From contig CAIXJC010000012.1 of assembly GCA_903919715.1 (NCBI GenBank), positions 62,001 to 126,000 of the forward strand: a stretch of 64,000 nucleotides of DNA, in the 5' to 3' direction. Numbering within the stretch: the stretch's first letter is position 1; every line of letters begins with the position of its first letter. The translations under genes were made by a program, and so were the position numbers. Below are positions 1 to 64,000 of this stretch, one piece after another. This stretch comes from an uncultured bacterium. GTDB taxonomy: Bacteria > Planctomycetota > Phycisphaerae > Phycisphaerales > SM1A02. Below the pieces are notes generated by a model. The model worked only from the letters and a program-made list of their open reading frames with translations. It did not search any database and had not been told where the DNA came from.

Positions 1-296
1 TAGAACGGAAGGTGCTGCGAAAATGTTGTAACAGCGTCGGCGGCGATGACGCCTGCGATCAACAGTCCGCAAAGAACGACGCCCAAGACGGTCGTCGCAG
101 CAAGCCATAATGGAGCACCTTTTCGCTGAAGCCCCATGATTGGGGGGAGCGCAACGGTTGAAATGAACAGTGCGGCGAGTGCGGGCACAAGGATGATCGC
201 AGCAGTGCGCAATCCTGCACAGACAATCACGAATGCGGCAGAGACGACGAGAATATTCGCCCCTTGCCCCAAACGGGATGCGGTGTTGTCGGTCAA
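1..296 (-). CDS. AI-2E family transporter, N-terminal part (cut by window edge)
   Basis: Polytopic inner-membrane permease of the AI-2E/PurR-regulated permease family; these proteins export small molecules or ions, and the substrate cannot be told from the sequence. About 98 codons are visible, beginning at a TTG that overlaps the stop codon of the upstream DUF1080 gene (TTGA) and is preceded by AGGAG with 5-base spacing, which is why I chose this start. The fragment shows a short polar start, a first pair of hydrophobic segments (about residues 14-48), a polar turn with the family-typical LQRKGAP region, then another hydrophobic helix (about 58-80). The rest of the gene lies beyond base 1. 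The overlap suggests co-translation with the secreted DUF1080 protein. Family assignment is from the N-terminal pattern only. Confidence 0.7.
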   Translation of the reverse strand, partial: MTDNTASRLGQGANILVVSAAFVIVCAGLRTAAIILVPALAALFISTVALPPIMGLQRKGAPLWLAATTVLGVVLCGLLIAGVIAADAVTTFSQHLPF

Positions 297-973
297 TCCA
301 ACTCCTGAATTCGAATGTTGGCGAATGAAACTTTGTCGCCGTGCCCCAGAAATCCAATGCGCCCACTCTGTCGGCGAAGGCCTGGATGATCTTTTCCGTC
401 GATCGTCCCTTCGGTCGCAGGTTTTTCAATGTCTGCATCCACGATCTTGTGACCATTCAGTATCACTTCAATGTGCGATCCATTCGCGATGATTTCCTCT
501 GAATTCCATTCTCCGACAGGCTTGAGGTGCTCGCGTTGGGCTGGGACGACGCCGTAGATCGAACCGTGAAATTGCCATGGCTTCAGATTGGCGTACTTGG
601 GATCCGAGTTGTCGAGCACTTGAATCTCCATCCCAACGTAGGCCGGATCGCCTTCTTCTGGTGTTCGAACCCCGATGCCGTTGTTCGCTCCTGGTGTGAG
701 TTGAAAATCAAACTTCAGATGAAAGTCTGCATAGTTCTTTGCTGTCAGCAAGTTTGTTCCATTTGGAAGGCAGGTGATTGCACTGTTTTCAACGGCATAG
801 CCCTTGGTATCGCCAGTCCATCCACTGAGAGTCTTGCCATCAAAGATCGATACAAACCCTTTTTCTACAACGACGGTGGGTGGAGCCGCAATGGTTGGTG
901 CAGGAACTGGAACTGGCGCAGCTTGTCCCATCGCAGCGGCAAGCGCGAGCGTTGAAAAGATAGGGGTTGTCAT
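293..973 (-). CDS. Secreted DUF1080 (3-keto-disaccharide hydrolase family) protein
   Basis: 226 residues: a signal peptide (about 1-19, with an Ala-rich core), a Pro/Val-rich spacer, then one concanavalin-like DUF1080 domain (about 36-225). Family signs are FDGKTLSGW at the start of the domain, the central NNGIGVRTP and EIQVLDN segments, GEWNSEEI, and the terminal FANIRIQEL strand. The Pfam family is now named 3-keto-disaccharide hydrolase because characterised members cleave 3-keto-glycosides. Its use here is inferred. It is the first of three such proteins in the window (others at 49281 and 52802). It diverges from a secreted GSDH-fold protein with only 63 bases between the two starts, so the two may share a control region and act on extracytoplasmic sugars. 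No clear Shine-Dalgarno sequence precedes the ATG. Confidence 0.88.
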   Translation of the reverse strand: MTTPIFSTLALAAAMGQAAPVPVPAPTIAAPPTVVVEKGFVSIFDGKTLSGWTGDTKGYAVENSAITCLPNGTNLLTAKNYADFHLKFDFQLTPGANNGIGVRTPEEGDPAYVGMEIQVLDNSDPKYANLKPWQFHGSIYGVVPAQREHLKPVGEWNSEEIIANGSHIEVILNGHKIVDADIEKPATEGTIDGKDHPGLRRQSGRIGFLGHGDKVSFANIRIQELD

Positions 974-1036
974 GGTTGCAGGATACGCCTACTCGATCGA
1001 GGGAGTGACAGCACGCAAGCGCCTATCCTTCGGTCA

Positions 1037-2314
1037 ATGAATTTCGCAGCCTGCATCGTCTTGTCCTGTGCTTGTGTGAACGCATTCGCATCACTGACTT
1101 CTGTCAGTTCGTTGACTCCCGTGGCTCCCTTGCCAACGATGCCCGTTTCTCAAGCGGTCGCCACGCCGCCATCTGCTGGAGCGGCTGAGCTTGCGATACC
1201 CAAAGTTCAGATGCGCCGAGTTTGGCCGAAACTGAAATTGATTCGGCCCGTGCAAATTGTTGCACGACCAGATCGAGCTGATCGACTTTATGTTGTCGAG
1301 CAAGCTGGGCGCGTGATCGAGATTGATACGGCAGATCCAGACAACGAAGGACGTATTGTTCTGGACATCCGAGAGCCCGTCTTTGACAAGTTCAACGAGC
1401 AAGGACTCTTGTCGCTCGCCTTTCATCCAAAGTTTGCAGAGAATCACTTTGTTTATGTGTGGTACACGGCGCAGAAGAATGAAAAACAGTCGGACCGTGA
1501 AGTGCTTGCACGATTCACGGGAAACGATGATGGAACAATCGATCCCTCATCACAGTTGATTCTTTTAGAAATCCCGGATCCAGCATGGAATCACAACGGA
1601 GGAACAGTTCTCTTTGGACCAGACGGTTTTCTGTATGTATCGACTGGCGATGGTGGCGCTGGCAACGATCCATGGGGCAATGGTCAGAACACGAATTCAC
1701 TTCTCGCCGCAGTGCTCCGCCTCGATGTCGATCATCCGCCCGAAGGGAAAATGTATGGCATCCCATCCGACAATCCTTTCGCGGGAAAAGCGAGCTCGGC
1801 TCCAGAGATATTTGCGTACGGCCTTCGAAATGTCTGGCGAATGTCCTTCGATCGAAAAACTGGCGAACTCTATGCAGGTGATGTTGGACAGAACGCATGG
1901 GAAGAAGTTGACATCGTGACCAAGGGAGGCAATTTCGGTTGGCGTTGCCGTGAGGGGTTTCACCCGACCGAAGGCGTGGCTGACCGGAGTAACGCTGATC
2001 CCAAGTTCATCGAACCTATCACCGAATATTCGCACAAGGATGGAGTTTCGGTCACTGGCGGATATGTCTATCGAGGAACTGAAAACCCAGATTTGGTTGG
2101 GGTTTATTTGTATGCCGACTATGGCGTTGGAACAATGTGGGGGCTTCGAACCGCCGGCGGAAAGGTCACCGCTGGGCCAACAGTTGTCGGCGGAAAGCAT
2201 GGTTTTTGCCCGACCAGCTTTGGCGAGATGTCTGACGGAACGCTCTTTGTTTGTGGAACGAGTTCCGGTGCTGATGGGCCAGGGCAGATTTTTCGGCTCT
2301 CGGCGATGAAATGA
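1037..2314 (+). CDS. Secreted PQQ-dependent sugar dehydrogenase-like (GSDH fold) protein
   Basis: 425 residues with a signal peptide (about 1-18) and a low-complexity Pro/Ser/Thr stretch, followed by a six-bladed GSDH beta-propeller (about 68-422). Family marks include LYVVEQAG, the NHNGG motif around His186 (the general base in soluble glucose dehydrogenase), the FLYVSTGDGG calcium/PQQ loop region, GLRNVWRMSFD and NFGWRCREG. These proteins oxidise aldoses or related carbonyls in the periplasm, usually with PQQ. Many planctomycete homologues have no known substrate. It starts back to back with the DUF1080 gene at 293-973. The fold is certain; cofactor use and substrate are inferred. Confidence 0.88.
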   Translation: MNFAACIVLSCACVNAFASLTSVSSLTPVAPLPTMPVSQAVATPPSAGAAELAIPKVQMRRVWPKLKLIRPVQIVARPDRADRLYVVEQAGRVIEIDTADPDNEGRIVLDIREPVFDKFNEQGLLSLAFHPKFAENHFVYVWYTAQKNEKQSDREVLARFTGNDDGTIDPSSQLILLEIPDPAWNHNGGTVLFGPDGFLYVSTGDGGAGNDPWGNGQNTNSLLAAVLRLDVDHPPEGKMYGIPSDNPFAGKASSAPEIFAYGLRNVWRMSFDRKTGELYAGDVGQNAWEEVDIVTKGGNFGWRCREGFHPTEGVADRSNADPKFIEPITEYSHKDGVSVTGGYVYRGTENPDLVGVYLYADYGVGTMWGLRTAGGKVTAGPTVVGGKHGFCPTSFGEMSDGTLFVCGTSSGADGPGQIFRLSAMK

Positions 2315-2485
2315 CATCAATTATTGGCGAAAACTGTCCCCTATTGGTTTGAATGCGGCAAATCGGATGAGAAAGTAGAGCGCTGGTTTGGCTCGTCGGA
2401 CTATTCTGTCCGCTCATCATTATTTTCTTCCAGAAGCGTCAGAACCGAATCGATAGCCGAATCAATTACCGAAAGAACTACTGAA

Positions 2486-4330
2486 ATGATCCAATCCCCA
2501 CATCGCATCTTTGTGTTACCCGCAACATTCATGTTGACCGTCTCGTTGTTCGGCGCCGCTGCATTTGCTTTCCAAGGTGCGCCACAGGGACAGCCGACTA
2601 CGAAGCCAGCAGCTACGAAGGCGACAGCGCCAAAGGCTCAAGATCCCCAACCTGCGCAAGGTGCACGCCAAGGTGGCCAAGGTGGCCAAGGTGGACGCGG
2701 AGGAATGGGATTTGGTGGCGGCGGAGGTGGCGGCGGCGGTGGTGGTGGTCGTGGAATGGGTGGGTTCACTCAACTTATGAATCGATACAAGGCGGACTTC
2801 TTGCGCCGAGATGTTCCGCTCTTTAAGGAACAACTCCACTTCGACGAAGGTCAAATGGTGATCGTCGAAACTTTAGTGAATGATTACGACCTTGCATTCA
2901 ATCCTGCGGCTGAGGCATCCCAGCAGAAGATTCAAGAGGCTGGAATGCGAATGTTCCAAAGCTTCATGGGCGGCGACATGCGCGAAAAGATGCGCACGAT
3001 GCGCGACACCATGCAGCAAGATATTGAGCAGATGGAAGTGGAAAATGGCGGACCTTTGACTGAAGAAGCACGCCAAAAATTCTTCTCCGACCGTATGACG
3101 AAAATGGGCGATGAAATGGCCGCGGAACGCAAGGCGACTGGAGCCGATCGCGAGACGAAGGCAGTGATGGAGGAGATCGTCGCAGAAGTCAATCATTGGT
3201 CTGCGGAAAAAGCCGCACTGAAGAAGGTCGTTATCGGAGGCATTGAAGCGACTCTTGGCGACAACCAAGCGGCAAATTGGGCGAAATTCCAGCGATTTCT
3301 TCGCCGAGAAAAGTCCATGGACAATGCAATTCTCTCGGGTGAGGCGACCAACTTGTTCGTGGTCATGGACGAAGCAGGAGTATCGCAGACATCGATCGAT
3401 GGATCTGCGAAGACCCTTGATGACTACGAACTTCAACTCGACAACTCACTTGTTGCGCGCGATGATTACATCGATCAGAGCGATCCAAAGTTGATGCGAA
3501 CAGTGCTCGACGGCGACATCACTGCCGCGAAGGCGATTGCTGAACGGCAGATCGCCCTGCGCAAAGCGGTCCGTGAAGTCAACGATCAATTTCGCACCAT
3601 GATTGTCGGTGCGATGCCGGCAGAAGATGGGGCGAAGTTCAATCAGGCAGCATTGGCTGCTGCATTCCGTCGTATCTTTCGTCAGACACGAACAACGGAA
3701 ATGTTCACGAAGGCACTCGAATTGACAGACCTCACAGCAGAAGCTCGAACAGCCGTCTCTGCATTGCAGGTGGCATACTTCAGCGAACTGGCAGGTATGA
3801 ATGACCGACTGGTGGCGGCAACTCGTAAAGAGGAGCCACAACAGAAATTGGAAGAATCAGAACGCATGATCGGCATGATGTCTGGAACTGTTTCGCCGAT
3901 GGCAATGATGGGCCGACAATTCGGCCAGAACAACGCAGCGGACCCCGTTGGAAAATTGATGGATGAGCGTGGCGTTATGGGGACGCGGTACATGGATCAA
4001 TTGAAGGGACTTCTTACGCCACCGCAGCAAGAACTTATGCCAAAGGGCCGCGATGGTGGTCGCAACGCTGGAGCATTCGGAACTGGAAAGATCTCAGATC
4101 TTCCAGAGCAATTCCAAGACGCAGCGAAGAAGGCGGACAAGAATAAAGACGGAACGATCGACGAAGATGAACGCACTGAGATGTTCCGCGCAATGCGTGG
4201 CGGTCAAGGTGGTGGCGGCGGTCAGGGTGGTGGTGGTCAAGGCGGCGGTGGCGGACGCGGCGGTCAGGGCGGCGGTGGCGGTGGACGTGGTGGTCAAGGT
4301 GGCCAACCTGCCGGTGGACCTGCGAACTAA
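2486..4330 (+). CDS. Secreted Gly-rich protein with C-terminal EF-hand
   Basis: About 614 residues when started at the ATG at 2486, which gives a clean signal peptide ending near AAAFA. The same frame opens 162 bases earlier, but that part does not look like protein. After the signal come a Gln/Pro/Lys segment and a first poly-Gly/Arg tract. A long helical, charge-rich middle follows (about 95-540), with Met-rich stretches and no recognised enzyme motif. Near the C-terminus a single EF-hand loop DKNKDGTIDEDE has all the usual oxygen ligands, and the protein ends in a second Gly/Gln/Arg-rich tail of about 45 residues. The function is unknown. The ends suggest calcium binding and surface or nucleic-acid contacts. 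A strong terminator follows directly. Confidence 0.72.
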   Translation: MIQSPHRIFVLPATFMLTVSLFGAAAFAFQGAPQGQPTTKPAATKATAPKAQDPQPAQGARQGGQGGQGGRGGMGFGGGGGGGGGGGGRGMGGFTQLMNRYKADFLRRDVPLFKEQLHFDEGQMVIVETLVNDYDLAFNPAAEASQQKIQEAGMRMFQSFMGGDMREKMRTMRDTMQQDIEQMEVENGGPLTEEARQKFFSDRMTKMGDEMAAERKATGADRETKAVMEEIVAEVNHWSAEKAALKKVVIGGIEATLGDNQAANWAKFQRFLRREKSMDNAILSGEATNLFVVMDEAGVSQTSIDGSAKTLDDYELQLDNSLVARDDYIDQSDPKLMRTVLDGDITAAKAIAERQIALRKAVREVNDQFRTMIVGAMPAEDGAKFNQAALAAAFRRIFRQTRTTEMFTKALELTDLTAEARTAVSALQVAYFSELAGMNDRLVAATRKEEPQQKLEESERMIGMMSGTVSPMAMMGRQFGQNNAADPVGKLMDERGVMGTRYMDQLKGLLTPPQQELMPKGRDGGRNAGAFGTGKISDLPEQFQDAAKKADKNKDGTIDEDERTEMFRAMRGGQGGGGGQGGGGQGGGGGRGGQGGGGGGRGGQGGQPAGGPAN

Positions 4331-4353
4331 AGGCTCGCCTCAATTGGATTTTT

Positions 4354-4390
4354 AATTGCCGCTCCGCGCGAAACGCTGGGAGCGGCAATT
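4354..4390 (+). terminator. Rho-independent terminator
   Basis: A 12-bp perfect stem (AATTGCCGCTCC with GGAGCGGCAATT), a 13-base loop and a following run of T. It lies 23 bases after the stop of the EF-hand protein gene and ends that transcript. In the other orientation the stem is not followed by T, so it should not act for the minus-strand gene at 4416. Confidence 0.88.
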
Positions 4391-4415
4391 TTTTTATTCG
4401 CAAACGATGGGCGAA

Positions 4416-5300
4416 TCACTTTCGCGATGGCGCGACGGTCAACTCGATTCGTGCAGGTTTCACCGTGGAAAAAGCAGGAACGCTTTCCTGTACGAGAACG
4501 CCTGCTGCGATCACTGATCCCTTGCCGATGATCGTTGCTCCACCCAAGATCGTTGCGTTGGCATAGACCGTGACATTGTCTTTTAGCGTTGGATGGCGCT
4601 TCGAACCCCGTTTCAGCGAACCATCGGCAAGACGATCGAAGCGACGAGCGCCGAGGGTCACGCCTTGATACACCGTGCAATTTCGTCCGATGACCGCAGT
4701 CTCGCCGATCACAACGCTTGTTCCGTGATCAATAAAAAAGCCAGGGCCAATTGTTGCGCCTGGATGGATATCAATTCCAGTCGAGTCATGTGCTGATTCT
4801 GCGAGCATGCGAGGAATCAGCGGAACATTGAGCTCACTCAATTCGTGTGCGATGCGATGAATGCACAGCGCACGAATGCCGGGATAGCACAATATTATTT
4901 CCGTCAGATTCTTTGCCGCAGGATCTCGTTCGAATGCACCATTGAGATCAGTCAGCAAGATGCGTTGAATCTTGGGCAAAGCGCGAACGAGAGCGAGCAG
5001 GCTTCGGTTTGCGTGAGATCGCGCCGTTCGCTCACTCTGTCCCGAGGCTTGGAATGCCGCAACAATTTCAGGATGCAATAGATCCACCGCATCGTCGAGA
5101 ATCTCCGCGGCAGATTCGCCGAGCGAGCCTCGGACCGCAAAGAGCACGTGGTGCAGTCGGTGAGCAGCCCATGCAATCGCATCGAAATCTGGAAGAATCT
5201 TTCGTGTCCGTGTTTCGCGCGGCGCACCACTGGCCAATGCTTTCGCAGCAATTCGCAGAGCTTTCCCATTTTTCGATTGTTCGTTCAGTTTCGCAGTCAT
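4416..5300 (-). CDS. cysE: Serine O-acetyltransferase
   Basis: 294 residues. Transfers acetyl from acetyl-CoA to L-serine to give O-acetylserine, the first step of cysteine synthesis, in the cytoplasm. The N-terminal half is helical, and CYPGIRALCIHRIAHEL marks the conserved helix before the left-handed beta-helix. The C-terminal half (about 160-285) has hexapeptide repeats with the family motifs HDSTGIDIHPGA and DHGTSVVIGE (catalytic His and Asp/His pairs), then the GVTLGA and KRHPTL segments. The length fits the longer EpsC-type enzymes. A cysteine synthase partner is not nearby. It is transcribed alone and faces the EF-hand protein gene. Confidence 0.93.
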   Translation of the reverse strand: MTAKLNEQSKNGKALRIAAKALASGAPRETRTRKILPDFDAIAWAAHRLHHVLFAVRGSLGESAAEILDDAVDLLHPEIVAAFQASGQSERTARSHANRSLLALVRALPKIQRILLTDLNGAFERDPAAKNLTEIILCYPGIRALCIHRIAHELSELNVPLIPRMLAESAHDSTGIDIHPGATIGPGFFIDHGTSVVIGETAVIGRNCTVYQGVTLGARRFDRLADGSLKRGSKRHPTLKDNVTVYANATILGGATIIGKGSVIAAGVLVQESVPAFSTVKPARIELTVAPSRK

Positions 5301-5357
5301 GTGTTCGCAAGCGTAGTTGCGAAATGTCGGATTTGCAGGTGGCGAAAGGGAAGGGGG

Positions 5358-6281
5358 CTATTCGCGTTCGGCGTTCTCTGTTGAATCACTATCGCGAAGC
5401 GTTATCCCGCGGGTTCTGGCAGTGTCATAAATAGTGGCCAGCAATCCGACAAGTGGGAATCGTCCGCCAAGTGGGCTCGCTCCGAGCCGACGAAGGAGCG
5501 CGTGCGGCGTGTGAGCTGGGAGTGGTCGAGATTCTAAATCATGAAGCCGTCTTCCAGGTCTCCAAAAGTCGTGGAGCAAATTTTCAATCGGAGTCACCAA
5601 CGCTTGATCTGTTGCAGCTGGTGGAATCGGATGCGCCTGATTTTCGCCACGCGTCGAGAGAGTTCGCTTTTCATGAATGCGTTCAAGCACTCGAGCCACT
5701 GGCATTCCGCGCAACTGGAAGAGCAGGAGAGGCTCGTCTTCTAAGCGTTCGGCCAAGATGTGCATCATGGAGACCACATGCTTACAAGGTTGAGCTCCAC
5801 CGCAAGTGCATTTGAGAATCGGATCAGAAGTTGCCTTTGATCCAGGCTTGATTGGGACGAGTGGCGTGCGAATGCCAAGAGTTTCGATGAGCGCAGCAAC
5901 CGCGGGTGGAAGTTCTCCAATCAGGAATCTCGCTGCGAAAACCGCTTCGGAGCAGAGTGCTGCAATGATTTGATCCCACTCTTCTGGAGTCCATGTCACG
6001 AAAGCGATTTCTAATTGATATGGCCTCGACGATCGACCTTGTACTGACGAAACGATTTTTCCTGGCGATGCCAAGAGAGTGACCGTTTGCCCAGTCAATG
6101 CATACGAGTGTCCCTCTTCGACAGCCTCGCTGCTCGCAGTGGTCAAGACGGCACGAAAGAGAGGATCTGCTGTCCAGGGGAAATTTTCGATCCCTTGCTT
6201 GCGCTTGAACTTGAATCCACCGATGACTCGACGTGGATTTTCCGGCTGGCGCGGTTTGTTCTGCTCTTGCCACTGCGTCAT
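5358..6281 (-). CDS. SWIM zinc-finger protein, helicase partner
   Basis: 307 residues. The centre carries a SWIM zinc finger, CTCGG followed seven residues later by CKHV (about residues 156-170), a metal-binding motif found with SNF2 ATPases in bacteria. The N-terminus is basic (GGFKFKRKQG) and the flanking parts are mostly helical, with no catalytic motif. Its ATG overlaps the stop of the upstream SNF2 gene by four bases (ATGA), so the two are translationally coupled and probably work together on DNA. This pairing of a SNF2 helicase gene with a SWIM-domain gene recurs in many bacteria. The role in repair or chromosome upkeep is inferred. Confidence 0.82.
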   Translation of the reverse strand: MTQWQEQNKPRQPENPRRVIGGFKFKRKQGIENFPWTADPLFRAVLTTASSEAVEEGHSYALTGQTVTLLASPGKIVSSVQGRSSRPYQLEIAFVTWTPEEWDQIIAALCSEAVFAARFLIGELPPAVAALIETLGIRTPLVPIKPGSKATSDPILKCTCGGAQPCKHVVSMMHILAERLEDEPLLLFQLRGMPVARVLERIHEKRTLSTRGENQAHPIPPAATDQALVTPIENLLHDFWRPGRRLHDLESRPLPAHTPHALLRRLGASPLGGRFPLVGLLATIYDTARTRGITLRDSDSTENAERE

Positions 6282-9200
6282 TCGCCACCCTCCAATCCAG
6301 ATCGGCGAAGCGTGAGCATGTCCCGAAGTTGCCCCGTCGACAATTCAGTCAGCCACGCATCGCCAGCGCCGATGATGTTTGTCGCCAATTCTGTTTTCTG
6401 TTCGATCATTTGATCGATGCGTTCCTCGATACTTCCCGTGCAAACATACTTGTGGACATTGACGGTTCGCGTTTGACCGATTCGAAACGCTCGATCAGTC
6501 GCCTGATTTTCAACGGCGGGGTTCCACCAGCGATCGAAGTGAAAGACATGATTCGCAGCGGTAAGGTTGAGTCCGACGCCTCCAGCCTTCAGGCTGAGCA
6601 CGAAAATAGGGGTTGTTCCGTCACCTTTTTGAAAGCGTTCAACCAATGCATCTCGCTTGGCTTGTGGCGTTCCGCCATGCAGGAAGAGTGGTTCGACATC
6701 CAAGACTTGTCGGATCATTGCGACAAGGAGGTGGCCCATCTGTCGGTACTGCGTGAAGATCAGTGCGCAATCGCCGGCGGCGAGAAGTTCCTCAAGCATC
6801 TCCATCAGTCGCTGCGTTTTACCGCTTCGTGCTGGGAGCAATGACGATGGTGGAAGGATCAGCGATGGATCTCCGCTCGTTTCGCTTTCGGAATCTTCCG
6901 TGATTTCCACGGGCTCAATCGCCGCTCCCTTTTTCTTGCTTGATACTCCGTTTGGCCGAGCAGCGATTCCTTCGCCAAGATAATGAGCAGGATGATTGCA
7001 AATCTGTTTCAGCTTGACGAGTGCGCTGAGAACAAGTCCACGTCGCCGAATGCCGTCAGTCTGATCGACCTTCTGAAGCATGTCGGCAACAACCTCGTCA
7101 TAGAGGCGCATTTGTTCGTCGGTGAGGACAATATGTTGGCGGCTTTCAACCAATGGCGGAAGATCACTGATGACTTTCAAGTCGGTCTTGAGTCGGCGAA
7201 GAATGAATGGACGAACGAGGGAGCGCAGTCGTTCGGCAGTCTTCTGATCGCGGTTTCTCTCGATCGGTGCCGCGAATCGGCGTCTGAAATCCTGATTTGT
7301 TCCGAGATACCCTGGGCAGCAGAATTCCAAGATCGACCAAAGTTCGGCGAGACGATTTTCGACGGGAGTTCCCGTGAGCGCAATTCGTGATTGGGTGTTG
7401 ATCGAGCGAATCGCAGCAGTCTGTTTCGTCGGCGGATTTTTGATGTACTGCGCTTCATCAAGGACAACGCGCCGCCACTGGACCGTCTGCAGAGTTTCTT
7501 TATCGCGAACAACGATTGCGTAGGTCGTCAGAACGACATCGTGTTCTTGTGCGATCTGCGTGAATCGTTCGCCCGCAGGTCGATCAAGTCCGTGTTGAAT
7601 ATGGACTTTCAGTTCAGGGGCGAAGCGCATGAGTTCGCGTTTCCAGTTTCCCATGACTGACATCGGCGTGACAAGAAGCGATGGTCCGATTTGCGCTGCG
7701 CCGATTTTGGATCGTTCGTGTTGCAGCAGTGCGATCAATTGAATCGTCTTGCCCAATCCCATGTCGTCGGCAAGGCAAGCACCCAATCCGAGTCGGTCGA
7801 GGAACACGAGCCAACTGAGACCAGACAATTGATACGGTCGCAGAACTCCGCGGAAAGCTTTCGGCGGACCGGTCATCTGAAAGCTTTCGCTGGCATCGTT
7901 GCCGGAAAGCAATTGTCGGACCCATCCTGTCGCTTGAACTCCGCTGACGGGTAGCGCTTCTGGCGGTCCATCAATTCCATTCGCCATACGAAGTGCTTCG
8001 ACAAGAGTCATCGTTCCGCCAGGATGACTCTTCAAGAACTTGAGTGCAGAATCGATGTCTTCGGGGCGAAGGTCAACCCATTGTCCGCCAACGCGAACCA
8101 GTGGCGTCCCCTTTTGCGCCAGTTTCTCAAGCATTTCAATTGAAACGCTTTGAGATCCAAGTGCAACTTGCCAGCGATAGCCGACCAGCGATTGCAGTCC
8201 AAGTCCGAGTGAACCATTTGACCCACCAACTGCATCGCCTGCGGTGGGCGGTTCCTCAGGCGAATCAATCAGCAGGTTCGCATTGATGCGGCTCGCAGAT
8301 TCGCCCCACCACTCTGGAACTTCCACGAAGAATCCAGCCTCGAGCAAGATCGGGCGCAAGTCGCGCATGAACTGATAGACCTGCTTCGTATTGAGATCGA
8401 TTCCTGAAGGAGTCTCATCTTCGAGAGCATCGTCGAGTTCAGGCCAGATGCGACTCGCACGTGCCAATTCTTTCAGCAACATCTCGGACAACTCTTCGTT
8501 GCGAACGGAATTCGCATTCGCTCGCTTTCCGCTTGGTCGATCAAAGAGTGATTGGGCATCGATGACTGTTTCTGGTGCATCGGGATCCACCAATCCAAAT
8601 CCGACATGCCATACCGAATCGATGCCGTCGTCTGCGCCATCGAGGTCCGGCTCCGAAACTTCGAATCGCAAACGCATGCCCGTGGTCACGCGAGCTTCGT
8701 CGAGCACGCTCAACCAACCGCGCGTGTCGCGGAGTACGTCGAACGGACTTCGCCTTCCGACCTTGATCGAATTCTTGATACCCAACAGTCCTGAAAGCCA
8801 TGCGGCGTGGGAGTCGATCGTTGGGTCAAAGTCCTCGATCGATTCCTCGAAGTTTTCTTCGATGAGCGCTGCCCGAACGATTCCGTCGACGATTGTGCTG
8901 AGAAACGAGTCGACGATCGGCCATGCCTGCCCATCTGTTCCGTCGATCGCACGAGCAGCGGCTGGCATACTCGCGAGCAGGTCAGCCAACTGCGCGTCAG
9001 CATCATTGTCGTTGAGCCAGGGGCGCCACTGTCCAACATATGTTCCATCGCGGCGTTGCAGAACCGTTGGAATGACGCGTTGATCAATCACGGAATTGAT
9101 TGCAAATTGCGTGAGCGCCAACCACCAATGCATCGAGTGAGCCGCAACGAATAAGTCATTTGGAGTTTCCTCCAAGTTGCGCATCTCCAAGAGCAGTCGA

Positions 9201-9559
9201 ATCGTCGAACTTGGTGCGATTCGAAGAGTGGAAACTCGCGTCGGTTCAAGCGTTCGCAATTCTTCATCATGGCTCGCTTGACCTAAGAGTCCTGCAAGGC
9301 GACTTGACGGCAGTGTGACTGATCGGACTGCGGGGTCGCCGGCATGCGAGGGCGCATGAGGCAAGAGCAAGTCGAGATGATCGTCCTTTGCGCCGTTGAG
9401 CGAGCCGATGATCGGCTCGAGTGCGCTGCGAAGATCCTTCGCCGATGTTGCGAATGGATGCGCAGGAGATTCGACGCTTACATTTTCGCGTGCGGACGAT
9501 AGCGATTCACCCCACAGATGCAGGGAACCGTCAGACCAATTTGCATGAACAACGAGCAT
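6278..9559 (-). CDS. SNF2-family DEAD/DEAH-box helicase
   Basis: 1093 residues, a Swi2/Snf2 double-stranded DNA translocase. The first ~560 residues are an acidic, family-specific N-terminal region that ends in a bacterial SNF2 accessory segment. The SNF2 ATPase core follows: Walker A DDMGLGKT near residue 600, DEAQ box (VVLDEAQYIKN) near 700, SALTGTPVEN-type motif III, then the C-terminal helicase lobe (about 925-1060) with FHFDRWWNPAVE, and motif VI QATDRAFRIGQ. It is longer than minimal bacterial RapA-type proteins because of the N-terminal extension. It sits upstream of, and overlaps, the SWIM-domain gene. A tRNA-Lys gene lies just beyond its start. The ATPase assignment is certain; the cellular task is not known. 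Confidence 0.93.
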   Translation of the reverse strand: MLVVHANWSDGSLHLWGESLSSARENVSVESPAHPFATSAKDLRSALEPIIGSLNGAKDDHLDLLLPHAPSHAGDPAVRSVTLPSSRLAGLLGQASHDEELRTLEPTRVSTLRIAPSSTIRLLLEMRNLEETPNDLFVAAHSMHWWLALTQFAINSVIDQRVIPTVLQRRDGTYVGQWRPWLNDNDADAQLADLLASMPAAARAIDGTDGQAWPIVDSFLSTIVDGIVRAALIEENFEESIEDFDPTIDSHAAWLSGLLGIKNSIKVGRRSPFDVLRDTRGWLSVLDEARVTTGMRLRFEVSEPDLDGADDGIDSVWHVGFGLVDPDAPETVIDAQSLFDRPSGKRANANSVRNEELSEMLLKELARASRIWPELDDALEDETPSGIDLNTKQVYQFMRDLRPILLEAGFFVEVPEWWGESASRINANLLIDSPEEPPTAGDAVGGSNGSLGLGLQSLVGYRWQVALGSQSVSIEMLEKLAQKGTPLVRVGGQWVDLRPEDIDSALKFLKSHPGGTMTLVEALRMANGIDGPPEALPVSGVQATGWVRQLLSGNDASESFQMTGPPKAFRGVLRPYQLSGLSWLVFLDRLGLGACLADDMGLGKTIQLIALLQHERSKIGAAQIGPSLLVTPMSVMGNWKRELMRFAPELKVHIQHGLDRPAGERFTQIAQEHDVVLTTYAIVVRDKETLQTVQWRRVVLDEAQYIKNPPTKQTAAIRSINTQSRIALTGTPVENRLAELWSILEFCCPGYLGTNQDFRRRFAAPIERNRDQKTAERLRSLVRPFILRRLKTDLKVISDLPPLVESRQHIVLTDEQMRLYDEVVADMLQKVDQTDGIRRRGLVLSALVKLKQICNHPAHYLGEGIAARPNGVSSKKKGAAIEPVEITEDSESETSGDPSLILPPSSLLPARSGKTQRLMEMLEELLAAGDCALIFTQYRQMGHLLVAMIRQVLDVEPLFLHGGTPQAKRDALVERFQKGDGTTPIFVLSLKAGGVGLNLTAANHVFHFDRWWNPAVENQATDRAFRIGQTRTVNVHKYVCTGSIEERIDQMIEQKTELATNIIGAGDAWLTELSTGQLRDMLTLRRSGLEGGE

Positions 9560-9591
9560 GTGAGATCAATCGTGAACGAAACAGAATCGAA

Positions 9592-9664
9592 TGATTGCGC
9601 TGGGGATCGAACCCAGGACCTAGAGGTTAAAAGCCACTTGCTCTACCAGCTGAGCTACGCAATC
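9592..9664 (-). tRNA. tRNA-Lys (anticodon TTT)
   Basis: A complete 73-base cloverleaf read on the minus strand: 7-bp acceptor (GATTGCG/CGCAATC), D arm GCTC/GAGC, anticodon loop CTTTTAA, variable loop of 5, T arm CTGGG/CCCAG with loop TTCGATC, and discriminator A. CCA is not encoded. The anticodon stem AGTGG/CCTCT has a T-T mismatch at pair 29-41, which is unusual, but all other pairs are intact. Confidence 0.95.
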
Positions 9665-9890
9665 GTGAAGGGATTTGGGTCGGGGAAAGAGTGTACCCAT
9701 CTATGCCAAGAGTCACTCTGGGCGGTCGGGTCTTGAAAACTATTAGAAATCCGCAGATTTATCGGACTATGATTATTGTCACGCTTCCAGATTGCCGATA
9801 AATGTCACGGTCGGAGCGAATCAAGGAAATTTGATTGCTTTTCGGACCATCAGAAGGCACGTTTTGCATCGAAATCACTTGTTTCTAGAC

Positions 9891-9905
9891 GAGCGAAACT
9901 CGCTC
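9891..9905 (+). other. Leader hairpin before the Xer gene
   Basis: A 6-bp perfect inverted repeat, GAGCGA-AAC-TCGCTC, followed by TTTA. It lies 19 bases before the ATG of the recombinase gene, where a Shine-Dalgarno sequence would be expected and none is seen. It could be a weak attenuator or a translation-control stem. The rest of 9665-9924 shows no gene. Confidence 0.3.
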
Positions 9906-9924
9906 TTTACCGAAAGAATTCCAC

Positions 9925-10902
9925 ATGAGCGCTGCAGTTCCAATAATCGAACAATTCCTCGCTTACCTCATCGACGAGCGTCATTTCAGCCCGTACACAT
10001 CGCGTTGCTACGGATTGGACTTGCGTCAGTTCGCTGATTTTATTGTTGGCGAATACTCAATCGATTATGACGAGGCTCGCGAACGAGCAGTTCTTGAGAA
10101 GCGCGATGCGACCTCGAAGAACACGGTGTGCGGGCGCATGCTGACGGCGGACGTGGAAGTTGTTCGCGCATTCCTCGCTCATCTCGTCGGGCAGAAATAT
10201 TCTGCCGCAACAACAGCGCGAAAAATCGCCACGCTTCGGTCCTTTCATAAGTGGATGGAGAAGCGTGGTCTGACTTCGGCGAATCCGATGACTTTGATTC
10301 GAACTCCAAAGCAAGCTCGACGATTGCCCAAGGCGATCACTGTTGACCAGGTCGAGAGACTGCTCGCTGCTCCGAGTGAATCAGACATGCTGGGCGCACG
10401 AGATCGTGCCATACTGGAAACACTTTATTCCACCGGTATCCGAGTGAGTGAAGTTGTCGCCATCAATCGCGGAGACCTCGATGTCGAAGGAAGCGTGTTG
10501 AAGGTCAAAGGAAAAGGACGCCGCGAGCGGTCCGTTCCAGTTGGATCGCATGCATTGGCGGCGGTGTGCCGTTACATCTTGCGCGCCGAGGCTGAAAAAG
10601 TCCCGATGGATGCGGGCAGTCCGCTTTTCGTTAACAAATTGGGATCTCGTCTTTCGAGCAGATCTGTTCGTCGAAAGGTCTCGAAGTATCTGAAGATCGC
10701 AGGGCTTGATCCTGATATCTCGCCACATACGATTCGCCATTCGTTTGCGACGCATTTGCTCGACAATGGTGCCGATTTGCGAGCGGTCCAAGAATTGCTT
10801 GGGCATCAGTCGCTTTCGAGCACGCAGGTGTACACCCATCTCACCACAGCGCGTATGCGCGAAGCGTACGACCGCGCTCATCCGCGGGCCGAAGCGTCAT
10901 AA
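9925..10902 (+). CDS. xerC: Tyrosine recombinase XerC/XerD-type
   Basis: 325 residues. Site-specific recombinase that resolves chromosome dimers at dif when paired with a second Xer protein. The N-terminal SAM-like core-binding domain (about 6-125) starts with the Xer-typical FLAYLIDERHFSPYT pattern. The catalytic domain (about 135-318) has Arg173 in TGIRVSEV, Lys197, His268 and Arg271 in HTIRHSFATHLL, His294 in LLGHQSLSST and the nucleophile Tyr303. It is slightly longer than E. coli XerC because of an insert after residue 45. Neighbours are housekeeping genes and no excisionase or phage gene is near, so a chromosomal role is favoured over a mobile-element integrase. XerC versus XerD cannot be decided. 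Confidence 0.88.
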   Translation: MSAAVPIIEQFLAYLIDERHFSPYTSRCYGLDLRQFADFIVGEYSIDYDEARERAVLEKRDATSKNTVCGRMLTADVEVVRAFLAHLVGQKYSAATTARKIATLRSFHKWMEKRGLTSANPMTLIRTPKQARRLPKAITVDQVERLLAAPSESDMLGARDRAILETLYSTGIRVSEVVAINRGDLDVEGSVLKVKGKGRRERSVPVGSHALAAVCRYILRAEAEKVPMDAGSPLFVNKLGSRLSSRSVRRKVSKYLKIAGLDPDISPHTIRHSFATHLLDNGADLRAVQELLGHQSLSSTQVYTHLTTARMREAYDRAHPRAEAS

Positions 10903-10910
10903 GAAACATC

Positions 10911-11759
10911 GTGCAGCGAAAAGTGAAGAACGAATGTACGGAGTCTGCCCCTTGGACATTGCGCCGAGGCGATTGTCTCAATGTGCTTGGCGATGTCGAA
11001 CCTGCTTCGATTGATCTGGTCTATCTCGATCCACCCTTCAATTCTGGACTTCGTAGGCAAGGACGAAAAGGGTTGACCTTTGATGATCGCTTCGTTGATG
11101 TTGCTGCGTACCGAGAATTCATCGGTCCGCGATTGATCCAAGCACATCGTGTCCTGCGTTCGACGGGTTCGATCTTGGTACATGTCGACTGGCGAACGAG
11201 TCATCACGTGCGATTTCTGCTCGACGAGATTTTCGGCGCCGAGAATTTTGTCAATCACCTCATCTGGTCATACGGGCTCGGGGGATCTGGTCCTCGATCA
11301 TTCGCACGAAAACACGATGACATTTTCCTCTATGGCCGTTCGCCAGATTATTGGTTCGAGCCGCCACTTGTTCCAGCAAAAAGCGTTCGCCTGCGCGGTC
11401 GAATGAAGAAGGCAACCGATGTGATCGATATTCCGTCGATCAACAATATGGCGATTGAGCGAACGGGATGGCCGACACAAAAACCAATTGCGCTACTCAA
11501 TATGCTAGTCACGGCATGTTGCCCGCCAGGTGGAACGGTGCTTGATCCAACTTGCGGAAGTGGGACGACATTAGTTGCTGCAATTCAGTCTGGCCGTCGT
11601 GCAATCGGAATTGATATGTCGGATGAGGCCCTTGGAATCGCTCAGCAGCGACTTGAACGAACCACTTCACTTTTGGCGATCAAAGATCCCATGCCACGAG
11701 TCGCTCGAGCTCGGCGGTCGGGGCCGCAAGAGAATGCGCCGTTGGCCCAGTCAGCGTGA
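10911..11759 (+). CDS. Orphan site-specific DNA methyltransferase (N6-adenine/N4-cytosine type)
   Basis: About 282 residues from a GTG start that lies 8 bases after the recombinase stop. AdoMet-dependent amino-methyltransferase with the catalytic motif DPPF at residues 40-43 in the N-terminal part and the AdoMet-binding LDPTCGSGTT at 211-220, preceded by GWPTQKPIALL. This order is that of the beta class. No restriction endonuclease gene is adjacent, so it is an orphan enzyme that may mark DNA for regulation or cell-cycle control. The DPPF variant and the spacing resemble type III Mod-like and DNA modification methylases. The target site cannot be predicted. Its last 80 bases overlap, tail to tail, the 3' end of purK. 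Confidence 0.85.
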   Translation: MQRKVKNECTESAPWTLRRGDCLNVLGDVEPASIDLVYLDPPFNSGLRRQGRKGLTFDDRFVDVAAYREFIGPRLIQAHRVLRSTGSILVHVDWRTSHHVRFLLDEIFGAENFVNHLIWSYGLGGSGPRSFARKHDDIFLYGRSPDYWFEPPLVPAKSVRLRGRMKKATDVIDIPSINNMAIERTGWPTQKPIALLNMLVTACCPPGGTVLDPTCGSGTTLVAAIQSGRRAIGIDMSDEALGIAQQRLERTTSLLAIKDPMPRVARARRSGPQENAPLAQSA

Positions 11760-12807
11760 CGTGACCCAATTTGCGCCCTGGACGAGGTCCTTTGCCGTAC
11801 AAGTGAAGTTTTGCTCTGGGAATTTCGAGTATTCGTGAAGCGATCGGAGAACGTCCGACCAAATTGATCATGACGCTGGCGCCGTGACATTCAGTCGAAC
11901 CGAGAGGCATCGTGCCGACAGCGCGCAGATGATTTTCGAATTGGCTCGTGACGGCGCCATCAGTGGTCCAGTGACCTGAATTGTGAACGCGCGGCGCCAT
12001 TTCATTGGCGACGAGTCCCGCATCCGTTACAAAGAATTCAACGGCGATCACTCCGACATAGTCAAGTGATTCCATGAGTGTTCGCACATGTGCCCGCGCA
12101 CTCTCTGCAAGTTCGCCACTTTGATCGCAGGGAGCAGGAGCTTGACTCTTCCAGAGAATTCCATCTCGATGTTCATTCTGAGTCAGCGGATAGAACGCAA
12201 TGGATGCGCCGTGTCCTGGATTTCGTGCGCGCACGGCGATCATTGAAACTTCGGCAGAAAATGCAACGAAAGACTCCAGAATGCAGGGCACTTTTCCAAG
12301 TTCATTCCAAGCCGTTCGCACGGTCGAAGCTGCATCTGTGCTGCCGACGCGAAGCACGCGTTGTCCCTTTCCGTCATATCCAAGCCGCCGCGTTTTCAGA
12401 ACTGCAGGCAGTGGCACTTTGAGTACAGCGGCTTCGATTTCTCCAGCGGATGAAATGCCGGCGAAGTTCTGAACTGGAATCCCCAGATCACGAAAGGTTG
12501 TCTTTTCCGCAATTCGATCCTGTGCAATGGAGAGAGCGCGCGCCGTCGGGGCAAGAGTGAGTCGCTCTGAGAGCCACTGCGCAGTCTCTGCCGGAACGTT
12601 TTCAAATTCATACGTTGCGAAGGAGAGATCTTGCGCAAATCTTTCAAGGCCATCCATGTCGTGATAGGGAGCACGAATCACCTCTCCCAGACGAGCAGCG
12701 GGGCAGTCTGCGGAGGGCTCAAGAAATCGAAATTGAAATCCAAGAGGCAAGCCCGCCAAGCCGAGCATTCGTCCGAGTTGCCCTCCGCCCACCACGCCTA
12801 TTTTCAC
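11680..12807 (-). CDS. purK: 5-(carboxyamino)imidazole ribonucleotide synthase
   Basis: 375 residues. ATP-grasp enzyme that carboxylates AIR with ATP and bicarbonate to N5-CAIR in purine synthesis. The start is a GTG whose GTGA overlaps the purE stop; this places the Rossmann motif [14 protein letters not shown] at the very N-terminus, as is normal. A longer open frame to 12909 would add 34 unlike residues inside purE. Other family marks are [47 protein letters not shown] and NLVGR. The 3' end overlaps the convergent methyltransferase gene by 80 bases. Confidence 0.95.
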
Positions 12808-13352
12808 CGGCTTTTCTTTCGTATTGATTTGCGTGCTGTGGATTTGGCGGTGGGGGATTTGGCTGGATCGGGATTCGCAAGCACTTCTTTGGTTTGTCGC
12901 GATCGCCATGCTTCGAGCGAACGGCGAATTCCTGGGCGACTTCCAGCGAGAATCGCTGCTGCGAGGAGTGCAGAATTAATTGCGCCAGAGCGACCGATTG
13001 CGAGCGTTGCGACGGGAATACCCGCAGGCATCTGCACAATCGAAAGCAGCGAATCCAAGCCATGTAGAGTTTTACTTTCGACCGGCACTCCCAAGACTGG
13101 AAGGCAGGTTCGACTCGCCGTCATTCCGGGCAAGTGTGCGGCGCCGCCTGCTCCTGCGATGATCACTTCGATTCCACGTCCTTGCGCTCGATCCGCATAT
13201 TGAAAGAGTTGAGTTGGGGTTCTGTGAGCGCTGACGACGCGCTGCTCATACGGGATTCGCAGCGCATCAAGCGTTTCGCATGCATGACGCATCGTTTCCC
13301 AATCGCTTCGTGATCCCATGATGACGCCGACGAGCGGCTTTTGCGTTGCCAT
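12804..13352 (-). CDS. purE: N5-carboxyaminoimidazole ribonucleotide mutase
   Basis: 182 residues. Converts N5-CAIR to CAIR, the step after PurK. The class I PurE pattern is plain: [14 protein letters not shown] at the N-terminus with the substrate-phosphate-binding Ser, VVSAHRTP with the catalytic His, and [12 protein letters not shown], then GVPVESK and [15 protein letters not shown]. The first ~160 residues match the usual length. A Lys/Ser/Arg-rich basic tail of about 20 residues follows, which is extra. The gene is translationally coupled to purK (GTGA overlap), so the two steps are made together. Confidence 0.95.
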
Positions 13353-13418
13353 AAAGCGATGCTACCGAAGGCTCAATTGCAATTTGGACGAACGGTCAGC
13401 GGAAGTTGGCGCATTCGT

Positions 13419-14024
13419 TCAGCGTCGCCGACGTCGAGCGAATCCAACAATCCCCAGCAGCGCAATCGCTCCAGGAGCAGGCACCACCGCAAACGTCAGG
13501 TTGTCGACGGTTGGATAGACAAGACCGAACGAAAGTGGTGACGAGGCTGTGATCTCGGTCATCGCTGAACCCGTCGAGTAGAAGCCAAGGAAGGCCGTTT
13601 TGGAACTGATGATTCCAATGAACAAGGTTCCATCCTGCATCGACACTCTGATGATGCAGGGGACGACATCGAAGTTGCTGTCAGTTCCATAGACATTGCC
13701 AGAGACGCCCTGCACCGCGGCACCGCTGAAGGAAAGAGTCAGTGGAACTGGAAGAAAAGCTGAGAGCGCATGGCTCGAGCCGACAGTGCCGACATCGATG
13801 CCGCCAAACGCACTCGCGGACCATGTCACATCTCCAGTGGATCCGACGAGTGGATTCGTGTAGTACCCGTTAAAGCTTTCGAATGTTTCCGTCGAGAGCG
13901 TCGCCCCACTTTCGCTCGCATAGTTGTCGTAATTCGTCTGGTTCGTAAAAACAATAATCGCAGCGGATGAGGTTGAAGCCACAGTCGCGGTGACGACCAG
14001 CAACGAAACTATGAAATTTTTCAT
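13419..14024 (-). CDS. Secreted protein with PEP-CTERM-like sorting tail
   Basis: 201 residues from an ATG that gives a good signal peptide (about 1-21, cleavage after SSA). The mature part is a beta-rich, Ser/Thr/Gly-rich domain without recognised enzyme motifs. The C-terminus has the tripartite sorting signal: short VPAPGA motif, hydrophobic helix (IALLGIVGFA) and RRRRR. In planctomycetes such tails are thought to be handled by an exosortase, which anchors or releases the protein at the envelope. No exosortase gene is in the window. A second protein with almost the same tail is at 48470-49147. The exact function is unknown. 14025-14318 upstream holds no gene. Confidence 0.8.
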   Translation of the reverse strand: MKNFIVSLLVVTATVASTSSAAIIVFTNQTNYDNYASESGATLSTETFESFNGYYTNPLVGSTGDVTWSASAFGGIDVGTVGSSHALSAFLPVPLTLSFSGAAVQGVSGNVYGTDSNFDVVPCIIRVSMQDGTLFIGIISSKTAFLGFYSTGSAMTEITASSPLSFGLVYPTVDNLTFAVVPAPGAIALLGIVGFARRRRR

Positions 14025-14318
14025 AATCAAATATTCCAAGGAAAAGGGACAAAACGAGGAATGCCAAACACTTCGTATCCGCACCGCACCTTGTAGGGGA
14101 GGGCAGTCTGATAGATCGCAGATTGATAATGCACCAATCTCGGAACACTCAAACAATAATGCCATATTTGAGCTTGACGAATCATCTTTGAAAAAAAGAT
14201 AAGTTTGCCAACGGTCTCGTCAGGATGTCACAACTTGGATTGATGCTCGCATCAACACGTAGGTTGCTTGAAGTGCAATCAGAGCATGGACTTAACGCTG
14301 GCGAGCCGTATGAAGTCC

Positions 14319-15785
14319 TCAGCGAATCTGAAAGCGCGTGGGGTCGAAAAATAAATCGGTCGGATTGAGTGTCCAGCCATCACGACAAGGCGCCGTCATC
14401 AATTCAGTTGCCCGCTTGGCATTCGCTGCACTGATGACACCGCTGTCAAAGTCGTATGTGATCGGCGCTTGACTGCGATATGCAACCGCTCCGCAAAGAA
14501 CAAGTTCCGTCAGGCGGGATGCGTATTCGAAATTCGAACCTGTCATCGCAGAGTTGGTTGGTAGATCCATTGTCCATGCACGCACCGCGTTGATCCACTC
14601 GAGGTGATGCCCTGCGGGTCTGGTCAATGTTGGAGTTGGAGGTGTGACTGTTGCCGCAAGTGCGCCAGGCAGGATCAGATACTCGTTGTAGTTCGCCAAC
14701 AGAAAGCCTTTCGATCCTTGGAAAAGCGTGCTGAAGCGCGAGTAGTCCTGCTTGTCTTTGGCGGCAAGTTCTTGCGCGGTCGGTGAAATTTGCCCTCCAT
14801 CAAACCAACGAAGAATCAGAGGATCTTTTCCTTTCGGACGCGATGGCCAAGTCAGTGCCCACGAGACTTCGAGTGATGCGGGGCACCCAACGTCATCAAG
14901 CGCAGGTCCATCTGCGCGAATCTCGGCGCGTAGTCCTCTTTCTTCTGCCAGTCCGAGTGCCCAGAAGGGGAGGTCCAGGATGTGGCACGCCATATCACCG
15001 AGTGTTCCGCTTCCATACTTCCAATACCGCCGCCAATTTCCAGGAGTGACATCCTTGATATATGCGCTCGCAAGCGTTGGGCCTTGCCAGAGATCCCAAT
15101 CAAGTGTCGCTGGAACGATCGCGCCAGGCGTGAGTTTTCCGCAGCACCATGATCTTTTATCCCAACAATCTGCAAATGAAACTTCGCCGATCGCTCCAGA
15201 ACGGATCAACTCAACGACTGTTCGATAGTTGTTCCCTGCATGAATCTGCGTTCCCATCTGCGTGGGTACTTCTGCCGTGCGCGTCATTGCAGCAATCGTG
15301 CGAGCCTCTGCAACTGTGTGCGTCAGTGGTTTCTCGCAGTAGACCGGCAGGCCACAAGCAAGCGCCATGGCCGTTGCAAATGCGTGTGTATGGTCTGGTG
15401 TGCTGATGAGGATGGCATCGATTTCGATTGCACCAGATTGGATGTCACGGTACAGAAGTCGGAAGTCGCGGTAACGCTTTGCACTTGGAATTCGCGTCGC
15501 CGCAGCGTCAAGCATTCCGAGGTCGACATCACACAGCGCACGCACTTCAACAAATTGCGGATTCGGTCCATCGCATTCCGCAAGAAGTTCCATCATGCTG
15601 TCGAGCCCACGTCCACCAACGCCGATGCATGCAAGACGTAGCGATTGGTCTCGTTCGCGTCGATACTTTGCGATGGGAGTTCCGTCACTGGTGCAACGCT
15701 GTCGCGAGGATGTTTGGCATGACCAAAGCGCAGAACTCGCGGCGAAAGAGAACCCCGTGATTTGCAGGAAGTGTCGGCGATTCAT
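14319..15785 (-). CDS. Gfo/Idh/MocA family oxidoreductase with export signal
   Basis: 488 residues. NAD(P)-dependent sugar or inositol oxidoreductase family. The N-terminus MNRRHFLQITGF with a following hydrophobic stretch and SALWSC resembles a Tat signal, with RR-x-F-L, or a Tat lipoprotein signal. The Rossmann part starts at about residue 49 (RLACIGVGGRG), with VRALCDVD and the family motif CEKPLTH near 145. The C-terminal domain carries the substrate-binding DMACHILDLPFWAL region. Planctomycetes have many such secreted paralogues. Members of this family make 3-keto sugars that DUF1080 enzymes can cleave, so a link to the three DUF1080 proteins in the window is possible but only inferred. 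Confidence 0.88.
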   Translation of the reverse strand: MNRRHFLQITGFSFAASSALWSCQTSSRQRCTSDGTPIAKYRRERDQSLRLACIGVGGRGLDSMMELLAECDGPNPQFVEVRALCDVDLGMLDAAATRIPSAKRYRDFRLLYRDIQSGAIEIDAILISTPDHTHAFATAMALACGLPVYCEKPLTHTVAEARTIAAMTRTAEVPTQMGTQIHAGNNYRTVVELIRSGAIGEVSFADCWDKRSWCCGKLTPGAIVPATLDWDLWQGPTLASAYIKDVTPGNWRRYWKYGSGTLGDMACHILDLPFWALGLAEERGLRAEIRADGPALDDVGCPASLEVSWALTWPSRPKGKDPLILRWFDGGQISPTAQELAAKDKQDYSRFSTLFQGSKGFLLANYNEYLILPGALAATVTPPTPTLTRPAGHHLEWINAVRAWTMDLPTNSAMTGSNFEYASRLTELVLCGAVAYRSQAPITYDFDSGVISAANAKRATELMTAPCRDGWTLNPTDLFFDPTRFQIR

Positions 15786-15832
15786 GAGGTCAGACTAGCA
15801 GGGTCATTCTTCCCGCGTTCGACCTGTTCGAA

Positions 15833-16513
15833 TCATTGTGGCGCGACGCTCATCGCCGGCGAGGACTGCGAATTCGGTCTCTCGGTGAGTCCAGGAAAGA
15901 GGTGCTGAATGCCGCCGACGATGAAACTGACTGCGACTGCCGCAAGAAGTAATCCCATGATTCGATTGAAGATGTTCATCCCAGTGATTCCAAAGAGGCG
16001 AGAGAGTCCGCGCGATACTCGCAGAGTGAGATACGTCAAGAGGCCGATCACAACGCAGAGCCCGAGCAAGATGCCGCGATGTTGAAGAGTTGGGGCATTG
16101 TCTGCAACAATGATCGCAGTTGAAATTGCGCCAGGACCAGCCAAGAGTGGAATGCCGATTGGGACAATCGCCACGCTGCTGCGATGCGATGCTTCAAGTC
16201 GTTCGTCGGCAGAAATTCTGGCGCCAGCGTCGGTTCGCGCATTGAGCATATTGATCGCCATCAGCAGAATGAGAATTCCACCTGCGATCGAGAAGTCCAT
16301 CACATTAATTCCGAAGAATCCCAAAATCGTGTCGCCGGCAACGATGGATATTCCAAGAACTGCCGTGACAGTAATGGCCGTCGACCGAGCCGCACGATGT
16401 CGTTCATTGGATGGCATTTGATTCGTCAGGCTGACGAACATGGGGACGCCCATCACGGGATTCACGATGGCGATCAATGAAACAAAAATCTGTGCATAAT
16501 CGGCATGGTTCAC
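15833..16513 (-). CDS. MarC family integral membrane protein
   Basis: 226 residues with six predicted membrane helices. Family marks are the N-terminal IVNPVMGVPMFVSLT (compare the NP motif of MarC/YchE), GITGMNIFNRIMGLLLAAVAV near the end, and the central IPLLAGPGAIST motif. MarC was once linked to multiple antibiotic resistance, but that was withdrawn; the true function is unknown. The start is GTG; the next Met lies deep in the first helix. The C-terminal ~20 residues are polar and extra. It diverges from the lipoprotein gene at 16579. Confidence 0.88.
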   Translation of the reverse strand: MNHADYAQIFVSLIAIVNPVMGVPMFVSLTNQMPSNERHRAARSTAITVTAVLGISIVAGDTILGFFGINVMDFSIAGGILILLMAINMLNARTDAGARISADERLEASHRSSVAIVPIGIPLLAGPGAISTAIIVADNAPTLQHRGILLGLCVVIGLLTYLTLRVSRGLSRLFGITGMNIFNRIMGLLLAAVAVSFIVGGIQHLFPGLTERPNSQSSPAMSVAPQ

Positions 16514-16578
16514 GGCGCTACTGTACGGTCAAGACTCTCGTGGCGGGGTTTGATAAAGTTCCGTCCATGGAGACACGC

Positions 16579-17307
16579 ATGAACGATTCCTTCACAATTC
16601 AGATTTCTCGCTCGGCTTCGATCATGATGGGAGTAGCAATCCTGATATGCCTCGCAGCATGCGATTCGGTGGGTGGCATAGGCGGTTCGAAGCGAGCCCC
16701 AATCACGCGCGCAGAAGCAGTCGCAACATGGAGTCTGACTGATTCCGAGAATGAACTATTCAATGTGATCTTGTCGGCCGATGGCTCTGCGGTCGACACA
16801 TGGTGGAAGGGAGATGACGGCGCGAAAGGCGAACGTGGCCGCTGGGAATTGGTGGATGGAACGATCGACATCCGTTTCAATAGCGGTTGGCGCGACGTGA
16901 TCTCTCGTTCTTCTCTGGGATATGACAAGCACGGCTATCCGCCGGGGCTCGCTCCGGGAGCTGGTCCATCCAAAGATCCAATCAACAGCGGAGATGCGGT
17001 CAAAGTTTCTGGTGATGATTTGCGCTTCGTCGGAATATGGATTATCCCCGGCGCTCTCGCTGGTCCGAAGTACGAACTTTATGCCGCACTCCGATCAGAC
17101 GGGATGGCGATGAAAAGCATTGATGCGATCAATCAAGGGACTTGGCAGATCGAATCCGGAGTGGCGCATCTTTACTGGGCGGATGGATGGAACACGACGA
17201 TTGAGCCGATGGATGACGGAACATTCTTCGCAAAGTCGTGGAAGCCTGGTGCCGCAATGTCCGAAATGCCAACAGGATCCAACGGTGTTCGACGCGTGAT
17301 GAAGTGA
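16579..17307 (+). CDS. Predicted lipoprotein of unknown function
   Basis: About 242 residues. I chose the ATG at 16579 because GGAG lies 6 bases upstream; the ATG at 16567 is an alternative. The signal has a hydrophobic core and a good lipobox (ICLAAC, Cys about residue 28). The mature part shows two similar halves, each with a W-x-L or W-x-I start and a DG-x-x-x-D/W-containing beta hairpin pattern (for example VDTWWKGDDG and YWADGWNTT), suggesting an internal duplication of a small beta domain. No known family was recognised. It probably sits in the inner leaflet of the outer membrane, facing the periplasm. Confidence 0.72.
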   Translation: MNDSFTIQISRSASIMMGVAILICLAACDSVGGIGGSKRAPITRAEAVATWSLTDSENELFNVILSADGSAVDTWWKGDDGAKGERGRWELVDGTIDIRFNSGWRDVISRSSLGYDKHGYPPGLAPGAGPSKDPINSGDAVKVSGDDLRFVGIWIIPGALAGPKYELYAALRSDGMAMKSIDAINQGTWQIESGVAHLYWADGWNTTIEPMDDGTFFAKSWKPGAAMSEMPTGSNGVRRVMK

Positions 17308-17332
17308 CGATGTTGAGTCAGCGGACGATTCG

Positions 17333-17644
17333 TTAGGAACCGTAATTGGGCAATTCCGAGGAGCCGAATCCAGGCTGTGGTCCGGCATATGGATAGTCAG
17401 GCTCCATGATTGTTGGATCTTGATCCCAACGTTCGTCGACATTGGTCTCATCGAGTGACCATGCTCCCTGGTCATTGATGTTGTTTGAAGCATGGGACAA
17501 CCGAAACGATCCTTCGCCGACATTGACGGACTTGTCTGAACCGCAACCCCATTGGACTACTGTCAAAGTGATGACGAGCATGACGCAGAATGCGTGGCGA
17601 GACGTCGCAACAAGGAGTAGGTCATGCGTAGAGGATCGTGCCAT
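17333..17644 (-). CDS. Small hypothetical, possible lipoprotein
   Basis: 103 residues. A hydrophobic segment (about 18-31) ends in QWGC, a poor lipobox, followed by an acidic, Asn/Asp/Pro-rich and probably disordered tail (NINDQGAW, PGFGSSELPNYGS). It begins 6 bases after the stop of the metallophosphoesterase gene on the same strand, which supports that it is translated. A shorter start at Met22 would give a more normal signal peptide. No family recognised. It is convergent with the lipoprotein at 16579 and is the last gene of that minus-strand group. Confidence 0.5.
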   Translation of the reverse strand: MARSSTHDLLLVATSRHAFCVMLVITLTVVQWGCGSDKSVNVGEGSFRLSHASNNINDQGAWSLDETNVDERWDQDPTIMEPDYPYAGPQPGFGSSELPNYGS

Positions 17645-17650
17645 AGCGAT

Positions 17651-18298
17651 TCAGTATATGGGTTCACGAAGCGCAATTTTTTCGGCGGATCTTGGCGCAC
17701 GCATTGGTTGCCGTCGCGGCGGAATTTGATGGCGGTCTGGGGGAGGTTGCTCACTCAGTCGAGAAAGAACATCGTCGAGCAGTACTGGTCCGTATTCCCA
17801 GCAATCGACACCGACATCTGTGCTGCGTCCGAGTGCTTCGAATGCTCCATGAGCGTGCCCGTACAAATGCATTGCGCCATCAAAAATTCCCTGCCACGTG
17901 CGCAGCGGATAGTGGCAGCAAACGATGCGTTCTTGGCCTTCAGCCCACCCCTTGAATGTCAGCAGTTCGTGCGCGTCATCGAAGAGATCCTTGAGGCGTT
18001 TGCGTGAAGGGTCATGATTTCCTCGGACGATTTCGATCGTCTCGCAGACGATTCGCTCGCGAAGATCTGTGGCGTAACGCATGCTGACTTCGCCTTCATC
18101 GCCCTTCCATACGCGCGGTCCCGTGAAGTCGCCGAGGTGCAGCAGATGATCCCGTCGATTCACCCGTGTGTTGATTCGGTCAAGTAAAAATTCATCCATC
18201 GATTTCACGTCGTTGATCGCAAGCGGGCGCGCGAAGAGGCCGATTGCATCCGCATGTCCAAAGTGCGTGTCCGCAGTCACCCAAATTCTTTTTGCCAT
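17651..18298 (-). CDS. Metallophosphoesterase
   Basis: 215 residues of the calcineurin-like phosphoesterase fold. The five metal-binding blocks are all visible: DTH at residues 10-12, HLGDF near 56, GNHD near 93, CHYPL near 128 and GHAHG near 147. The arrangement (TADTHFGH... with RGNHD) is that of the small bacterial phosphoesterases often annotated as phosphatase YqfO/MPPE-like; substrates may be phospho-proteins or nucleotides. The C-terminal ~35 residues are basic and Pro-rich and outside the fold. It is in a row with RNase D-like and CoaBC genes on the minus strand, 88 bases after coaBC. Confidence 0.85.
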   Translation of the reverse strand: MAKRIWVTADTHFGHADAIGLFARPLAINDVKSMDEFLLDRINTRVNRRDHLLHLGDFTGPRVWKGDEGEVSMRYATDLRERIVCETIEIVRGNHDPSRKRLKDLFDDAHELLTFKGWAEGQERIVCCHYPLRTWQGIFDGAMHLYGHAHGAFEALGRSTDVGVDCWEYGPVLLDDVLSRLSEQPPPDRHQIPPRRQPMRAPRSAEKIALREPIY

Positions 18299-18386
18299 CG
18301 GCGCATCCTATTAGACGGCGAGACGGAATCGCATACAGCGGACTTGCGCTGGGAAACCGAACTTGAGAGGTGTATTCCAACGCCCG

Positions 18387-19652
18387 TTAACTGTGAGCCA
18401 TCGGATGCAAGCAAGCAAGCTTTTCGAGATGCATTCGAATCGCTTCCGCAATCACCGGCTTCCCTTCGAGTCGAGTGGGATCTCTTCCAGGCACGACAAG
18501 CCATGCAATTTGATGGGATCCTTTGGGATTTTCTTCGCCACGATTCGTGACGCACGCTCCGTATGTTGCGGCACGCGAACGAGCGGTTTCCATGAGTGCT
18601 TCATGCGTTGACGCTTCTTCGTACTTGAATCCGACCATATGGAGCGCTGGAAATTGCTGGTGCGCCGCATCAATGACCTTGGGCGTCGGTCGAAGCTGCA
18701 CTGTCCAATCGCCAGCGTCGGTCTTGACTTTTCCTGCGCGAACTTCCGTTGGCTCGAAATCAGAAACAGCCGCACTGAGCACTGCGGCTTGATGTGGCGT
18801 TGTGCTGAGAGTTTCGAGTACCAGTTGCCGATAGTGATCGACCGTGTCTGCGATTCGGGTATTGAGCCATGGCGGTGCTGCGACGCTTCCCGCTCCAAGA
18901 ATCAGATCAACATCGGCGCCACACATCGCCAAGTCTTTCGCGATCGCGACACCAAGGGCACCGGTAAAGCGACTTCCAAGTCTTCGGACGGCGTCGAGCG
19001 GAGATGGAACGGGTCCGCCAGTGACCAAGATTCTCTTTCCGCGTAACGGCGAGGCGCTGATTGCGCGTGCGAGAGCGACGACGATCGGCTCATCGTCTGG
19101 AAGATTGTGCTTGCCGTAATCATCGCGAGGTGGGATGACTGTCACACCAAGATGCTGCAGTTTTTCAAGGCTTTCTGTCAGAATTCGTGTGTGCATCGAC
19201 CCGTGCATCGTCGGGCAGACGAGGACGGCGCATGCTCCGCGCTCCATGCGTCCAAGTGCCGATGCAAGTGTTGCTGTGATGGCACCGTCAGCGATACCGT
19301 ATGCCATCTTGTTGATCGTGTTGTATGTCGCCGGCGCAACGAGATATGCGTGGAATTGATCGTCTTGGGAAATGTGTTCAGCACGGGCGCCAAGCTTTGA
19401 GACCACAGGTCGATCTGTGCTCCATGCAAGCGTTTCGCTCGTGACATAACGAAGTCCTTCGTCCGAAACGAATGCGGTGACCTCAGCTCCTTGACGACGC
19501 AAACTCCGTGCGAGCATTGGCGCCTTCATTGCGGCAATTCCGCCAGTGATGAGTAACGCAATCCGTTTTCCGAGCAGGTGACTTCCATCGAGCGGAACAG
19601 CATGGTCGCCGAGTGTCGAGGGAGTTGGTGGTTTTGGAATCCAGTGGTTCAT
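18387..19652 (-). CDS. coaBC: Divergent bifunctional CoaBC (phosphopantothenoylcysteine decarboxylase / phosphopantothenate-cysteine ligase)
   Basis: 421 residues. CoaBC makes 4'-phosphopantetheine from phosphopantothenate and cysteine in coenzyme A synthesis. The N-terminal flavoprotein half (about 28-190) has ITGGIAAMKAP, the active-site His in AEHISQDD and the APATYNTINKMAYG stretch. The C-terminal ligase half (about 205-415) begins RILVTGGPVPSPLDAVR and has AAVSDFEP and VGFKYE. Several otherwise invariant residues differ: the decarboxylase PAMN motif reads PTMH, the flap Cys is missing, and the ligase SSG motif reads RFTG. So it is either a divergent but working CoaBC or a paralogue. Its ATG overlaps the stop of the upstream RNase D-like gene (ATGA). 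Confidence 0.75.
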   Translation of the reverse strand: MNHWIPKPPTPSTLGDHAVPLDGSHLLGKRIALLITGGIAAMKAPMLARSLRRQGAEVTAFVSDEGLRYVTSETLAWSTDRPVVSKLGARAEHISQDDQFHAYLVAPATYNTINKMAYGIADGAITATLASALGRMERGACAVLVCPTMHGSMHTRILTESLEKLQHLGVTVIPPRDDYGKHNLPDDEPIVVALARAISASPLRGKRILVTGGPVPSPLDAVRRLGSRFTGALGVAIAKDLAMCGADVDLILGAGSVAAPPWLNTRIADTVDHYRQLVLETLSTTPHQAAVLSAAVSDFEPTEVRAGKVKTDAGDWTVQLRPTPKVIDAAHQQFPALHMVGFKYEEASTHEALMETARSRAATYGACVTNRGEENPKGSHQIAWLVVPGRDPTRLEGKPVIAEAIRMHLEKLACLHPMAHS

Positions 19653-20911
19653 GGGACGATCGGTCCTCCATCTTTCCAGCCAAGACTCAGCGTCTCTCGA
19701 CCGTCGAGGAACGCATCAAGCCATCTTCCGATCGCATCTTGCCGCCAAGAATCGGCGGCGAAGAGCGGTTCGGCGGTTGTATTTCGGGCGAGATACCAAC
19801 GTGAAAGTTGGCCTCGAGTCAAGATGAGCGCCGTCGCGATTCCCATCGAGATGGCGCGCATTGTGATGATCGACCAGAGCGCATCAATGCGAGTCCGATC
19901 CTCGGCGCTTTCTTCAGGGCTCAGCCAAATGCGGTCACGCTCGACCGGCAAATTTCGCGCTGCCTCCATCGTTCGCAGAATTTCATCGCCGAATTCGGCC
20001 GCCGTTTGGCGTGGAAAACTGCGAATTTCCTGAAGTTCGTCGGTCGATGTGACCTTTCTCCTGGCTGCCTCAAGCATCGGACTATCTGGCAGTACGGTTC
20101 GCGGCGGCAAATTTTTCGCCTTGGCGAGCGCATATCGAAGAATGACGAGTTCTCGCAGAACGGTCATCACTCGTGGTCGCAGCCCAAGCCCGCGAGATGC
20201 GCGACGAACTTGACTCTCCGGATCAAATTCCTCCAGTGAACGAAGCGACTGTTCGCTTTCAGTCATCGCCCACGCAGTTCGATTCGTTGCATCAAGGCGT
20301 TCGCGTTGCAGATTCCAAATGAGCGGCAAATAGCGCACGTCATCTGCGGCGTATGAGAGTTGCGACTTCGAGAGTGGACGTGAGTCCCATTCGGTGAACG
20401 TATGTCCTTTGTTCAGGCGAAGATTTGCAACACCTTGCACAACATTTGCGAGGCTTGTGGGCCAAGGCATTCCCAAGAATCCTGCGGCGATTTGCGTGTC
20501 GATGACATTCAGCGCAGTGCGATTGGTACGGCGCTGCGCCGCATCAATGTCTTGTCCGCCCGCATGAACGATGGTCGTAAGGTTGGGATCGCAGACAGCG
20601 TTCCAGACAGACTCGAGTGCTGCCGCTTCAAAGGCGAAAGGATCGATCAGCGCGATCCTCGTACGTGTCGCAAGTTGCAGCAGACAAATATTTGGAACGA
20701 ATGTCTCCTCGCCGATGAATTCAGTGTCATATGCGAAGCAGCCTTCGCTGCGGACATGATCCATGAAGCGGTCGAGTTGTTCTGGCGAGTCGATGAATTC
20801 TGGTTCGCCTTGTGGGACGAATGGATGCTCCATCACCTTGGTCGGTGGCGGTGCGGCGTCTGCATGCGCTTCGGCGTGGTGCATCGCCCGTTTTCTGCGT
20901 CGAAAGTTCAT
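19649..20911 (-). CDS. Ribonuclease D-like 3'-5' exonuclease with HRDC domain
   Basis: 420 residues from the ATG at 20911; the open frame continues 12 codons further to a TTG. The DEDD exonuclease domain (about 35-210) has YDTEF (Asp62, Glu64), HAGGQDIDA with the second Asp, NVIDTQIAA, and the DEDDy block LSYAADDVRYL. The later part (about 235-330) holds an HRDC-like helical domain, followed by a C-terminal region typical of bacterial RNase D. RNase D trims the 3' ends of tRNA and other small RNAs. It is co-translated with coaBC (ATGA overlap) and diverges from the menaquinone cluster. Confidence 0.88.
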   Translation of the reverse strand: MNFRRRKRAMHHAEAHADAAPPPTKVMEHPFVPQGEPEFIDSPEQLDRFMDHVRSEGCFAYDTEFIGEETFVPNICLLQLATRTRIALIDPFAFEAAALESVWNAVCDPNLTTIVHAGGQDIDAAQRRTNRTALNVIDTQIAAGFLGMPWPTSLANVVQGVANLRLNKGHTFTEWDSRPLSKSQLSYAADDVRYLPLIWNLQRERLDATNRTAWAMTESEQSLRSLEEFDPESQVRRASRGLGLRPRVMTVLRELVILRYALAKAKNLPPRTVLPDSPMLEAARRKVTSTDELQEIRSFPRQTAAEFGDEILRTMEAARNLPVERDRIWLSPEESAEDRTRIDALWSIITMRAISMGIATALILTRGQLSRWYLARNTTAEPLFAADSWRQDAIGRWLDAFLDGRETLSLGWKDGGPIVP

Positions 20912-21047
20912 CGAAGCTTTCAGGGTACAGGGCGATGCCAAATCCAATATGTGTCCGATAACTCAAATTATGGCCTCAGTCGAATCACCTGCGACTTAGA
21001 GGTTGCGCTTCTCTATCATCGCCGATCGACCAAACGATCGGATTTGC

Positions 21048-22535
21048 ATGACTCCTCGACTTTCTGGCCCCATTATTTCGACTCGTCTCAGCGGCTGTTT
21101 GCCACTGTCGGAGGCTATCGATGCACTGCGGTCGGCGATCTGCGCACACTGCGCTGGGAAGAGTTCTCAATCAACGCTTGGGCGATTCGAGATCGAGATC
21201 GAGTCGGCTGATCTACTCCGATGGCTTGCGGCGCAACCATCCGGTCAGCGCTACTACTTCAGAAATCGCGAAGGAACATTGGCGAGTGCGGGAATTGGTT
21301 GCGCAGCAGAATTTTCTTCTTGGGCCGATCCGTCGCTGGGCACTCTGTTGACAGCAACGACGGATCAGGGGGTCCACGAGGATGGATCGAGCGAACCACT
21401 TCTGTTTGTAGCAAGTTCCTTTGATCCTGCGGTGGTTGGGAAATATGCGCCCGAGTGGGAGGGGTTTGATCAGTTGCACATCGTGCTGCCGTTGGTGGAA
21501 ATCCGTAGGACCAAACGGACGGTGTTGGCCGTGCATGTTTATGGCGATGGGGCGGAAGCACTTGCGGCGCTTGAGCAGTGTGAATCGCCAGTGGAGCATC
21601 TTTCACTGCCCCGTGGTTTGCGCCTTGCTGCGCACGGTGACCCAGTCCGATGGGCTGACGGAATCGATGCTGCGCTGGGAGCGATTGCATCAGGCTCGAT
21701 AGAAAAGGTCGTGCTCGCGCGGACGCGTGGGTATTCGGCGATTGAGTCCATTGACCCGTGCGGAATTCTTGGAACCCTGATGGAGGAAGAGCCAAGTGCA
21801 TTTCACTTCCTCATTGAACAAGTGGCTGATCGCGCATTTGTTGGTGCGAGTCCCGAAAGACTTTTCGGGAGAGTCGGCAAATTCCTTCAGAGCGAGGCAA
21901 TCGCTGGCACGTGCGGCCGTGGTCCAGACGCTGTATCGGATGACCGACTCGCAGGACGCTTGCTCGCAAGCGACAAGAATCGCCGAGAACATGAAATTGT
22001 GATTCGCCGAATCGAGTCGGTGTTGTCGCCGATGGTCGAGAACCTCGCATGTGATGAATCGCCTCGGGTGATGCGCTTGCGTCATGTGCAGCACCTTGTG
22101 ACGACGACGAGCGGACAATTGAAGTCAAAAATCGACGACGCACGGATCGTCTCTGAATTGCATCCGACTCCAGCAGTGTGCGGATGGCCAGTGGAACGTT
22201 CTCGTGAGTTCATTCGGCAACACGAACGGATGAGTCGGGGCTTGTATTCAGGAGTCGTTGGCGTAACGAGCGCGAGTCGGAGCGAATTTTCTGTCGCAAT
22301 TCGAAGCGCAGTGATCAATGACACGGAAATGATCGCATACGCAGGCGCGGGAATCGTTCGTGGTTCCGATTCCGATGCGGAATGGCTCGAGACGGAACGA
22401 AAACTCTCGCCCTTTGATGCGCTTGTCGTGCGCGCGTCGAACGAGTTTCAGGGGAGTTCGCAGCTCGGGCGAATGGGATCGCATCGCGGTGATGCGCACC
22501 CCCAAGCGCATCACCGTCTGGTCACTGGTTCGTGA
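21048..22535 (+). CDS. menF: Isochorismate synthase
   Basis: About 495 residues from the ATG at 21048 (a TTG 45 bases earlier is open). Converts chorismate to isochorismate, the first committed step of menaquinone synthesis. The C-terminal chorismate-binding domain (about 215-475) has IEKVVLARTR (general base Lys), FVGASPERLF, the Gly-rich SEAIAGT block, SELHPTPAVCGWP with catalytic Glu and His nearby, and YSGVVGV. The N-terminal half is the less conserved family part. The C-terminal ~25 residues are an extra His/Gln-rich tail. GTGA overlap with menD. Related anthranilate and salicylate enzymes are less likely given the men neighbours. Confidence 0.92.
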   Translation: MTPRLSGPIISTRLSGCLPLSEAIDALRSAICAHCAGKSSQSTLGRFEIEIESADLLRWLAAQPSGQRYYFRNREGTLASAGIGCAAEFSSWADPSLGTLLTATTDQGVHEDGSSEPLLFVASSFDPAVVGKYAPEWEGFDQLHIVLPLVEIRRTKRTVLAVHVYGDGAEALAALEQCESPVEHLSLPRGLRLAAHGDPVRWADGIDAALGAIASGSIEKVVLARTRGYSAIESIDPCGILGTLMEEEPSAFHFLIEQVADRAFVGASPERLFGRVGKFLQSEAIAGTCGRGPDAVSDDRLAGRLLASDKNRREHEIVIRRIESVLSPMVENLACDESPRVMRLRHVQHLVTTTSGQLKSKIDDARIVSELHPTPAVCGWPVERSREFIRQHERMSRGLYSGVVGVTSASRSEFSVAIRSAVINDTEMIAYAGAGIVRGSDSDAEWLETERKLSPFDALVVRASNEFQGSSQLGRMGSHRGDAHPQAHHRLVTGS

Positions 22536-24415
22536 GCGCTTCCGCGAAGCAATTCGATCCGACCGAGGCTCCCAACCTCAACACACTGTGGACTCAATTG
22601 GCATTCGATGAGTGGGCACGTCTTGGACTGTCGCTCGCGGTGGTCTGCCCAGGGTCGAGATCCGCTCCGTTGGCATACGCGATCTCCCAAAACCCGCGAA
22701 TTGAATCGGTCATTGCGCATGATGAGCGCTCCGCAGGATTCGTCGCTTTAGGTGCGGCTCGCGCGACAGGTCGTGCGGCAGTCGTCGTGACAACATCCGG
22801 AACTGCGGTTGCAAATCTCTTGCCTGCGACGATCGAAGCATCGAAAACAGGAACACCGCTCTTGTTGGTGACCGCCGACCGTCCGCAGGAACTGCATGAT
22901 TGTGGCGCAAATCAGAGCATTTCGCAGAGCAATATTTTCGGATCATTCGCTCGTTGGTCGATTGACGTGCCATGCGCCGACGCGGCGATCGATCCGAGTT
23001 GGATTCTTTCCACTGCTGATGAAGCCTGGCGCCGAGCCCACTGCCCATCGCAGTCGGCCGGTCCAGTTCACCTCAATTGGATGTTTCGCGAACCACTTGC
23101 GCCTCGCATCGAAGCATGGAACCGTGAATTGAATACGGATCTTTCAATGTGGTCGCGCAGTCGTGCGCCGTGGAGAGCGACCGTCGACGGTGGAATGTCG
23201 TGGGATGAAAGTATGGATGCGTTGGTCGAGCAAATCTGTTTGTCGGTTGCTGATGCGCGACGAGTTCTCTTGTGTGTAGGCGCTTTGTATTCACCCAGAA
23301 TGAGAACATTGGCTCGCGACCTCACGGCCCGTTTGGGGTGTCCCGTACTCGCCGATGTCGGAAGCAGCCTTCGCAGCAGTGCGTGTGGCTGTGACATCGT
23401 CGCTCACGCAGATTTGGTAGCGCTCTCGTCCTTGGCGGCGAGCAAATTGCGTCCTGAGCTGATCATTCGCTTGGGTGGGGCTCTATCCAGTCGCCGGATT
23501 GGAGAGTTTCTTACTGATGCTCGCAGCCGTGGCGCTCGCGAAATGGTGATCAGAGATGGGCCAGAGCGAATGGACTTCAGCCATTCGGCATCGATGGAAC
23601 TGTCAATCGATCCAAGCGCATTTGGCTCAAGTGTCGAACGAGTTCGTGCGAAGTCCAAGGCGCCATTTCAGCGGAGTTTCGAGCCAGATTCACAGTATGG
23701 CAACGCATGGAAGGCGGCGGATGCAACCGTCTCTCGCATTCTCGAGTCGCGACTTGACGGGCCTCAGGATGCGCTCGACGAACCATCAACCGCCCGCATC
23801 GTCGCTGCGAGTTGTCCCTCTGGAGCAACACTCTTCGTTGGGAACAGCATGCCGATTCGCGATGCCGATATGCATGCGGCGGTTCGCGATTCGACAATCA
23901 CGGTTGCGGTGAATCGTGGCGCAAGTGGAATTGACGGACTGATTGCAACGGCAGTCGGACATGCGCGCGTCACTCGAGCGTTGACTGTTGCCATCGTTGG
24001 CGACCTTTCGTTGCTGCATGATCTTGGATCGCTTGCGCTCGTTGCAGCGAGTGCTGTTCCTGTTGTTGTCGTTGTCGTGAACAATGACGGAGGAGGGATT
24101 TTTCACTTCCTGCCACTCGCTGATCATCTGAGCGTTCTGGAACCATGGACCACTGCGCCGCACGGAATCAATTTTTCGTCGGCTGCGCAGATGTTCCGGC
24201 TGCACTACGAAGCCCCCATGGTGCGGGGTGATTTGATGGACGAACTCCGCGAAGCATTCGGGCGCGCAAGTCAACTGAATCGTTCGACACTGATTGAAGT
24301 GCGAACCAATCGGGATGAAAATATTCGCTTTCATCGCACTTTGCAGGAAGAGATCCGCATGGCATTGGATCAGTCAAGTGTCTGCGTGCCATCTTTGGTT
24401 GGAGCGAAGCAGTGA
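22532..24415 (+). CDS. menD: SEPHCHC synthase
   Basis: 627 residues. Thiamine-diphosphate enzyme that joins isochorismate and 2-oxoglutarate to SEPHCHC. Starts at GTG inside the menF stop (GTGA). The N-terminal pyrimidine-binding domain has VCPGSRSAPLA, AHDERSAGFVALG and TTSGTAVANLLPA; the middle domain follows. The C-terminal PP-binding domain shows VGNSMPIRDAD, NRGASGIDGL, and the Mg/ThDP site VVNNDGGGIFHFLPLADH. Length is a little above the usual 550-580. All expected motifs are present, so it should be active. It runs into menH with another GTGA overlap. Confidence 0.96.
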   Translation: MSASAKQFDPTEAPNLNTLWTQLAFDEWARLGLSLAVVCPGSRSAPLAYAISQNPRIESVIAHDERSAGFVALGAARATGRAAVVVTTSGTAVANLLPATIEASKTGTPLLLVTADRPQELHDCGANQSISQSNIFGSFARWSIDVPCADAAIDPSWILSTADEAWRRAHCPSQSAGPVHLNWMFREPLAPRIEAWNRELNTDLSMWSRSRAPWRATVDGGMSWDESMDALVEQICLSVADARRVLLCVGALYSPRMRTLARDLTARLGCPVLADVGSSLRSSACGCDIVAHADLVALSSLAASKLRPELIIRLGGALSSRRIGEFLTDARSRGAREMVIRDGPERMDFSHSASMELSIDPSAFGSSVERVRAKSKAPFQRSFEPDSQYGNAWKAADATVSRILESRLDGPQDALDEPSTARIVAASCPSGATLFVGNSMPIRDADMHAAVRDSTITVAVNRGASGIDGLIATAVGHARVTRALTVAIVGDLSLLHDLGSLALVAASAVPVVVVVVNNDGGGIFHFLPLADHLSVLEPWTTAPHGINFSSAAQMFRLHYEAPMVRGDLMDELREAFGRASQLNRSTLIEVRTNRDENIRFHRTLQEEIRMALDQSSVCVPSLVGAKQ

Positions 24416-25302
24416 TGGGCGACGCCGACACACATTTTCGCGCAGGTCGACCGATTGTGCTTATTCATGGCTTTCTCGGTGCGCCAATTGATTGGGATTC
24501 CTTTCGGTGCGCACTGAGGAAAGAGTCGAGCGAAGCAGCCTCTCTGTGCATCACAGTCGATCTCCTCGATGTCGCACGCCGCATACAGGGAAATTCGAAG
24601 TCGCCGATCACGATCGGCTTGAGTGAATTTGCATCGACGATTCGCGCAGATCTCGAAGCCGACGAGCGAGTGCGCTCCGGCTTTGATGTTGTTGGATATT
24701 CCATGGGAGGCCGCATCGCATTGGAAATGGCTGCACAGTTGAGCGAGGCAGAGCCGTTGGGTGGCGGAGATTCGTCGATCTTTATTTTGTTGAGTGCTCA
24801 TCCTGGACTCGATGATGCGAAGGAACGCGATGTGCGTGCTTCGTCAGATATTCGGCTTGCTGATCGCCTCGCAACTCTTGGCGCAGAGACTGATGTGCGT
24901 GTCAGGCAAGAGTTGGCCGAAACGTTTCTGGAAGAGTGGTATGGGCAGGCACTCTTTTCCACACTTCGGAATTGTGAAGAGTTTATCTCCCTTGCGAAGC
25001 GTCGGTGCGCTGACTTGTCGACATCCGATTCTGCAACACTCTGGGCAGCAATTGTTGCGGGATGTTCACCAGGACGATGTCCTTCGCGGTGGGATGCGAT
25101 TCAGCGGATGGCGCATGACTGTCGCGTTGTCGCTGGCGATCGAGATGCCCGCTATGTTGCAGTTGCCAATCGAGCGCACAGTATTGGAGTTCCAGCAGCA
25201 TTCATTTGCGATGCGGGGCATGCGGCTCATATCGAACAGCCAGCGCAATTCGCCGCATATTTCAGTCAACTTCGTGTAGCCCGAGTCCAGTGTCTTTCGT
25301 GA
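24412..25302 (+). CDS. menH: SHCHC synthase-like alpha/beta hydrolase
   Basis: 296 residues. By context it is the 2-succinyl-6-hydroxy-2,4-cyclohexadiene-1-carboxylate synthase, which removes pyruvate from the MenD product. The alpha/beta-hydrolase triad is visible: oxyanion segment VLIHGFLG near residue 22, nucleophile Ser in VGYSMGGR near 98, Asp in VVAGDRDARY near 242, and His in DAGHAAHIEQP near 268. The closing GHAAHIEQP fits the MenH family. The start is GTG at 24412 overlapping the menD stop, or the next codon ATG at 24415. It is followed by menB after 14 bases. Confidence 0.87.
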   Translation: MMGDADTHFRAGRPIVLIHGFLGAPIDWDSFRCALRKESSEAASLCITVDLLDVARRIQGNSKSPITIGLSEFASTIRADLEADERVRSGFDVVGYSMGGRIALEMAAQLSEAEPLGGGDSSIFILLSAHPGLDDAKERDVRASSDIRLADRLATLGAETDVRVRQELAETFLEEWYGQALFSTLRNCEEFISLAKRRCADLSTSDSATLWAAIVAGCSPGRCPSRWDAIQRMAHDCRVVAGDRDARYVAVANRAHSIGVPAAFICDAGHAAHIEQPAQFAAYFSQLRVARVQCLS

Positions 25303-25316
25303 GAGCGTTCTAAACA

Positions 25317-26177
25317 ATGACGAACCCAATGACAAATCCAATCATGCCAACCGATTCAATTCCGATCCGATGGACGGTCGGTGAAACGTTTCCAGACATC
25401 CGTTACGAAACAGCGGACGGGATCGCCAAGATCACCATCTGTCGGCCAGAAGTGCGAAATGCTTTTCGGCCGCAGACGGTCGAATCGATGCGAAGCGCAC
25501 TCCGTAAGGCTCGATACGACCCAGCGATCGGCGTCGTTATCTTGACAGGGGAAGGACCTCTGGCGTTTTGTTCAGGTGGCGATATGCGCGTTCGGCAAGA
25601 TGCTGGTTACGCCGATGCGCAGGGGACGCAGAGTCTGAATGTCTTGGATTTGCAGCGCGAGATTCGTTCGTGCCCTAAGCCGATCATCGCGATGGTTGCG
25701 GGATATGCAGTTGGCGGCGGACATGTTTTGCACATGCTTTGCGATTTAACAATCGCAGCTGACAACGCAATCTTTGGACAGACGGGGCCGAAAGTCGGAT
25801 CGTTCGACGGCGGATTTGGCGCGTCGTACATGGCGCGCATTGTCGGCCAGAAGAAGGCTCGTGAGATTTGGTTTCTCTGTCGTCAATACGATGCTGCCGC
25901 TGCGCTGCAAATGGGATTGGTCAATTGTGTTGTCCCCCTCGCTCAATTGGAAGCCGAGACGGTGAAGTGGGCGCGCGAAATTCTTTTGAACTCTCCGCTT
26001 GCAATTCGGTGTCTCAAGTCAGCACTCAACGCCGACTGCGACGGCCAAGCAGGATTGCAGGAATTGGCTGGAAATGCAACGCTTTTGTACTACATGACGG
26101 AAGAAGGGCAGGAGGGGCATCAGGCCTATATGGAAAAGCGCCCGCCAAATTTTGGAGAGTTCACTCGGCGTCCGTAA
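25317..26177 (+). CDS. menB: 1,4-dihydroxy-2-naphthoyl-CoA synthase
   Basis: 286 residues. Crotonase-fold enzyme that closes the second naphthoquinone ring from o-succinylbenzoyl-CoA. The sequence is very well conserved: [58 protein letters not shown], and the C-terminal [11 protein letters not shown]. The QTGP loop is the form that uses bicarbonate as base, as in E. coli MenB, rather than an acidic side chain. The N-terminus has extra Asn/Thr/Pro residues before the conserved core. Its substrate requires MenE, whose gene is not in this window. Confidence 0.96.
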
Positions 26178-26199
26178 GTCGACGGCTGAGTAATTCATA

Positions 26200-27081
26200 A
26201 TGATCCAGACTTGCACTATTTGGTTTTCCGCGCTTCGGCCCAAGACGCTTTCTGCCAGCATTGCACCAGTGGCGATGGGCACGGCGATCGCGCATGGTGA
26301 CGGCGCCTTTCATGCAGGGAGTGCACTCGCGGCATTGTTTGGCGCGCTCGGTATTCAGGTCGCATGCAATTTCGCAAATGACTTTTTCGATGCGCGACAA
26401 GGAGCGGATACTGCGGATCGGTTGGGACCAGTCCGCGCGGTTTCAGCTGGTCTGATCAGTGCGCGCACGATGTTCGCTGCGACCATTGGGGTACTCGCGT
26501 TCATCGTCGTTCCATGCATTGTCTATTTGACCGTGCGCTGTGGATGGCCATTCGCCGTGCTCGGTGCGCTTTCAATTCTTCTCGCATTTGGATACACCGG
26601 CAGTCGTTGGTCCCTGGCCTATCTGGGACTCGGTGATTTGTTTGCCTTCTTGTTCTTCGGGCCGCTTGCTGTTGCGGGAACATACGCCGCACAAGCAGTC
26701 GTATGGTCGTGGACCCCAGCGCTCGCCGGATGCGGAGTCGGAATGCTCGCGGGCGCATTGATCAGCGTGAATAATCTGCGTGACGAACCGACGGATCGAT
26801 TGGCTCGCAAGCGGACGCTCGCTGTCCGTTTTGGCGTGAAATTCGCACGAATCGAATTCGCATCGTGCATCGTTGCAGCAGTGATAGTTGCGATTGCGAT
26901 GGCTGCATGGACGAGTCGTTGGTGGTGCGTAGCCGCGGCACTCGCGGGAATCGCACTGCTTCCGTCGATACGCCGAGTCCTCTCCGGCATGTCGGGTCGG
27001 TTGCTGAATCGCGAACTTGGCGCAACGGGCAAAGCGACTCTTGGGTACGGTCTTCTCTTTGCGATTGGCTGGAACCTATGA
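26200..27081 (+). CDS. menA: 1,4-dihydroxy-2-naphthoate polyprenyltransferase
   Basis: 293 residues, about eight membrane helices. Adds the isoprenoid tail to DHNA to give demethylmenaquinone in the inner membrane. UbiA-family motifs: the first Asp-rich site NFANDFFDARQGADTADRLGP near 62-82, and the second site NNLRDEPTDRLARKRTLAVRFG near 190-211. The short N-terminal SALRPKTLSASIAPV is typical of MenA. It follows menB by 22 bases and its last codons overlap the menC start (ATGA), so the genes are transcribed together. Confidence 0.94.
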   Translation: MIQTCTIWFSALRPKTLSASIAPVAMGTAIAHGDGAFHAGSALAALFGALGIQVACNFANDFFDARQGADTADRLGPVRAVSAGLISARTMFAATIGVLAFIVVPCIVYLTVRCGWPFAVLGALSILLAFGYTGSRWSLAYLGLGDLFAFLFFGPLAVAGTYAAQAVVWSWTPALAGCGVGMLAGALISVNNLRDEPTDRLARKRTLAVRFGVKFARIEFASCIVAAVIVAIAMAAWTSRWWCVAAALAGIALLPSIRRVLSGMSGRLLNRELGATGKATLGYGLLFAIGWNL

Positions 27082-28091
27082 ATGTCGATTTGGCATATTT
27101 CGAAATTCCATTCCGCAAGCCCTATCGCATAGGCAGCGGAAGTATTTCGGCCCGGCGCGGAATCATGGTGCGGAGGAAGGTCGGCATGCGCTTTGGATAT
27201 GGCGAGGTTGCACCACTTCTTGGATTCCACCGAGAAACCCTTGATCAAGCACTCTCTAGTTTGCGAGAGTCCGTTTCCAACAACGCCACGCCGATGTGTC
27301 CGAGTGCAGCGTTTGGGTTGTCATGTGCAATCGAGACAGCTTCGGCGAATCCGCGATACGGATTTTCAGATCCAGCACCCGAAAGTGATCTGGGTATCAA
27401 TGCTTTCTTTGCAGGTGGATCGCGAGATGCAAAGGTCGCATTCACGGCCGGCCAGTTTGATGGATTTCAAACGATCAAGATCAAGATTGGGCGCGGAAAA
27501 CCTGTCGACGATTTGCGGACGATCAATACGATTCTTGAACTGGTTGGCCCCGATGTTCGCATTCGTCTCGATGGCAACCGCACGATGACTCTTGAAGTTG
27601 CAGAACGTTTGTTGAGTCGAATCGATCCAGATCGAATCGATTATGTCGAAGAACCGCTTATTAACCACGCTGATTTAAGCGAACTATCCCGACGCGTTGG
27701 AATGGTGATGGCGATCGACGAAAGCTTGCACCTTGGCGTGCCGATTGAAGAGGTCGTCGGTGCGCCTGGGGTGGAAGTGCAGATCGTGAAGCCGTCGCTG
27801 ATCGGAACGTTGGAAGAAGTGGAATCGGTTGTGACTCAAGGCCGCATTCATGGGATGGACACAGTGCTGTCGACCGCAGTCGATACTTCATACACGATTG
27901 CTCTGGTTGCGCGCATGGCTCGTTCGCTGGGTGTGGGTGATCGCGATCATGGTTTGGGAACCGCCAGCCTTTTCGCGTCCGATGTCGTATTGCCCGCGCC
28001 AATTATTCGCGGAAGAATGAAAATTTCGTTAACGCTTCCAGTTCCGAATCTTCAATTCACGCCGATAGCGCAGTTCACTTTGCCCGCGTGA
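27078..28091 (+). CDS. menC: o-Succinylbenzoate synthase-like enolase-superfamily enzyme
   Basis: 337 residues from the ATG that overlaps the menA stop (ATGA). The open frame extends upstream into menA and that part is not used. Family: muconate-lactonising/MR enolase superfamily. Seen are the KIKIG base (Lys of the KxK motif) near 137, metal ligands in RLDGNR, YVEEPL and AIDESL, and the second Lys in QIVKPSLIG. By context it dehydrates SHCHC to o-succinylbenzoate. Some dipeptide epimerases look alike, but the menaquinone operon settles the likely role. Its last 17 bases overlap the facing thioesterase gene. Confidence 0.9.
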   Translation: MNVDLAYFEIPFRKPYRIGSGSISARRGIMVRRKVGMRFGYGEVAPLLGFHRETLDQALSSLRESVSNNATPMCPSAAFGLSCAIETASANPRYGFSDPAPESDLGINAFFAGGSRDAKVAFTAGQFDGFQTIKIKIGRGKPVDDLRTINTILELVGPDVRIRLDGNRTMTLEVAERLLSRIDPDRIDYVEEPLINHADLSELSRRVGMVMAIDESLHLGVPIEEVVGAPGVEVQIVKPSLIGTLEEVESVVTQGRIHGMDTVLSTAVDTSYTIALVARMARSLGVGDRDHGLGTASLFASDVVLPAPIIRGRMKISLTLPVPNLQFTPIAQFTLPA

Positions 28092-28488
28092 TCGCAATTC
28101 GCAGCGCTGCGGGAATCTCGATCGCTTTTCCAGAGACGTGGTCGATGCATGCATGAACAATATTGAACGTTGCAATCGTTCGGTCATCGATTGATGCGAG
28201 TCTCAGCGCGAATGCGATCGAGTGAGCCGAGCAGTCGACCGTTTCAATTGTCATTGAAAACTCATCGCCCGTTCTCAGCGGGGCTTTGAAGTCCGACTCG
28301 GCGTGGACGATTGGCAAGTACGGTCCAGATTTGAGAAGTGTCTTCAGTCCGCAACCGCACGAGTCCAAGTAACTCTCAATTGTCTCGTGAGCGAGGTCAA
28401 ATGCCGATGCGAAATAGAGCACTCCCGCTGCATCGGTTCTGCCAAGTCGAAGAGAGCTATGGATTCGGTGAAGACCACTATTTGCCAT
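28075..28488 (-). CDS. Hot-dog acyl-CoA thioesterase, probable DHNA-CoA thioesterase
   Basis: 137 residues, one hot-dog domain of the 4-hydroxybenzoyl-CoA thioesterase family. The N-terminal RLGRTDAAGVLYFASAFDLAHE holds the active-site Asp and the long helix. The convergent end-overlap with menC (17 bases) and the need for a 1,4-dihydroxy-2-naphthoyl-CoA hydrolase between MenB and MenA make that the best guess. Cyanobacterial and plant DHNA-CoA thioesterases belong to the same fold, and E. coli MenI is a different hot-dog subgroup. Substrate is inferred from context only. It is transcribed against the men operon. Confidence 0.78.
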   Translation of the reverse strand: MANSGLHRIHSSLRLGRTDAAGVLYFASAFDLAHETIESYLDSCGCGLKTLLKSGPYLPIVHAESDFKAPLRTGDEFSMTIETVDCSAHSIAFALRLASIDDRTIATFNIVHACIDHVSGKAIEIPAALRIAITRAK

Positions 28489-28528
28489 ACGGCAAGAATA
28501 GACGCAGGCGAGCGACTATCTTCACGGG

Positions 28529-29620
28529 ATGCTCGCACTTCTGTTTCTGACGTTTGGGCCAACCCTGTTGGCGCCGCCTCCCGCGGAGGTTGCGATTCCT
28601 CAGGCTCCAGCGGCACCAGCAAAGGCGACCTCGGCGACAACGACGAGCCAAGTGCCAGAATTGCCACCATGCTTCGATGGAATCGCAAGTGACTTTGCAG
28701 CACGTTGCCCGCGAACAATCCGCGAATATTTTCGCTCTCGGGGTTGGATGCCGAGTGAGAATGCGATCATCGAACTCGAGGGCGTCAAAGCCGAACTTGA
28801 GGCAGTTTGTGCGGCAGCCACGATGCCTTGTGAATGGGGGGGAATCGATTTGTATGCCGCGGCTCCAGATCTTGGCAGACTCAAAGGTTGGATGTCGCTT
28901 CTCGATGCAGACAGCAGACGCCTCGAACGATTCAGTCGCCGAATGGAGTCCGCTCAACGCATCGTTGCAATGTTTGATATCGCTCGCATTCTCGCGCTTG
29001 TGCCTCGACTTGATATGCAGCGCGAGGCATCCCGATTTGGGTGGCAAGCGATTCAGCGTGCGGAACAGTTTCTTCCACTCTCGGGCGATCCTGCAATGGC
29101 GGCGAGAATTGGCGATGCGGCGAAGGCGTTCTCTGATGCGCAAGATGCTTCATCGACACGCTGCGTGCAGACCGAGCGAATGCGCTGGATTTCCAGGCCA
29201 GAAGATCGAATTCGAATGGGTGCCGACGGTGCGTCGCTGTATCTCGCAGCGCAAAGTGAATCGGCTGCGATCGTCAGCAAGGCGAATGAATTCCCGTTAT
29301 CGAGATTGAAGGGCGAAGAATTACTGGTGGAAATGCGTTCAGGCGAAGCGTATTTCCTGGCGGTTGCTGCGGCATGGAAAGCGCCGGATGCTGGCGCACA
29401 ACTTTCGGAACTCTCGAATCGTGCAGAGCGCGGCGAATTCGGCGCGTGGGTGGCAGCAGCCAGGCCAGACTTTCTGAGTATTCGCAGTGAACTCAGCCGC
29501 GCACGGTCGCCACTTTCGAATCTTCGCGATACTGCAAAGGTGTTGGGTGCGCGACCGATTGTTGAGCCGACAAAGGATCCCAAGGTCGATGCTCCGCCGA
29601 AAGCGCCTGATTCGCGGTGA
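28529..29620 (+). CDS. Secreted hypothetical protein
   Basis: 363 residues, not recognised. A signal-like N-terminus (LALLFLTFGPTLLAPP) is followed by an Ala/Pro/Thr linker to about residue 45. The mature part is mostly helical with several conserved-looking Cys (CFDG, ARCP, VCAA, MPCEWGG) and a Trp-rich segment near 110-125. The C-terminal tail is Pro/Lys/Asp-rich. There is an ATG with GGG upstream. It starts 40 bases from the divergent thioesterase gene, so they may share a promoter region. No pathway link is evident. Confidence 0.65.
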   Translation: MLALLFLTFGPTLLAPPPAEVAIPQAPAAPAKATSATTTSQVPELPPCFDGIASDFAARCPRTIREYFRSRGWMPSENAIIELEGVKAELEAVCAAATMPCEWGGIDLYAAAPDLGRLKGWMSLLDADSRRLERFSRRMESAQRIVAMFDIARILALVPRLDMQREASRFGWQAIQRAEQFLPLSGDPAMAARIGDAAKAFSDAQDASSTRCVQTERMRWISRPEDRIRMGADGASLYLAAQSESAAIVSKANEFPLSRLKGEELLVEMRSGEAYFLAVAAAWKAPDAGAQLSELSNRAERGEFGAWVAAARPDFLSIRSELSRARSPLSNLRDTAKVLGARPIVEPTKDPKVDAPPKAPDSR

Positions 29621-29636
29621 CAAGTTGAGTGTCATT

Positions 29637-30647
29637 TCAGACGGTCAACGCAGCGATTGCATGCGCGAGTCGCTCCACTGAATGGGGGGCTGATCCTTCA
29701 GCTTTATTATTCACGATGACGTATGCGTCCTTGCCAGCACGTGCAACCATCGCACAGAGTGTCGCAAATTCTCCACGGCAATGAGGGTCATCGTCGACGA
29801 TCCTGTCGAAGGGTTCATAGCGATCGATTGCCTGTTGATATGAGCCGCGGGAATGGAGCAACCAACGCGCGACAAAGGCAGGTTGCATTGCTGGGTCGAC
29901 GATGCGCGCTTGTTCGAGTGGAGTCATCTGCGTGGGATGTGCATTAAAACAATGAGAGGCGCCAGAATTCGCAATCATCGCTGACCACGACGGGCGAATG
30001 AGGAGTCGGTCGCGCACTTCCACCGCATAGAGCACGCCATGCGGCAATCGTCCAAGGAATTCGCCCAGTTCATGGATGAATGCTTCAGCTTCCTTTGCGC
30101 TACGAATTCGCATTTGTGAGAACTGAAACAGGATCGGCCCCAGCGTTTCGCCCAGTCCGCTTCGGGCAGGCTCGATCACTTGATCGATTGCATATGCGCA
30201 GTCGAGCCAGAGTCGCGGCGAGGTTGGTGAGTGCGGGTTTGGATCGCGACGAGTGATCGCGTCGTGCGCCTTCACGAGAAACCGAAAGTCATCGGTCACT
30301 TGTTTGCGTAATCGATCGAATTCTTCGCAAGGAGCCGGGCGATAAAAAGTTTTATCGATACCGACGGTACGCAGAAGTGGGTGGCGCGCGTAAGCCCGAA
30401 GTCCTTCGCGTGCGAGAGTTGACGGCGAAGCCTTGCGGTCCCAGATGAGGCCTTGCCATCCAGGGAAACTCCACGAACTTGTTCCCAGTCGGATGGTGTC
30501 AGGCACTCGGTGCGCGAGAGTGGCAACTTCATCGACAACCGGCGCAAGGCCTAGAGCCGCAGGTTGGCTGGAAGATTTCTTCGGTTGCTCTGCGGGAGAA
30601 TCTTCGCCAAACAAATTCAGTTGATCAGGATCATTACGGCTGATCAT
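29637..30647 (-). CDS. DUF72 (YecE-like) family protein
   Basis: 336 residues. DUF72 proteins form a TIM-barrel of unknown activity. Marks: IRLGTSSWSFPGWQGLIW at about 55-72, the HPLLRTVGIDKTFYRP block, FRFLVKAHDAITR, and, later, VEVRDR and the C-terminal AYVIVNNKAEGSAPHS. An N-terminal extension of about 50 polar residues (DPDQLNLFGEDSPAEQ) is extra; LNLFGED looks like a clamp- or short-linear-motif-type peptide. It lies directly downstream of the DUF486 gene on the same strand. Confidence 0.87.
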   Translation of the reverse strand: MISRNDPDQLNLFGEDSPAEQPKKSSSQPAALGLAPVVDEVATLAHRVPDTIRLGTSSWSFPGWQGLIWDRKASPSTLAREGLRAYARHPLLRTVGIDKTFYRPAPCEEFDRLRKQVTDDFRFLVKAHDAITRRDPNPHSPTSPRLWLDCAYAIDQVIEPARSGLGETLGPILFQFSQMRIRSAKEAEAFIHELGEFLGRLPHGVLYAVEVRDRLLIRPSWSAMIANSGASHCFNAHPTQMTPLEQARIVDPAMQPAFVARWLLHSRGSYQQAIDRYEPFDRIVDDDPHCRGEFATLCAMVARAGKDAYVIVNNKAEGSAPHSVERLAHAIAALTV

Positions 30648-30659
30648 TGCCGAACAAGT

Positions 30660-31019
30660 TTACGCCTGTGTCGCTGCGCCAGCATTTCGAAACATAAAGA
30701 ATGCGGCTGCGACAAGGCATAACGTGGCGTACAAATAATCCCACGTCAGTCGCTCCTTCATGTACCACGTCGCAAATCCAGCGAAGATAATCATCGTGAT
30801 TACTTCTTGAATGACCTTTAATTGCCCAAGCGATAGCGCGCCAAATCCGAGCCGATTTGCCGGCACTTGCAGGCAGTATTCAAAGAATGCAACGCCCCAC
30901 GCAATCAGAATCGCAATCATGACGGGACGATCTTTGAGGTCTTTCAGATGCCCATACCAGGCATAGGTCATAAAGAGATTGGATCCGACGAGCAGGGCGA
31001 TCGTTGTGAAAATGCGCAT
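30660..31019 (-). CDS. DUF486 (DMT-like) small membrane protein
   Basis: 119 residues with four membrane helices. The family signature is clear: N-terminal NLFMTYAWYGHLK, then AWGVAFFEYCLQVPANRLG and QLKVIQEVITMIIFAGF. DUF486 proteins belong to the drug/metabolite transporter superfamily; the substrate is unknown. It begins 51 bases after the Wsp-like operon on the same strand and could be read through from it, but nothing ties it to signalling. Confidence 0.88.
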   Translation of the reverse strand: MRIFTTIALLVGSNLFMTYAWYGHLKDLKDRPVMIAILIAWGVAFFEYCLQVPANRLGFGALSLGQLKVIQEVITMIIFAGFATWYMKERLTWDYLYATLCLVAAAFFMFRNAGAATQA

Positions 31020-31070
31020 GCGATTCTCGCGAAGAGGTGGGACGGAACATGAAGATGACTCACGTTGAAA

Positions 31071-32243
31071 TTAAGTGAGTTTCAATTCGATAATGGAAAC
31101 ATCGTCCGTGTACTGCTCCGCCCCTTGGAGGCCGCGCGTGTACTCCAGCAATCGTGCAATTGGATCGGCGACCTTGAGGGCATCGGTTTGTGTGAACGAG
31201 AGAAACTCGGAGTAAGACCAAACGGTGCCGTCGGGCTTTGGAATTTCGACGATGCCATCGCTGTACAGATAGAGCCGATCGCCATGTTCGAGTGTTGCCG
31301 TCGATTGTTCGTATTCAAAGTCCGGGATGATGCCAATTGGCGCGCCGAGCGAATCGAGTTCGATATGTCCGCCATTCAAGCGGGTTACGAGGGCTGGAGG
31401 ATGGCCAGCGCCTGCCCACGTCAGTCGACGAGTTGGGCGATGCAGCACTGCGTACCAGCCAGTGAAGTACATGCCTCGATGTTCCGTCATCGGAAAAGCG
31501 TTGTTCAATCGCGTCATTACTTTCGCAGGTTGAAGTAACTCACTTTCGGCAAATCCGCCTGTGTGGAGAGCATTACTGACGCTGACGGACAGCAGGGCAG
31601 GTCCGACTCCGTGTCCGCAGACGTCGATCAGGAAGATGGCGAGATTATCGTCGGAAAGTTCGCGCCAGCCGAAGAAGTCTCCGCCGAGCTGGGCACTTGG
31701 GATGAAGGCGCCGCGAATGTTCAAGTCTGGGGCAGCGATCGTTGCTGGCAATAACGACTTGACGTAGTCGCCCGCTTGATCAAGTTCATTCTTCAGTTGG
31801 CGATATGCCTCGTTGCGTTCGAGCAGCGCGCAGTATCCCCTCGAGTGATATCGAAGGCGCGCGATGATCTCCAGAGGATCAGGCAACTTCACCATGTAGT
31901 CATTTGCGCCACGTGCGAACGCTTCAGCCTTTGTTGCCGCTTCTTCCTTTGAAGAAAGGACGATCAGCGGGACAAGTTTCGTCGCCTCATTCTGTCGATA
32001 GTGGAGAACGAGATCAAGACCGTCGATTCCCGGCATCACCAAATCTTGCAAGATGACCGTGGGTTCTAATTTTGAAGCCAACTCCACAGCTTTCGTCGGG
32101 TCGGCACAAAAGTGGTATTCGATTCCCGGCTGACTCGCGCAGATTCGCCGAACAGCCTCGCCGATCATCGCTTGGTCGTCAACGAGAAGGACTACTACGC
32201 GTGCATTTGAAAGAGTGGTCGATGATTGAGTTGGGTCGGACAT
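31071..32243 (-). CDS. WspR-like receiver fused to SpoIIE/PP2C serine phosphatase (output of Wsp-like system)
   Basis: 390 residues. The receiver (about 16-130) has VDDQAMIGEAVRR with acidic pocket, phospho-acceptor Asp67 in ILQDLVMPG, and SSKEE and MVKLPDP; this run is close to the receiver of Pseudomonas WspR as I remember it, including the downstream RYHSRGY and RNEAYRQL linker helix. Instead of GGDEF, residues ~170-388 form a PP2C/SpoIIE phosphatase with metal-binding Asp189 (GGDFFGW), Asp207 (IDVCGHGVGPAL) and Asp380/381 (YTDDVSI). Such phosphatases act on anti-anti-sigma or STAS proteins. It is last in the operon, 22 bases after cheB. Phosphorylation by the CheA homologue should switch it. 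Confidence 0.9.
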   Translation of the reverse strand: MSDPTQSSTTLSNARVVVLLVDDQAMIGEAVRRICASQPGIEYHFCADPTKAVELASKLEPTVILQDLVMPGIDGLDLVLHYRQNEATKLVPLIVLSSKEEAATKAEAFARGANDYMVKLPDPLEIIARLRYHSRGYCALLERNEAYRQLKNELDQAGDYVKSLLPATIAAPDLNIRGAFIPSAQLGGDFFGWRELSDDNLAIFLIDVCGHGVGPALLSVSVSNALHTGGFAESELLQPAKVMTRLNNAFPMTEHRGMYFTGWYAVLHRPTRRLTWAGAGHPPALVTRLNGGHIELDSLGAPIGIIPDFEYEQSTATLEHGDRLYLYSDGIVEIPKPDGTVWSYSEFLSFTQTDALKVADPIARLLEYTRGLQGAEQYTDDVSIIELKLT

Positions 32244-32265
32244 TCTTCCCGAAGGTTACGGGGAA

Positions 32266-33324
32266 TCAGCGATGTTGCCCAAGGTTTGCAAATCGTGAGT
32301 GCAGAATTCGACTTGCAGCAGCACCGATCTGGTCGAGTGGCAGAATCTCCGAAGCTCCGCCCATTTCCACGGCTGAGCCAGGCATTCCCCACACCACGCT
32401 CGTCGCTTGATCTTGAGCGATCGTGTGCCAACCTGAATCACGAAGCGAACGCATTCCTTGCGCTCCGTCACGGCCCATACCGGTGAGGAGTATCGCAACA
32501 CTCGGCGTGATTCGCTCTTGGACGACGCTCGCGAAGAAGACATCAACGCTTGGCCTGAAAATTTGATCGAGAGGGTCAGCCACATATCGCACGCATCCGT
32601 TTTGAACGACGAGATGGTCGGCCGTTGAGGCGACGACGATCGCCCCTAGACGCAACGCTTCGCCATGAACGCCCACAGTGACTGGTCTCTTGATCTCGCC
32701 AGTCAGCCACTGTGCGAGACCAGGTGCGTATGCGACATCGATATGTTGCACGATGACGACGCAGCATGGTGGCGCTGTTGCGAGTGCTCGCAGAACAACG
32801 GCGAGTGCATGTGGTCCGCCAGTTGATGATCCGATTGCGACGAGTGGAAGATTTGTCAGTCCAGCTGCTTTCGAGGTCGACGTTGGCCGGTTGACCACAA
32901 TGGTTTGCGGCATGGTCCGACTGATTTGTACAGCTGTCGCGGCGAGTGCAACCCGCGCTTTGCGGGCGAGTGCATCGACACCTAGAACGGTTCCGTTTGG
33001 ACCCAGTGTTGGTGTGTGGACAGCATCGATCGCCCCTGCACTCAGGGCTTCATATACGAGCGCAAGATTTCCTTCAATCGTGCTCGTCACAACGAGGACC
33101 GGACATGGGTATTGCTTCATGATCGCGCGTGTCGCAACTGCACCATCCATGATCGGCATCACCATGTCCATGAGGAGTAGATCTGGTCGATCGTCCTTAC
33201 ATTTTTGAACCGCTTCACGTCCGTCGGCCGCGACCCACGCCACTGATGCTCCAGGGATTTGACCGATTGCGTGGCGAAGAATTTCTTGCGCCATGCGCAG
33301 GTCATTGACAATGGCGATGCGCAT
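32266..33324 (-). CDS. CheB/WspF-like protein-glutamate methylesterase
   Basis: 352 residues. Receiver (about 1-120, acceptor Asp in LLLMDMVMPIMDG) linked to a CheB catalytic domain (about 155-345) with Ser in AIGSSTGGPHAL, His in IVQHIDVAYAPG and Asp in LLTGMGRDGAQG. Removes methyl groups from the MCP, resetting its sensitivity, under control of phosphorylation by the CheA homologue. Its ATG shares one base with the stop of the CheA gene. The place in the operon corresponds to wspF. Confidence 0.94.
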   Translation of the reverse strand: MRIAIVNDLRMAQEILRHAIGQIPGASVAWVAADGREAVQKCKDDRPDLLLMDMVMPIMDGAVATRAIMKQYPCPVLVVTSTIEGNLALVYEALSAGAIDAVHTPTLGPNGTVLGVDALARKARVALAATAVQISRTMPQTIVVNRPTSTSKAAGLTNLPLVAIGSSTGGPHALAVVLRALATAPPCCVVIVQHIDVAYAPGLAQWLTGEIKRPVTVGVHGEALRLGAIVVASTADHLVVQNGCVRYVADPLDQIFRPSVDVFFASVVQERITPSVAILLTGMGRDGAQGMRSLRDSGWHTIAQDQATSVVWGMPGSAVEMGGASEILPLDQIGAAASRILHSRFANLGQHR

Positions 33325-35627
33325 CAGACAGCAGCCCCGATGAGATCGGAGATCGTCTGGAGAAACGATTGATCTTGAAAAGACCCTTTCGTGAGATATG
33401 CCGAGGCTCCGGCCTCGAGTCCTGCGAGTCGATCTTCTTCTCGATCTTTGTAACTCACAATCACAATCGGCAACATTTCGTATCGTCGATCCGCACGTAT
33501 TTTTCGCACCAATTCGATGCCGTTCATGCGCGGCATATCAACGTCGCTCACCACGAGGTCGTACTTCATCTTCTGCACAGCGTTCCACCCATCCATTCCA
33601 TCGACGGCTGTATCGACGGCATAGCCCGCACGAAGCAGCATCTGCCGCTCGACTTCTCGCACGGTGATCGAATCTTCGACCACCAAGACACGGCGCTGTT
33701 TTCGCTTGCTGCTCGTTGATCGTCCTTCGTCACCGCGCAACTTGCCTTGCTCGAGCAGTTGGAGCGCTGACTGAACAAGATCCTCCGCGTCCAAGATGAG
33801 CAGGAGGTCGCCGTTCTCGCGGATACTCGCAGCATCAACGTGAGCGATATCTCCAAATCGTCCATCCAATCGACGAACGACGAGGTCTTCTTCACCTAAG
33901 AATGAATCGACGACGAATCCAACAGTACGGGCTCCTGCGAGAACGCTGACGACAGAGAGTTCTTCTGCGTGGTCCGTCTGTGATGTCGACTTGAGCTCCA
34001 ATATTTCCATCGCATGAACGAGGCCGACGGTCTCGCCGCGAATAACGGTCGTGAGTCGCCCTTCAACCGTCTTTAAATCGCTTCGAGCAATTCGATCGAT
34101 TCGTTCGAGTCGCGATAGCGCAAGCGCATATGTTTCGCCAGCAATCGAAATGACGGCGGCGCGAACGACGGAAAGCGTCACGGGAAGGCGCATCGCGAAA
34201 GATGTTCCAGCAGGGCTTGAACGAACTGCGATGGATCCACCCACGGAATGCGCCATCGACTGCACGACATCTAATCCGACTCCGCGTCCCGAAATATCTG
34301 TGACCGTTGCAGCCGTAGAGAAACCAGGCAAGAAGAGAAAGTCGAAGAGTTCCGCATCGCCCAATGTTTCGACGATCTCCGGAGCGGAGAGTTTTTTGGA
34401 AACGATTCGCGCACGGAGATTCGCTCGGTCGATTCCACGCCCGTCTTCGCGAACTTCAACGATCAAGCTTCCCGCGTGATGCCGCGCCTCGACACGTAAG
34501 GTGGCCTGTCGGGGCTTGCCAACTGCGACTCTTTCGTCTGGAGATTCGATGCCATGATCGATCGCATTGCGAACGAGATGCCCAAGCGGTGCTTCAAGTT
34601 GGCGAAGAATCTCACGGTCTACTGGAACGTGTTCGCCAGCGAGAACGAGGCGAACTTCTTTCCCAAGGGTTCGTGCGACGTCGCGAACAGAGCGAGACAA
34701 TCCGCCACACGCATCTCCGAATGGGCGCATGCGGCTTGAGACTGCTTCGTTGTGCAGTGCGCTCGCGAGTTCTTCGCCGCGCCGAAGGTGATCCTCAACT
34801 TGGCGCAGTGCGTCCTCGAGTGCGTCACGACTCACACTCACCGCATTCATCGCTTCGCCTGCCTTGCGGCCGTTCAATTGCAACGAATCGAGTGCGTCTG
34901 AAAGTTGTCGTTGCGCGACTTTCGCTCGTGTCAGTGTTCGCCGAATGGATTCCAGCCGACGAGCTTCGACGAGCGACTCACCTGAAAGTTGCAAGAGTCG
35001 CTCGAGGCTTGATGATGAAACGAGGACCGCAGCATCTTGCCCACCACTCGCACCTTGGGAAGCTGGCGCGGGCGTTGCAGCCTTTGGCGGGACAGTAGCA
35101 GTTGGCGCAGGCGCAACTGCCGGAGGTGCAACGGGCGCAGGCGCAATCGGTGCAGGCGCAATCGGTGCAGGAGTTGGAGTCGGCGCAATCGGCGCAGCTG
35201 CAATCGGCGCCGGCGCAGAACTTCCCGCCTTGGGCGGTTGGTTCAGTGCTTCAGCAAGCGCAGCGAGTGGCAGGGCTTCTTGCTGGAGCCACGCTCTTGC
35301 CTCTTCTTCAGTCTTGTGGTCCGCGAGTGAGCGCAAAATGTCGCTGCCTCGTAGCAATTCATCAATGCGAGAAGCCGTCGGCGTTTCAGTACCTCTTTGG
35401 ATGCGAACGAGACACTCTTCCATTGAATGCGCTAACCCAACTGCGACGTCGAGATTGATGATTCGAGCTGCGCCTTTGACTGAATGTGCAGCGCGCATAA
35501 GTGGTTCGACCATTTTCGGATCGCTCGAATTTTGTTCGAGAGCAATCAATCCATCCGACAGACATGCGCAGTGCTGCTGCACTTCAGTCTGAAAGAGGTC
35601 GAACATGGAGAAGCCGCCTAAATCCAT
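33324..35627 (-). CDS. CheA/WspE-like hybrid histidine kinase with receiver
   Basis: 767 residues. HPt domain with phospho-acceptor His48 in RAAHSVKGAAR; the N-terminal DLGGFSMFDLF matches the WspE type. Then an Ala/Pro linker (about 136-190) replaces the P2 domain, followed by dimerisation helices, an HATPase domain (NAIDHGIE, DGRGID, GRGVGLDVV), a CheW-like domain, and a C-terminal receiver with acceptor Asp695 in VVSDVDMP. The attached receiver is the hallmark of WspE. It phosphorylates CheB and the PP2C output protein when the MCP is active. It follows the CheW gene at 35645 by 17 bases. Confidence 0.94.
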   Translation of the reverse strand: MDLGGFSMFDLFQTEVQQHCACLSDGLIALEQNSSDPKMVEPLMRAAHSVKGAARIINLDVAVGLAHSMEECLVRIQRGTETPTASRIDELLRGSDILRSLADHKTEEEARAWLQQEALPLAALAEALNQPPKAGSSAPAPIAAAPIAPTPTPAPIAPAPIAPAPVAPPAVAPAPTATVPPKAATPAPASQGASGGQDAAVLVSSSSLERLLQLSGESLVEARRLESIRRTLTRAKVAQRQLSDALDSLQLNGRKAGEAMNAVSVSRDALEDALRQVEDHLRRGEELASALHNEAVSSRMRPFGDACGGLSRSVRDVARTLGKEVRLVLAGEHVPVDREILRQLEAPLGHLVRNAIDHGIESPDERVAVGKPRQATLRVEARHHAGSLIVEVREDGRGIDRANLRARIVSKKLSAPEIVETLGDAELFDFLFLPGFSTAATVTDISGRGVGLDVVQSMAHSVGGSIAVRSSPAGTSFAMRLPVTLSVVRAAVISIAGETYALALSRLERIDRIARSDLKTVEGRLTTVIRGETVGLVHAMEILELKSTSQTDHAEELSVVSVLAGARTVGFVVDSFLGEEDLVVRRLDGRFGDIAHVDAASIRENGDLLLILDAEDLVQSALQLLEQGKLRGDEGRSTSSKRKQRRVLVVEDSITVREVERQMLLRAGYAVDTAVDGMDGWNAVQKMKYDLVVSDVDMPRMNGIELVRKIRADRRYEMLPIVIVSYKDREEDRLAGLEAGASAYLTKGSFQDQSFLQTISDLIGAAV
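35055..35220 (-). repeat. Ala/Pro linker repeat within the CheA-like gene
   Basis: An imperfect coding repeat of GCxCCx/GGCGCAATCGGTGCAGG-type units that encodes alternating Ala-Pro/Ile (APIAPAPIA). It forms a flexible linker between the HPt and dimerisation parts. The units differ by single bases; no mobile-element features. Confidence 0.7.
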
Positions 35628-35644
35628 CAGTAAAGTTCCATTCG

Positions 35645-36226
35645 TTATCCAATCGCCTTTTTAAATTCATCGAGCAGTCGAACGGGATCGATGAGGCACG
35701 CTGGACCGTGAGTTGTGACCAGCAGTCCGCTTGAAATTCTTCGTGGCGCTTGTTCCACGGTTAATGGCAATGGTTTGACCGACGCACGCGGCATTGCATA
35801 GACACCTGGCACTTCATCGACTTCAAATGCCCACGATTCCGCAACCGTACCGACTGTCACCATTCGTGGTTTCGAGACGAGGGAATTGTTTGCGAGTGGA
35901 AGATCGAGCATTCCAAGAAAATCGATGACAGGCACGACTGCACCCGAACTCGCAGTCAGCCCCCGAAAGGCATGATTTGTTCGGTGCGGAAGGGCGTGCA
36001 CATTGGTGACTCGTGAGACATGAACCACTTGTTCGGCTGGCATCGCGAACCATTCGGAGCCGCAGCGAAAAAGCAAAAGATTGTATTGGGGTTCGCGTCG
36101 TAATACTCGCGACTCTGCACTGGCCTTCGTCGCTTCTGCAACTGTCGTGGGAAGATTCGGTCGATCGAGTAGGCGCGCCATTGCTGCGCGTTGATCGGAG
36201 GAAGTTGGAGAATCTTCAGTGCTCAT
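35645..36226 (-). CDS. CheW/WspD-like adaptor
   Basis: 193 residues. One CheW domain (about 48-188) with NLLLFRCGSEWFAMPAEQV, LPHRTNHAFRGL and the VPVIDFLGMLDLP strand-turn. A 45-residue polar N-terminal extension is extra, as in WspD compared with WspB. It couples the receptor to the kinase. It is the second CheW in the operon and follows the CheR-TPR gene by 13 bases. Order and extension match wspD. Confidence 0.87.
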   Translation of the reverse strand: MSTEDSPTSSDQRAAMARLLDRPNLPTTVAEATKASAESRVLRREPQYNLLLFRCGSEWFAMPAEQVVHVSRVTNVHALPHRTNHAFRGLTASSGAVVPVIDFLGMLDLPLANNSLVSKPRMVTVGTVAESWAFEVDEVPGVYAMPRASVKPLPLTVEQAPRRISSGLLVTTHGPACLIDPVRLLDEFKKAIG

Positions 36227-36239
36227 GACGGAAATCTCT

Positions 36240-37496
36240 TCAGGAATCGCTCAATCTTTTCAGCCTCGCTTGGTAGCGTTTGGCATCATCTGTTCGCCCG
36301 AGTGCATTCGACAATTCAGCCAATGCAAGCAGAGCCGGACCATGATTGGGATCAAGGTATACGAGCCTTGCATATGTTTGGCTTGCGCGGACAAGTTGAT
36401 TTTGAGCCGAGAAAAGTCCCGCGAGCAGCTCGATCAATTCAATATTGGTTGGACTTGCGCTGAGCCCAGCCTCAATCAGTCGTTGTGCGCTGTCAAATTC
36501 GCGGGCAGCGAGCATGGGCTGGACCCGTTGAGCAATCGACAGTGTTGTTGACACAGGCGTCGGCGCAACAGGAGTTGGGCGGGAAATGGCTGATGGGCGC
36601 AGTGTCGCAGCGATTGTCCGCACGATTGGAGGCAAGACGCTTGGCCGGATGACTCGGGGTTGAGGAGTTGCTGGCGCCTCGGCTGGGGCCGTCTTTGCAC
36701 GAGGTCTCCAAGCGAATGCGGCGGGTGGTCCTGCCATTTCGAGCACCATTCCTCTTTCGAGTCCATCCGCATGTCCAAGAAACACGAGTCCGTCTCGAGC
36801 AACCCAGTTCACGATTCGGTCACGCAACAGTACTCGAGCAGCAGCGTCGAGATAAATCATCACGTTTCGGCAGAAGAGGGCGTCGACCGGTTGTGTGAAG
36901 AGCTCAGGCGTCGTGAGCAGGTCTGCTTCGCGAAATTGCACGCAGCTGCGAACTTCAGGCGAAAGAACAACCGAAGAACCTTCTGTACGGATCCACGCTT
37001 CGGCCCAGTCAGGCAGCGCATTTCGCAAACTTCCGCCTGGAATTCGACCCTGGCGGGCCGATGCAATAGCAAGAGGGCTTCGATCAATCGCATGAACGAT
37101 CACTCGATCTTTCGGCCATCCTGCCGAGAGCGCACATGCTGCGATGCACCACGCCTCCACCCCAGTTGCACACCCAAGGCTCGCAGCGATCAGGTTGCTC
37201 GATGAATCTTGCAATCGTCGAGTCAAATGTTCTCGCAGGAAATCGAAGCTGGCTGGATATCGAAAGAACCATGTTTCTGGAACAGCGACTTCACTCGCTA
37301 AACATTGCAATTCATAATCGCTCTGCTCAACTTTCGTTGCGTATTGCGCGACGTCGGAAATCGCTAGTTGGTGCATGCGCCCACGTACTGCACTTGCAAA
37401 TGCTGGTCCATCCAAGAGGGCAGGGGCAAGGCTCGCACGCTCGGTCAATAGACGCGCGATCCAGAGCACATCACGAATTTCGCTTGGCGAACTCAC
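36240..37496 (-). CDS. CheR/WspC-like MCP methyltransferase with TPR tail
   Basis: 418 residues. CheR domain (about 40-255): AdoMet site SLGCATGVEAWCIAA near 100, QFREADLL, and FCRNVMIYLDAAARVLL. After a Pro/Ala/Thr linker, TPR-like helices (about 320-415), with LIEAGLSASPTNIELIELLAG and YLDPNHGPALLALAEL. It methylates MCP glutamates with AdoMet. The TPR tail is the mark of WspC. The start is GTG in GTGA overlapping the stop of the CheW gene at 37493, so the adaptor and CheR are co-translated. Confidence 0.93.
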   Translation of the reverse strand: MSSPSEIRDVLWIARLLTERASLAPALLDGPAFASAVRGRMHQLAISDVAQYATKVEQSDYELQCLASEVAVPETWFFRYPASFDFLREHLTRRLQDSSSNLIAASLGCATGVEAWCIAACALSAGWPKDRVIVHAIDRSPLAIASARQGRIPGGSLRNALPDWAEAWIRTEGSSVVLSPEVRSCVQFREADLLTTPELFTQPVDALFCRNVMIYLDAAARVLLRDRIVNWVARDGLVFLGHADGLERGMVLEMAGPPAAFAWRPRAKTAPAEAPATPQPRVIRPSVLPPIVRTIAATLRPSAISRPTPVAPTPVSTTLSIAQRVQPMLAAREFDSAQRLIEAGLSASPTNIELIELLAGLFSAQNQLVRASQTYARLVYLDPNHGPALLALAELSNALGRTDDAKRYQARLKRLSDS

Positions 37497-37954
37497 GCCG
37501 CGCCTATCGCATCGCGAAAGAGGCCGCGGTTCTCGTCGTCAACAATCTTGGTTGGATCGAGCAAGTAGATATCACCATCAGCGTCTGCAGCAATTTTTGT
37601 GAGTGCGCCTCGTCCCGCTCCAGTAATGCCTGGGTGGGTTCCTGCACCATCGAAGTCGATCGTGAGAAGACTTCCCACGCTGTCGACGAGGATTGCCAAT
37701 CTCATGTTTCCGCCAGCTGCACCAACTTGCAACAGAATCGCACGAGCGTTCATCGTTCTGACGACGGGGTTTCCTGTGCAAATCATCGCAGCATCAAGCA
37801 GAGGCACAAATGCCCCTCGAAGCCGAGCGATTCCGATGATCCAGTCGGGTGTTCCCGAGAGTTTTCGGGCTTCAACAATCGGCAAAACTTCATCGATTGC
37901 ACGAACAGGAATCGCACACCGCTGCTGTCCAAGCCATACTTCAACAACACGCAT
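37493..37954 (-). CDS. CheW/WspB-like adaptor
   Basis: 153 residues, almost only a CheW domain: N-terminal MRVVEVWLGQQRCAIPVRAIDEVL, IARLRGAFVPLLDA and the closing IYLLDPTKIVDDE. This compact form matches WspB, while the second CheW (35645) has an extension like WspD. It starts 12 bases after the MCP gene and is followed by CheR through a GTGA overlap. Two adaptors in one operon imply separate receptor-kinase contacts, as in the Wsp system. Confidence 0.9.
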   Translation of the reverse strand: MRVVEVWLGQQRCAIPVRAIDEVLPIVEARKLSGTPDWIIGIARLRGAFVPLLDAAMICTGNPVVRTMNARAILLQVGAAGGNMRLAILVDSVGSLLTIDFDGAGTHPGITGAGRGALTKIAADADGDIYLLDPTKIVDDENRGLFRDAIGAA

Positions 37955-37966
37955 TTGGAAATTCCA

Positions 37967-40126
37967 TTACGACATTTCGGAAACTCGAAACGTCTCGACG
38001 CCGTTTCGTAATCCCGCGATTGATTCTTGAAGTCCCGCCGCAGCGCGACACGTTTCTTGCGCAGCAGTCACAGTCTCGCGTGCGCCGCTGGTGAGTTGTC
38101 CCATCGCTTCGGATATCTGCTTCGCACCTTCCGTCTGTGCCTTCATCCCTTCGGCGACTTGGGCAAAGTCAGTTGTGCCAGCCTCCACCTGTTCGATGAT
38201 TTGGCCGAGCTGAGCTCCGATGCGTGCGGTTTCAGTCACGCCACGTCGAACTTGTTCGCTATAGCGATCCATTTCCATGACGCCTGCGCTGACCGCACCT
38301 TGCATGTGTCGAACGGTTTGTTCGATATCCAACGTTGCGGCAGCGGTTTGATCCGCCAAGCGGCGAATTTCTCGTGCAACCACAAGGAATCCGACGCCAT
38401 GTTCGCCAGCCTTTTCAGCTTCAATCGCAGCGTTGACCGAAAGGAGATTTGTTTGATCAGCAACTTTTGTGATCGTCGTCACAATCGTATTAATCGAACT
38501 TGCTTTTTCGCTGATCGTTGAAAGGCGTCCAGCGATCGAGTGTGTTCCAGCATCGAGAGACTCCATCGCTGATGTCATGCCTTGGAGCGAGTGGCGACCA
38601 TCGCGTGCAAGATCAGCGGTCGAATTGGCACGCGTTCCGACCTTCTCCATCAACTGGGAAAGGTCTGTAGCGGTCGTCGAAATCTCCTTAATTGCTGCTG
38701 CAATTTGGGTCGTACTTGCTCCCAGTGACTGGGAGGAACCATCTTGTTCGCGTGCCATCGCAGCTAACTCTGTGGCCGTCGAATTGATGTTGACGGTCGC
38801 TTGCTTCACTCCGCGAACAATCGTCTGCAACGATTGCGCCATCGTATTGAGAGCCCGAAGCAGTGATTCTGTTTCGTCTCCACCCTCGACGACCACAATT
38901 TGCGTGGAGAGGTCTCCGGACGCAATTTGATCAGCGACAATATTCGCCCGACGAACGCGGCGCGTGATCTGTATTGAAGGAATCAAGAGCGCGACCGTGA
39001 CGATCGCCAACCCGCCAAATCCTTGTGCGCTTTGCGAATAGATTTGAGACCAAATTGGAGCAAGCATCGCCTCTTCGGACTGCCGAAGAATTAATGTCCA
39101 ACCACCAGTCGCGATTGGCACACTTGTATAGACGCAGCGTGTCTTCAAGACGGGATCTTCCGCATACTGCATTGCTGCGGATTTCGACTCTCGCATTTTG
39201 TCGAAGAGTGCTTCGTACGGGCTGCTCTCGACGGTATGAGTTCGGAGAATTCCGTTGGTGTCTGACTCGTCGGAACGAATTTCATCCGTCGTTACGGCAA
39301 TAAATGCTGGGGATTTTTCAAACCCAGGCGTGTCTCGGCCGGACGAGATCAGAAAACCGTCCACGTCTATTTTTTTACACACGCTGCGCAAGTGTTGGTC
39401 AATGCTTTTCAGCGACCGATCAGCACCGCCGATTCCAACGAATTTGCCATCAATAATAATCGGGCATGTTTGCTCGATCATCATCTGCCCTTCGTACACA
39501 TACGGTTCGGTGATTCGCGCCTCGCGCGATCCACTTCGTTCGAATTCCTTGCGGATACCTCCAAACCACAGGCTGGCGTCTTGATCGATACACGGCTTGA
39601 CAATGATCGCATCGCCGTTTTTCCAGTCCTTCCACGCACAGGGGCAGAATCGACCAGCCGCATTGAACGCCCCTGGGATGACGGGCGCCGCTTTTGCCGA
39701 AAGAGTGGCAGCCGAGTCGTAATCGACATGGGCCAAAGTCGCAGTCGGTTCATAATCCACATAAGCCGTAATCACTCCAGAAGTCGAACCCAAGAGCGCG
39801 TTCAATAGAGAAACCGTTTCGGTAAATTTTCCGTACATCCCGTTTTCTTGCGCGCGCGCAAGGAATGTCGCCAATCCCAGAGTCGATTCGTTATCGCCAT
39901 CCAACTCAACCCCGATTTCTGCAGCCGTAACGCGCATTAACTCCTCTTGGCCCTCCCGAAAGTCGCTCAGACTGTGCCGATTTCCAAGACCGACGAGCAA
40001 AAGCAATATGATCGCAGACGGCAGTACCCCTAATAAGAGGAATCTTGCGAGTATGGATCGTCGAAATTGGATATGGGACCCGACGTGGCTTCCCCCAAGT
40101 GATTCTTGTTTCGTATTTGCTCGCAT
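37967..40126 (-). CDS. Methyl-accepting chemotaxis protein, WspA-like
   Basis: 719 residues. First membrane helix about 28-48, a large periplasmic sensor (about 50-365, PAS-like dCache type with PYVYEGQMMIEQTCP and GWTLILRQS), a second membrane helix about 375-392, HAMP (about 393-445), then a methyl-accepting coiled coil whose tip reads VADQTNLLSVNAAIEAEKAGEHG. The tip differs from the usual ALNAAIEAARAGE only slightly. There is no C-terminal pentapeptide for CheR docking; it ends FRVSEMS. The periplasmic domain is the input; its ligand is unknown. First gene of the seven-gene operon; the upstream 145 bases likely hold the promoter. Confidence 0.95.
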   Translation of the reverse strand: MRANTKQESLGGSHVGSHIQFRRSILARFLLLGVLPSAIILLLLVGLGNRHSLSDFREGQEELMRVTAAEIGVELDGDNESTLGLATFLARAQENGMYGKFTETVSLLNALLGSTSGVITAYVDYEPTATLAHVDYDSAATLSAKAAPVIPGAFNAAGRFCPCAWKDWKNGDAIIVKPCIDQDASLWFGGIRKEFERSGSREARITEPYVYEGQMMIEQTCPIIIDGKFVGIGGADRSLKSIDQHLRSVCKKIDVDGFLISSGRDTPGFEKSPAFIAVTTDEIRSDESDTNGILRTHTVESSPYEALFDKMRESKSAAMQYAEDPVLKTRCVYTSVPIATGGWTLILRQSEEAMLAPIWSQIYSQSAQGFGGLAIVTVALLIPSIQITRRVRRANIVADQIASGDLSTQIVVVEGGDETESLLRALNTMAQSLQTIVRGVKQATVNINSTATELAAMAREQDGSSQSLGASTTQIAAAIKEISTTATDLSQLMEKVGTRANSTADLARDGRHSLQGMTSAMESLDAGTHSIAGRLSTISEKASSINTIVTTITKVADQTNLLSVNAAIEAEKAGEHGVGFLVVAREIRRLADQTAAATLDIEQTVRHMQGAVSAGVMEMDRYSEQVRRGVTETARIGAQLGQIIEQVEAGTTDFAQVAEGMKAQTEGAKQISEAMGQLTSGARETVTAAQETCRAAAGLQESIAGLRNGVETFRVSEMS

Positions 40127-40271
40127 CTAATTTACCTTCGTTGTATACTACTTAAGTAAGAGTACGGAATGTCCGTCACTCGTTTCTCAAGGTTTGCGCC
40201 TGCGCTTCGATGTCCTACGCTTCATTTCGTATCGGTATTCGCTGAGCTTGCGCTTGAAGGAAGGTATTGTT
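40127..40271. promoter_or_regulatory. Divergent control region between the MCP operon and the RRM gene
   Basis: 145 bases between two divergent starts. It contains a perfect 10-base palindrome TACTTAAGTA at 40149-40158, a GTATAC palindrome at 40143-40148, and TATACT at 40144-40149, one mismatch from a -10 box for the plus-strand RRM gene; a good -35 was not found. AAGGAAGG lies 7 bases before the RRM start. Position, not motif strength, is the main support. Confidence 0.3.
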
Positions 40272-40682
40272 ATGAAGCTGTATGTAGGAAATCTCCCGTT
40301 TAAGGCTACGCAGGAATCTTTGGCTGAGTTTTTTGGTCAGTTTGGCGCTGTCGCTGAAGTTTTTATCGCAACTGATCGTGAAACCGGTCGTTCGCGTGGA
40401 TTCGCATTCGTCACGATGGCGGACGATGAATCTGCAAAGAAGGCAATCGAAGAATCAAATGGCAAGCCATTTGATGGTCGCAACCTCACTGTGAACGAAG
40501 CTCGTCCACCTGCCACTGGCGGCGGCGGCGGCGGTCGTGGTGGATTTGGTGGCGGCGGTGGTGGTGGCGGCGGCCGTAGTGGCGGCGGCTACGGTGGTGG
40601 CGGCGGCGGTCGCAGTGGCGGCGGCGGCGGCTACGGCGGTGGCGGCGGCGGTGGCGGTGGCGGCGGACGCGACCGTTATTGA
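40272..40682 (+). CDS. Glycine-rich RNA-binding protein (RRM)
   Basis: 136 residues from the ATG at 40272, preceded by AAGGAAGG at good spacing; an open TTG start 78 bases earlier is not favoured. One RRM (about 1-80) with RNP2 LYVGNL and RNP1 RSRGFAFV. The rest is a Gly/Arg/Tyr/Ser tail of about 50 residues ([13 protein letters not shown]) ending GRDRY. This architecture is that of bacterial and plant cold-induced GRP proteins, which bind RNA and act as chaperones in cold stress. The DNA encoding the tail is a long GGC/GGT tract. A strong terminator follows. Confidence 0.93.
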
Positions 40683-40704
40683 TTTGGTTTGATTTGTATT
40701 TTTC

Positions 40705-40736
40705 AGCCGGTCTTCCGATTCGTCGGGAGACCGGCT
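40705..40736 (+). terminator. Rho-independent terminator of the RRM gene
   Basis: Stem AGCCGGTCT/AGACCGGCT, continued by CCGA/TCGG around a four-base loop with one bulge on each side, followed by GTCTTTTT. It lies 22 bases after the RRM stop. Confidence 0.88.
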
Positions 40737-40850
40737 GTCTTTTTGCTCATACTGATTTGGTTGAGTCGTTACAAAATTCGATTGCGAGCAATCAAAGATT
40801 TTTGACCGAGTGACGATGAATGAATGTTGACCGCGAACTTCAACGCGCCA

Positions 40851-42752
40851 TCAGCGCTGGTTTGATGATCGAGGATTTCGAGGCGTTCGATTCTTCTGGC
40901 CGTTCGAGCCAGAACCGTTTGCTCCACCATCATCTCCGCCGATCAAGTCGCGTGTTCGATCGCTTGGCTTCATCGAACCAGTCTGGGTTGCTCCAGCTTT
41001 TCGCTGGCCTGGAGGCAGGAATCGCTGACGATTCGCCAAAGCGACTTCAGGCGAAACCTTCACTAATTTCAGCGAAATATCCTGTGCTTTGCTGATGTCG
41101 TCTTTCGTCAGTTTGGCGCGGAGTTGATTTCGTTCATTCGCCGCAGCGTTGTTTCCAGCGCTCGCCGCAATGTTGAACCACGCATAAGAGAGTGTCAGAT
41201 CAAACGGGACTCCAGCGCCACGTCGATGTAACTGCGCTAAAAAATATTGCGCCCAGTCCAACCCTTGCTCGGCAGCCTCTAAGTAATACGCCGCTGCGAT
41301 TCCCTCATTCTGCGGGACACCATCGCCACGTTCAAAGAGAATGCCCAATTGGAATTTTGCGTGAGGCACGCCGTTCTCGGCGGCGATTTGATACCAGTGT
41401 GCAGCTTCAAGATCGCTTTCCGGAACGCCGTTGCCATTGTCGTAACGCAAGCCAAGTGCATAGCACGCATCTGGATATTTCTGATTCGCAGCGAGCAAGT
41501 ACAAGCGGCTCGCTTCAGAGTTATCGCTTGGGATTCCTGTTCCGAATTCGTAGAGTCGTCCCAATTCATATTGCGCAGCAGCAAGTCCAGAAAGTGAAGC
41601 TTTATCAAACCACGCAGCAGCTTCTCGAGCGTTTGTCGGAATTCCTTCGCCACTCAGAAGGATGCGTCCGAGCATCAGTTGAGCATCCGGGTCACCGTGT
41701 TCTGCTGCATTGAGAAAACATCGTGCGGCAGCTTGCCCATCTTTGGCTACTCCGTCACCACTACTGTGCAACATTCCAAGCGAAATATTTGCAGCAGCAG
41801 ATCCTTGAGCTGCAGCGAGCGCATACCAGCGAGCAGCTTGGGTGGTGTTTCGAGCAATCCCGTCGCCATGTTCATACATGCGTGCTAATTGCAATTGAGC
41901 TGATGCAGATCCAAGTTCGCCAGCTCTTTCAAACCATTTAACCGCCTCGACTGGATCGGCGGCGACTCCGACACCGTCACGCAGAGTGACAGCCAGAGTC
42001 ACTTGAGCGTCAATTAACCCTTGTTCGGCTGCGAGTCGGAACCATTCCAATGACTCTTCTGGGGCGGCATTAACACCAATTCCTTGCTGCAGGCGTGCCG
42101 CGAACTGGTACTCGGAAATGGCATCGCCTTTTTCTGCCGCAGAGCGAAACCACTCGGTCGCAGTGGCTTGGTCTGTGGGAATTTCATCACCTTGAGAATA
42201 AATAAATCCAAGCCACCTTCCCGCTTGGGGATGGTTTGCCTTTGCCGCACTCTCAAGCCATGGAATCGATCCTTGAGGGTCTTTGGGGACACCGAGACCA
42301 TCCGCCATTCGAATGCCGATTTCCATTGCAGCATCGAAATTTCCAGCTTTCGCAGAGACGAGATACCAACGGGCTGCCTCGATAGGGTCCATGACAACCC
42401 CTTCGCCACGGTCGGTCAGCTGAGCGAGCCGAAAAGCTGAGGCAGAATCACCCAGTTCTGCCGAAACTTTAAGCCATTTCGCAATTGTCGCGGGATCCCG
42501 AGCGGTGCCCTTTTTGCCTGTCTCAAAGATCGTGACGAGCTCGAGCGCAGCTTCTTGATTTCCGCCTTTGGCCGCAATTTCGTATTGGCGAATGGCTTCG
42601 ACCATGTCCATTGGGACGCCATCGCCTTTTTCATAGCGCTTTGCTTGAGCGAGAGATTCAGCAGGGGTGGCTTGGGGGCGCTCGGAGCAGGAGACGACCA
42701 GAAGAGCCACCACTGTGGTCACCCAAGTCATCGATGTCAACGGTGCACGCAT
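40851..42752 (-). CDS. Sel1-repeat lipoprotein
   Basis: 633 residues. Lipoprotein signal with lipobox VVSC (Cys at about residue 22). It then has about 14 Sel1-like repeats of 36 residues, each close to A-x-x-x-L-G-x-x-Y-x-x-G-x-G-V-x-x-D-x-x-x-A-x-x-W-x-x-x-A-A (clear examples in EFGTGIPSDNSEA and DNGNGVPESDLEA). The last ~90 residues are a Ser/Asn/Gly/Arg-rich polar tail. Sel1 arrays form a TPR-like solenoid for protein binding; in envelopes they act as scaffolds. It stands alone; the gene faces the RRM gene across the terminator. Confidence 0.92.
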   Translation of the reverse strand: MRAPLTSMTWVTTVVALLVVSCSERPQATPAESLAQAKRYEKGDGVPMDMVEAIRQYEIAAKGGNQEAALELVTIFETGKKGTARDPATIAKWLKVSAELGDSASAFRLAQLTDRGEGVVMDPIEAARWYLVSAKAGNFDAAMEIGIRMADGLGVPKDPQGSIPWLESAAKANHPQAGRWLGFIYSQGDEIPTDQATATEWFRSAAEKGDAISEYQFAARLQQGIGVNAAPEESLEWFRLAAEQGLIDAQVTLAVTLRDGVGVAADPVEAVKWFERAGELGSASAQLQLARMYEHGDGIARNTTQAARWYALAAAQGSAAANISLGMLHSSGDGVAKDGQAAARCFLNAAEHGDPDAQLMLGRILLSGEGIPTNAREAAAWFDKASLSGLAAAQYELGRLYEFGTGIPSDNSEASRLYLLAANQKYPDACYALGLRYDNGNGVPESDLEAAHWYQIAAENGVPHAKFQLGILFERGDGVPQNEGIAAAYYLEAAEQGLDWAQYFLAQLHRRGAGVPFDLTLSYAWFNIAASAGNNAAANERNQLRAKLTKDDISKAQDISLKLVKVSPEVALANRQRFLPPGQRKAGATQTGSMKPSDRTRDLIGGDDGGANGSGSNGQKNRTPRNPRSSNQR

Positions 42753-42793
42753 TCCAAGAGTCTAGCGACTCTTGCTGCTATGCCCCCATGGAA

Positions 42794-44737
42794 TTAGATG
42801 TCAACCTGAATACCGAGTTCGACCATCCGACCTGGAGGAATCGAGAAATAAAGAGGGTTGTTCGAGCTAATTTGGGCGAGAGTGCAGAAGATGCGTTTTT
42901 GGTACCCCGGCATGTCAGATCGTCCACGGGGAGTGATGATCGTTCGGCCAAGATAGTACGTTGTTGTTCCTTCGCTCGTCTCCAATCCTTGCTCTCCTGC
43001 AATCCGAAGCAGTCGAGGCACGTCAGCAGATTGGAGGAAGCCGTGTCGAGCGGTCACGGTCCAGAAGTTGTCACCAATATCTTTCACCGTCACTTGATCT
43101 TTGGGATCAACCATGGGGATTGATGTTGACTGGACAGACATCACGACGACTTGTTCATGAAGTGCTTTGTTGTGCTTGATGTGGTGGAGCAATGTTGGCG
43201 GAACGCCTGATGATTGAGGAGTCAGAAAAACGGCAGTTCCTAGAACTCTTGGTATCGGATGCGTTTGAAGATTGTTCAATAAGTGCGCAAAATCAAGCGT
43301 TTGTTTTGAATAGCGCTCGATCATAATTTTTCGGCCGCGAATCCATGTCAACATCAAGAAAAATATGGTTGCTGCCATAACCAAAGTCAGCCAGCCGCCA
43401 GATGGAATCTTGAAGAGGTTCGTGACGACAAACAGAAGGTCGAGCGTTAAGAAAATTCCGAAGAACAATCCGCAGCGAATCAAGCCCCATCCGCGGTGGC
43501 GATACATCAAAACGCCGAATAAGAAACAGACAATCGCCATTCCGCCAGCGATCGAAAGTCCGTACGCATCTGCGAGCCGCGCTGACGAGCGAAACGTAAT
43601 GACGATGATGCAGACAAGGACGATGGCCATTCCGTTGATGGATGGAACATAGACCTGTGAACTGTGATCGGAAGTATGCACGACGCGAAGCCGCGGAAGA
43701 AGTCCCATCAGAATTGCAGAGTATGTCAGAGAGAACATGCCAGTGATGATTGCCTGGCTAGCGATGATGGCTGCTGCAGTCGCAAGTATCACCATTGGAA
43801 AGAGTGCCCAAGTCGGGACGAGGCCATAAAACGGATTGTTCAGCGCAGAGTGGTCACGCATCAAGAGAGCGCCCTGGCCAAGATAATTCAGCAGCAAACC
43901 TGGCATGGCGATGCCATACCAACCCCAAACGATCGGCTTGCGACCGAAGTGGCCGAGATCGGCGTACAGCGCTTCTCCACCGCTGATACAGAGCATCGCA
44001 GCACCCATGACTGTGACGGCGGACCAAAATGAGCCGCAAAAAACATCGATGATGTGTATGGGATTCAGCGCTTGAAAGACTTCTGGGCTTTGAATGATGC
44101 TCAGTACGCCGAGGAGCCCGATCACTGAGAACCATGCCAGCATGACGGGACCGAAGAGGCGCCCGATGAATGAAGTTCCTTTGCGTTGTATGACAAAGAG
44201 TGCATAGAGAACGACCAGGGAACAAACCACGACAACACCTTCAGTAAAAAATGATTCGGATCTTGTTCCAACTGGCGTGAGTTGTTGAAGTCCTTCAAGA
44301 GCCGAGAGCACGGAGATCGCAGGAGTGATTAAGCCATCGGCATACAACAGTGCCGCCCCAGCGATTCCTAGGCAAAGCAGCGCTGGCGGCAATTTGAAAA
44401 CGCTGCCTTCTTTTGCCGTCGGCAGAAGCGAAAGAAGCGCGAAAATGCCGCCTTCTCCGCGATTATCCGCACGAAGAATGAAGAATGCGTACTTGATTCC
44501 GATGATGACGACGAGTGTCCAAAAAAAGACACTGATGAGGCCGAACACAACATCGGTGGTCACTACAGCTGATTCTGGTTTGAGAAATCCAGCCCGAAAT
44601 GCGTAGAGTGGACTCGTTCCGATATCGCCAAAGACAATGCCAAGCGCTGCAAGCGTTAAGCCTGCCATCGCGGGATTTTTGGAAGGCTCGGACTTCACAT
44701 CCGAGCCGTGGAGATCTTGAGAAGCGGGAGTAGTCAT
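42794..44737 (-). CDS. kup: KUP-type potassium transporter
   Basis: About 647 residues from the ATG at 44737; the frame stays open nine codons upstream to a TTG. Proton-coupled potassium uptake, with 12 membrane helices in the first ~460 residues and a cytoplasmic C-terminal domain. Family marks are GIVFGDIGTSPLYAF at the N-terminus, ADNRGEGGIFALLSLL, YADGLITPAISVLSALEG, GGEALYADLGHFG and LNYLGQGALL. The C-terminal part has the conserved VFLTPQSSGVPP and ends FYLGRTII... with SIPPGRMVELG. Stands alone. Confidence 0.94.
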   Translation of the reverse strand: MTTPASQDLHGSDVKSEPSKNPAMAGLTLAALGIVFGDIGTSPLYAFRAGFLKPESAVVTTDVVFGLISVFFWTLVVIIGIKYAFFILRADNRGEGGIFALLSLLPTAKEGSVFKLPPALLCLGIAGAALLYADGLITPAISVLSALEGLQQLTPVGTRSESFFTEGVVVVCSLVVLYALFVIQRKGTSFIGRLFGPVMLAWFSVIGLLGVLSIIQSPEVFQALNPIHIIDVFCGSFWSAVTVMGAAMLCISGGEALYADLGHFGRKPIVWGWYGIAMPGLLLNYLGQGALLMRDHSALNNPFYGLVPTWALFPMVILATAAAIIASQAIITGMFSLTYSAILMGLLPRLRVVHTSDHSSQVYVPSINGMAIVLVCIIVITFRSSARLADAYGLSIAGGMAIVCFLFGVLMYRHRGWGLIRCGLFFGIFLTLDLLFVVTNLFKIPSGGWLTLVMAATIFFLMLTWIRGRKIMIERYSKQTLDFAHLLNNLQTHPIPRVLGTAVFLTPQSSGVPPTLLHHIKHNKALHEQVVVMSVQSTSIPMVDPKDQVTVKDIGDNFWTVTARHGFLQSADVPRLLRIAGEQGLETSEGTTTYYLGRTIITPRGRSDMPGYQKRIFCTLAQISSNNPLYFSIPPGRMVELGIQVDI

Positions 44738-44888
44738 GGCGCGTCGGGCATAGTCGGCGACCAAAGCGACGGTCGCTGTGGCGGATTGAATCGCAGAGTG
44801 TAGGAGGGATTGGAAGTTCGATCAGTACTGAGCCCCAAATGTCAAATTCGCACAGTCTGGGCGTGAATTTGATGGGATACTCCCGTTC

Positions 44889-46037
44889 ATGTCACAGAAG
44901 TGGGATGTCATCGTGGTTGGAATGGGTGCCATGGGATCGGCGGCAGTGTGGCATTTGGCGCGGCGGGGGATGCGGGTGCTCGGCATCGAGCAATTTTCAC
45001 GCGGGCACAATCGTGGAAGTTCGCACGGTGGATCTCGAATCATTCGCAACGCATACTTCGAGCATTCAAACTATGTGCCATTGCTTCGCAGGTCGGATGT
45101 GCTTTGGAATGAACTTGAGGAGCGAAGTGGCGCAAAACTTATTCATCGATGCGGATTGTTGTATGGCGGCTTGCATGCGAGCGAAGTCATCGCGGGAGTG
45201 AGACACTCTGCGCTGTTGCATGGAATCCAATTTGAATCGATCGAACCTGCGAAAATCAGCAATCGTTTTCCAGCGTTCGCAAAGTACGCCGAGCCGATCG
45301 AAGAATTTATCTTCGAGCCCCACGCCGGATTCGTGCGTCCTGAGCGAGCGATTTGTGCAATGCTCGCCGATGCAGAGGAGAACGGAGCCATCGTGCGTGA
45401 AGGTGCTGCGGTCGATCATTGGCACGAGCGCGCAGATTTTGTTGAGGTGACTGCGGGTGGGATCACCGAGTGCGCCGACGCACTTGTCTTGTGCCCCGGC
45501 GCATGGACGCCAGAGTTGGCGCGCGAGCTCAATGTTCCGCTGGTGAATGCACGGCAGGTGATTGGATGGATTACGCCGTACGAATCGAGGCAAGACGAAT
45601 CGAATGCGATGCCAGCATTCTTCATGGAGCGAGAAGGAGGCGCTTCCATGTATGGCGTGCCGACTGCGAGCGATCAAGGAATGCCAAGCGGAATCAAAGT
45701 TGGTTTTCACGGTGATGGTCAAGAATGCACGGCAGATTCAATTGACAGAGTTGTGCGAGCAGAAGAAATCAGTGCGATCGAAAAAGCGTTTGCGCGCGCA
45801 GCCCCCAGCCTTGCGGGTGCGGTCACTGCGTCGACGGTGTGCATGTACACGAACACCCCAGACGGACATTTCGTCATCGATCGAATGCCTCGATTGCGGC
45901 GCACATCAATTGCGTGCGGATTCTGCGGTCACGGTTTTAAGTTTGCGCCAGTTGTCGGTGAAATCCTCGCAGATTTAGCCATGCGGGGCGAGACAAATCT
46001 GCCGGCGGATTTTTTGCGGCAGAATCGATTCGCATGA
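44889..46037 (+). CDS. Sarcosine oxidase / N-methyltryptophan oxidase family (SolA-like) flavoenzyme
   Basis: 382 residues. Monomeric FAD enzyme that oxidises secondary amines, giving an aldehyde, H2O2 and the primary amine. The N-terminal dinucleotide-binding motif is VVGMGAMGSAA near 10-20, then SSHGGSRIIRNAYFEH. Cys318 in TVCMYTNTPDGHF matches the Cys that binds FAD covalently in monomeric sarcosine oxidase and N-methyltryptophan oxidase. The C-terminus has GFCGHGFKFAPVVGEILADL. Substrate cannot be decided between sarcosine, N-methyl-tryptophan and pipecolate. It runs towards the MFS carrier gene. Confidence 0.9.
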   Translation: MSQKWDVIVVGMGAMGSAAVWHLARRGMRVLGIEQFSRGHNRGSSHGGSRIIRNAYFEHSNYVPLLRRSDVLWNELEERSGAKLIHRCGLLYGGLHASEVIAGVRHSALLHGIQFESIEPAKISNRFPAFAKYAEPIEEFIFEPHAGFVRPERAICAMLADAEENGAIVREGAAVDHWHERADFVEVTAGGITECADALVLCPGAWTPELARELNVPLVNARQVIGWITPYESRQDESNAMPAFFMEREGGASMYGVPTASDQGMPSGIKVGFHGDGQECTADSIDRVVRAEEISAIEKAFARAAPSLAGAVTASTVCMYTNTPDGHFVIDRMPRLRRTSIACGFCGHGFKFAPVVGEILADLAMRGETNLPADFLRQNRFA

Positions 46038-46041
46038 GGTT

Positions 46042-46054
46042 GGCTGATTCAGCC
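46042..46054 (+). terminator. Possible weak terminator after the SolA-like gene
   Basis: Short GGCTG-ATT-CAGCC hairpin followed by TTTCGATTTCTT in the 27-base gap between two convergent genes. The stem is only 5 bp and the T run is broken, so the call is tentative. Confidence 0.3.
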
Positions 46055-46064
46055 TTTCGATTTC

Positions 46065-47342
46065 TTATCGATTCTGTGGCAGACTCTTTCCAGCGACGAA
46101 CCAAATCGCTGCGGAAATCGCCATCGCAATAGGAATCAAACCCATTGCAGTCGACATGCCGATGCCAGAGTCAGAAATTATGCCGACAAGCCACGGACTT
46201 GGAACATCGCCGAAGAGATGAATGAGCAGGACGCTCGCGCCAATTGCAAACGGTCGAAGTTGAGCGGAAACGGCGTTGAGAATGACTGCATTGACGGGAC
46301 CTTGGGTTGCGAACGAAAATGCCGAAGCGAGTGCAAGTCCGACGATGACCTGCCAATCGGCTGTGCAATACAACGCAACGATGGAGGATGGAACTGCGAT
46401 CGCCATACAGATGCCACAGAGTTTCAGGCACGCTTCCGATCCACCGCCGAGTCGTTTCGCAATCGAACCGCCGGCGATTGTTCCGACGAATCCAGTTGTC
46501 ACCAAGACAATTCCAAATGTCGTTGTGGATGATGCGACACTCCATCCCCGCACGGACTGCAGGTAATACGGCATCCACACCGCAAGTGCGCCGAAGGCAA
46601 ATGTGAATGCGACATAGCCCGCAGTGGCGAGTACAAAATTCCTCGAAGCCAGCAAGGGCTTGACCATGGATTTGATATTGTTCAGCATTCGCGCATTCGA
46701 TGTCGTATGCGTTGCCGCATTGGTGTTCGCTTCGACCACGTCGTCGGATTGTCCATGCGGAGGATCTTTCAGCTTGAGACAAACGATGGCGAGGGCGATC
46801 CCTGGAACGCCGCCTGCAAGAAAGACTTCGCGCCAACCCCATGCATTGACGATCAAACCTGATGCGATATAGCTGAGCGCACTCCCAACTGGAATTGCCG
46901 CATAAAAAATGCTCAGGGCGACAGGTCGACGGGAGGGTGAGTAATGGTCGACAAGAAGCGCTGGCCCTACGGTGGTGTATGCCGCCTCGCCGATACCAAC
47001 GATCGCACGCATGATGAACAATTGCGTGAGGGTGTTCACCAAACCGCTTCCCATTGTGGCGACGCTCCAGATCAGAATTCCAGCAGCGAGGATGAGAGTT
47101 CGGCTCATGCGTCGAGCGAGAATTCCGAAGACCGGCGATGCCGCCATATAGACGAGCAGAAAAATACTCGTCAGCAATCCGATATCCGCATCTGTCGCAC
47201 CGAGGGCATCTTTTAATGGGACGACGATGCCTGCGATCAAGTATCGATCGAGATAATTCAACAGGTTGATTGCCGTCAGCGTGATAAGTGCGATTCGCGC
47301 AGATCGGATCGAGGCGTCAGTATGACTACGGACTTGTTGCAT
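46065..47342 (-). CDS. MFS transporter, Spinster-like
   Basis: About 425 residues from the ATG at 47342; the open frame extends another 50 codons that do not look like protein. 12 membrane helices. Motifs: N-terminal LLNYLDRYLIAGIVVPLKDAL, the helix-2/3 loop FGILARRMSR, and helix 5 YAAIPVGSALSYIASG. The NYLDR start is common to Spinster-like and glycerol-3-phosphate-type subgroups of the major facilitator superfamily. The substrate is unknown. Convergent with the SolA-like gene, perhaps unrelated to it. Confidence 0.87.
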   Translation of the reverse strand: MQQVRSHTDASIRSARIALITLTAINLLNYLDRYLIAGIVVPLKDALGATDADIGLLTSIFLLVYMAASPVFGILARRMSRTLILAAGILIWSVATMGSGLVNTLTQLFIMRAIVGIGEAAYTTVGPALLVDHYSPSRRPVALSIFYAAIPVGSALSYIASGLIVNAWGWREVFLAGGVPGIALAIVCLKLKDPPHGQSDDVVEANTNAATHTTSNARMLNNIKSMVKPLLASRNFVLATAGYVAFTFAFGALAVWMPYYLQSVRGWSVASSTTTFGIVLVTTGFVGTIAGGSIAKRLGGGSEACLKLCGICMAIAVPSSIVALYCTADWQVIVGLALASAFSFATQGPVNAVILNAVSAQLRPFAIGASVLLIHLFGDVPSPWLVGIISDSGIGMSTAMGLIPIAMAISAAIWFVAGKSLPQNR

Positions 47343-47534
47343 TCGCGATGGTGCTACCCCATTGCAGCGAACGCAGCAACTGTGCGGTGATGATTGTGCA
47401 ACTGCGCAGCACGATCGTCCAGTCTGAGAAGGGGGCGCACGACTTGTGGATACGCCATAAGATTGAGCAGTCGACAGAATCGATCTGTCCAAACGAGATT
47501 TATTTTTTATTCACACCTTTGAGGAGATTTCGCA

Positions 47535-48083
47535 ATGCGTATCAATACCGTTTCATCGATCGTTCTCACTTGTCTGTTGGCTGCTTGTGCTGGCGCTCCG
47601 AAGACCCAGGAGCAAAAGCAGGATCTTTCAACGGCAGTTCAGAAATCAGTCTCTTTGGTGAAAGTAGTCGATCCCACATTGCAGAAACTCTTTGATTCTG
47701 CCTACGGCTATGCAGTGCTTCCATCGGTCGGCAAGGGTGGATTTCTCATCGGTGGCGCTGGCGGCGATGGAGAGGTTTTCAAGAGCGGAAAGTTGGTCGG
47801 GTATTGCTCGATGGGTCAAGGAACAATCGGCGCAACAATTGGCGGGCAGGCATTTGACGAGTTCATCTTCTTTAAGGACGAGGCAAGTTATAAGGATTTC
47901 ACTGATGGTCAGTTCGCAATTGCCGCTCAGGTTTCTGCAGTGATGGCACGGGCGGGTGCTGGCGCAGCGGCTGGATATCAGAATGGCGTTGCAATTTTTG
48001 TGAATAACGAAAAGGGCGCAATGTTGGAGGCGGCCGTCGGTGGTCAGCAGTTCAACTATGTGCCGCTTGATTCTGCGAAGTAA
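47535..48083 (+). CDS. YSC84/SYLF-domain lipoprotein
   Basis: 182 residues. Lipobox LLAAC (Cys at about 18). YSC84 (SYLF) lipid-binding domain (about 50-180): AYGYAVLPSVGKGGFLIGGAGGDG, VGYCSMGQGTIGATIGGQAFDEFIFFKDE, and VAIFVNNEKGAMLEAAVGGQQF. Such domains bind phosphoinositides in eukaryotes; the role in bacteria is unclear, likely at the envelope. A strong Shine-Dalgarno (GAGGAG) lies 8 bases before the ATG, rare in this window, so high expression is likely. A strong terminator follows. Confidence 0.92.
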   Translation: MRINTVSSIVLTCLLAACAGAPKTQEQKQDLSTAVQKSVSLVKVVDPTLQKLFDSAYGYAVLPSVGKGGFLIGGAGGDGEVFKSGKLVGYCSMGQGTIGATIGGQAFDEFIFFKDEASYKDFTDGQFAIAAQVSAVMARAGAGAAAGYQNGVAIFVNNEKGAMLEAAVGGQQFNYVPLDSAK

Positions 48084-48119
48084 TTTGCGAAGTTGGTTGA
48101 GATATTTTTTTGATCGTTC

Positions 48120-48146
48120 AGGCCGCAGGAAGTTTTCCTGCGGCCT
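48120..48146 (+). terminator. Rho-independent terminator of the YSC84 gene
   Basis: Perfect 12-bp stem AGGCCGCAGGAA/TTCCTGCGGCCT with a 3-base loop, followed by TTTTATTTTTTT. It lies 36 bases after the stop of the lipoprotein gene. Confidence 0.93.
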
Positions 48147-48228
48147 TTTTATTTTTTTGGTCATGCCATTGCGCCAAGAGAAACTCTGCAGATTGAAGAA
48201 GCGTGACAGGTGTTTGATTTGCACAGAG

Positions 48229-48269
48229 CGGCTGACACGGTTACTGAAGAGCCTCGCAATGGAATCACA
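48229..48269 (+). repeat. Direct repeat, copy 1
   Basis: Starts CGGCTGACACGGTTACTGAA and ends GGAATCACA. It matches copy 2 at 35 of 41 positions, with no gap. Confidence 0.75.
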
Positions 48270-48395
48270 AGCCTGATCCACAGAACCGACTGCATATGGC
48301 GGCAGCCGTGGAAAGTCCTCTCGGTGCTCAGACAGTCCTCGGAAGCTTCGCAGACGCTTGCCGCCTGCGGAACTCGCACGTAGAGAGCTTTCCAA

Positions 48396-48436
48396 CGGCT
48401 GACACGGTTGCTGAAAAACGTCGCAGCGGAATCACA
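48396..48436 (+). repeat. Direct repeat, copy 2
   Basis: Starts CGGCTGACACGGTTGCTGAA and ends GGAATCACA. The offset from copy 1 is 167 bases, not a multiple of three, which argues against a protein repeat. Confidence 0.75.
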
Positions 48437-48469
48437 GAATTGAGCCCACGGGGGCGAATTGCAAACGTT

Positions 48470-49147
48470 TCAGCGTCGACGTCGCGATAGAAGTCCTGCA
48501 AATCCGAGAAGCGCAATCGCTCCAGGAGCTGGGACGACTGTGTAACTCAGAAATGCTCCAGCAACGCTTGGGCTACCCCAACCAGTTGTTGCGATGTCAT
48601 TGCGGCTCAAGTGATCGATCCCAGGATCATTTCCACCGCCGCTCGTTGCGACATCGAAGGAGATGACGCTGCCAAGGCTCAGGTTCATTGAAGCAAGTGA
48701 CATTGTCCAAGAGACGGTGTTGCCGCTTTGCACATTGCTGAAAACCTGGGCGTTTCCCCAATCCCAACCCAAGTAATTGTTCGCAACAAGTTGCGAATTA
48801 GCGGTGGAGGCGTCGACCCATGAACCCACAAAGTAATCAATTTGAGCACCAGAAAGGTCGACTGGTCGACTCCATGCATTCGTTCCTGTTCCTCCAGATT
48901 GCGTTGTTTCCAAGAAGATCATGTACTTCGTCCAGCTTGCGAAGTCGCGCGTTGTCACCGAGAAGGTGATGTCGGTTGCAGTATTCGACACATTGACGCT
49001 TGTAATGTCGAGGTTTCCAAGTCCATTGTCGAACAAGTCGTTCGATGCGTCTTGATACAGCCCAGTCACGCCCGCCGATGCAAGAGATGCAAAGGATGCG
49101 ATCGCCAAGGATGCCGCCACGGTGCTGAGGGAATTCAAAGTTTTCAT
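48470..49147 (-). CDS. Secreted protein with PEP-CTERM-like sorting tail (second)
   Basis: 225 residues from the ATG at 49147, which gives a good signal peptide (about 1-25, cleavage after LASA). The open frame extends 94 codons upstream with no protein-like content. The mature part is beta-rich with many Asn, Ser and Thr and regions such as TDITFSVTTRDF and VSWTMSLASMNL, like an extracellular beta sandwich. The C-terminus has VVPAPGA, a hydrophobic helix (IALLGFAGLL) and SRRRR. The tail nearly equals that of the protein at 13419, while the bodies differ. Function unknown; sorting by an exosortase is inferred. Confidence 0.82.
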   Translation of the reverse strand: MKTLNSLSTVAASLAIASFASLASAGVTGLYQDASNDLFDNGLGNLDITSVNVSNTATDITFSVTTRDFASWTKYMIFLETTQSGGTGTNAWSRPVDLSGAQIDYFVGSWVDASTANSQLVANNYLGWDWGNAQVFSNVQSGNTVSWTMSLASMNLSLGSVISFDVATSGGGNDPGIDHLSRNDIATTGWGSPSVAGAFLSYTVVPAPGAIALLGFAGLLSRRRR

Positions 49148-49280
49148 GGTGTTGTCTCGAAAAGAACAAAGGCGTTGCCTTTGACCTCTCTCCACAACGA
49201 GTTTCTTCGACTCACGACTGCCGAAGTTTATAGAATGTAACCCAATTGCGTTCCAATGCAAATCTTTTTCCTTGAAAGTT

Positions 49281-50123
49281 ATGGATAAAAACAATATGAA
49301 AAACACATCGATGCAAGCAGGCCAATCTCGCCTTCGCAGAAGTATTTTCCGCATTTCCATCGTTGCCGGGTTATTTGGAGTTGCTGTTGTCACAATAGGG
49401 TTTGTGCAGTCAAAAGATCGGGTTTTCACGTATCCCGTTCACGACACAAACCGACCTCAGCCAGCGATTGTGACGCCTGGCGCAGCGTGCACGAGCAGCG
49501 CTCCCAGTGATGCGATCGTGCTTTTTGGCGGCAAGGATTTGTCTGCGTGGTCCAAAGGGGGGACGGACGCCCCAGCAGGTTGGGCGGTCAAGGACGGGGT
49601 GGCGACGATCGTTCCAGGGTCTGGCGACATTACGACACGCCAATCATTTGGCGATTGCCAATTCCACATTGAATGGATGGTGCCAGCGGAACTGAAATGT
49701 GAGAGTCAGCACGGATGCAACAGCGGACTTTTTTTTAATTCGCAGTATGAACTGCAAATTTTGAATTCATCGGGAAACGTGACCTATGCGGACGGAATGG
49801 CGGGTTCGCTCTACGGCCAATATCCGCCGCTCGTCAATCCGTGTCGTCCACAAGGTGAATGGAATACGTATGACGTCATCTTCCGCGGTCCACGATTTGA
49901 TGCGTCGGCTGGAATCATTCGGACAGCAACAGAAACTGTCTTCTTTAACGGCGTTCTTGTGCAAGATGATGTCGAGATTCTCGGTGCGACTGTGCACGGA
50001 GCGCGTGCCTCGTACTCAGCGCATCCTGAGGCTGGGCCGATCAAGTTGCAAGATCACGGGGACCCTTTGAAGTTCCGCAACATCTGGATTAGACCATTAG
50101 GAAAACCGCAAGTTGCGGAATGA
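49281..50123 (+). CDS. DUF1080 (3-keto-disaccharide hydrolase family) protein, membrane-anchored or secreted
   Basis: About 280 residues from the ATG at 49281 (an upstream TTG is also open). The N-terminus has a basic stretch and one hydrophobic segment (about 28-44, IVAGLFGVAVVTIGFV), a signal anchor or uncleaved signal. The DUF1080 domain (about 80-278) has IVLFGGKDLSAW, GDITTRQSFGDCQFHIEW, CNSGLFFNSQYELQILN, GEWNTYDVIFRGP and KFRNIWIRPL. It carries more Cys than the other two DUF1080 proteins. Member of the family whose known enzymes cleave 3-keto-glycosides; the substrate here is unknown. Convergent with sthA. Confidence 0.88.
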   Translation: MDKNNMKNTSMQAGQSRLRRSIFRISIVAGLFGVAVVTIGFVQSKDRVFTYPVHDTNRPQPAIVTPGAACTSSAPSDAIVLFGGKDLSAWSKGGTDAPAGWAVKDGVATIVPGSGDITTRQSFGDCQFHIEWMVPAELKCESQHGCNSGLFFNSQYELQILNSSGNVTYADGMAGSLYGQYPPLVNPCRPQGEWNTYDVIFRGPRFDASAGIIRTATETVFFNGVLVQDDVEILGATVHGARASYSAHPEAGPIKLQDHGDPLKFRNIWIRPLGKPQVAE

Positions 50124-50163
50124 ACGGTCATTTCGACACGTGCGTCGATCGTTGGGATGAGCT

Positions 50164-51591
50164 TCAGCAACCTACAGAGTTGTTGCGCAGGTTGTTATAT
50201 GCGTTGTATGCGGCCACCTTGTAGCACTCCGCATATGTCGGATAGTTGAAGACATTCGTCAAGAAGAAATCCAGTCCGCCTTTGAGGCGAACAACTGCTT
50301 GGCCGATATGCACAAGTTCCGTGGCATTCGATCCCAAGATATGGACGCCGAGCAAGACCTGCGTTTCACGGTGAAAGATAAGTTTGAGAAAACCGTCCGA
50401 TGTTTCTGCGATTTTTCCGCGGGCGATTTCGCTGTATCGCGCGACGCCGATCTCATACGGCACTTTGTCCTCCGTCAATTTTTGTTCTGACGCACCTGCG
50501 CTGCTCATTTCTGGAATCGAATAAATGCCGTATGGATAATCCTCGCCCATCGGGCTCACTGGATTGTCAAACATAACGCATGCGGCGATTCGACCTTGCG
50601 CTGCGCTTGTTGCCGCAAGAGCGGGAAAACCGATCAGATCACCTGCAGCGAAGATGCTTGGCACAATCGTGCGGTACTGCGCATCCACTTTGATTCGGCC
50701 GCGGCTGTCTGCTTCAAGACCGGCGCAATCGAGGTGTAAACCCTCGGTGCATCCCTGTCGGCCGGAGCAGATAAGTGCAACATCCGCAGTCATTCGTTTT
50801 CCGCTTTCAAGTTCCACAAGGACTCGCCGTGGCGATTCTTCGACGATCGCGATCTTGGTCACGTTCTCATTACACCGAAAGATCATGTCGTGAGTACGCA
50901 TGTCGTGAATCATCTCGTCGACTGTCTCGTGATCCATAAATGAGATCGGTCGGTCGGCTCGTTCGATGAGCGTGACTTTGGTTCCAAGGGTGGCAAAGAA
51001 TGACGCATACTCGATACCGATGACTCCGCCGCCGACCACAATCATCGTGCGTGGAATATTTCCAAGCGAGAAGACATTGTCGCTCGTGAGCAGAATGGGA
51101 TGCTCTTCATTTGATTGATCTGGACAGCCTGCCGGAATCACTGGCTTGGTCCCGCAGGCAAGGAGGGTGAATGATGTCGTGATCTGTCGATCGCCTTCTG
51201 GGCTGTCGACCGCGATCGTATTTGCATCGATAAACGATGCAAACCCGCTAAAAATCTTGATCCCATTGCGAAGGAGGTTGGAACGGATCAACTGTTGCTC
51301 TTCTTGGATAACCGAGGAGACTCGCTCGAGCAACATCGGCATGGTCATTTGGATTGGGTCTGCGCCTGCGGCCTCTAGAGAGCGCCGAACGGTCGCACGC
51401 TTCAGGCTGAATACTGCTTCGCGAAATGTCTTGGACGGCAATGTTCCCAGATGGACCGAGACCCCGCCCACGCCCTTGCGTCGTTCAATAAGAGCCACTC
51501 GCTTGTCAAGTTTCGCTGCTTGTATCGCCGCGTTCTGGCCAGCGGGTCCGCTCCCAATCACGACGAGATCAAATTCATAGGCGCTGTCCAT
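50164..51591 (-). CDS. sthA: Soluble pyridine nucleotide transhydrogenase
   Basis: 475 residues from the ATG at 51591, giving the usual N-terminus just before LVVIGSGPAGQNAAIQAAKL. FAD enzyme of the disulfide-reductase family that moves hydride between NADPH and NAD+. The active-site segment reads VGGVSVHLGTLPSK, so both redox Cys of the classical enzymes are absent, in line with SthA. The NAD(P) site is MIVVGGGVIGIEYASFF, the FAD site IFAAGDLIGFP, and the dimer part has YSIPEMSSAG, as in E. coli SthA. It diverges from a flavin reductase gene. Confidence 0.9.
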   Translation of the reverse strand: MDSAYEFDLVVIGSGPAGQNAAIQAAKLDKRVALIERRKGVGGVSVHLGTLPSKTFREAVFSLKRATVRRSLEAAGADPIQMTMPMLLERVSSVIQEEQQLIRSNLLRNGIKIFSGFASFIDANTIAVDSPEGDRQITTSFTLLACGTKPVIPAGCPDQSNEEHPILLTSDNVFSLGNIPRTMIVVGGGVIGIEYASFFATLGTKVTLIERADRPISFMDHETVDEMIHDMRTHDMIFRCNENVTKIAIVEESPRRVLVELESGKRMTADVALICSGRQGCTEGLHLDCAGLEADSRGRIKVDAQYRTIVPSIFAAGDLIGFPALAATSAAQGRIAACVMFDNPVSPMGEDYPYGIYSIPEMSSAGASEQKLTEDKVPYEIGVARYSEIARGKIAETSDGFLKLIFHRETQVLLGVHILGSNATELVHIGQAVVRLKGGLDFFLTNVFNYPTYAECYKVAAYNAYNNLRNNSVGC

Positions 51592-51645
51592 AACCGCAGA
51601 GAGTAGCGAACAATCGCAGCGAAGTCGGCTATGTTTCGCAGGCGA

Positions 51646-52308
51646 ATGGAATTCGACCCCGCCAAGCACTCTGCAGCCGATTGCTATCGAATGTTGATCG
51701 GGTTGATCGTTCCAAGACCGATCGCAATCGTTGGGACTTGTGCCGCAGATCGCTCTTCAGTCAACCTTGCTCCTTTTTCCTTCTTCAATGGATGTGGATC
51801 CACTCCTATGACATTGTTGTTCTGTCCTGCGAACCGTCGCGATGGCGGAGAAAAGGATTCGCTGCGAAATGCGAAACCTGTTTCGGAAGGCGGTCAGGGA
51901 GAGTTCACAGTCAGTCTCTGTGTTGAGTCGATTGTTCAGCGGGCTGTATCGACTGCGGAAGCGCTGGCTTACGGCGAAAGCGAATTTGAACTTTCGGGGC
52001 TCGGCCAGCGCGAAAGTCGAGTCGTTGCACCTCCGGGCGTGATGGAGAGTCCTGCGACTTTCGAATGTCGAACGGTGCAGGTGATCCGCTTGGCGCCAGG
52101 AATAGCGGGTGGAGCCAACATCGTGATCGGTCAGGTTGTCCATCTTTCTGTCGCAGATGTTCTGCTCGACGAACATGGTCGGCTTGATCAGTCGCAGGTG
52201 CGAACTGTCGCGCGCATGGGGGGCGATCACTATTGCGAGACGAGCAAACGGTTCGAACTGCCGATGGGGCGCCAGGCCCTCGATCTTCAAAATCCATTCG
52301 CATCCTGA
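51646..52308 (+). CDS. Flavin reductase-like, FMN-binding split-barrel protein
   Basis: About 220 residues; ATG at 51646, with an alternative in-frame ATG at 51631. Flavin reductase-like domain: DCYRMLIGLIVPRPIAIVGT near the N-terminus, VNLAPFSFFNGCGSTP, then RNAKPVSEGGQGEFTVSLC and the closing CETSKRFELPM. These proteins bind FMN and either reduce it with NAD(P)H or support a monooxygenase; the substrate is unknown. It diverges from sthA with about 54 bases between starts. The next gene (52369) lies 60 bases downstream on the same strand. Confidence 0.87.
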   Translation: MEFDPAKHSAADCYRMLIGLIVPRPIAIVGTCAADRSSVNLAPFSFFNGCGSTPMTLLFCPANRRDGGEKDSLRNAKPVSEGGQGEFTVSLCVESIVQRAVSTAEALAYGESEFELSGLGQRESRVVAPPGVMESPATFECRTVQVIRLAPGIAGGANIVIGQVVHLSVADVLLDEHGRLDQSQVRTVARMGGDHYCETSKRFELPMGRQALDLQNPFAS

Positions 52309-52368
52309 GGTCGGGATGGATATCTTGAAGGGGTGTCCCAAGCACCGCGCAAGAATTCCGGCCAACGA

Positions 52369-52797
52369 ATGAAAGTGAGCAATGTGAAAATGCCAGCAAA
52401 ATCCCCTGCAAAATCCCCTGCAAAATCCCCTGCGAAATCCCCTGCGAAATCCAAAGTAAAGGTCTCCGCCAAGCGCAAGGTCGCTTCTGTGAAGTCGGCC
52501 AAAGTGGCGCCCAAGTCGCGCAGCAAGATCTCCAAGAGTGCGAAGAAGCCTGCAGTTGCGGTGACGATCAAGAAGAAGGCCGTCCGCAAGGTGCGCGCAT
52601 CGAAAAACGAAAGCAAGTCGCTCAAGAGTTTCTCAATCGTCGAAACATCGCCAGCGACATGGTCAGAAAAGTCGAACGGGCCAACGTTTGAGCAAGTTCG
52701 GTTGGCTGCCTATCACCGCTGGCTTCAGACTGGCGGAAGCGATATAGACAATTGGTTCTCTGCTGAAGGGAATCTTCGCAGCGAGAAGGATTCTTGA
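52369..52797 (+). CDS. Small basic protein with KSPAK repeats and a DUF2934-like C-terminus
   Basis: 142 residues from the ATG at 52369; the frame is open further to a GTG at 52333. After a short start it has PAKS repeated five times in a row, then a long Lys/Ser/Ala/Val-rich tract (about 29-80) that resembles a histone H1 tail. The C-terminal ~45 residues have FEQVRLAAYHRWLQTGGSDIDNWFSAE, like the small DUF2934 domain of planctomycetes and proteobacteria. The Lys-rich arm should bind DNA or RNA, or be modified at its Ser-Pro sites. Four bases separate it from the third DUF1080 gene. Confidence 0.7.
   Translation: MKVSNVKMPAKSPAKSPAKSPAKSPAKSKVKVSAKRKVASVKSAKVAPKSRSKISKSAKKPAVAVTIKKKAVRKVRASKNESKSLKSFSIVETSPATWSEKSNGPTFEQVRLAAYHRWLQTGGSDIDNWFSAEGNLRSEKDS
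52393..52452 (+). repeat. Tandem 12-base coding repeat
   Basis: Five consecutive units close to CCTGCAAAATCC (the first has CCA, the last two GCG for GCA), in frame, encoding P-A-K-S. The almost identical codons suggest recent expansion by slippage. Confidence 0.9.
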
Positions 52798-52801
52798 CCG
52801 A

Positions 52802-53497
52802 ATGAATATTGTCGCAGTCGTCGCGATCGCATCCGCGATCGGTGCTCAGTCCGGTCCTCCAATTTCGGCGACCACTCCCAAACCTCCTGCGAACTCATCG
52901 CAAGATGCGGCGAAAGCCGAGTGGATTCCACTTTGGAATGGAAAGAATCTTGACGGCTGGAAGGTCGCACTCGGGGGCGCTGATGATGCGGCGCATGGTT
53001 CAACGAAACCGTGGTCTGTGCACGACGGCGTGCTTGTCTGCGATGGATCTCCAGTGGGTTACATTCGAACAGTTGCCGACTATACGAATTTCGAATTGGA
53101 AATCGAGTGGCGATTTGATCCGAAGTTGGGTCCCGGGAATTCGGGAGTTCTGTTGCGTATTGTTGGACCCGATCAGGTTTGGCCCAAATCGATCGAAGCA
53201 CAACTCGAAAGTCGAAGTGCCGGAGATATCTGGAATATCGGGGAATTTCCGATGCGAGCTGAACCGAGCCGCACGGAAGGAAGGCACACGACGAAGGTCA
53301 ATCCGACGAATGAAAAACCGCTCGGAGAGTGGAATAAATATGCGATTCGTCTCGATCACGGTCGGCTTGAATTGCGCGTCAATGGTGAGTTGCAAAATGT
53401 GGCGGAAGCGTGCGAAGTGGTTGCAGGGAAAATTGGGTTGCAGTCTGAAGGCGCGCATATTGAATTCCGCAACATTCGTATTCGCCCATTGCCATAA
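52802..53497 (+). CDS. Secreted DUF1080 (3-keto-disaccharide hydrolase family) protein, third copy
   Basis: 231 residues. Signal peptide (about 1-15, ends IGAQ), a Pro/Ser/Ala linker, then DUF1080 (about 38-230) with IPLWNGKNLDGW, NFELEIEWRFDP, GNSGVLLRI, EAQLESRSAGDIWN, GEWNKYAIRLDHG and FRNIRIRPL. It is shorter and closer to the first copy (293-973) than to the second. Extracytoplasmic. Likely co-transcribed with the KSPAK-repeat gene 4 bases upstream. Specific substrate unknown. Confidence 0.9.
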   Translation: MNIVAVVAIASAIGAQSGPPISATTPKPPANSSQDAAKAEWIPLWNGKNLDGWKVALGGADDAAHGSTKPWSVHDGVLVCDGSPVGYIRTVADYTNFELEIEWRFDPKLGPGNSGVLLRIVGPDQVWPKSIEAQLESRSAGDIWNIGEFPMRAEPSRTEGRHTTKVNPTNEKPLGEWNKYAIRLDHGRLELRVNGELQNVAEACEVVAGKIGLQSEGAHIEFRNIRIRPLP

Positions 53498-53598
53498 TCC
53501 CCTTTCAAAATGAGAGCGTCCAAATTGGAGCGCCCAAATGGAAGGGGAGTTGACGATCTGGCGCCTCTGGCCAAATGCGAATCTCACAAGTGCGAAAC

Positions 53599-54714
53599 TT
53601 ATCCGTGACGTTGCGCGAAGTCACGCATGAACTGAGCGAGTGCTCGGCTCGCCTCAATTGGCATTGCGTTGTACATCGATGCTCGGATGCCGCCAGCGTC
53701 TCGATGTCCAATGAGTCCGTCGAGTTCTGCATTCGTGGCTTCTTGAGCGAAAGTTTGATCGAGCGCTTCCGTTTTGAGTCGGAAGGAGACGTTGATCGGC
53801 GATCGGCATTCCAATCGACTCAGTCCCCGATAGAAACCTTGGGAGCCGTCAATTTCTGCATAAATCAAAGCCGCTTTCGCATCATTTCGCCGTTCCATTT
53901 CTCGCACTCCGCCCTGTTTGGTCATCCATCGGAACATCAATCCAGCGGTATGAATCGCGAAGGTCGGGGGTGTGTTGATTCGGCTTCCTGCACCCAGGTG
54001 GGCGGCATAAGAAAACATTGAAGGAAGACGACGAACTGGATCGCGCAGTACTTCGCGGTGCGCAATGACGACTGACATTCCTGCAACGCCAAAATTCTTT
54101 TGGGCGGAAGCATAGACCAGTGCATGTTTGTTCCAATCCAGCGGGCGACCAAAGATTTCGCTGCTTGCATCGCACACGAGGGGCGTTCCAGGAGCAGCCT
54201 TTGGAGGAAGATGGAATCGAGTTCCGTGAACGGTGTTGTTCGAGCAATAGTGCATATACGCAGCGCCGGGAGTCGGAGTCATCTCGCCATCGACGGGGAC
54301 ATGGTCATACCGAAATTTCTTTCCCTCAAACGGGACAGCTATGGTCGCAGTGGGAACGGCATCTCGAGCCTCGATGATCGCCTTTGCCGACCAGACTTCA
54401 GTGTCGGGATAATCGGCCGTTGCCCCATCCGGAATCAGATTGAGAGCAATGAGAGAAAATTGGACGGTCGCTCCGCCGGGGACGAAGAGGATTTCATAAT
54501 CGTTAGGTATTTCCCCCAATTTCCTGCACGATTCGATCGCATCTCCGAGCACTCGGTCGAAGGTCGGTTGGCGATGGCTGTGCTCCAGAATGCCGACTCC
54601 AGTCTCATCGAGATCGAGTAGGTCATCTCCCAACTGCTCCAATACATCGGGCGGCATCGTTGCAGGTCCGGCGGAGAAATTCCAAATACGCTTCTTTTTT
54701 TGTTGGGTCGTCAT
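53599..54714 (-). CDS. serC: Phosphoserine aminotransferase
   Basis: 371 residues from the ATG at 54714, which gives the normal N-terminus RIWNFSAGPATMPPDVLEQ; the open frame upstream is a read-through of serA. PLP class V aminotransferase that makes 3-phosphoserine from 3-phosphohydroxypyruvate and glutamate. Marks: HSHRQPTF, VPGGATVQFS, YMHYCSNNTVHG, VCDASSEIFGRP and the PLP-binding Lys in ASAQKNFGVAG. It lies 4 bases after serA on the same strand. Confidence 0.95.
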   Translation of the reverse strand: MTTQQKKKRIWNFSAGPATMPPDVLEQLGDDLLDLDETGVGILEHSHRQPTFDRVLGDAIESCRKLGEIPNDYEILFVPGGATVQFSLIALNLIPDGATADYPDTEVWSAKAIIEARDAVPTATIAVPFEGKKFRYDHVPVDGEMTPTPGAAYMHYCSNNTVHGTRFHLPPKAAPGTPLVCDASSEIFGRPLDWNKHALVYASAQKNFGVAGMSVVIAHREVLRDPVRRLPSMFSYAAHLGAGSRINTPPTFAIHTAGLMFRWMTKQGGVREMERRNDAKAALIYAEIDGSQGFYRGLSRLECRSPINVSFRLKTEALDQTFAQEATNAELDGLIGHRDAGGIRASMYNAMPIEASRALAQFMRDFAQRHG

Positions 54715-54718
54715 TGAT

Positions 54719-55993
54719 TCAGTTCGCAGAAATTGTTGGTGGATGAATTGCTTGGACGGTGACGCCGAGCACGTTTGGAGCATTCTGTATCGCAGAAATA
54801 TGTCGCTCAGTTGGAGTTTCATTGAGATGAATGCGCGCGATTCCCGCATCGCCTCCTGCACAAATCACGTTTTCCATTTCTTCAACATTGATTCCGGCCT
54901 TTCCGATGACATCAAAGATTCCTGCCAACACTCCAGGGCGGTTGAGATGGCGAACATGGATCAATGTGACAGCACTGCTTTCGGTGGCTCGGTTGACGCA
55001 TCCGCTCACGGTTCCATGGTCGAGCCATTGGCGAATGATGCGAACAACTTCATGATCAACAGCTTCGCGAGCTTGAGTGGTCATGGCGCCTGATTGCATG
55101 CTTCCATAGACCCCAGCCTGCTGGACGAGTTCCAAGATGGATGCCTTTGACTCTGTCGATTCTGCGTATTCATGCAAGTCGAGACCTGCGCGAATCCCTT
55201 TCGTCCGCACTGCGTTCAACAGTGCTTTCTGGTCAACGACTCTGCCGAGGCTCGTATTGATTATGGTTGCGCCAGGACGCAGTGCATTAAAAAACTTCTC
55301 GCCGAGTAGCCCGGCGGTTTCTTCATTCGCACTGACACTGACGCTGACAACATCAGACAATTTGGCCAAATTGACGAGGTTTGCGCAGTAATCGATACCA
55401 AGAGCATCGCAGCGTTCTTCGGTGATGCTGCGACTCCATGCGACGACATGCATTCCGAAAGCACTTCCGCGCCGAGCGATCTCTTGGCCGACCTGTCCAA
55501 GCCCAACGATGCCGAGTGTTCGTCCCGCCAATCCCGCCGCATCAGCAATGCGGTCTTGATTCCACTGACCCGCACGCATGGCGATGACCTGATCTGGCAA
55601 TTGGCGATCGCATCCCAAGATGAGCGCCCACGCTAATTCAGCAACAGCCATCGCGCTCCGTCCTGGACAGTGCGCGATAAAAATTCCTCGCTTGCTCGCC
55701 GCATCGATATCGACATGGTCCGTTGAGGGACCAGTGCAGACGACGAGACCGAGCCGTTCATTCGCATTTAAAACTGCTTCGGTGACATGGGTTGATCGCG
55801 TGACCAAGATGTCGGGCGCGAGATCACGCACAGCCAACTCAAGGGTTGATGAAGTCAGGAGTTGATTGAAAATCGCATCACACCCTGCGGCCCGCAACCC
55901 ATCCATCCCGTGTTGACCAAACTGGTCAATCACAAGTACGCGGGATGCGATGGCAAGCGGTGTCGCAAATGCGTTTGGATCTGGATCATTCAT
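54719..55993 (-). CDS. serA: SerA-like D-3-phosphoglycerate dehydrogenase with ACT domain
   Basis: 424 residues from the ATG at 55993. Would oxidise 3-phosphoglycerate with NAD+, the first step of serine synthesis. NAD site LGIVGLGQVGQEIARRG near 150; C-terminal ACT domain (about 345-420) with HLNRPGVLAGIFDVIGKAGINVEEM for feedback by serine. Some active-site residues differ from classical SerA: the Arg motif NASRG is NTSLG with Arg shifted two positions on, and the catalytic His region PHxGxxT reads SMQSGAMT, without His. The operon position with serC supports serA function. ATGA overlap with the DUF1015 gene. Confidence 0.85.
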   Translation of the reverse strand: MNDPDPNAFATPLAIASRVLVIDQFGQHGMDGLRAAGCDAIFNQLLTSSTLELAVRDLAPDILVTRSTHVTEAVLNANERLGLVVCTGPSTDHVDIDAASKRGIFIAHCPGRSAMAVAELAWALILGCDRQLPDQVIAMRAGQWNQDRIADAAGLAGRTLGIVGLGQVGQEIARRGSAFGMHVVAWSRSITEERCDALGIDYCANLVNLAKLSDVVSVSVSANEETAGLLGEKFFNALRPGATIINTSLGRVVDQKALLNAVRTKGIRAGLDLHEYAESTESKASILELVQQAGVYGSMQSGAMTTQAREAVDHEVVRIIRQWLDHGTVSGCVNRATESSAVTLIHVRHLNRPGVLAGIFDVIGKAGINVEEMENVICAGGDAGIARIHLNETPTERHISAIQNAPNVLGVTVQAIHPPTISAN

Positions 55994-57243
55994 GGATTGG
56001 ATGGTAACTCGACATGAGCCCGCGGCGCGAAGGGGTGAACGAAGAGGCCGCTGCGAATCTTTGGGTCGAACCATGTCGACTTTGGAGGCATGATGAGACC
56101 TGCTTGGGCAACATTGAGCAATTCATCGATCGATGTCGGGTACATCGCAAAGGCGACATCGCAGCGTCCGCCCAAGACGGCAGCGGACAAATCTTCGCTC
56201 GAGCAACCTCCAAGGAATGACACGCGGGGATCCGTTCTTTCGTCGGTGATTCCAAGGATGGGTGCGAGAATCGTGTTGGAAATACGAACAACGTCCAGTC
56301 GATCCAATACGCAATCGCTTGTTACTGGCGGGAATCGAAACCGCCACCAAGTTTGATTCAGAAAGATCCCAATTTCTCCAGAGCTCGCTGGAGCTGGTCC
56401 GACACTCTCGTCGATTGGTTCAAGTGTTCCAGCGGCGGCGAGTTCTCGCTCGACAGCTTCGCACGATTGCCCGACCGCGAATCGGGCGAGTCGGTGATAC
56501 GGCAATATGACCAGTTCTTCTGCTGGAAAAATTACGGCGGGGAATCGTTGCGATTCATCCTTCTCTATTTCGACTGTTCCATCGCGCAACTGTTCGGCAA
56601 CACGGGATGCTGCTGCGCATCGATGATGTCCATCAGCGATGTACATGCGGTCGATATTCTGAAAAATCTGATCGTATGCATCGCTTTCCTGCACGGACCA
56701 AAGTGTGTGGGTCACTCCATCTTTGGCTGCGAAATGGAAGAGCGGACGATGATTCATGTCGCGCGCTAATTGCCGTACGAGTTCAGTTTGTCCGACGACC
56801 GTCAGAAGAACAGGTTCACAGTGTGCGCCAACGGCGAGCATGTGTTTCACACGGTCAAGTTCCTTGTCTGGGCGAGTCAGTTCATGGCGCCGAATCTCTC
56901 CACGCCGATAGTCCTCGACATTTACGCAGCAGACGAGCCCCGATTGCTTGTGGCCTCCGCGTGACTGCCGATAGACATAGAACCTCGCCACGGGATCGGG
57001 CGTCATCAACTTGCGTTCGACAAGCGAATCGAAATTCTCCCGCCCACGTTGGTAGACCTCTGGGGAGTGCGGATCTTGCTCCACAGGGAAGTCCACCTCG
57101 GGTCGGATCACCCTCATGAAATTGTTTGGTTTGGTGGCAAACAGAGCGGCTTCCGATCGGTCCACCACGTCGTATGGGGGGCACGAGACCTCCGAGGCGC
57201 GGTGCGCGGGGGTTCGGATTGCCGAAAAGGGGTGAATTCGCAT
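55990..57243 (-). CDS. DUF1015 family protein
   Basis: 417 residues from the ATG at 57243, giving the normal MRIHPFSAIRT start; the frame goes on 83 codons upstream without protein-like content. DUF1015 proteins are often next to serA and serC. Marks: CPPYDVVDRSEA near 22, NNFMRVIRPEVD, FYVYRQSRGGHKQ, the central YIADGHHRCAAASRVAEQ, and LPYHRLA. The YIADGHHR motif looks like a catalytic or metal-binding site, and a role in phosphoserine handling has been proposed from context, but the activity is not known to me. First gene of the serine operon; ATGA overlap with serA. Confidence 0.9.
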   Translation of the reverse strand: MRIHPFSAIRTPAHRASEVSCPPYDVVDRSEAALFATKPNNFMRVIRPEVDFPVEQDPHSPEVYQRGRENFDSLVERKLMTPDPVARFYVYRQSRGGHKQSGLVCCVNVEDYRRGEIRRHELTRPDKELDRVKHMLAVGAHCEPVLLTVVGQTELVRQLARDMNHRPLFHFAAKDGVTHTLWSVQESDAYDQIFQNIDRMYIADGHHRCAAASRVAEQLRDGTVEIEKDESQRFPAVIFPAEELVILPYHRLARFAVGQSCEAVERELAAAGTLEPIDESVGPAPASSGEIGIFLNQTWWRFRFPPVTSDCVLDRLDVVRISNTILAPILGITDERTDPRVSFLGGCSSEDLSAAVLGGRCDVAFAMYPTSIDELLNVAQAGLIMPPKSTWFDPKIRSGLFVHPFAPRAHVELPSNP

Positions 57244-57332
57244 TTGAAGCGGGGGGAGTGTAACGATGGTTTGCCAAAAAAATCTTAAGTTGCTTGAAGT
57301 TGGGCTTTCGAGAGGACGAAACGATTGTCGAA

Positions 57333-58268
57333 ATGCAAGATCAGCCCCCAATATCGTTCCTGACCACTCTGATCGAGGCCAAAGAATCTCAATCGGCTGG
57401 GCATTGTGCTCGGGTCGCATCGATTGCGGCTGGACTTGCGGCGGCGATTGGACTCGATTCGGGCCAGGTCGAGTCCATTCGCGGGACTGCACTGATTCAT
57501 GACTTAGGGAAGATCACGATCCCAGACGCCATTCTGAAAAAGCCGGGGCAACTGACCAACGAAGAGTTCGGCATAATCCGCCAGCATCCCACGGCAGGCG
57601 AACGCCTCTTGCGGGCATTCCCAGAACTTGAATTCGCTCGCAGCGGAGTTCTCTCTCACCATGAACGGTGGGATGGCCATGGGTACCCAGCCCGTTTGGA
57701 AGGAAACGATATTCCGCTCCCTGCTCGGATCATCGGTATCGCAGACAGCTTCGATGCGATGAGCTCGGCTCGTCCATATTCGAAAGCTCGTCCGATTCGG
57801 GAATCGGTTCATGAAATTGTGCGGTGCGCGGGTGGGCAATTCGACCCTGACCTTGCGATCGCTTTCGCCGACATGCTTCACTTTCGTGACCCCGTTGCCA
57901 GAAGGAAAGAAGAATGGGCTGTTGGAATGGACGCTGGGCAAATCCGTGGTACGCTCTTCGATGTAGTGGCGACGGATCGCCAAGGATGCGACCGAGAGCG
58001 CAACAGTGCAAGGAGACCGCACATGCTCGAAAAATCAGCCCCGTTAGTAACACTCGTAGCCCGAAGTCTTTCTAGCTTCGAAAGGCTCATCTTGGAATTG
58101 CATTACATAGATCGACTGCCCTGTTCAGAAATCTCGGAAGTTCTCGAGGTGACCGAAGAGCAAGTCAACATGACATTGGCGGATATTCGCGCTCGCATCA
58201 GTGGAGTTCGGCGAACATTCGTCGACACGCTTTGCGAAAGCGTTGGAACCGCCACTCTGGTTGCTTGA
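57333..58268 (+). CDS. HD-GYP phosphodiesterase fused to sigma-region-4-like helix-turn-helix
   Basis: 311 residues from the ATG at 57333 (a TTG start 39 bases upstream is also open). HD-GYP domain (about 5-190): His-containing GHCARVA, the HD pair in LIHDLGK (His56-Asp57), HHERWDGHGYP with the GYP motif, and ADSFDAMSS. Known members hydrolyse cyclic-di-GMP. After a linker (about 200-235), residues ~243-290 read like sigma-70 region 4: LSSFERLILELHYIDRLPCSEISEVL, then VTEEQVNMTLADIRARI. The frame is continuous, so it is one protein. This would be a phosphodiesterase with its own DNA- or RNA-polymerase-binding arm. It diverges from the DUF1015-serA-serC operon. Confidence 0.82.
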   Translation: MQDQPPISFLTTLIEAKESQSAGHCARVASIAAGLAAAIGLDSGQVESIRGTALIHDLGKITIPDAILKKPGQLTNEEFGIIRQHPTAGERLLRAFPELEFARSGVLSHHERWDGHGYPARLEGNDIPLPARIIGIADSFDAMSSARPYSKARPIRESVHEIVRCAGGQFDPDLAIAFADMLHFRDPVARRKEEWAVGMDAGQIRGTLFDVVATDRQGCDRERNSARRPHMLEKSAPLVTLVARSLSSFERLILELHYIDRLPCSEISEVLEVTEEQVNMTLADIRARISGVRRTFVDTLCESVGTATLVA

Positions 58269-58344
58269 ACGCAGACGTGACTTGAAATCAGGCGCAGCCC
58301 CAAAATCGCTGGGAAAGAAGTCGTTTACGCCTTCTAAATTGAAC

Positions 58345-59412
58345 TTACGGCGCCCAGCCACTCAGCAGTGTCGTCAGATCAGTGCCGTCCGTGATCCCGT
58401 CTTGATTGATATCGCCTTGGCCAGCTGATCCCCAATTCGAGAGCACGTACGCCAGATCCAGCCCGTTTACGTGGCCGTCGCAGTTGATATCCGCGGGGAA
58501 GCATTGAGGCCCCGTTGAAACCGTAAGTTGAAGCGCCGCTGCATGTGCCAACTGAAATTGAACGAGTGCGTTTTCTTTGGCATAAAAAGCGGGGAAGTTG
58601 CCACCTTGTTGTTCGACGAAAGTCAGGCTGCTCACTACGAGAAAGAGTTTGCCGTCATTGAGTCCTGCGCGCAAGTATCCCTGCACCGTCGAGTCGGAGA
58701 CGTTGACATCGAATGACATCAAGGTGTGTAGCGGAATCAGCGCGCCAGGCTGGAGTCCGGCAATCTGCCCCGTGGCGAATTTTCGCGGTTCAAATCTTTC
58801 GCGCGGATTGTTTGAGACATCAATCGGATTGCCTGCGGCATTGAAGCTCATTGCGTATGCATTCCTCACCCCTGACGCCATGGGGTTGTTGGGAGTTGCA
58901 TATGGTGAGTTTTCTAAGAATGTCAACGAACTGAAGCCGTTGCGAAAACCGCATCCGAAGAGGTCGACGTTCTGTCCGACATCGGTGTCGGCTTGGTATT
59001 CCACATCGCTCGAGGCCAAGAATGATTGCCACCCGTCCGGCGTGGGGTCGTATGCAATCACAAGGTCATTGGCAAACTCAATAGTCAGTCGCGCAGATGT
59101 GATGTTGTAGTTGTTCACCCCGATGCCCGCAGGAATTTGTGTTGAGGTGTCGTAAGCAACAATGAATTGACCATCTCGACTGTCGAATTCTGGCGCTCCT
59201 GGCATCGATCCAAAGGTTGAAATCACTGGCCGAGTCCCTGGAGTGCTATTGAACGGGTACATCCAGCGATCAATCGTCGGCGATGGCCAAGAAGCATTGA
59301 TCGTGTCCGCAATTGCAGTATGAGTCGCACTGGCCGAACTCAGAATTACCAGCAAAGCGGGTATTCCCCGTCCGCGGTAAGAGTGCAATAGGATTGAGAG
59401 CGAAGGCGACAT
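58345..59412 (-). CDS. Secreted protein with C-terminal planctomycete (GC-type) dockerin pair
   Basis: 355 residues. Signal peptide (about 1-36, ending AIAD, unusually long, with [13 protein letters not shown] before the hydrophobic core). The body (about 40-295) is a beta-rich domain with no enzyme motif. After a Cys-containing linker ([13 protein letters not shown]) two calcium-binding dockerin loops follow: [13 protein letters not shown] and [13 protein letters not shown], each followed by a hydrophobic L-x-x-W helix. In planctomycetes such pairs attach or cross-link extracellular proteins. Its ATG lies immediately next to the ATG of the divergent pseudopilin gene (CATATG), so one of the two starts may be downstream. 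Confidence 0.85.
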
Positions 59413-60351
59413 ATGCGTTTAGAAATAGTAGGCGTTCACAACATACATCCTGTGCGAGGATTGACGAAAGGAATCAGGCCAATATTGGTTGTTCCAGCCT
59501 CGGCGGAACGAAATCGTGGCGGTTTTACCCTCATCGAATTATTAGTCGTGGTGGGTTTGATCGCATTGATCATCGCACTCTTGGGCCCAGCCTTCAATAT
59601 GGCGCGGCGTGCGGCGAAGCGAGGTCGCGAAGTGGCGGCTGCGCGCCAAGTTTCGCAAGCATGGCTTTCATATTCGACCGAGCAGAATGGTCAATTGTTG
59701 CCAGGATTCTTGCCAGGGCTGCCAGCATTTGAAGCGGATGGGACAGTGATTGCAACGAATACATATGGCGGCGGCGCAACGATCGCCGCGCGGTGGCCAT
59801 GGCGACTCGCTCCATATTTTTCTGGCGACATGCGTGCGCTGTATGTGGGCGATCAGGGAGAGGTGCTTTCGAAGTTGGTTGAGGGCGATCACGGGGAGTA
59901 TCTGTATTTCGCAAGCCTGTATCCATCGTTTGGTCTCAACAGCACATGGGTTGGTGGCGATAGCGAGCGTATGGGTTTTATGCCGCAGACTCTTCCAAAT
60001 GGTCAGCCGAATCCTTTGGGAAGATTTTTTGTATCGCGACTCGCGCAATTCCGTCATCCGCAGAAGATGACGGTGTTCGTATCGAGTCGAACCACAAGCA
60101 CTGTTGATGGCCAAATGACGCAGGGATATTTTCGTGTCGAAAGCCCGTGGTTCGTTCAGTCGCAGTGGGCTACAAAATATGATTCAGAGGTTGCCGCATC
60201 CTGTGGCAATGTCAGCACGCGTTACGGAGACGAAGCAGTCATCGCTACGGCGGATGGCGCTACCGAAGCCCTCGCAATCGAAACGTTGCGCGACATGCGT
60301 CGCTGGGCAGATCAGGCAGATTCATTTGATTTCCGATTAGCGCCCCCGTAG
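59413..60351 (+). CDS. Type II/IV-system pseudopilin-like protein
   Basis: 312 residues if started at 59413; a TTG at 59485 would leave a shorter leader. Prepilin cleavage and methylation site: [14 protein letters not shown], with the Gly/Phe cut and Glu+5, followed by the first helix [20 protein letters not shown]. The rest is a globular domain of the DUF1559/planctomycete prepilin type, rich in Gly and Tyr, with no specific motif. It is processed by a PilD-type peptidase and assembled into a secretion or pilus fibre. Starts back to back with the dockerin gene. Confidence 0.85.
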
Positions 60352-60367
60352 ATCGAGCGATGTACGA

Positions 60368-62389
60368 CTATTCGCCGCTTTCGCGCAACTTTGCGAGAAC
60401 GGTGAAATCTTCGAGCGTCGTCGTGTCCTGCGTTGATTCTTTGCCGGCAGCAATATCACGGAGAAGTCTGCGCATGATCTTGCCCGAGCGAGTCTTGGGC
60501 AGAAGCGTTGTAAAGCGAATCATGTCTGGGCGCGCGATGGCTCCAATTTCTTTGGTGACATGTTCCATCAACTGTCGGCGCAGTGAGTCGTCGGCCTTGC
60601 CAGTGAAGGTCGGTGCGAGTGTGACAAATGCAGCAATGCCCGTTCCTTTGATTTCGTGGGGCATGCCGACGACGGCGGCCTCGACGACTGCGATGTGTGA
60701 AACGAGAGCGCTTTCAACTTCCATCGTGCCTAAGCGATGACCACTGACATTGATCACATCGTCGATGCGACCCATGATCCAGAAATAACCGCGCTCGTCG
60801 CGACGAGCGCCGTCGCCTGCGACATACATTCCTGCAACTTTCGACCAATATGTTTCGATGAACCGTGCTCGATCGCCGTGAATGCCGCGCAACATTCCAG
60901 GCCACGGGCGGCGAATGACCAGCAAACCTCCATGATTCGCAGGCAATTCTTCGCCTTGTTCATTCACGATCGCCGCATCGATACCGAATGCGGGCAGCGT
61001 GCATGAACCAGGAATCGTCGGTGTGCATCCTGGAAGTGGAGTGATGATGTGTCCTCCAGTTTCAGTTTGCCACATCGTGTCGACAATCGGACAGCGCGAT
61101 GAACCAATGATTTGGTGATACCAAATCCACGCTTCTGGATTGATCGGCTCTCCCACAGTGCCCAGAAGCAAGAGGCTTGAGAGGTCGTGTTTGCGAGGAT
61201 GTTCGTCGCCCCATTTCATGAACGCACGAATCGCAGTTGGCGCGGTATAGAAGTGGGTGATCTTGTGGCGAGCGACCATCGACCAAAAGCGATCCTCTTC
61301 TGGGAAGTTTGGAGCTCCTTCATACATGACTGTTGGCACGCGGTTGGGAAGCATGCCATAGACGATGTATGAGTGACCTGTGATCCAGCCGATGTCTGCG
61401 GTGCAGAAGTAAACGTGATTGCGCCCAGGAACAAGATTGAAGGTCGTCCGTGCTGTATATGCCGTATAGACCATGTATCCGCCCGTGGTATGGCAAATAC
61501 CCTTTGGTTTTCCAGTCGATCCGCTGGTGTAAAGCAGAAAGAGTAAATCCTCAGAGTCCATTTCTTCACAGGGGCACTCGGTCGATTGTGATGGAACGAG
61601 GTCGTGCCACCAAGAGTCTCGGCCCGCTTGCATCGTGATCGGCGAATTGGTCCGACGCAGCACCAAGACATTTTCAACCTCAGGAAGTTTCTCGCATGCA
61701 TCGTCAACGTTCTTCTTGAGCGGCACGCTTTGACCCCGACGCCATGCGCCGTCGCACGTAATGATGATCTTGCTCTTCGCATCTTGGACACGGTCGACAA
61801 TTGCGGGAGCTGCAAATCCGCCGAAGATCACAGAGTGGGGGGCGCCAATGCGTGCGCATGCCAGCATGGCAATCGCAAGTTCTGGAACCATTCCCATATA
61901 GATCGTGACGACGTCGCCTCGGCGTACTCCCATCGACTTGAGAGCGTTGGCGGTCTGTGAAACTTCGCGGTGCAGATCTTTGTAAGTCAGTCGACGAACT
62001 TCAGGATGAGGTGAACAAGGTTCTCCTTCCCAGAGGATTGCAAGTTCGCTTCCCTGTCCCGCTTCCACTTGGCGATCGACGCAATTCGCACAGACATTCG
62101 TGGTTCCACCCACGAACCACTTTGCATCAGGGGCATTCCACTCAACCACATTGGTCCATGGTCGATACCAATGAAAATCCTTGGCAATATCCCCCCAGAA
62201 ACCTGCGGGGTGATCGATTGATCGTCGATACATCTCGTGATAAGTCGTCATGTCTGGAACATGAATCGGGCCGATATGGGAACGAAAGTGTTCGCTTGGC
62301 TCGAAGACTCGATTTTCTTGAAGCATGCTCGTAATGGAATCGCTCATCTCTGGAGAGAGTAACCCGTAGCATGGCATCGTGGTTTTCAT
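60368..62389 (-). CDS. acs: Acetyl-CoA synthetase
   Basis: 673 residues from the ATG at 62389 (TTG at 62398 and ATG at 62347 are alternatives; the latter gives the usual MSDSI-type start). Activates acetate to acetyl-AMP and then acetyl-CoA. Motifs: YTSGSTGKPKGI, WITGHSYIVYG, DTMWQTETGG, YVAGDGARRDERGYFWIMGRIDDVINVSGHRLG with the hinge, and the regulatory Lys in PKTRSGKIMRRLL (about 36 residues from the end) that is acetylated in many bacteria. It is not MenE, which is shorter and has a different substrate pocket. Diverges from the ABC transporter operon. Confidence 0.95.
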   Translation of the reverse strand: MKTTMPCYGLLSPEMSDSITSMLQENRVFEPSEHFRSHIGPIHVPDMTTYHEMYRRSIDHPAGFWGDIAKDFHWYRPWTNVVEWNAPDAKWFVGGTTNVCANCVDRQVEAGQGSELAILWEGEPCSPHPEVRRLTYKDLHREVSQTANALKSMGVRRGDVVTIYMGMVPELAIAMLACARIGAPHSVIFGGFAAPAIVDRVQDAKSKIIITCDGAWRRGQSVPLKKNVDDACEKLPEVENVLVLRRTNSPITMQAGRDSWWHDLVPSQSTECPCEEMDSEDLLFLLYTSGSTGKPKGICHTTGGYMVYTAYTARTTFNLVPGRNHVYFCTADIGWITGHSYIVYGMLPNRVPTVMYEGAPNFPEEDRFWSMVARHKITHFYTAPTAIRAFMKWGDEHPRKHDLSSLLLLGTVGEPINPEAWIWYHQIIGSSRCPIVDTMWQTETGGHIITPLPGCTPTIPGSCTLPAFGIDAAIVNEQGEELPANHGGLLVIRRPWPGMLRGIHGDRARFIETYWSKVAGMYVAGDGARRDERGYFWIMGRIDDVINVSGHRLGTMEVESALVSHIAVVEAAVVGMPHEIKGTGIAAFVTLAPTFTGKADDSLRRQLMEHVTKEIGAIARPDMIRFTTLLPKTRSGKIMRRLLRDIAAGKESTQDTTTLEDFTVLAKLRESGE

Positions 62390-62416
62390 TGAAGACAATC
62401 TTCACGAGTCGACACG

Positions 62417-63154
62417 ATGCTGATCTTGCGAGACGTTCGTCGTGCGTTTGGTTCTCTGCAAGCTGTGGATGGTGTCTCGTTGAAGGTTGATCGCGCGGAG
62501 GTCGTCGGGCTTCTGGGTCCCAATGGCGCAGGAAAATCAACGACCGTCGCGATGGCGACAGGGCTTTTGAAACCAGATTCTGGCGAGGTCGAAGTTGTTG
62601 GATTTGGCAATCCGATGCGGGCGAGTGTTCGTCGTCAAATCGGTCTTGCTCCGCAGGAATTGGCGCTTTATGAAGGCTTGACCGGCTTCGAAACGCTGGT
62701 CTTCTTCTCTCGACTGTATGGCGCCTCGATCCACCGCGATGCGATTCAATGCGGCTTAGACGAAGTGGGGCTCGCATCGCGCGCTCACGATCGCGTCGGC
62801 CATTATTCCGGCGGAATGAAGAGACGACTGAATCTCGCAGTGGCACTTATTCACAAACCATCACTGCTCGTTCTCGACGAACCAACGGCTGGAGTCGATC
62901 CGCAGTCACGGGCACATGTGCGCGAAATCATCCGTCGACATGCGGCTGCTGGTTGCGCTGTCCTGGTGACGACGCACGATATGGAGGAGGCAGAAAAAAT
63001 TTGTGATCGCATTGCGGTCATGGATCAAGGAGTGATTCGAGCCCATGGGACGCTTGCGCAACTTGTCGCGGCGCATGGCACTGCGGAGGGCACACATGCA
63101 CGGAGCTTGGAAGAAGTTCTGCTCAATCTCACTGGACGGAGTTTGCGCGAATGA
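62417..63154 (+). CDS. ABC exporter, ATP-binding subunit
   Basis: 245 residues. Walker A LLGPNGAGKST near 32-42, Q loop GLAPQELALYE, signature HYSGGMKRRL near 132, Walker B LLVLDEPTAGVDP, and H loop TTHDME. The form (CcmA/DrrA-type, with the GLAPQE loop) fits ABC-2 exporters of drugs, polysaccharide or sodium. Its stop overlaps the start of the permease gene (ATGA), so they form one complex. Confidence 0.95.
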   Translation: MLILRDVRRAFGSLQAVDGVSLKVDRAEVVGLLGPNGAGKSTTVAMATGLLKPDSGEVEVVGFGNPMRASVRRQIGLAPQELALYEGLTGFETLVFFSRLYGASIHRDAIQCGLDEVGLASRAHDRVGHYSGGMKRRLNLAVALIHKPSLLVLDEPTAGVDPQSRAHVREIIRRHAAAGCAVLVTTHDMEEAEKICDRIAVMDQGVIRAHGTLAQLVAAHGTAEGTHARSLEEVLLNLTGRSLRE

Positions 63155-64000
63155 TCCGTCCGATGATCGCCATCGCATTGAAGGATCTGCGTCTGCTTGC
63201 ACGGGATCGTGGCGCACTCTTCTTTACGATTCTATTTCCCGTCATTATCGCCGTTCTGTTCGGCATGGTCTTTGGTCGAATGTCGACCCCTGGTCCGCTT
63301 GATGTTGTCGTGGTCGTGACACAGGACGGGCCGCTTGCGCGTTCGTTTGCTGCCGCGCTTCAAGCCGATTCAGCACTTCATGTTCAAGTTGCGGCGAATA
63401 AACAAAGCGGAGCCGAAATCGTCCAGCAGGGGCACGCAGCGGCAGTCATCATCCTTCCAGAGGGATTCGACGATCGCGCCGAAGCGTTGTTGTCGGGAGG
63501 TTCAATGCCGCTGGAACTCTTTGGAGATCCATCAAGAGCGGCAGAACTGGGACTGCTCGAGGGCAAGTTGATGGAAATTGGATTTCGTCAATTCATGCTG
63601 GCGGTGACGGATTCCGACCGACTCCGTCGCCAGTCCGCACAGATCCGCCGTCAATTGGCGAACGACCCGAATCTCCATGCGCTTGAGCAAACAGCGGTGT
63701 TAAAAATTCTCGCTGGTGCTGAAGAACTCGCTGCGGCGCGCAAGAACGAGGGAGAAAAAAAGACGGCGACGAGTGTTGGCGGGGGGATGTCAGATTTCCG
63801 TCCAGTTCGGATTCGGACGGAATTACTTGCGCATAATCAAGATGATCCGCCTTCGACATATGCAGTGACTTTTCCGCAGGGCGTTGTGTGGGGGCTGGCG
63901 GGATGCGTGATGGCGTTCGTCACGACACTCGCGAGTGAGCGAGCGCAGGGAACGCTCACAAGACTTCGCGCTGCGCCGCTCTCGATGCATCTCATTCTTG
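63151..64000 (+). CDS. ABC-2 type permease, N-terminal part (cut by window edge)
   Basis: About 283 codons visible and open at the end. Starts with the ATG that overlaps the ABC subunit stop. First membrane helix about 20-43 (FFTILFPVIIAVLFGMVFG), then a large extracytoplasmic loop (about 50-240) with the beta/alpha pattern of ABC-2 exporters of the YhgE/DrrB-like ABC2_membrane_3 type, including AAVIILPEGFDD, then the second helix region with FPQGVVWGLAGCVMAFVTT and ERAQGTLTRLRAAPLS, the conserved coupling segment. Substrate unknown. Confidence 0.88.
   Translation, partial: MIRPMIAIALKDLRLLARDRGALFFTILFPVIIAVLFGMVFGRMSTPGPLDVVVVVTQDGPLARSFAAALQADSALHVQVAANKQSGAEIVQQGHAAAVIILPEGFDDRAEALLSGGSMPLELFGDPSRAAELGLLEGKLMEIGFRQFMLAVTDSDRLRRQSAQIRRQLANDPNLHALEQTAVLKILAGAEELAAARKNEGEKKTATSVGGGMSDFRPVRIRTELLAHNQDDPPSTYAVTFPQGVVWGLAGCVMAFVTTLASERAQGTLTRLRAAPLSMHLIL

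Follow-up and report, generated by a model that had tools for sequence, protein, structure and literature searches.

The Wsp system is the textbook case of c-di-GMP production by a chemotaxis machine, its output in Pseudomonas and relatives being WspR, a receiver (REC) joined to a GGDEF domain. As far as the consulted excerpts go, the 2012 survey of CheR-TPR proteins (PMC3447774) has tied CheR-TPR to ACF pathways and recorded family 2C phosphatases among the REC outputs of such clusters; the excerpts list this PP2C class without a WspR receiver, partner genes, linker or mechanism. The excerpts of PMC9855816 and PMC6482189 describe the Che1 locus of Shewanella, an F7 array with CheY and CheD, as containing a partner switch on RpoS that comprises the REC-PP2C protein CrsR and the STAS protein CrsA, and early F7 clusters have been described with anti-sigma antagonists and a serine phosphatase. 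Similar proteins are known from partial accounts of systems fed in other ways: Pseudomonas HsbR is a REC-PP2C protein that acts on the STAS protein HsbA and receives its signal from HptB, not CheA, and in the RsbK-RsbM-RsbY system of Bacillus cereus a methylation-controlled kinase feeds a REC-PP2C protein that dephosphorylates RsbV. RsbU/RssB-type phosphatases consist of a regulatory domain, a coiled-coil linker and a PPM phosphatase, and their receivers have been proposed to be exchangeable among PPM, GGDEF and histidine kinase outputs (PMC12143880, in excerpts that do not mention WspR receivers).

We have analyzed an operon at 31071-40126 of the window (the whole stretch of 64,000 nucleotides under study), on the minus strand. 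The ORF list and Pfam gave seven genes in one string in the Wsp order (MCP, CheW, CheR-TPR, CheW, CheA-REC, CheB, REC-output), the final gene encoding a REC-SpoIIE protein (Table 1). All seven ORFs were found where an earlier note on this DNA had placed them, with intergenic spacings, in transcription order, of 12, -4, 13, 17, -1 and 22 bp. The same gene order occurs in the Wsp operons of Mesorhizobium and Azoarcus plasmids, the difference being the output, which is GGDEF in WspR and SpoIIE/PP2C here. No Pfam match to GGDEF was obtained anywhere in the operon. Thus, both the seven-gene Wsp-order operon and the PP2C output without GGDEF described in the earlier note were confirmed.

Table 1. 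Genes of the operon and parts of their products, with positions in the window
Feature	Position	Strand	Details and basis
MCP, 719 aa	37967..40126	-	Pfam HAMP 3.7e-10, MCPsignal 3.8e-29
MCP hydrophobic segments			about 23-50 and 367-388; periplasmic region in between, then HAMP
CheW, 153 aa	37493..37954	-	Pfam CheW 1.2e-19
CheR-TPR methyltransferase, 418 aa	36240..37496	-	Pfam CheR 6.8e-30, TPR_19 1e-08
Second CheW, 193 aa	35645..36226	-	N-terminal extension ~45 residues; Pfam CheW 5.7e-17, residues 50-187
CheA-REC hybrid kinase, 767 aa	33324..35627	-	Hpt, HATPase, CheW-like, REC; Pfam
CheB methylesterase with receiver, 352 aa	32266..33324	-	Pfam CheB_methylest 1e-49; NCBIfam NF009206 above cut-off
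Output protein, 390 aa	31071..32243	-	WspR-type receiver, helical linker, SpoIIE (PP2C); Pfam, PDB match to WspR, alignment
Output receiver, aa 18-130	31854..32192	-	acid pair D22/D23, phospho-Asp D67, S97, K119; Pfam and motif positions
Output linker, K119 to Y160	31764..31889	-	41 residues
Output SpoIIE/PP2C domain, aa 197-388	31080..31655	-	Asp D189, D207, D329, D380/D381; Pfam and motif positions

The MCP has a signalling domain of 285 aa after HAMP and, between its two hydrophobic segments, a periplasmic region of ~320 residues with a PDC-sensor match that was weak (0.0064, under the cut-off). Given this region, surface sensing cannot be assumed from the likeness to Wsp. By motif, the CheA carries the Hpt histidine H48 and the N, G1 and G2 boxes, and no further Pfam domain was found between its Hpt and HATPase domains. 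With a CheR-TPR and a multidomain response regulator in the same cluster, the operon classes as an ACF chemosensory system in the sense of the excerpted PMC3447774, and, like ACF clusters of that survey, it has a REC output that carries a family 2C phosphatase. ORFs and Pfam gave no single-domain CheY in the operon, unlike the F7 array of Che1; the operon also differs from RsbK-RsbM-RsbY, where a single hybrid histidine kinase acts without an MCP/CheW/CheA array.

The output protein matched Pfam SpoIIE (2.1e-40) and Response_reg (1.2e-17), the conserved D189 sitting just ahead of the SpoIIE range. In the PDB search its receiver matched WspR best (3bre, 4.9e-56; 3i5a, 4.1e-52). It is 58-63% identical to the receivers from seven canonical Wsp operons, and a profile of those seven scored it at 206 bits. 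By sequence, then, the receiver is of the WspR type and its linker start is homologous to that of Wsp, so that a PP2C phosphatase occupies the place that GGDEF has in WspR. The SpoIIE match extends to residue 388 of 390, which leaves no room for a third, kinase/anti-sigma domain such as CrsR has fused behind its PP2C; the regulatory domain, linker and phosphatase follow one another as in the RsbU/RssB-type proteins.

We have collected 96 distinct related outputs (99 minus three merged duplicates); proteins that scored no more than 100 bits against the receiver of the operon output, such as those of L078, L079, L083-L087 and the HD-GYP protein of L144, were left out of both this set and the set of 114. 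From 20 plasmid records with the receiver, seven were used, plus one Sinorhizobium record. The metal-binding aspartates of the predicted PP2C were kept in 96/96 outputs, that of the window included, and the acid pair, phospho-Asp and Lys of the receiver were kept across the set. The linker measured 41 or 48 residues in every one of the 96, exactly one heptad apart, with at least seven changes of length on the tree, in contrast to freely varying loops. The same layout is present in several bacterial phyla, the CheA rows being labelled with nine. CheA and CheB adjoin the output in 17/18 loci of close orthologues taken from the phylum, and at least five of the six che gene types accompany it in 50/96 cases, counted in fetched stretches that often break off at a contig end; for five outputs, the 9 kb to each side held no che gene. 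The operon association is more than chance.

The operon CheA fell in a 72-row clade of the CheA tree (SH-aLRT 100; 61 SpoIIE, 9 GGDEF, 1 HK-output and 1 further row; three duplicate CheA rows removed), grouping with CheAs from Wsp operons that have a GGDEF output; this is the Wsp-type clade to which the CheAs of Pseudomonas and relatives belong. Both this tree and a concatenated four-segment tree (ML) nested the Wsp operons with a GGDEF output among those with a SpoIIE output. Absent from the four-segment tree are 5/87 rows (L189, L191, L195, L201, L223) that did not reach three segments, and seven outgroup rows that were long or odd were removed by hand; the outgroup of the trees was distant. 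In an AU test, GGDEF outside all SpoIIE forms could not be rejected (p 0.27), and sampling was biased, since the SpoIIE loci were gathered by output and the GGDEF loci mainly from plasmids. A scan of the phylum by CheR was unbiased with respect to output (382 genomes, 188 with some match). REC-SpoIIE orthologues were held by 15/17 genomes with the closest CheR relatives (the window's own apart; E up to 4e-29; G279, with another operon type, excluded), CheR and output lying on different contigs in G201, G234, G254 and G295. Among these genomes G110 has the hybrid-kinase form and the contig of G189 stops short of the output; none of the closest CheR relatives in the 17 was seen with a GGDEF output next to it. 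As a counterpoint, the excerpts of PMC6461901 report Wsp annotations, WspR included, in planctomycetes, known by annotation.

We have then considered what the phosphatase acts on. A search in and next to the operon gave no STAS or anti-sigma gene. Of the targets that the earlier note had thought probable (an alternative sigma factor or another STAS-regulated target), a specific sigma factor was not supported at this locus. In relatives, STAS/RsbW-type genes lay within 500 bp of the output in 9/96 loci (STAS by a custom profile; some stretches end early). Among these nine, the stretches of L063, L209 and L214 were free of che genes, whilst L067 and L173 have the partner on the opposite strand. 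L178 holds MCP, CheW, CheR, CheW, CheA, CheB, REC-SpoIIE, RsbW and STAS in a single row, the last three Pfam-confirmed. Moreover, 13/20 STAS/RsbW-type matches fell within 1 kb of the output, a zone of 182 of 1392 kb (p about 1e-7). The earlier note had proposed a genome-wide look for STAS/anti-sigma genes, and this gave 15 STAS places and two HATPase_c_2 matches above the cut-off. The best STAS candidate was an orphan 104-aa STAS (G000:C17:6014-6328), which, with all 15 places compared, was the best match for 5/7 linked STAS proteins of relatives (31-40% identity). The RsbW-type candidates were C69:11087-11458 and C27:123535-123882, best matches for the linked RsbW of relatives in 8/11 and 3 cases, respectively.

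Taken with the REC-PP2C analogues HsbR/CrsR and RsbY, which act on STAS proteins, these data make partner switching the best reading of the output as judged from the genes, and we consider it likely that a Wsp-type chemosensory unit drives the PP2C output through STAS/RsbW partner switching. The gene order, the domains, the intact phosphorylation and catalytic residues and the WspR identity of the receiver are seen in the sequences, as are the partner genes of some relatives and the linker lengths; all three CheW-domain matches of the genome lie inside this operon, its one chemosensory system by that search. The phosphotransfer, the sign of its effect, the substrate and the client are inferred. 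CheA would most likely phosphorylate the WspR-type receiver, and the resulting change in the dimeric linker would switch on the PP2C phosphatase. The active phosphatase would dephosphorylate a STAS (anti-sigma-antagonist) protein, which could then capture an RsbW-type kinase/anti-sigma and free the client of the latter, be it a sigma factor or some other target. Adaptation of the output would come from adjustment of receptor methylation by CheR-TPR and CheB. With a phosphatase in place of a nucleotide-making enzyme, regulatory proteins are probably switched on or off instead; as the operon holds no partner gene, the targets named here are candidates. The earlier proposal of a machine rewired from second messenger to partner switching is thus likely in its second half (partner genes in some relatives, STAS/RsbW in the genome), whereas the direction of change was not supported (AU test).

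The client of the STAS partner might be something other than a sigma factor, e.g., a diguanylate cyclase or, among transporters, the MlaE permease, and this has a considerable chance of being right, albeit below even. An MlaE permease gene directly follows the RsbW-STAS pair at C69, and in the stretches read no sigma gene was seen next to the C17, C69 and C27 STAS genes. Against this, RsbW-type ATPases are often anti-sigma factors, and the genome has a FliA/WhiG-like sigma factor (subtype assigned by eye). Non-sigma clients are described in Pseudomonas, where HsbA binds the diguanylate cyclase HsbD (PMC6482189) and SiaC acts on SiaD (PMC9239204), according to the excerpts consulted.

It is unlikely that the PP2C dephosphorylates Ser/Thr-phosphorylated non-STAS proteins (substrates of Hanks-type kinases) and that the STAS/RsbW neighbours are incidental. 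Such a role would agree with the 87/96 loci where no STAS/RsbW-type gene was detected within 500 bp of the output, but the enrichment of these genes beside the output, a Pfam family of SpoIIE type rather than eukaryote-type PP2C and, in the partial accounts available, the action of the closest characterised REC-PP2C proteins on STAS proteins all argue against it.

Less probable still is a physiological output of c-di-GMP, with CheA acting on a stand-alone REC-GGDEF protein and REC-SpoIIE being secondary. The genome encodes three GGDEF proteins, one of them REC-GGDEF, and a REC-GAF-HD-GYP gene with a similar receiver precedes the operon in L144, L179 and L218 and lies inside it in L187. However, the REC-GGDEF protein is on a contig (C24) other than that of the operon, and its receiver reached 64 bits with the profile of WspR receivers, a score comparable to those of unrelated receivers (62, 58 and 43) and far from the 206 bits of the operon output. 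It was rejected as the true target, and a GGDEF protein elsewhere, which the earlier note had named as what would refute its reading, received little support. That the operon serves flagellar or pilus chemotaxis, the phosphatase being an accessory, is the most improbable reading: the MCP, CheW, CheR, CheA and CheB set is full, but FliG gave no match in the 94% complete genome, a single-domain CheY is missing from the operon and the CheR-TPR is of the kind that the excerpted PMC3447774 ties to ACF pathways.

One and the same receiver type was seen joined to domains of five kinds (PP2C, GGDEF, histidine kinase, HD-GYP and cyclase). We put forward, tentatively and as rather doubtful, that Wsp is one case of a general bacterial chassis, in which a fixed receptor-kinase array acts through one receiver type and the effector behind it (PP2C, diguanylate cyclase, HD-GYP, nucleotidyl cyclase or hybrid kinase) is exchanged in evolution, the joint being a coiled coil with heptad spacing. 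The phosphatase/partner-switch form would then be older and more widespread, and the Pseudomonas c-di-GMP form a later branch. The earlier note was not aware of a described system of this kind; precedents are the family 2C outputs and the Che1 partner switch in the excerpts of PMC3447774 and PMC9855816. A large set of Wsp-machine operons with the same receiver and a phosphatase output would connect partner switching to the gain and adaptation of chemosensory arrays in cases other than F7/CrsR. One receiver type spanning five output kinds, with linkers exactly one heptad apart, would offer natural pairs for testing the "exchangeable toolkit" of PMC12143880.

The seven minus-strand genes of the operon were recovered as open reading frames separated by gaps of 12, -4, 13, 17, -1 and 22 bp, and their Pfam domains followed the order HAMP-MCP, CheW, CheR-TPR, CheW, Hpt-HATPase-CheW-REC, REC-CheB and REC-SpoIIE. 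This agreed with the earlier note, which had described a Wsp gene order closed by a REC-SpoIIE gene (hereafter, the output). In the window's own genome (G000; 2.9 Mb, 94% complete), all three CheW-domain matches lay inside the operon, so that a single CheA and a single chemosensory system were seen. One of the three MCP matches was in the operon, and FliG had no match in this 94% complete genome.

The output was compared with the sequences of solved structures. Over residues 4-156 the best matches were the WspR entries 3bre (4.9e-56) and 3i5a (4.1e-52), listed as response regulators, with the REC-PP2C protein 3eq2 following far below (2.2e-24). The latter is named RssB in an excerpt of PMC12143880. 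We have also built a profile restricted to the receivers of canonical REC-GGDEF Wsp operons, seven in all (Cupriavidus, Mesorhizobium, Azoarcus, two Novosphingobium, Variovorax and a Hyphomicrobiales; 7 of 20 matching plasmid records). It scored the output at 206 bits, the stand-alone REC-GGDEF protein of G000 at 64, and the CheA and CheB receivers of the operon at 43 and 23, respectively. The similarity to WspR extended into the linker helix, beyond which SpoIIE stood in place of GGDEF. Judged by its sequence, the output is a WspR-type receiver on a phosphatase domain.

Coordinates of the operon, its neighbors and features of related loci (L, fetched loci; C, contigs of G000)
Feature	Source	Position	Strand
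Seven-gene operon	window	31071-40126	-
Output, 390 aa	window	31071-32243	-
Glycine-rich RRM RNA-binding protein, divergent neighbor of the operon	window	40194-40682	+
DUF486 membrane protein, following the output after 51 bp; co-transcription possible	window	30660-31019	-
WspR-type receiver-class III nucleotidyl cyclase fusion, followed by REC-SpoIIE in the same che operon	L182	8338-9798	+
REC-GAF-HD-GYP	L144	4339-6102	-
REC-GAF-HD-GYP	L179	2645	+
REC-GAF-HD-GYP	L218	81	+
RsbW-type ATPase gene convergent with REC-SpoIIE; a weak acetyltransferase (GNAT) match follows the ATPase	L067	8091-9599	-
Orphan STAS	C17	6014-6328	
383-aa ORF, STAS then aminoglycoside-phosphotransferase-type kinase domain (by eye)	L017 (C27:67614)	1492-2643	+
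Consecutive genes for an RsbW-type ATPase, a STAS protein and an MlaE permease	L237 (C69)	6040-7729	+

A scan of the phylum (392 genomes) gave a sharply delimited group of 18 more full-length output orthologues, 43-54% identical to the window row. CheA and CheB adjoined the output in 17 of them, the remaining locus (L063) carrying instead a REC-SpoIIE, STAS, RsbW string. The scan of 84,980 species genomes provided 80 named loci, the best 80 of at least 588 matches listed; the closest among these were 90% (L148, titled Singulisphaera) and 80% identical (L149, Baikal-deep, Phycisphaerales), both from MAGs, whose titles can be wrong. Pooling both scans resulted in 96 distinct outputs. At least five of the six che gene types were found in the fetched stretch for 50 outputs, mainly upstream on the same strand (39), downstream on the same strand (8, Gemmata-like) or divergent (3). 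By a stricter count, CheA, CheB or MCP was present for 73/96, the other 23 including short contigs; L162, L165, L194, L209 and L227 had no che gene in 9 kb on each side of the output. The CheA rows of the SpoIIE operons carried labels of nine phyla, some of them wrong, as is evident from two nearly identical rows labelled Desulfobulbaceae and Ignavibacteriae. Four Pirellula/Gemmata loci (L189, L191, L195 and L201) had a CheA of a different clade and a divergently oriented REC-SpoIIE gene. The arrangement is a real, conserved and widespread variant of the Wsp/ACF kind.

Aligning homologous outputs, as the earlier note had proposed, revealed that the key residues were kept: all 96 had the PP2C aspartates and, in the receiver, the acid pair, the phospho-Asp and the Lys, and the receiver Ser/Thr position was occupied by Ser in 94 outputs and by Thr in the other two. 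The span between the receiver Lys and the Tyr closing the linker helix had just two lengths in the 96, namely 41 in 22 rows, the window's among them, and 48 in the other 74. On a concatenated tree (a quick tree with open forks) this trait changed at least seven times among 61 rows, which suggests that the one-heptad step arose more than once. Two segments of the same outputs kept a constant length, and those that varied most (47-54 and 46-64 residues) showed no heptad step. For the nine GGDEF outputs, the distance to the catalytic domain was 52 in the eight measured and, by eye, in the ninth, missed by the pattern. The simple explanation is a coiled-coil linker whose register matters, in agreement with the linker mechanism reported for RsbU (excerpt of PMC12143880).

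The proposal that the system had been rewired from second-messenger production was too strong. The GGDEF operons fell inside the SpoIIE diversity in the CheA tree (87 rows), as they did in the concatenated tree (75 rows), within a 25-row group with support 93; the opposite was not rejected by the AU test (p 0.27). Among 114 proteins of the fetched loci with a WspR-type receiver above 100 bits, a sample gathered mainly via SpoIIE outputs and thus silent on true proportions, 99 carried SpoIIE, nine GGDEF, three HD-GYP, one a hybrid histidine kinase, one a class III nucleotidyl cyclase and one no recognised output. The receiver-kinase output belonged to the same operon in G110 (L080), and the L187 operon ended in REC-HD-GYP followed by REC-SpoIIE. 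The Methylococcaceae-like loci L184 and L210 each had a GGDEF Wsp operon and, divergent to it, a REC-SpoIIE gene, which STAS followed in L210. Three planctomycete relatives had a REC-GAF-HD-GYP gene just before the operon, its receiver resembling that of the output; one CheA may thus control a c-di-GMP phosphodiesterase as well as the phosphatase.

The novelty claimed for the system was likewise overstated. The excerpts available list family 2C phosphatases among the REC outputs of cheR-TPR clusters (PMC3447774, according to which its reference 20, an ACF survey, has the same kinds of outputs) and place a partner switch that acts on RpoS, consisting of CrsR and CrsA, in the Shewanella Che1 locus (PMC9855816, PMC6482189). 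They also report anti-sigma antagonists and a serine phosphatase in stage 1 F7 clusters (PMC7184735), a methylation-controlled kinase acting on the REC-PP2C protein RsbY in B. cereus (PMC4574943), and planctomycete Wsp annotations that include WspR (PMC6461901). In an open-access search, with most subscription papers outside it, we recognised no description of a SpoIIE phosphatase fused to a WspR receiver, or of how such a protein works.

RsbW-type and/or STAS genes were found within 500 bp of 9/96 outputs (L063, L067, L156, L161, L173, L178, L209, L210 and L214), on the opposite strand in L067 and L173 and with no che gene in the fetched stretch in L063, L209 and L214; none was detected at this distance for the other 87, window included. 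L178 carried MCP, CheW, CheR, CheW, CheA, CheB, REC-SpoIIE, RsbW and STAS in one row, and in L185, L224 and L225 RsbW lay upstream, where the che genes begin or close to that point. Overall, 13 of the 20 RsbW-type/STAS matches in these loci were no more than 1 kb from the output, a zone making up 182 of the 1392 kb (binomial p 1e-7, a generous value as the loci are related).

The genome-wide search for STAS and anti-sigma genes that the earlier note had suggested found STAS at 15 places in G000 and two HATPase_c_2 proteins above cut-off; a FliA/WhiG-like sigma factor (subtype by eye) was also present. A profile of seven STAS from linked loci ranked the C17 STAS first (96 bits, next 74), which was also the best BLAST match for 5/7, with the proteins at C27:67614 and in C69 for the other two. 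The best matches of 11 linked RsbW proteins were in C69 (8) and C27 (3). From these similarities, the C17 STAS and the C69/C27 RsbW-type proteins are candidate partners. The C69 gene string may be a partner switch on lipid transport. With RsbW/STAS genes beside the output in some relatives, the partner switching anticipated in the earlier note is probably right: it is the best-supported mechanism of the output, for which we infer the target and the sign.
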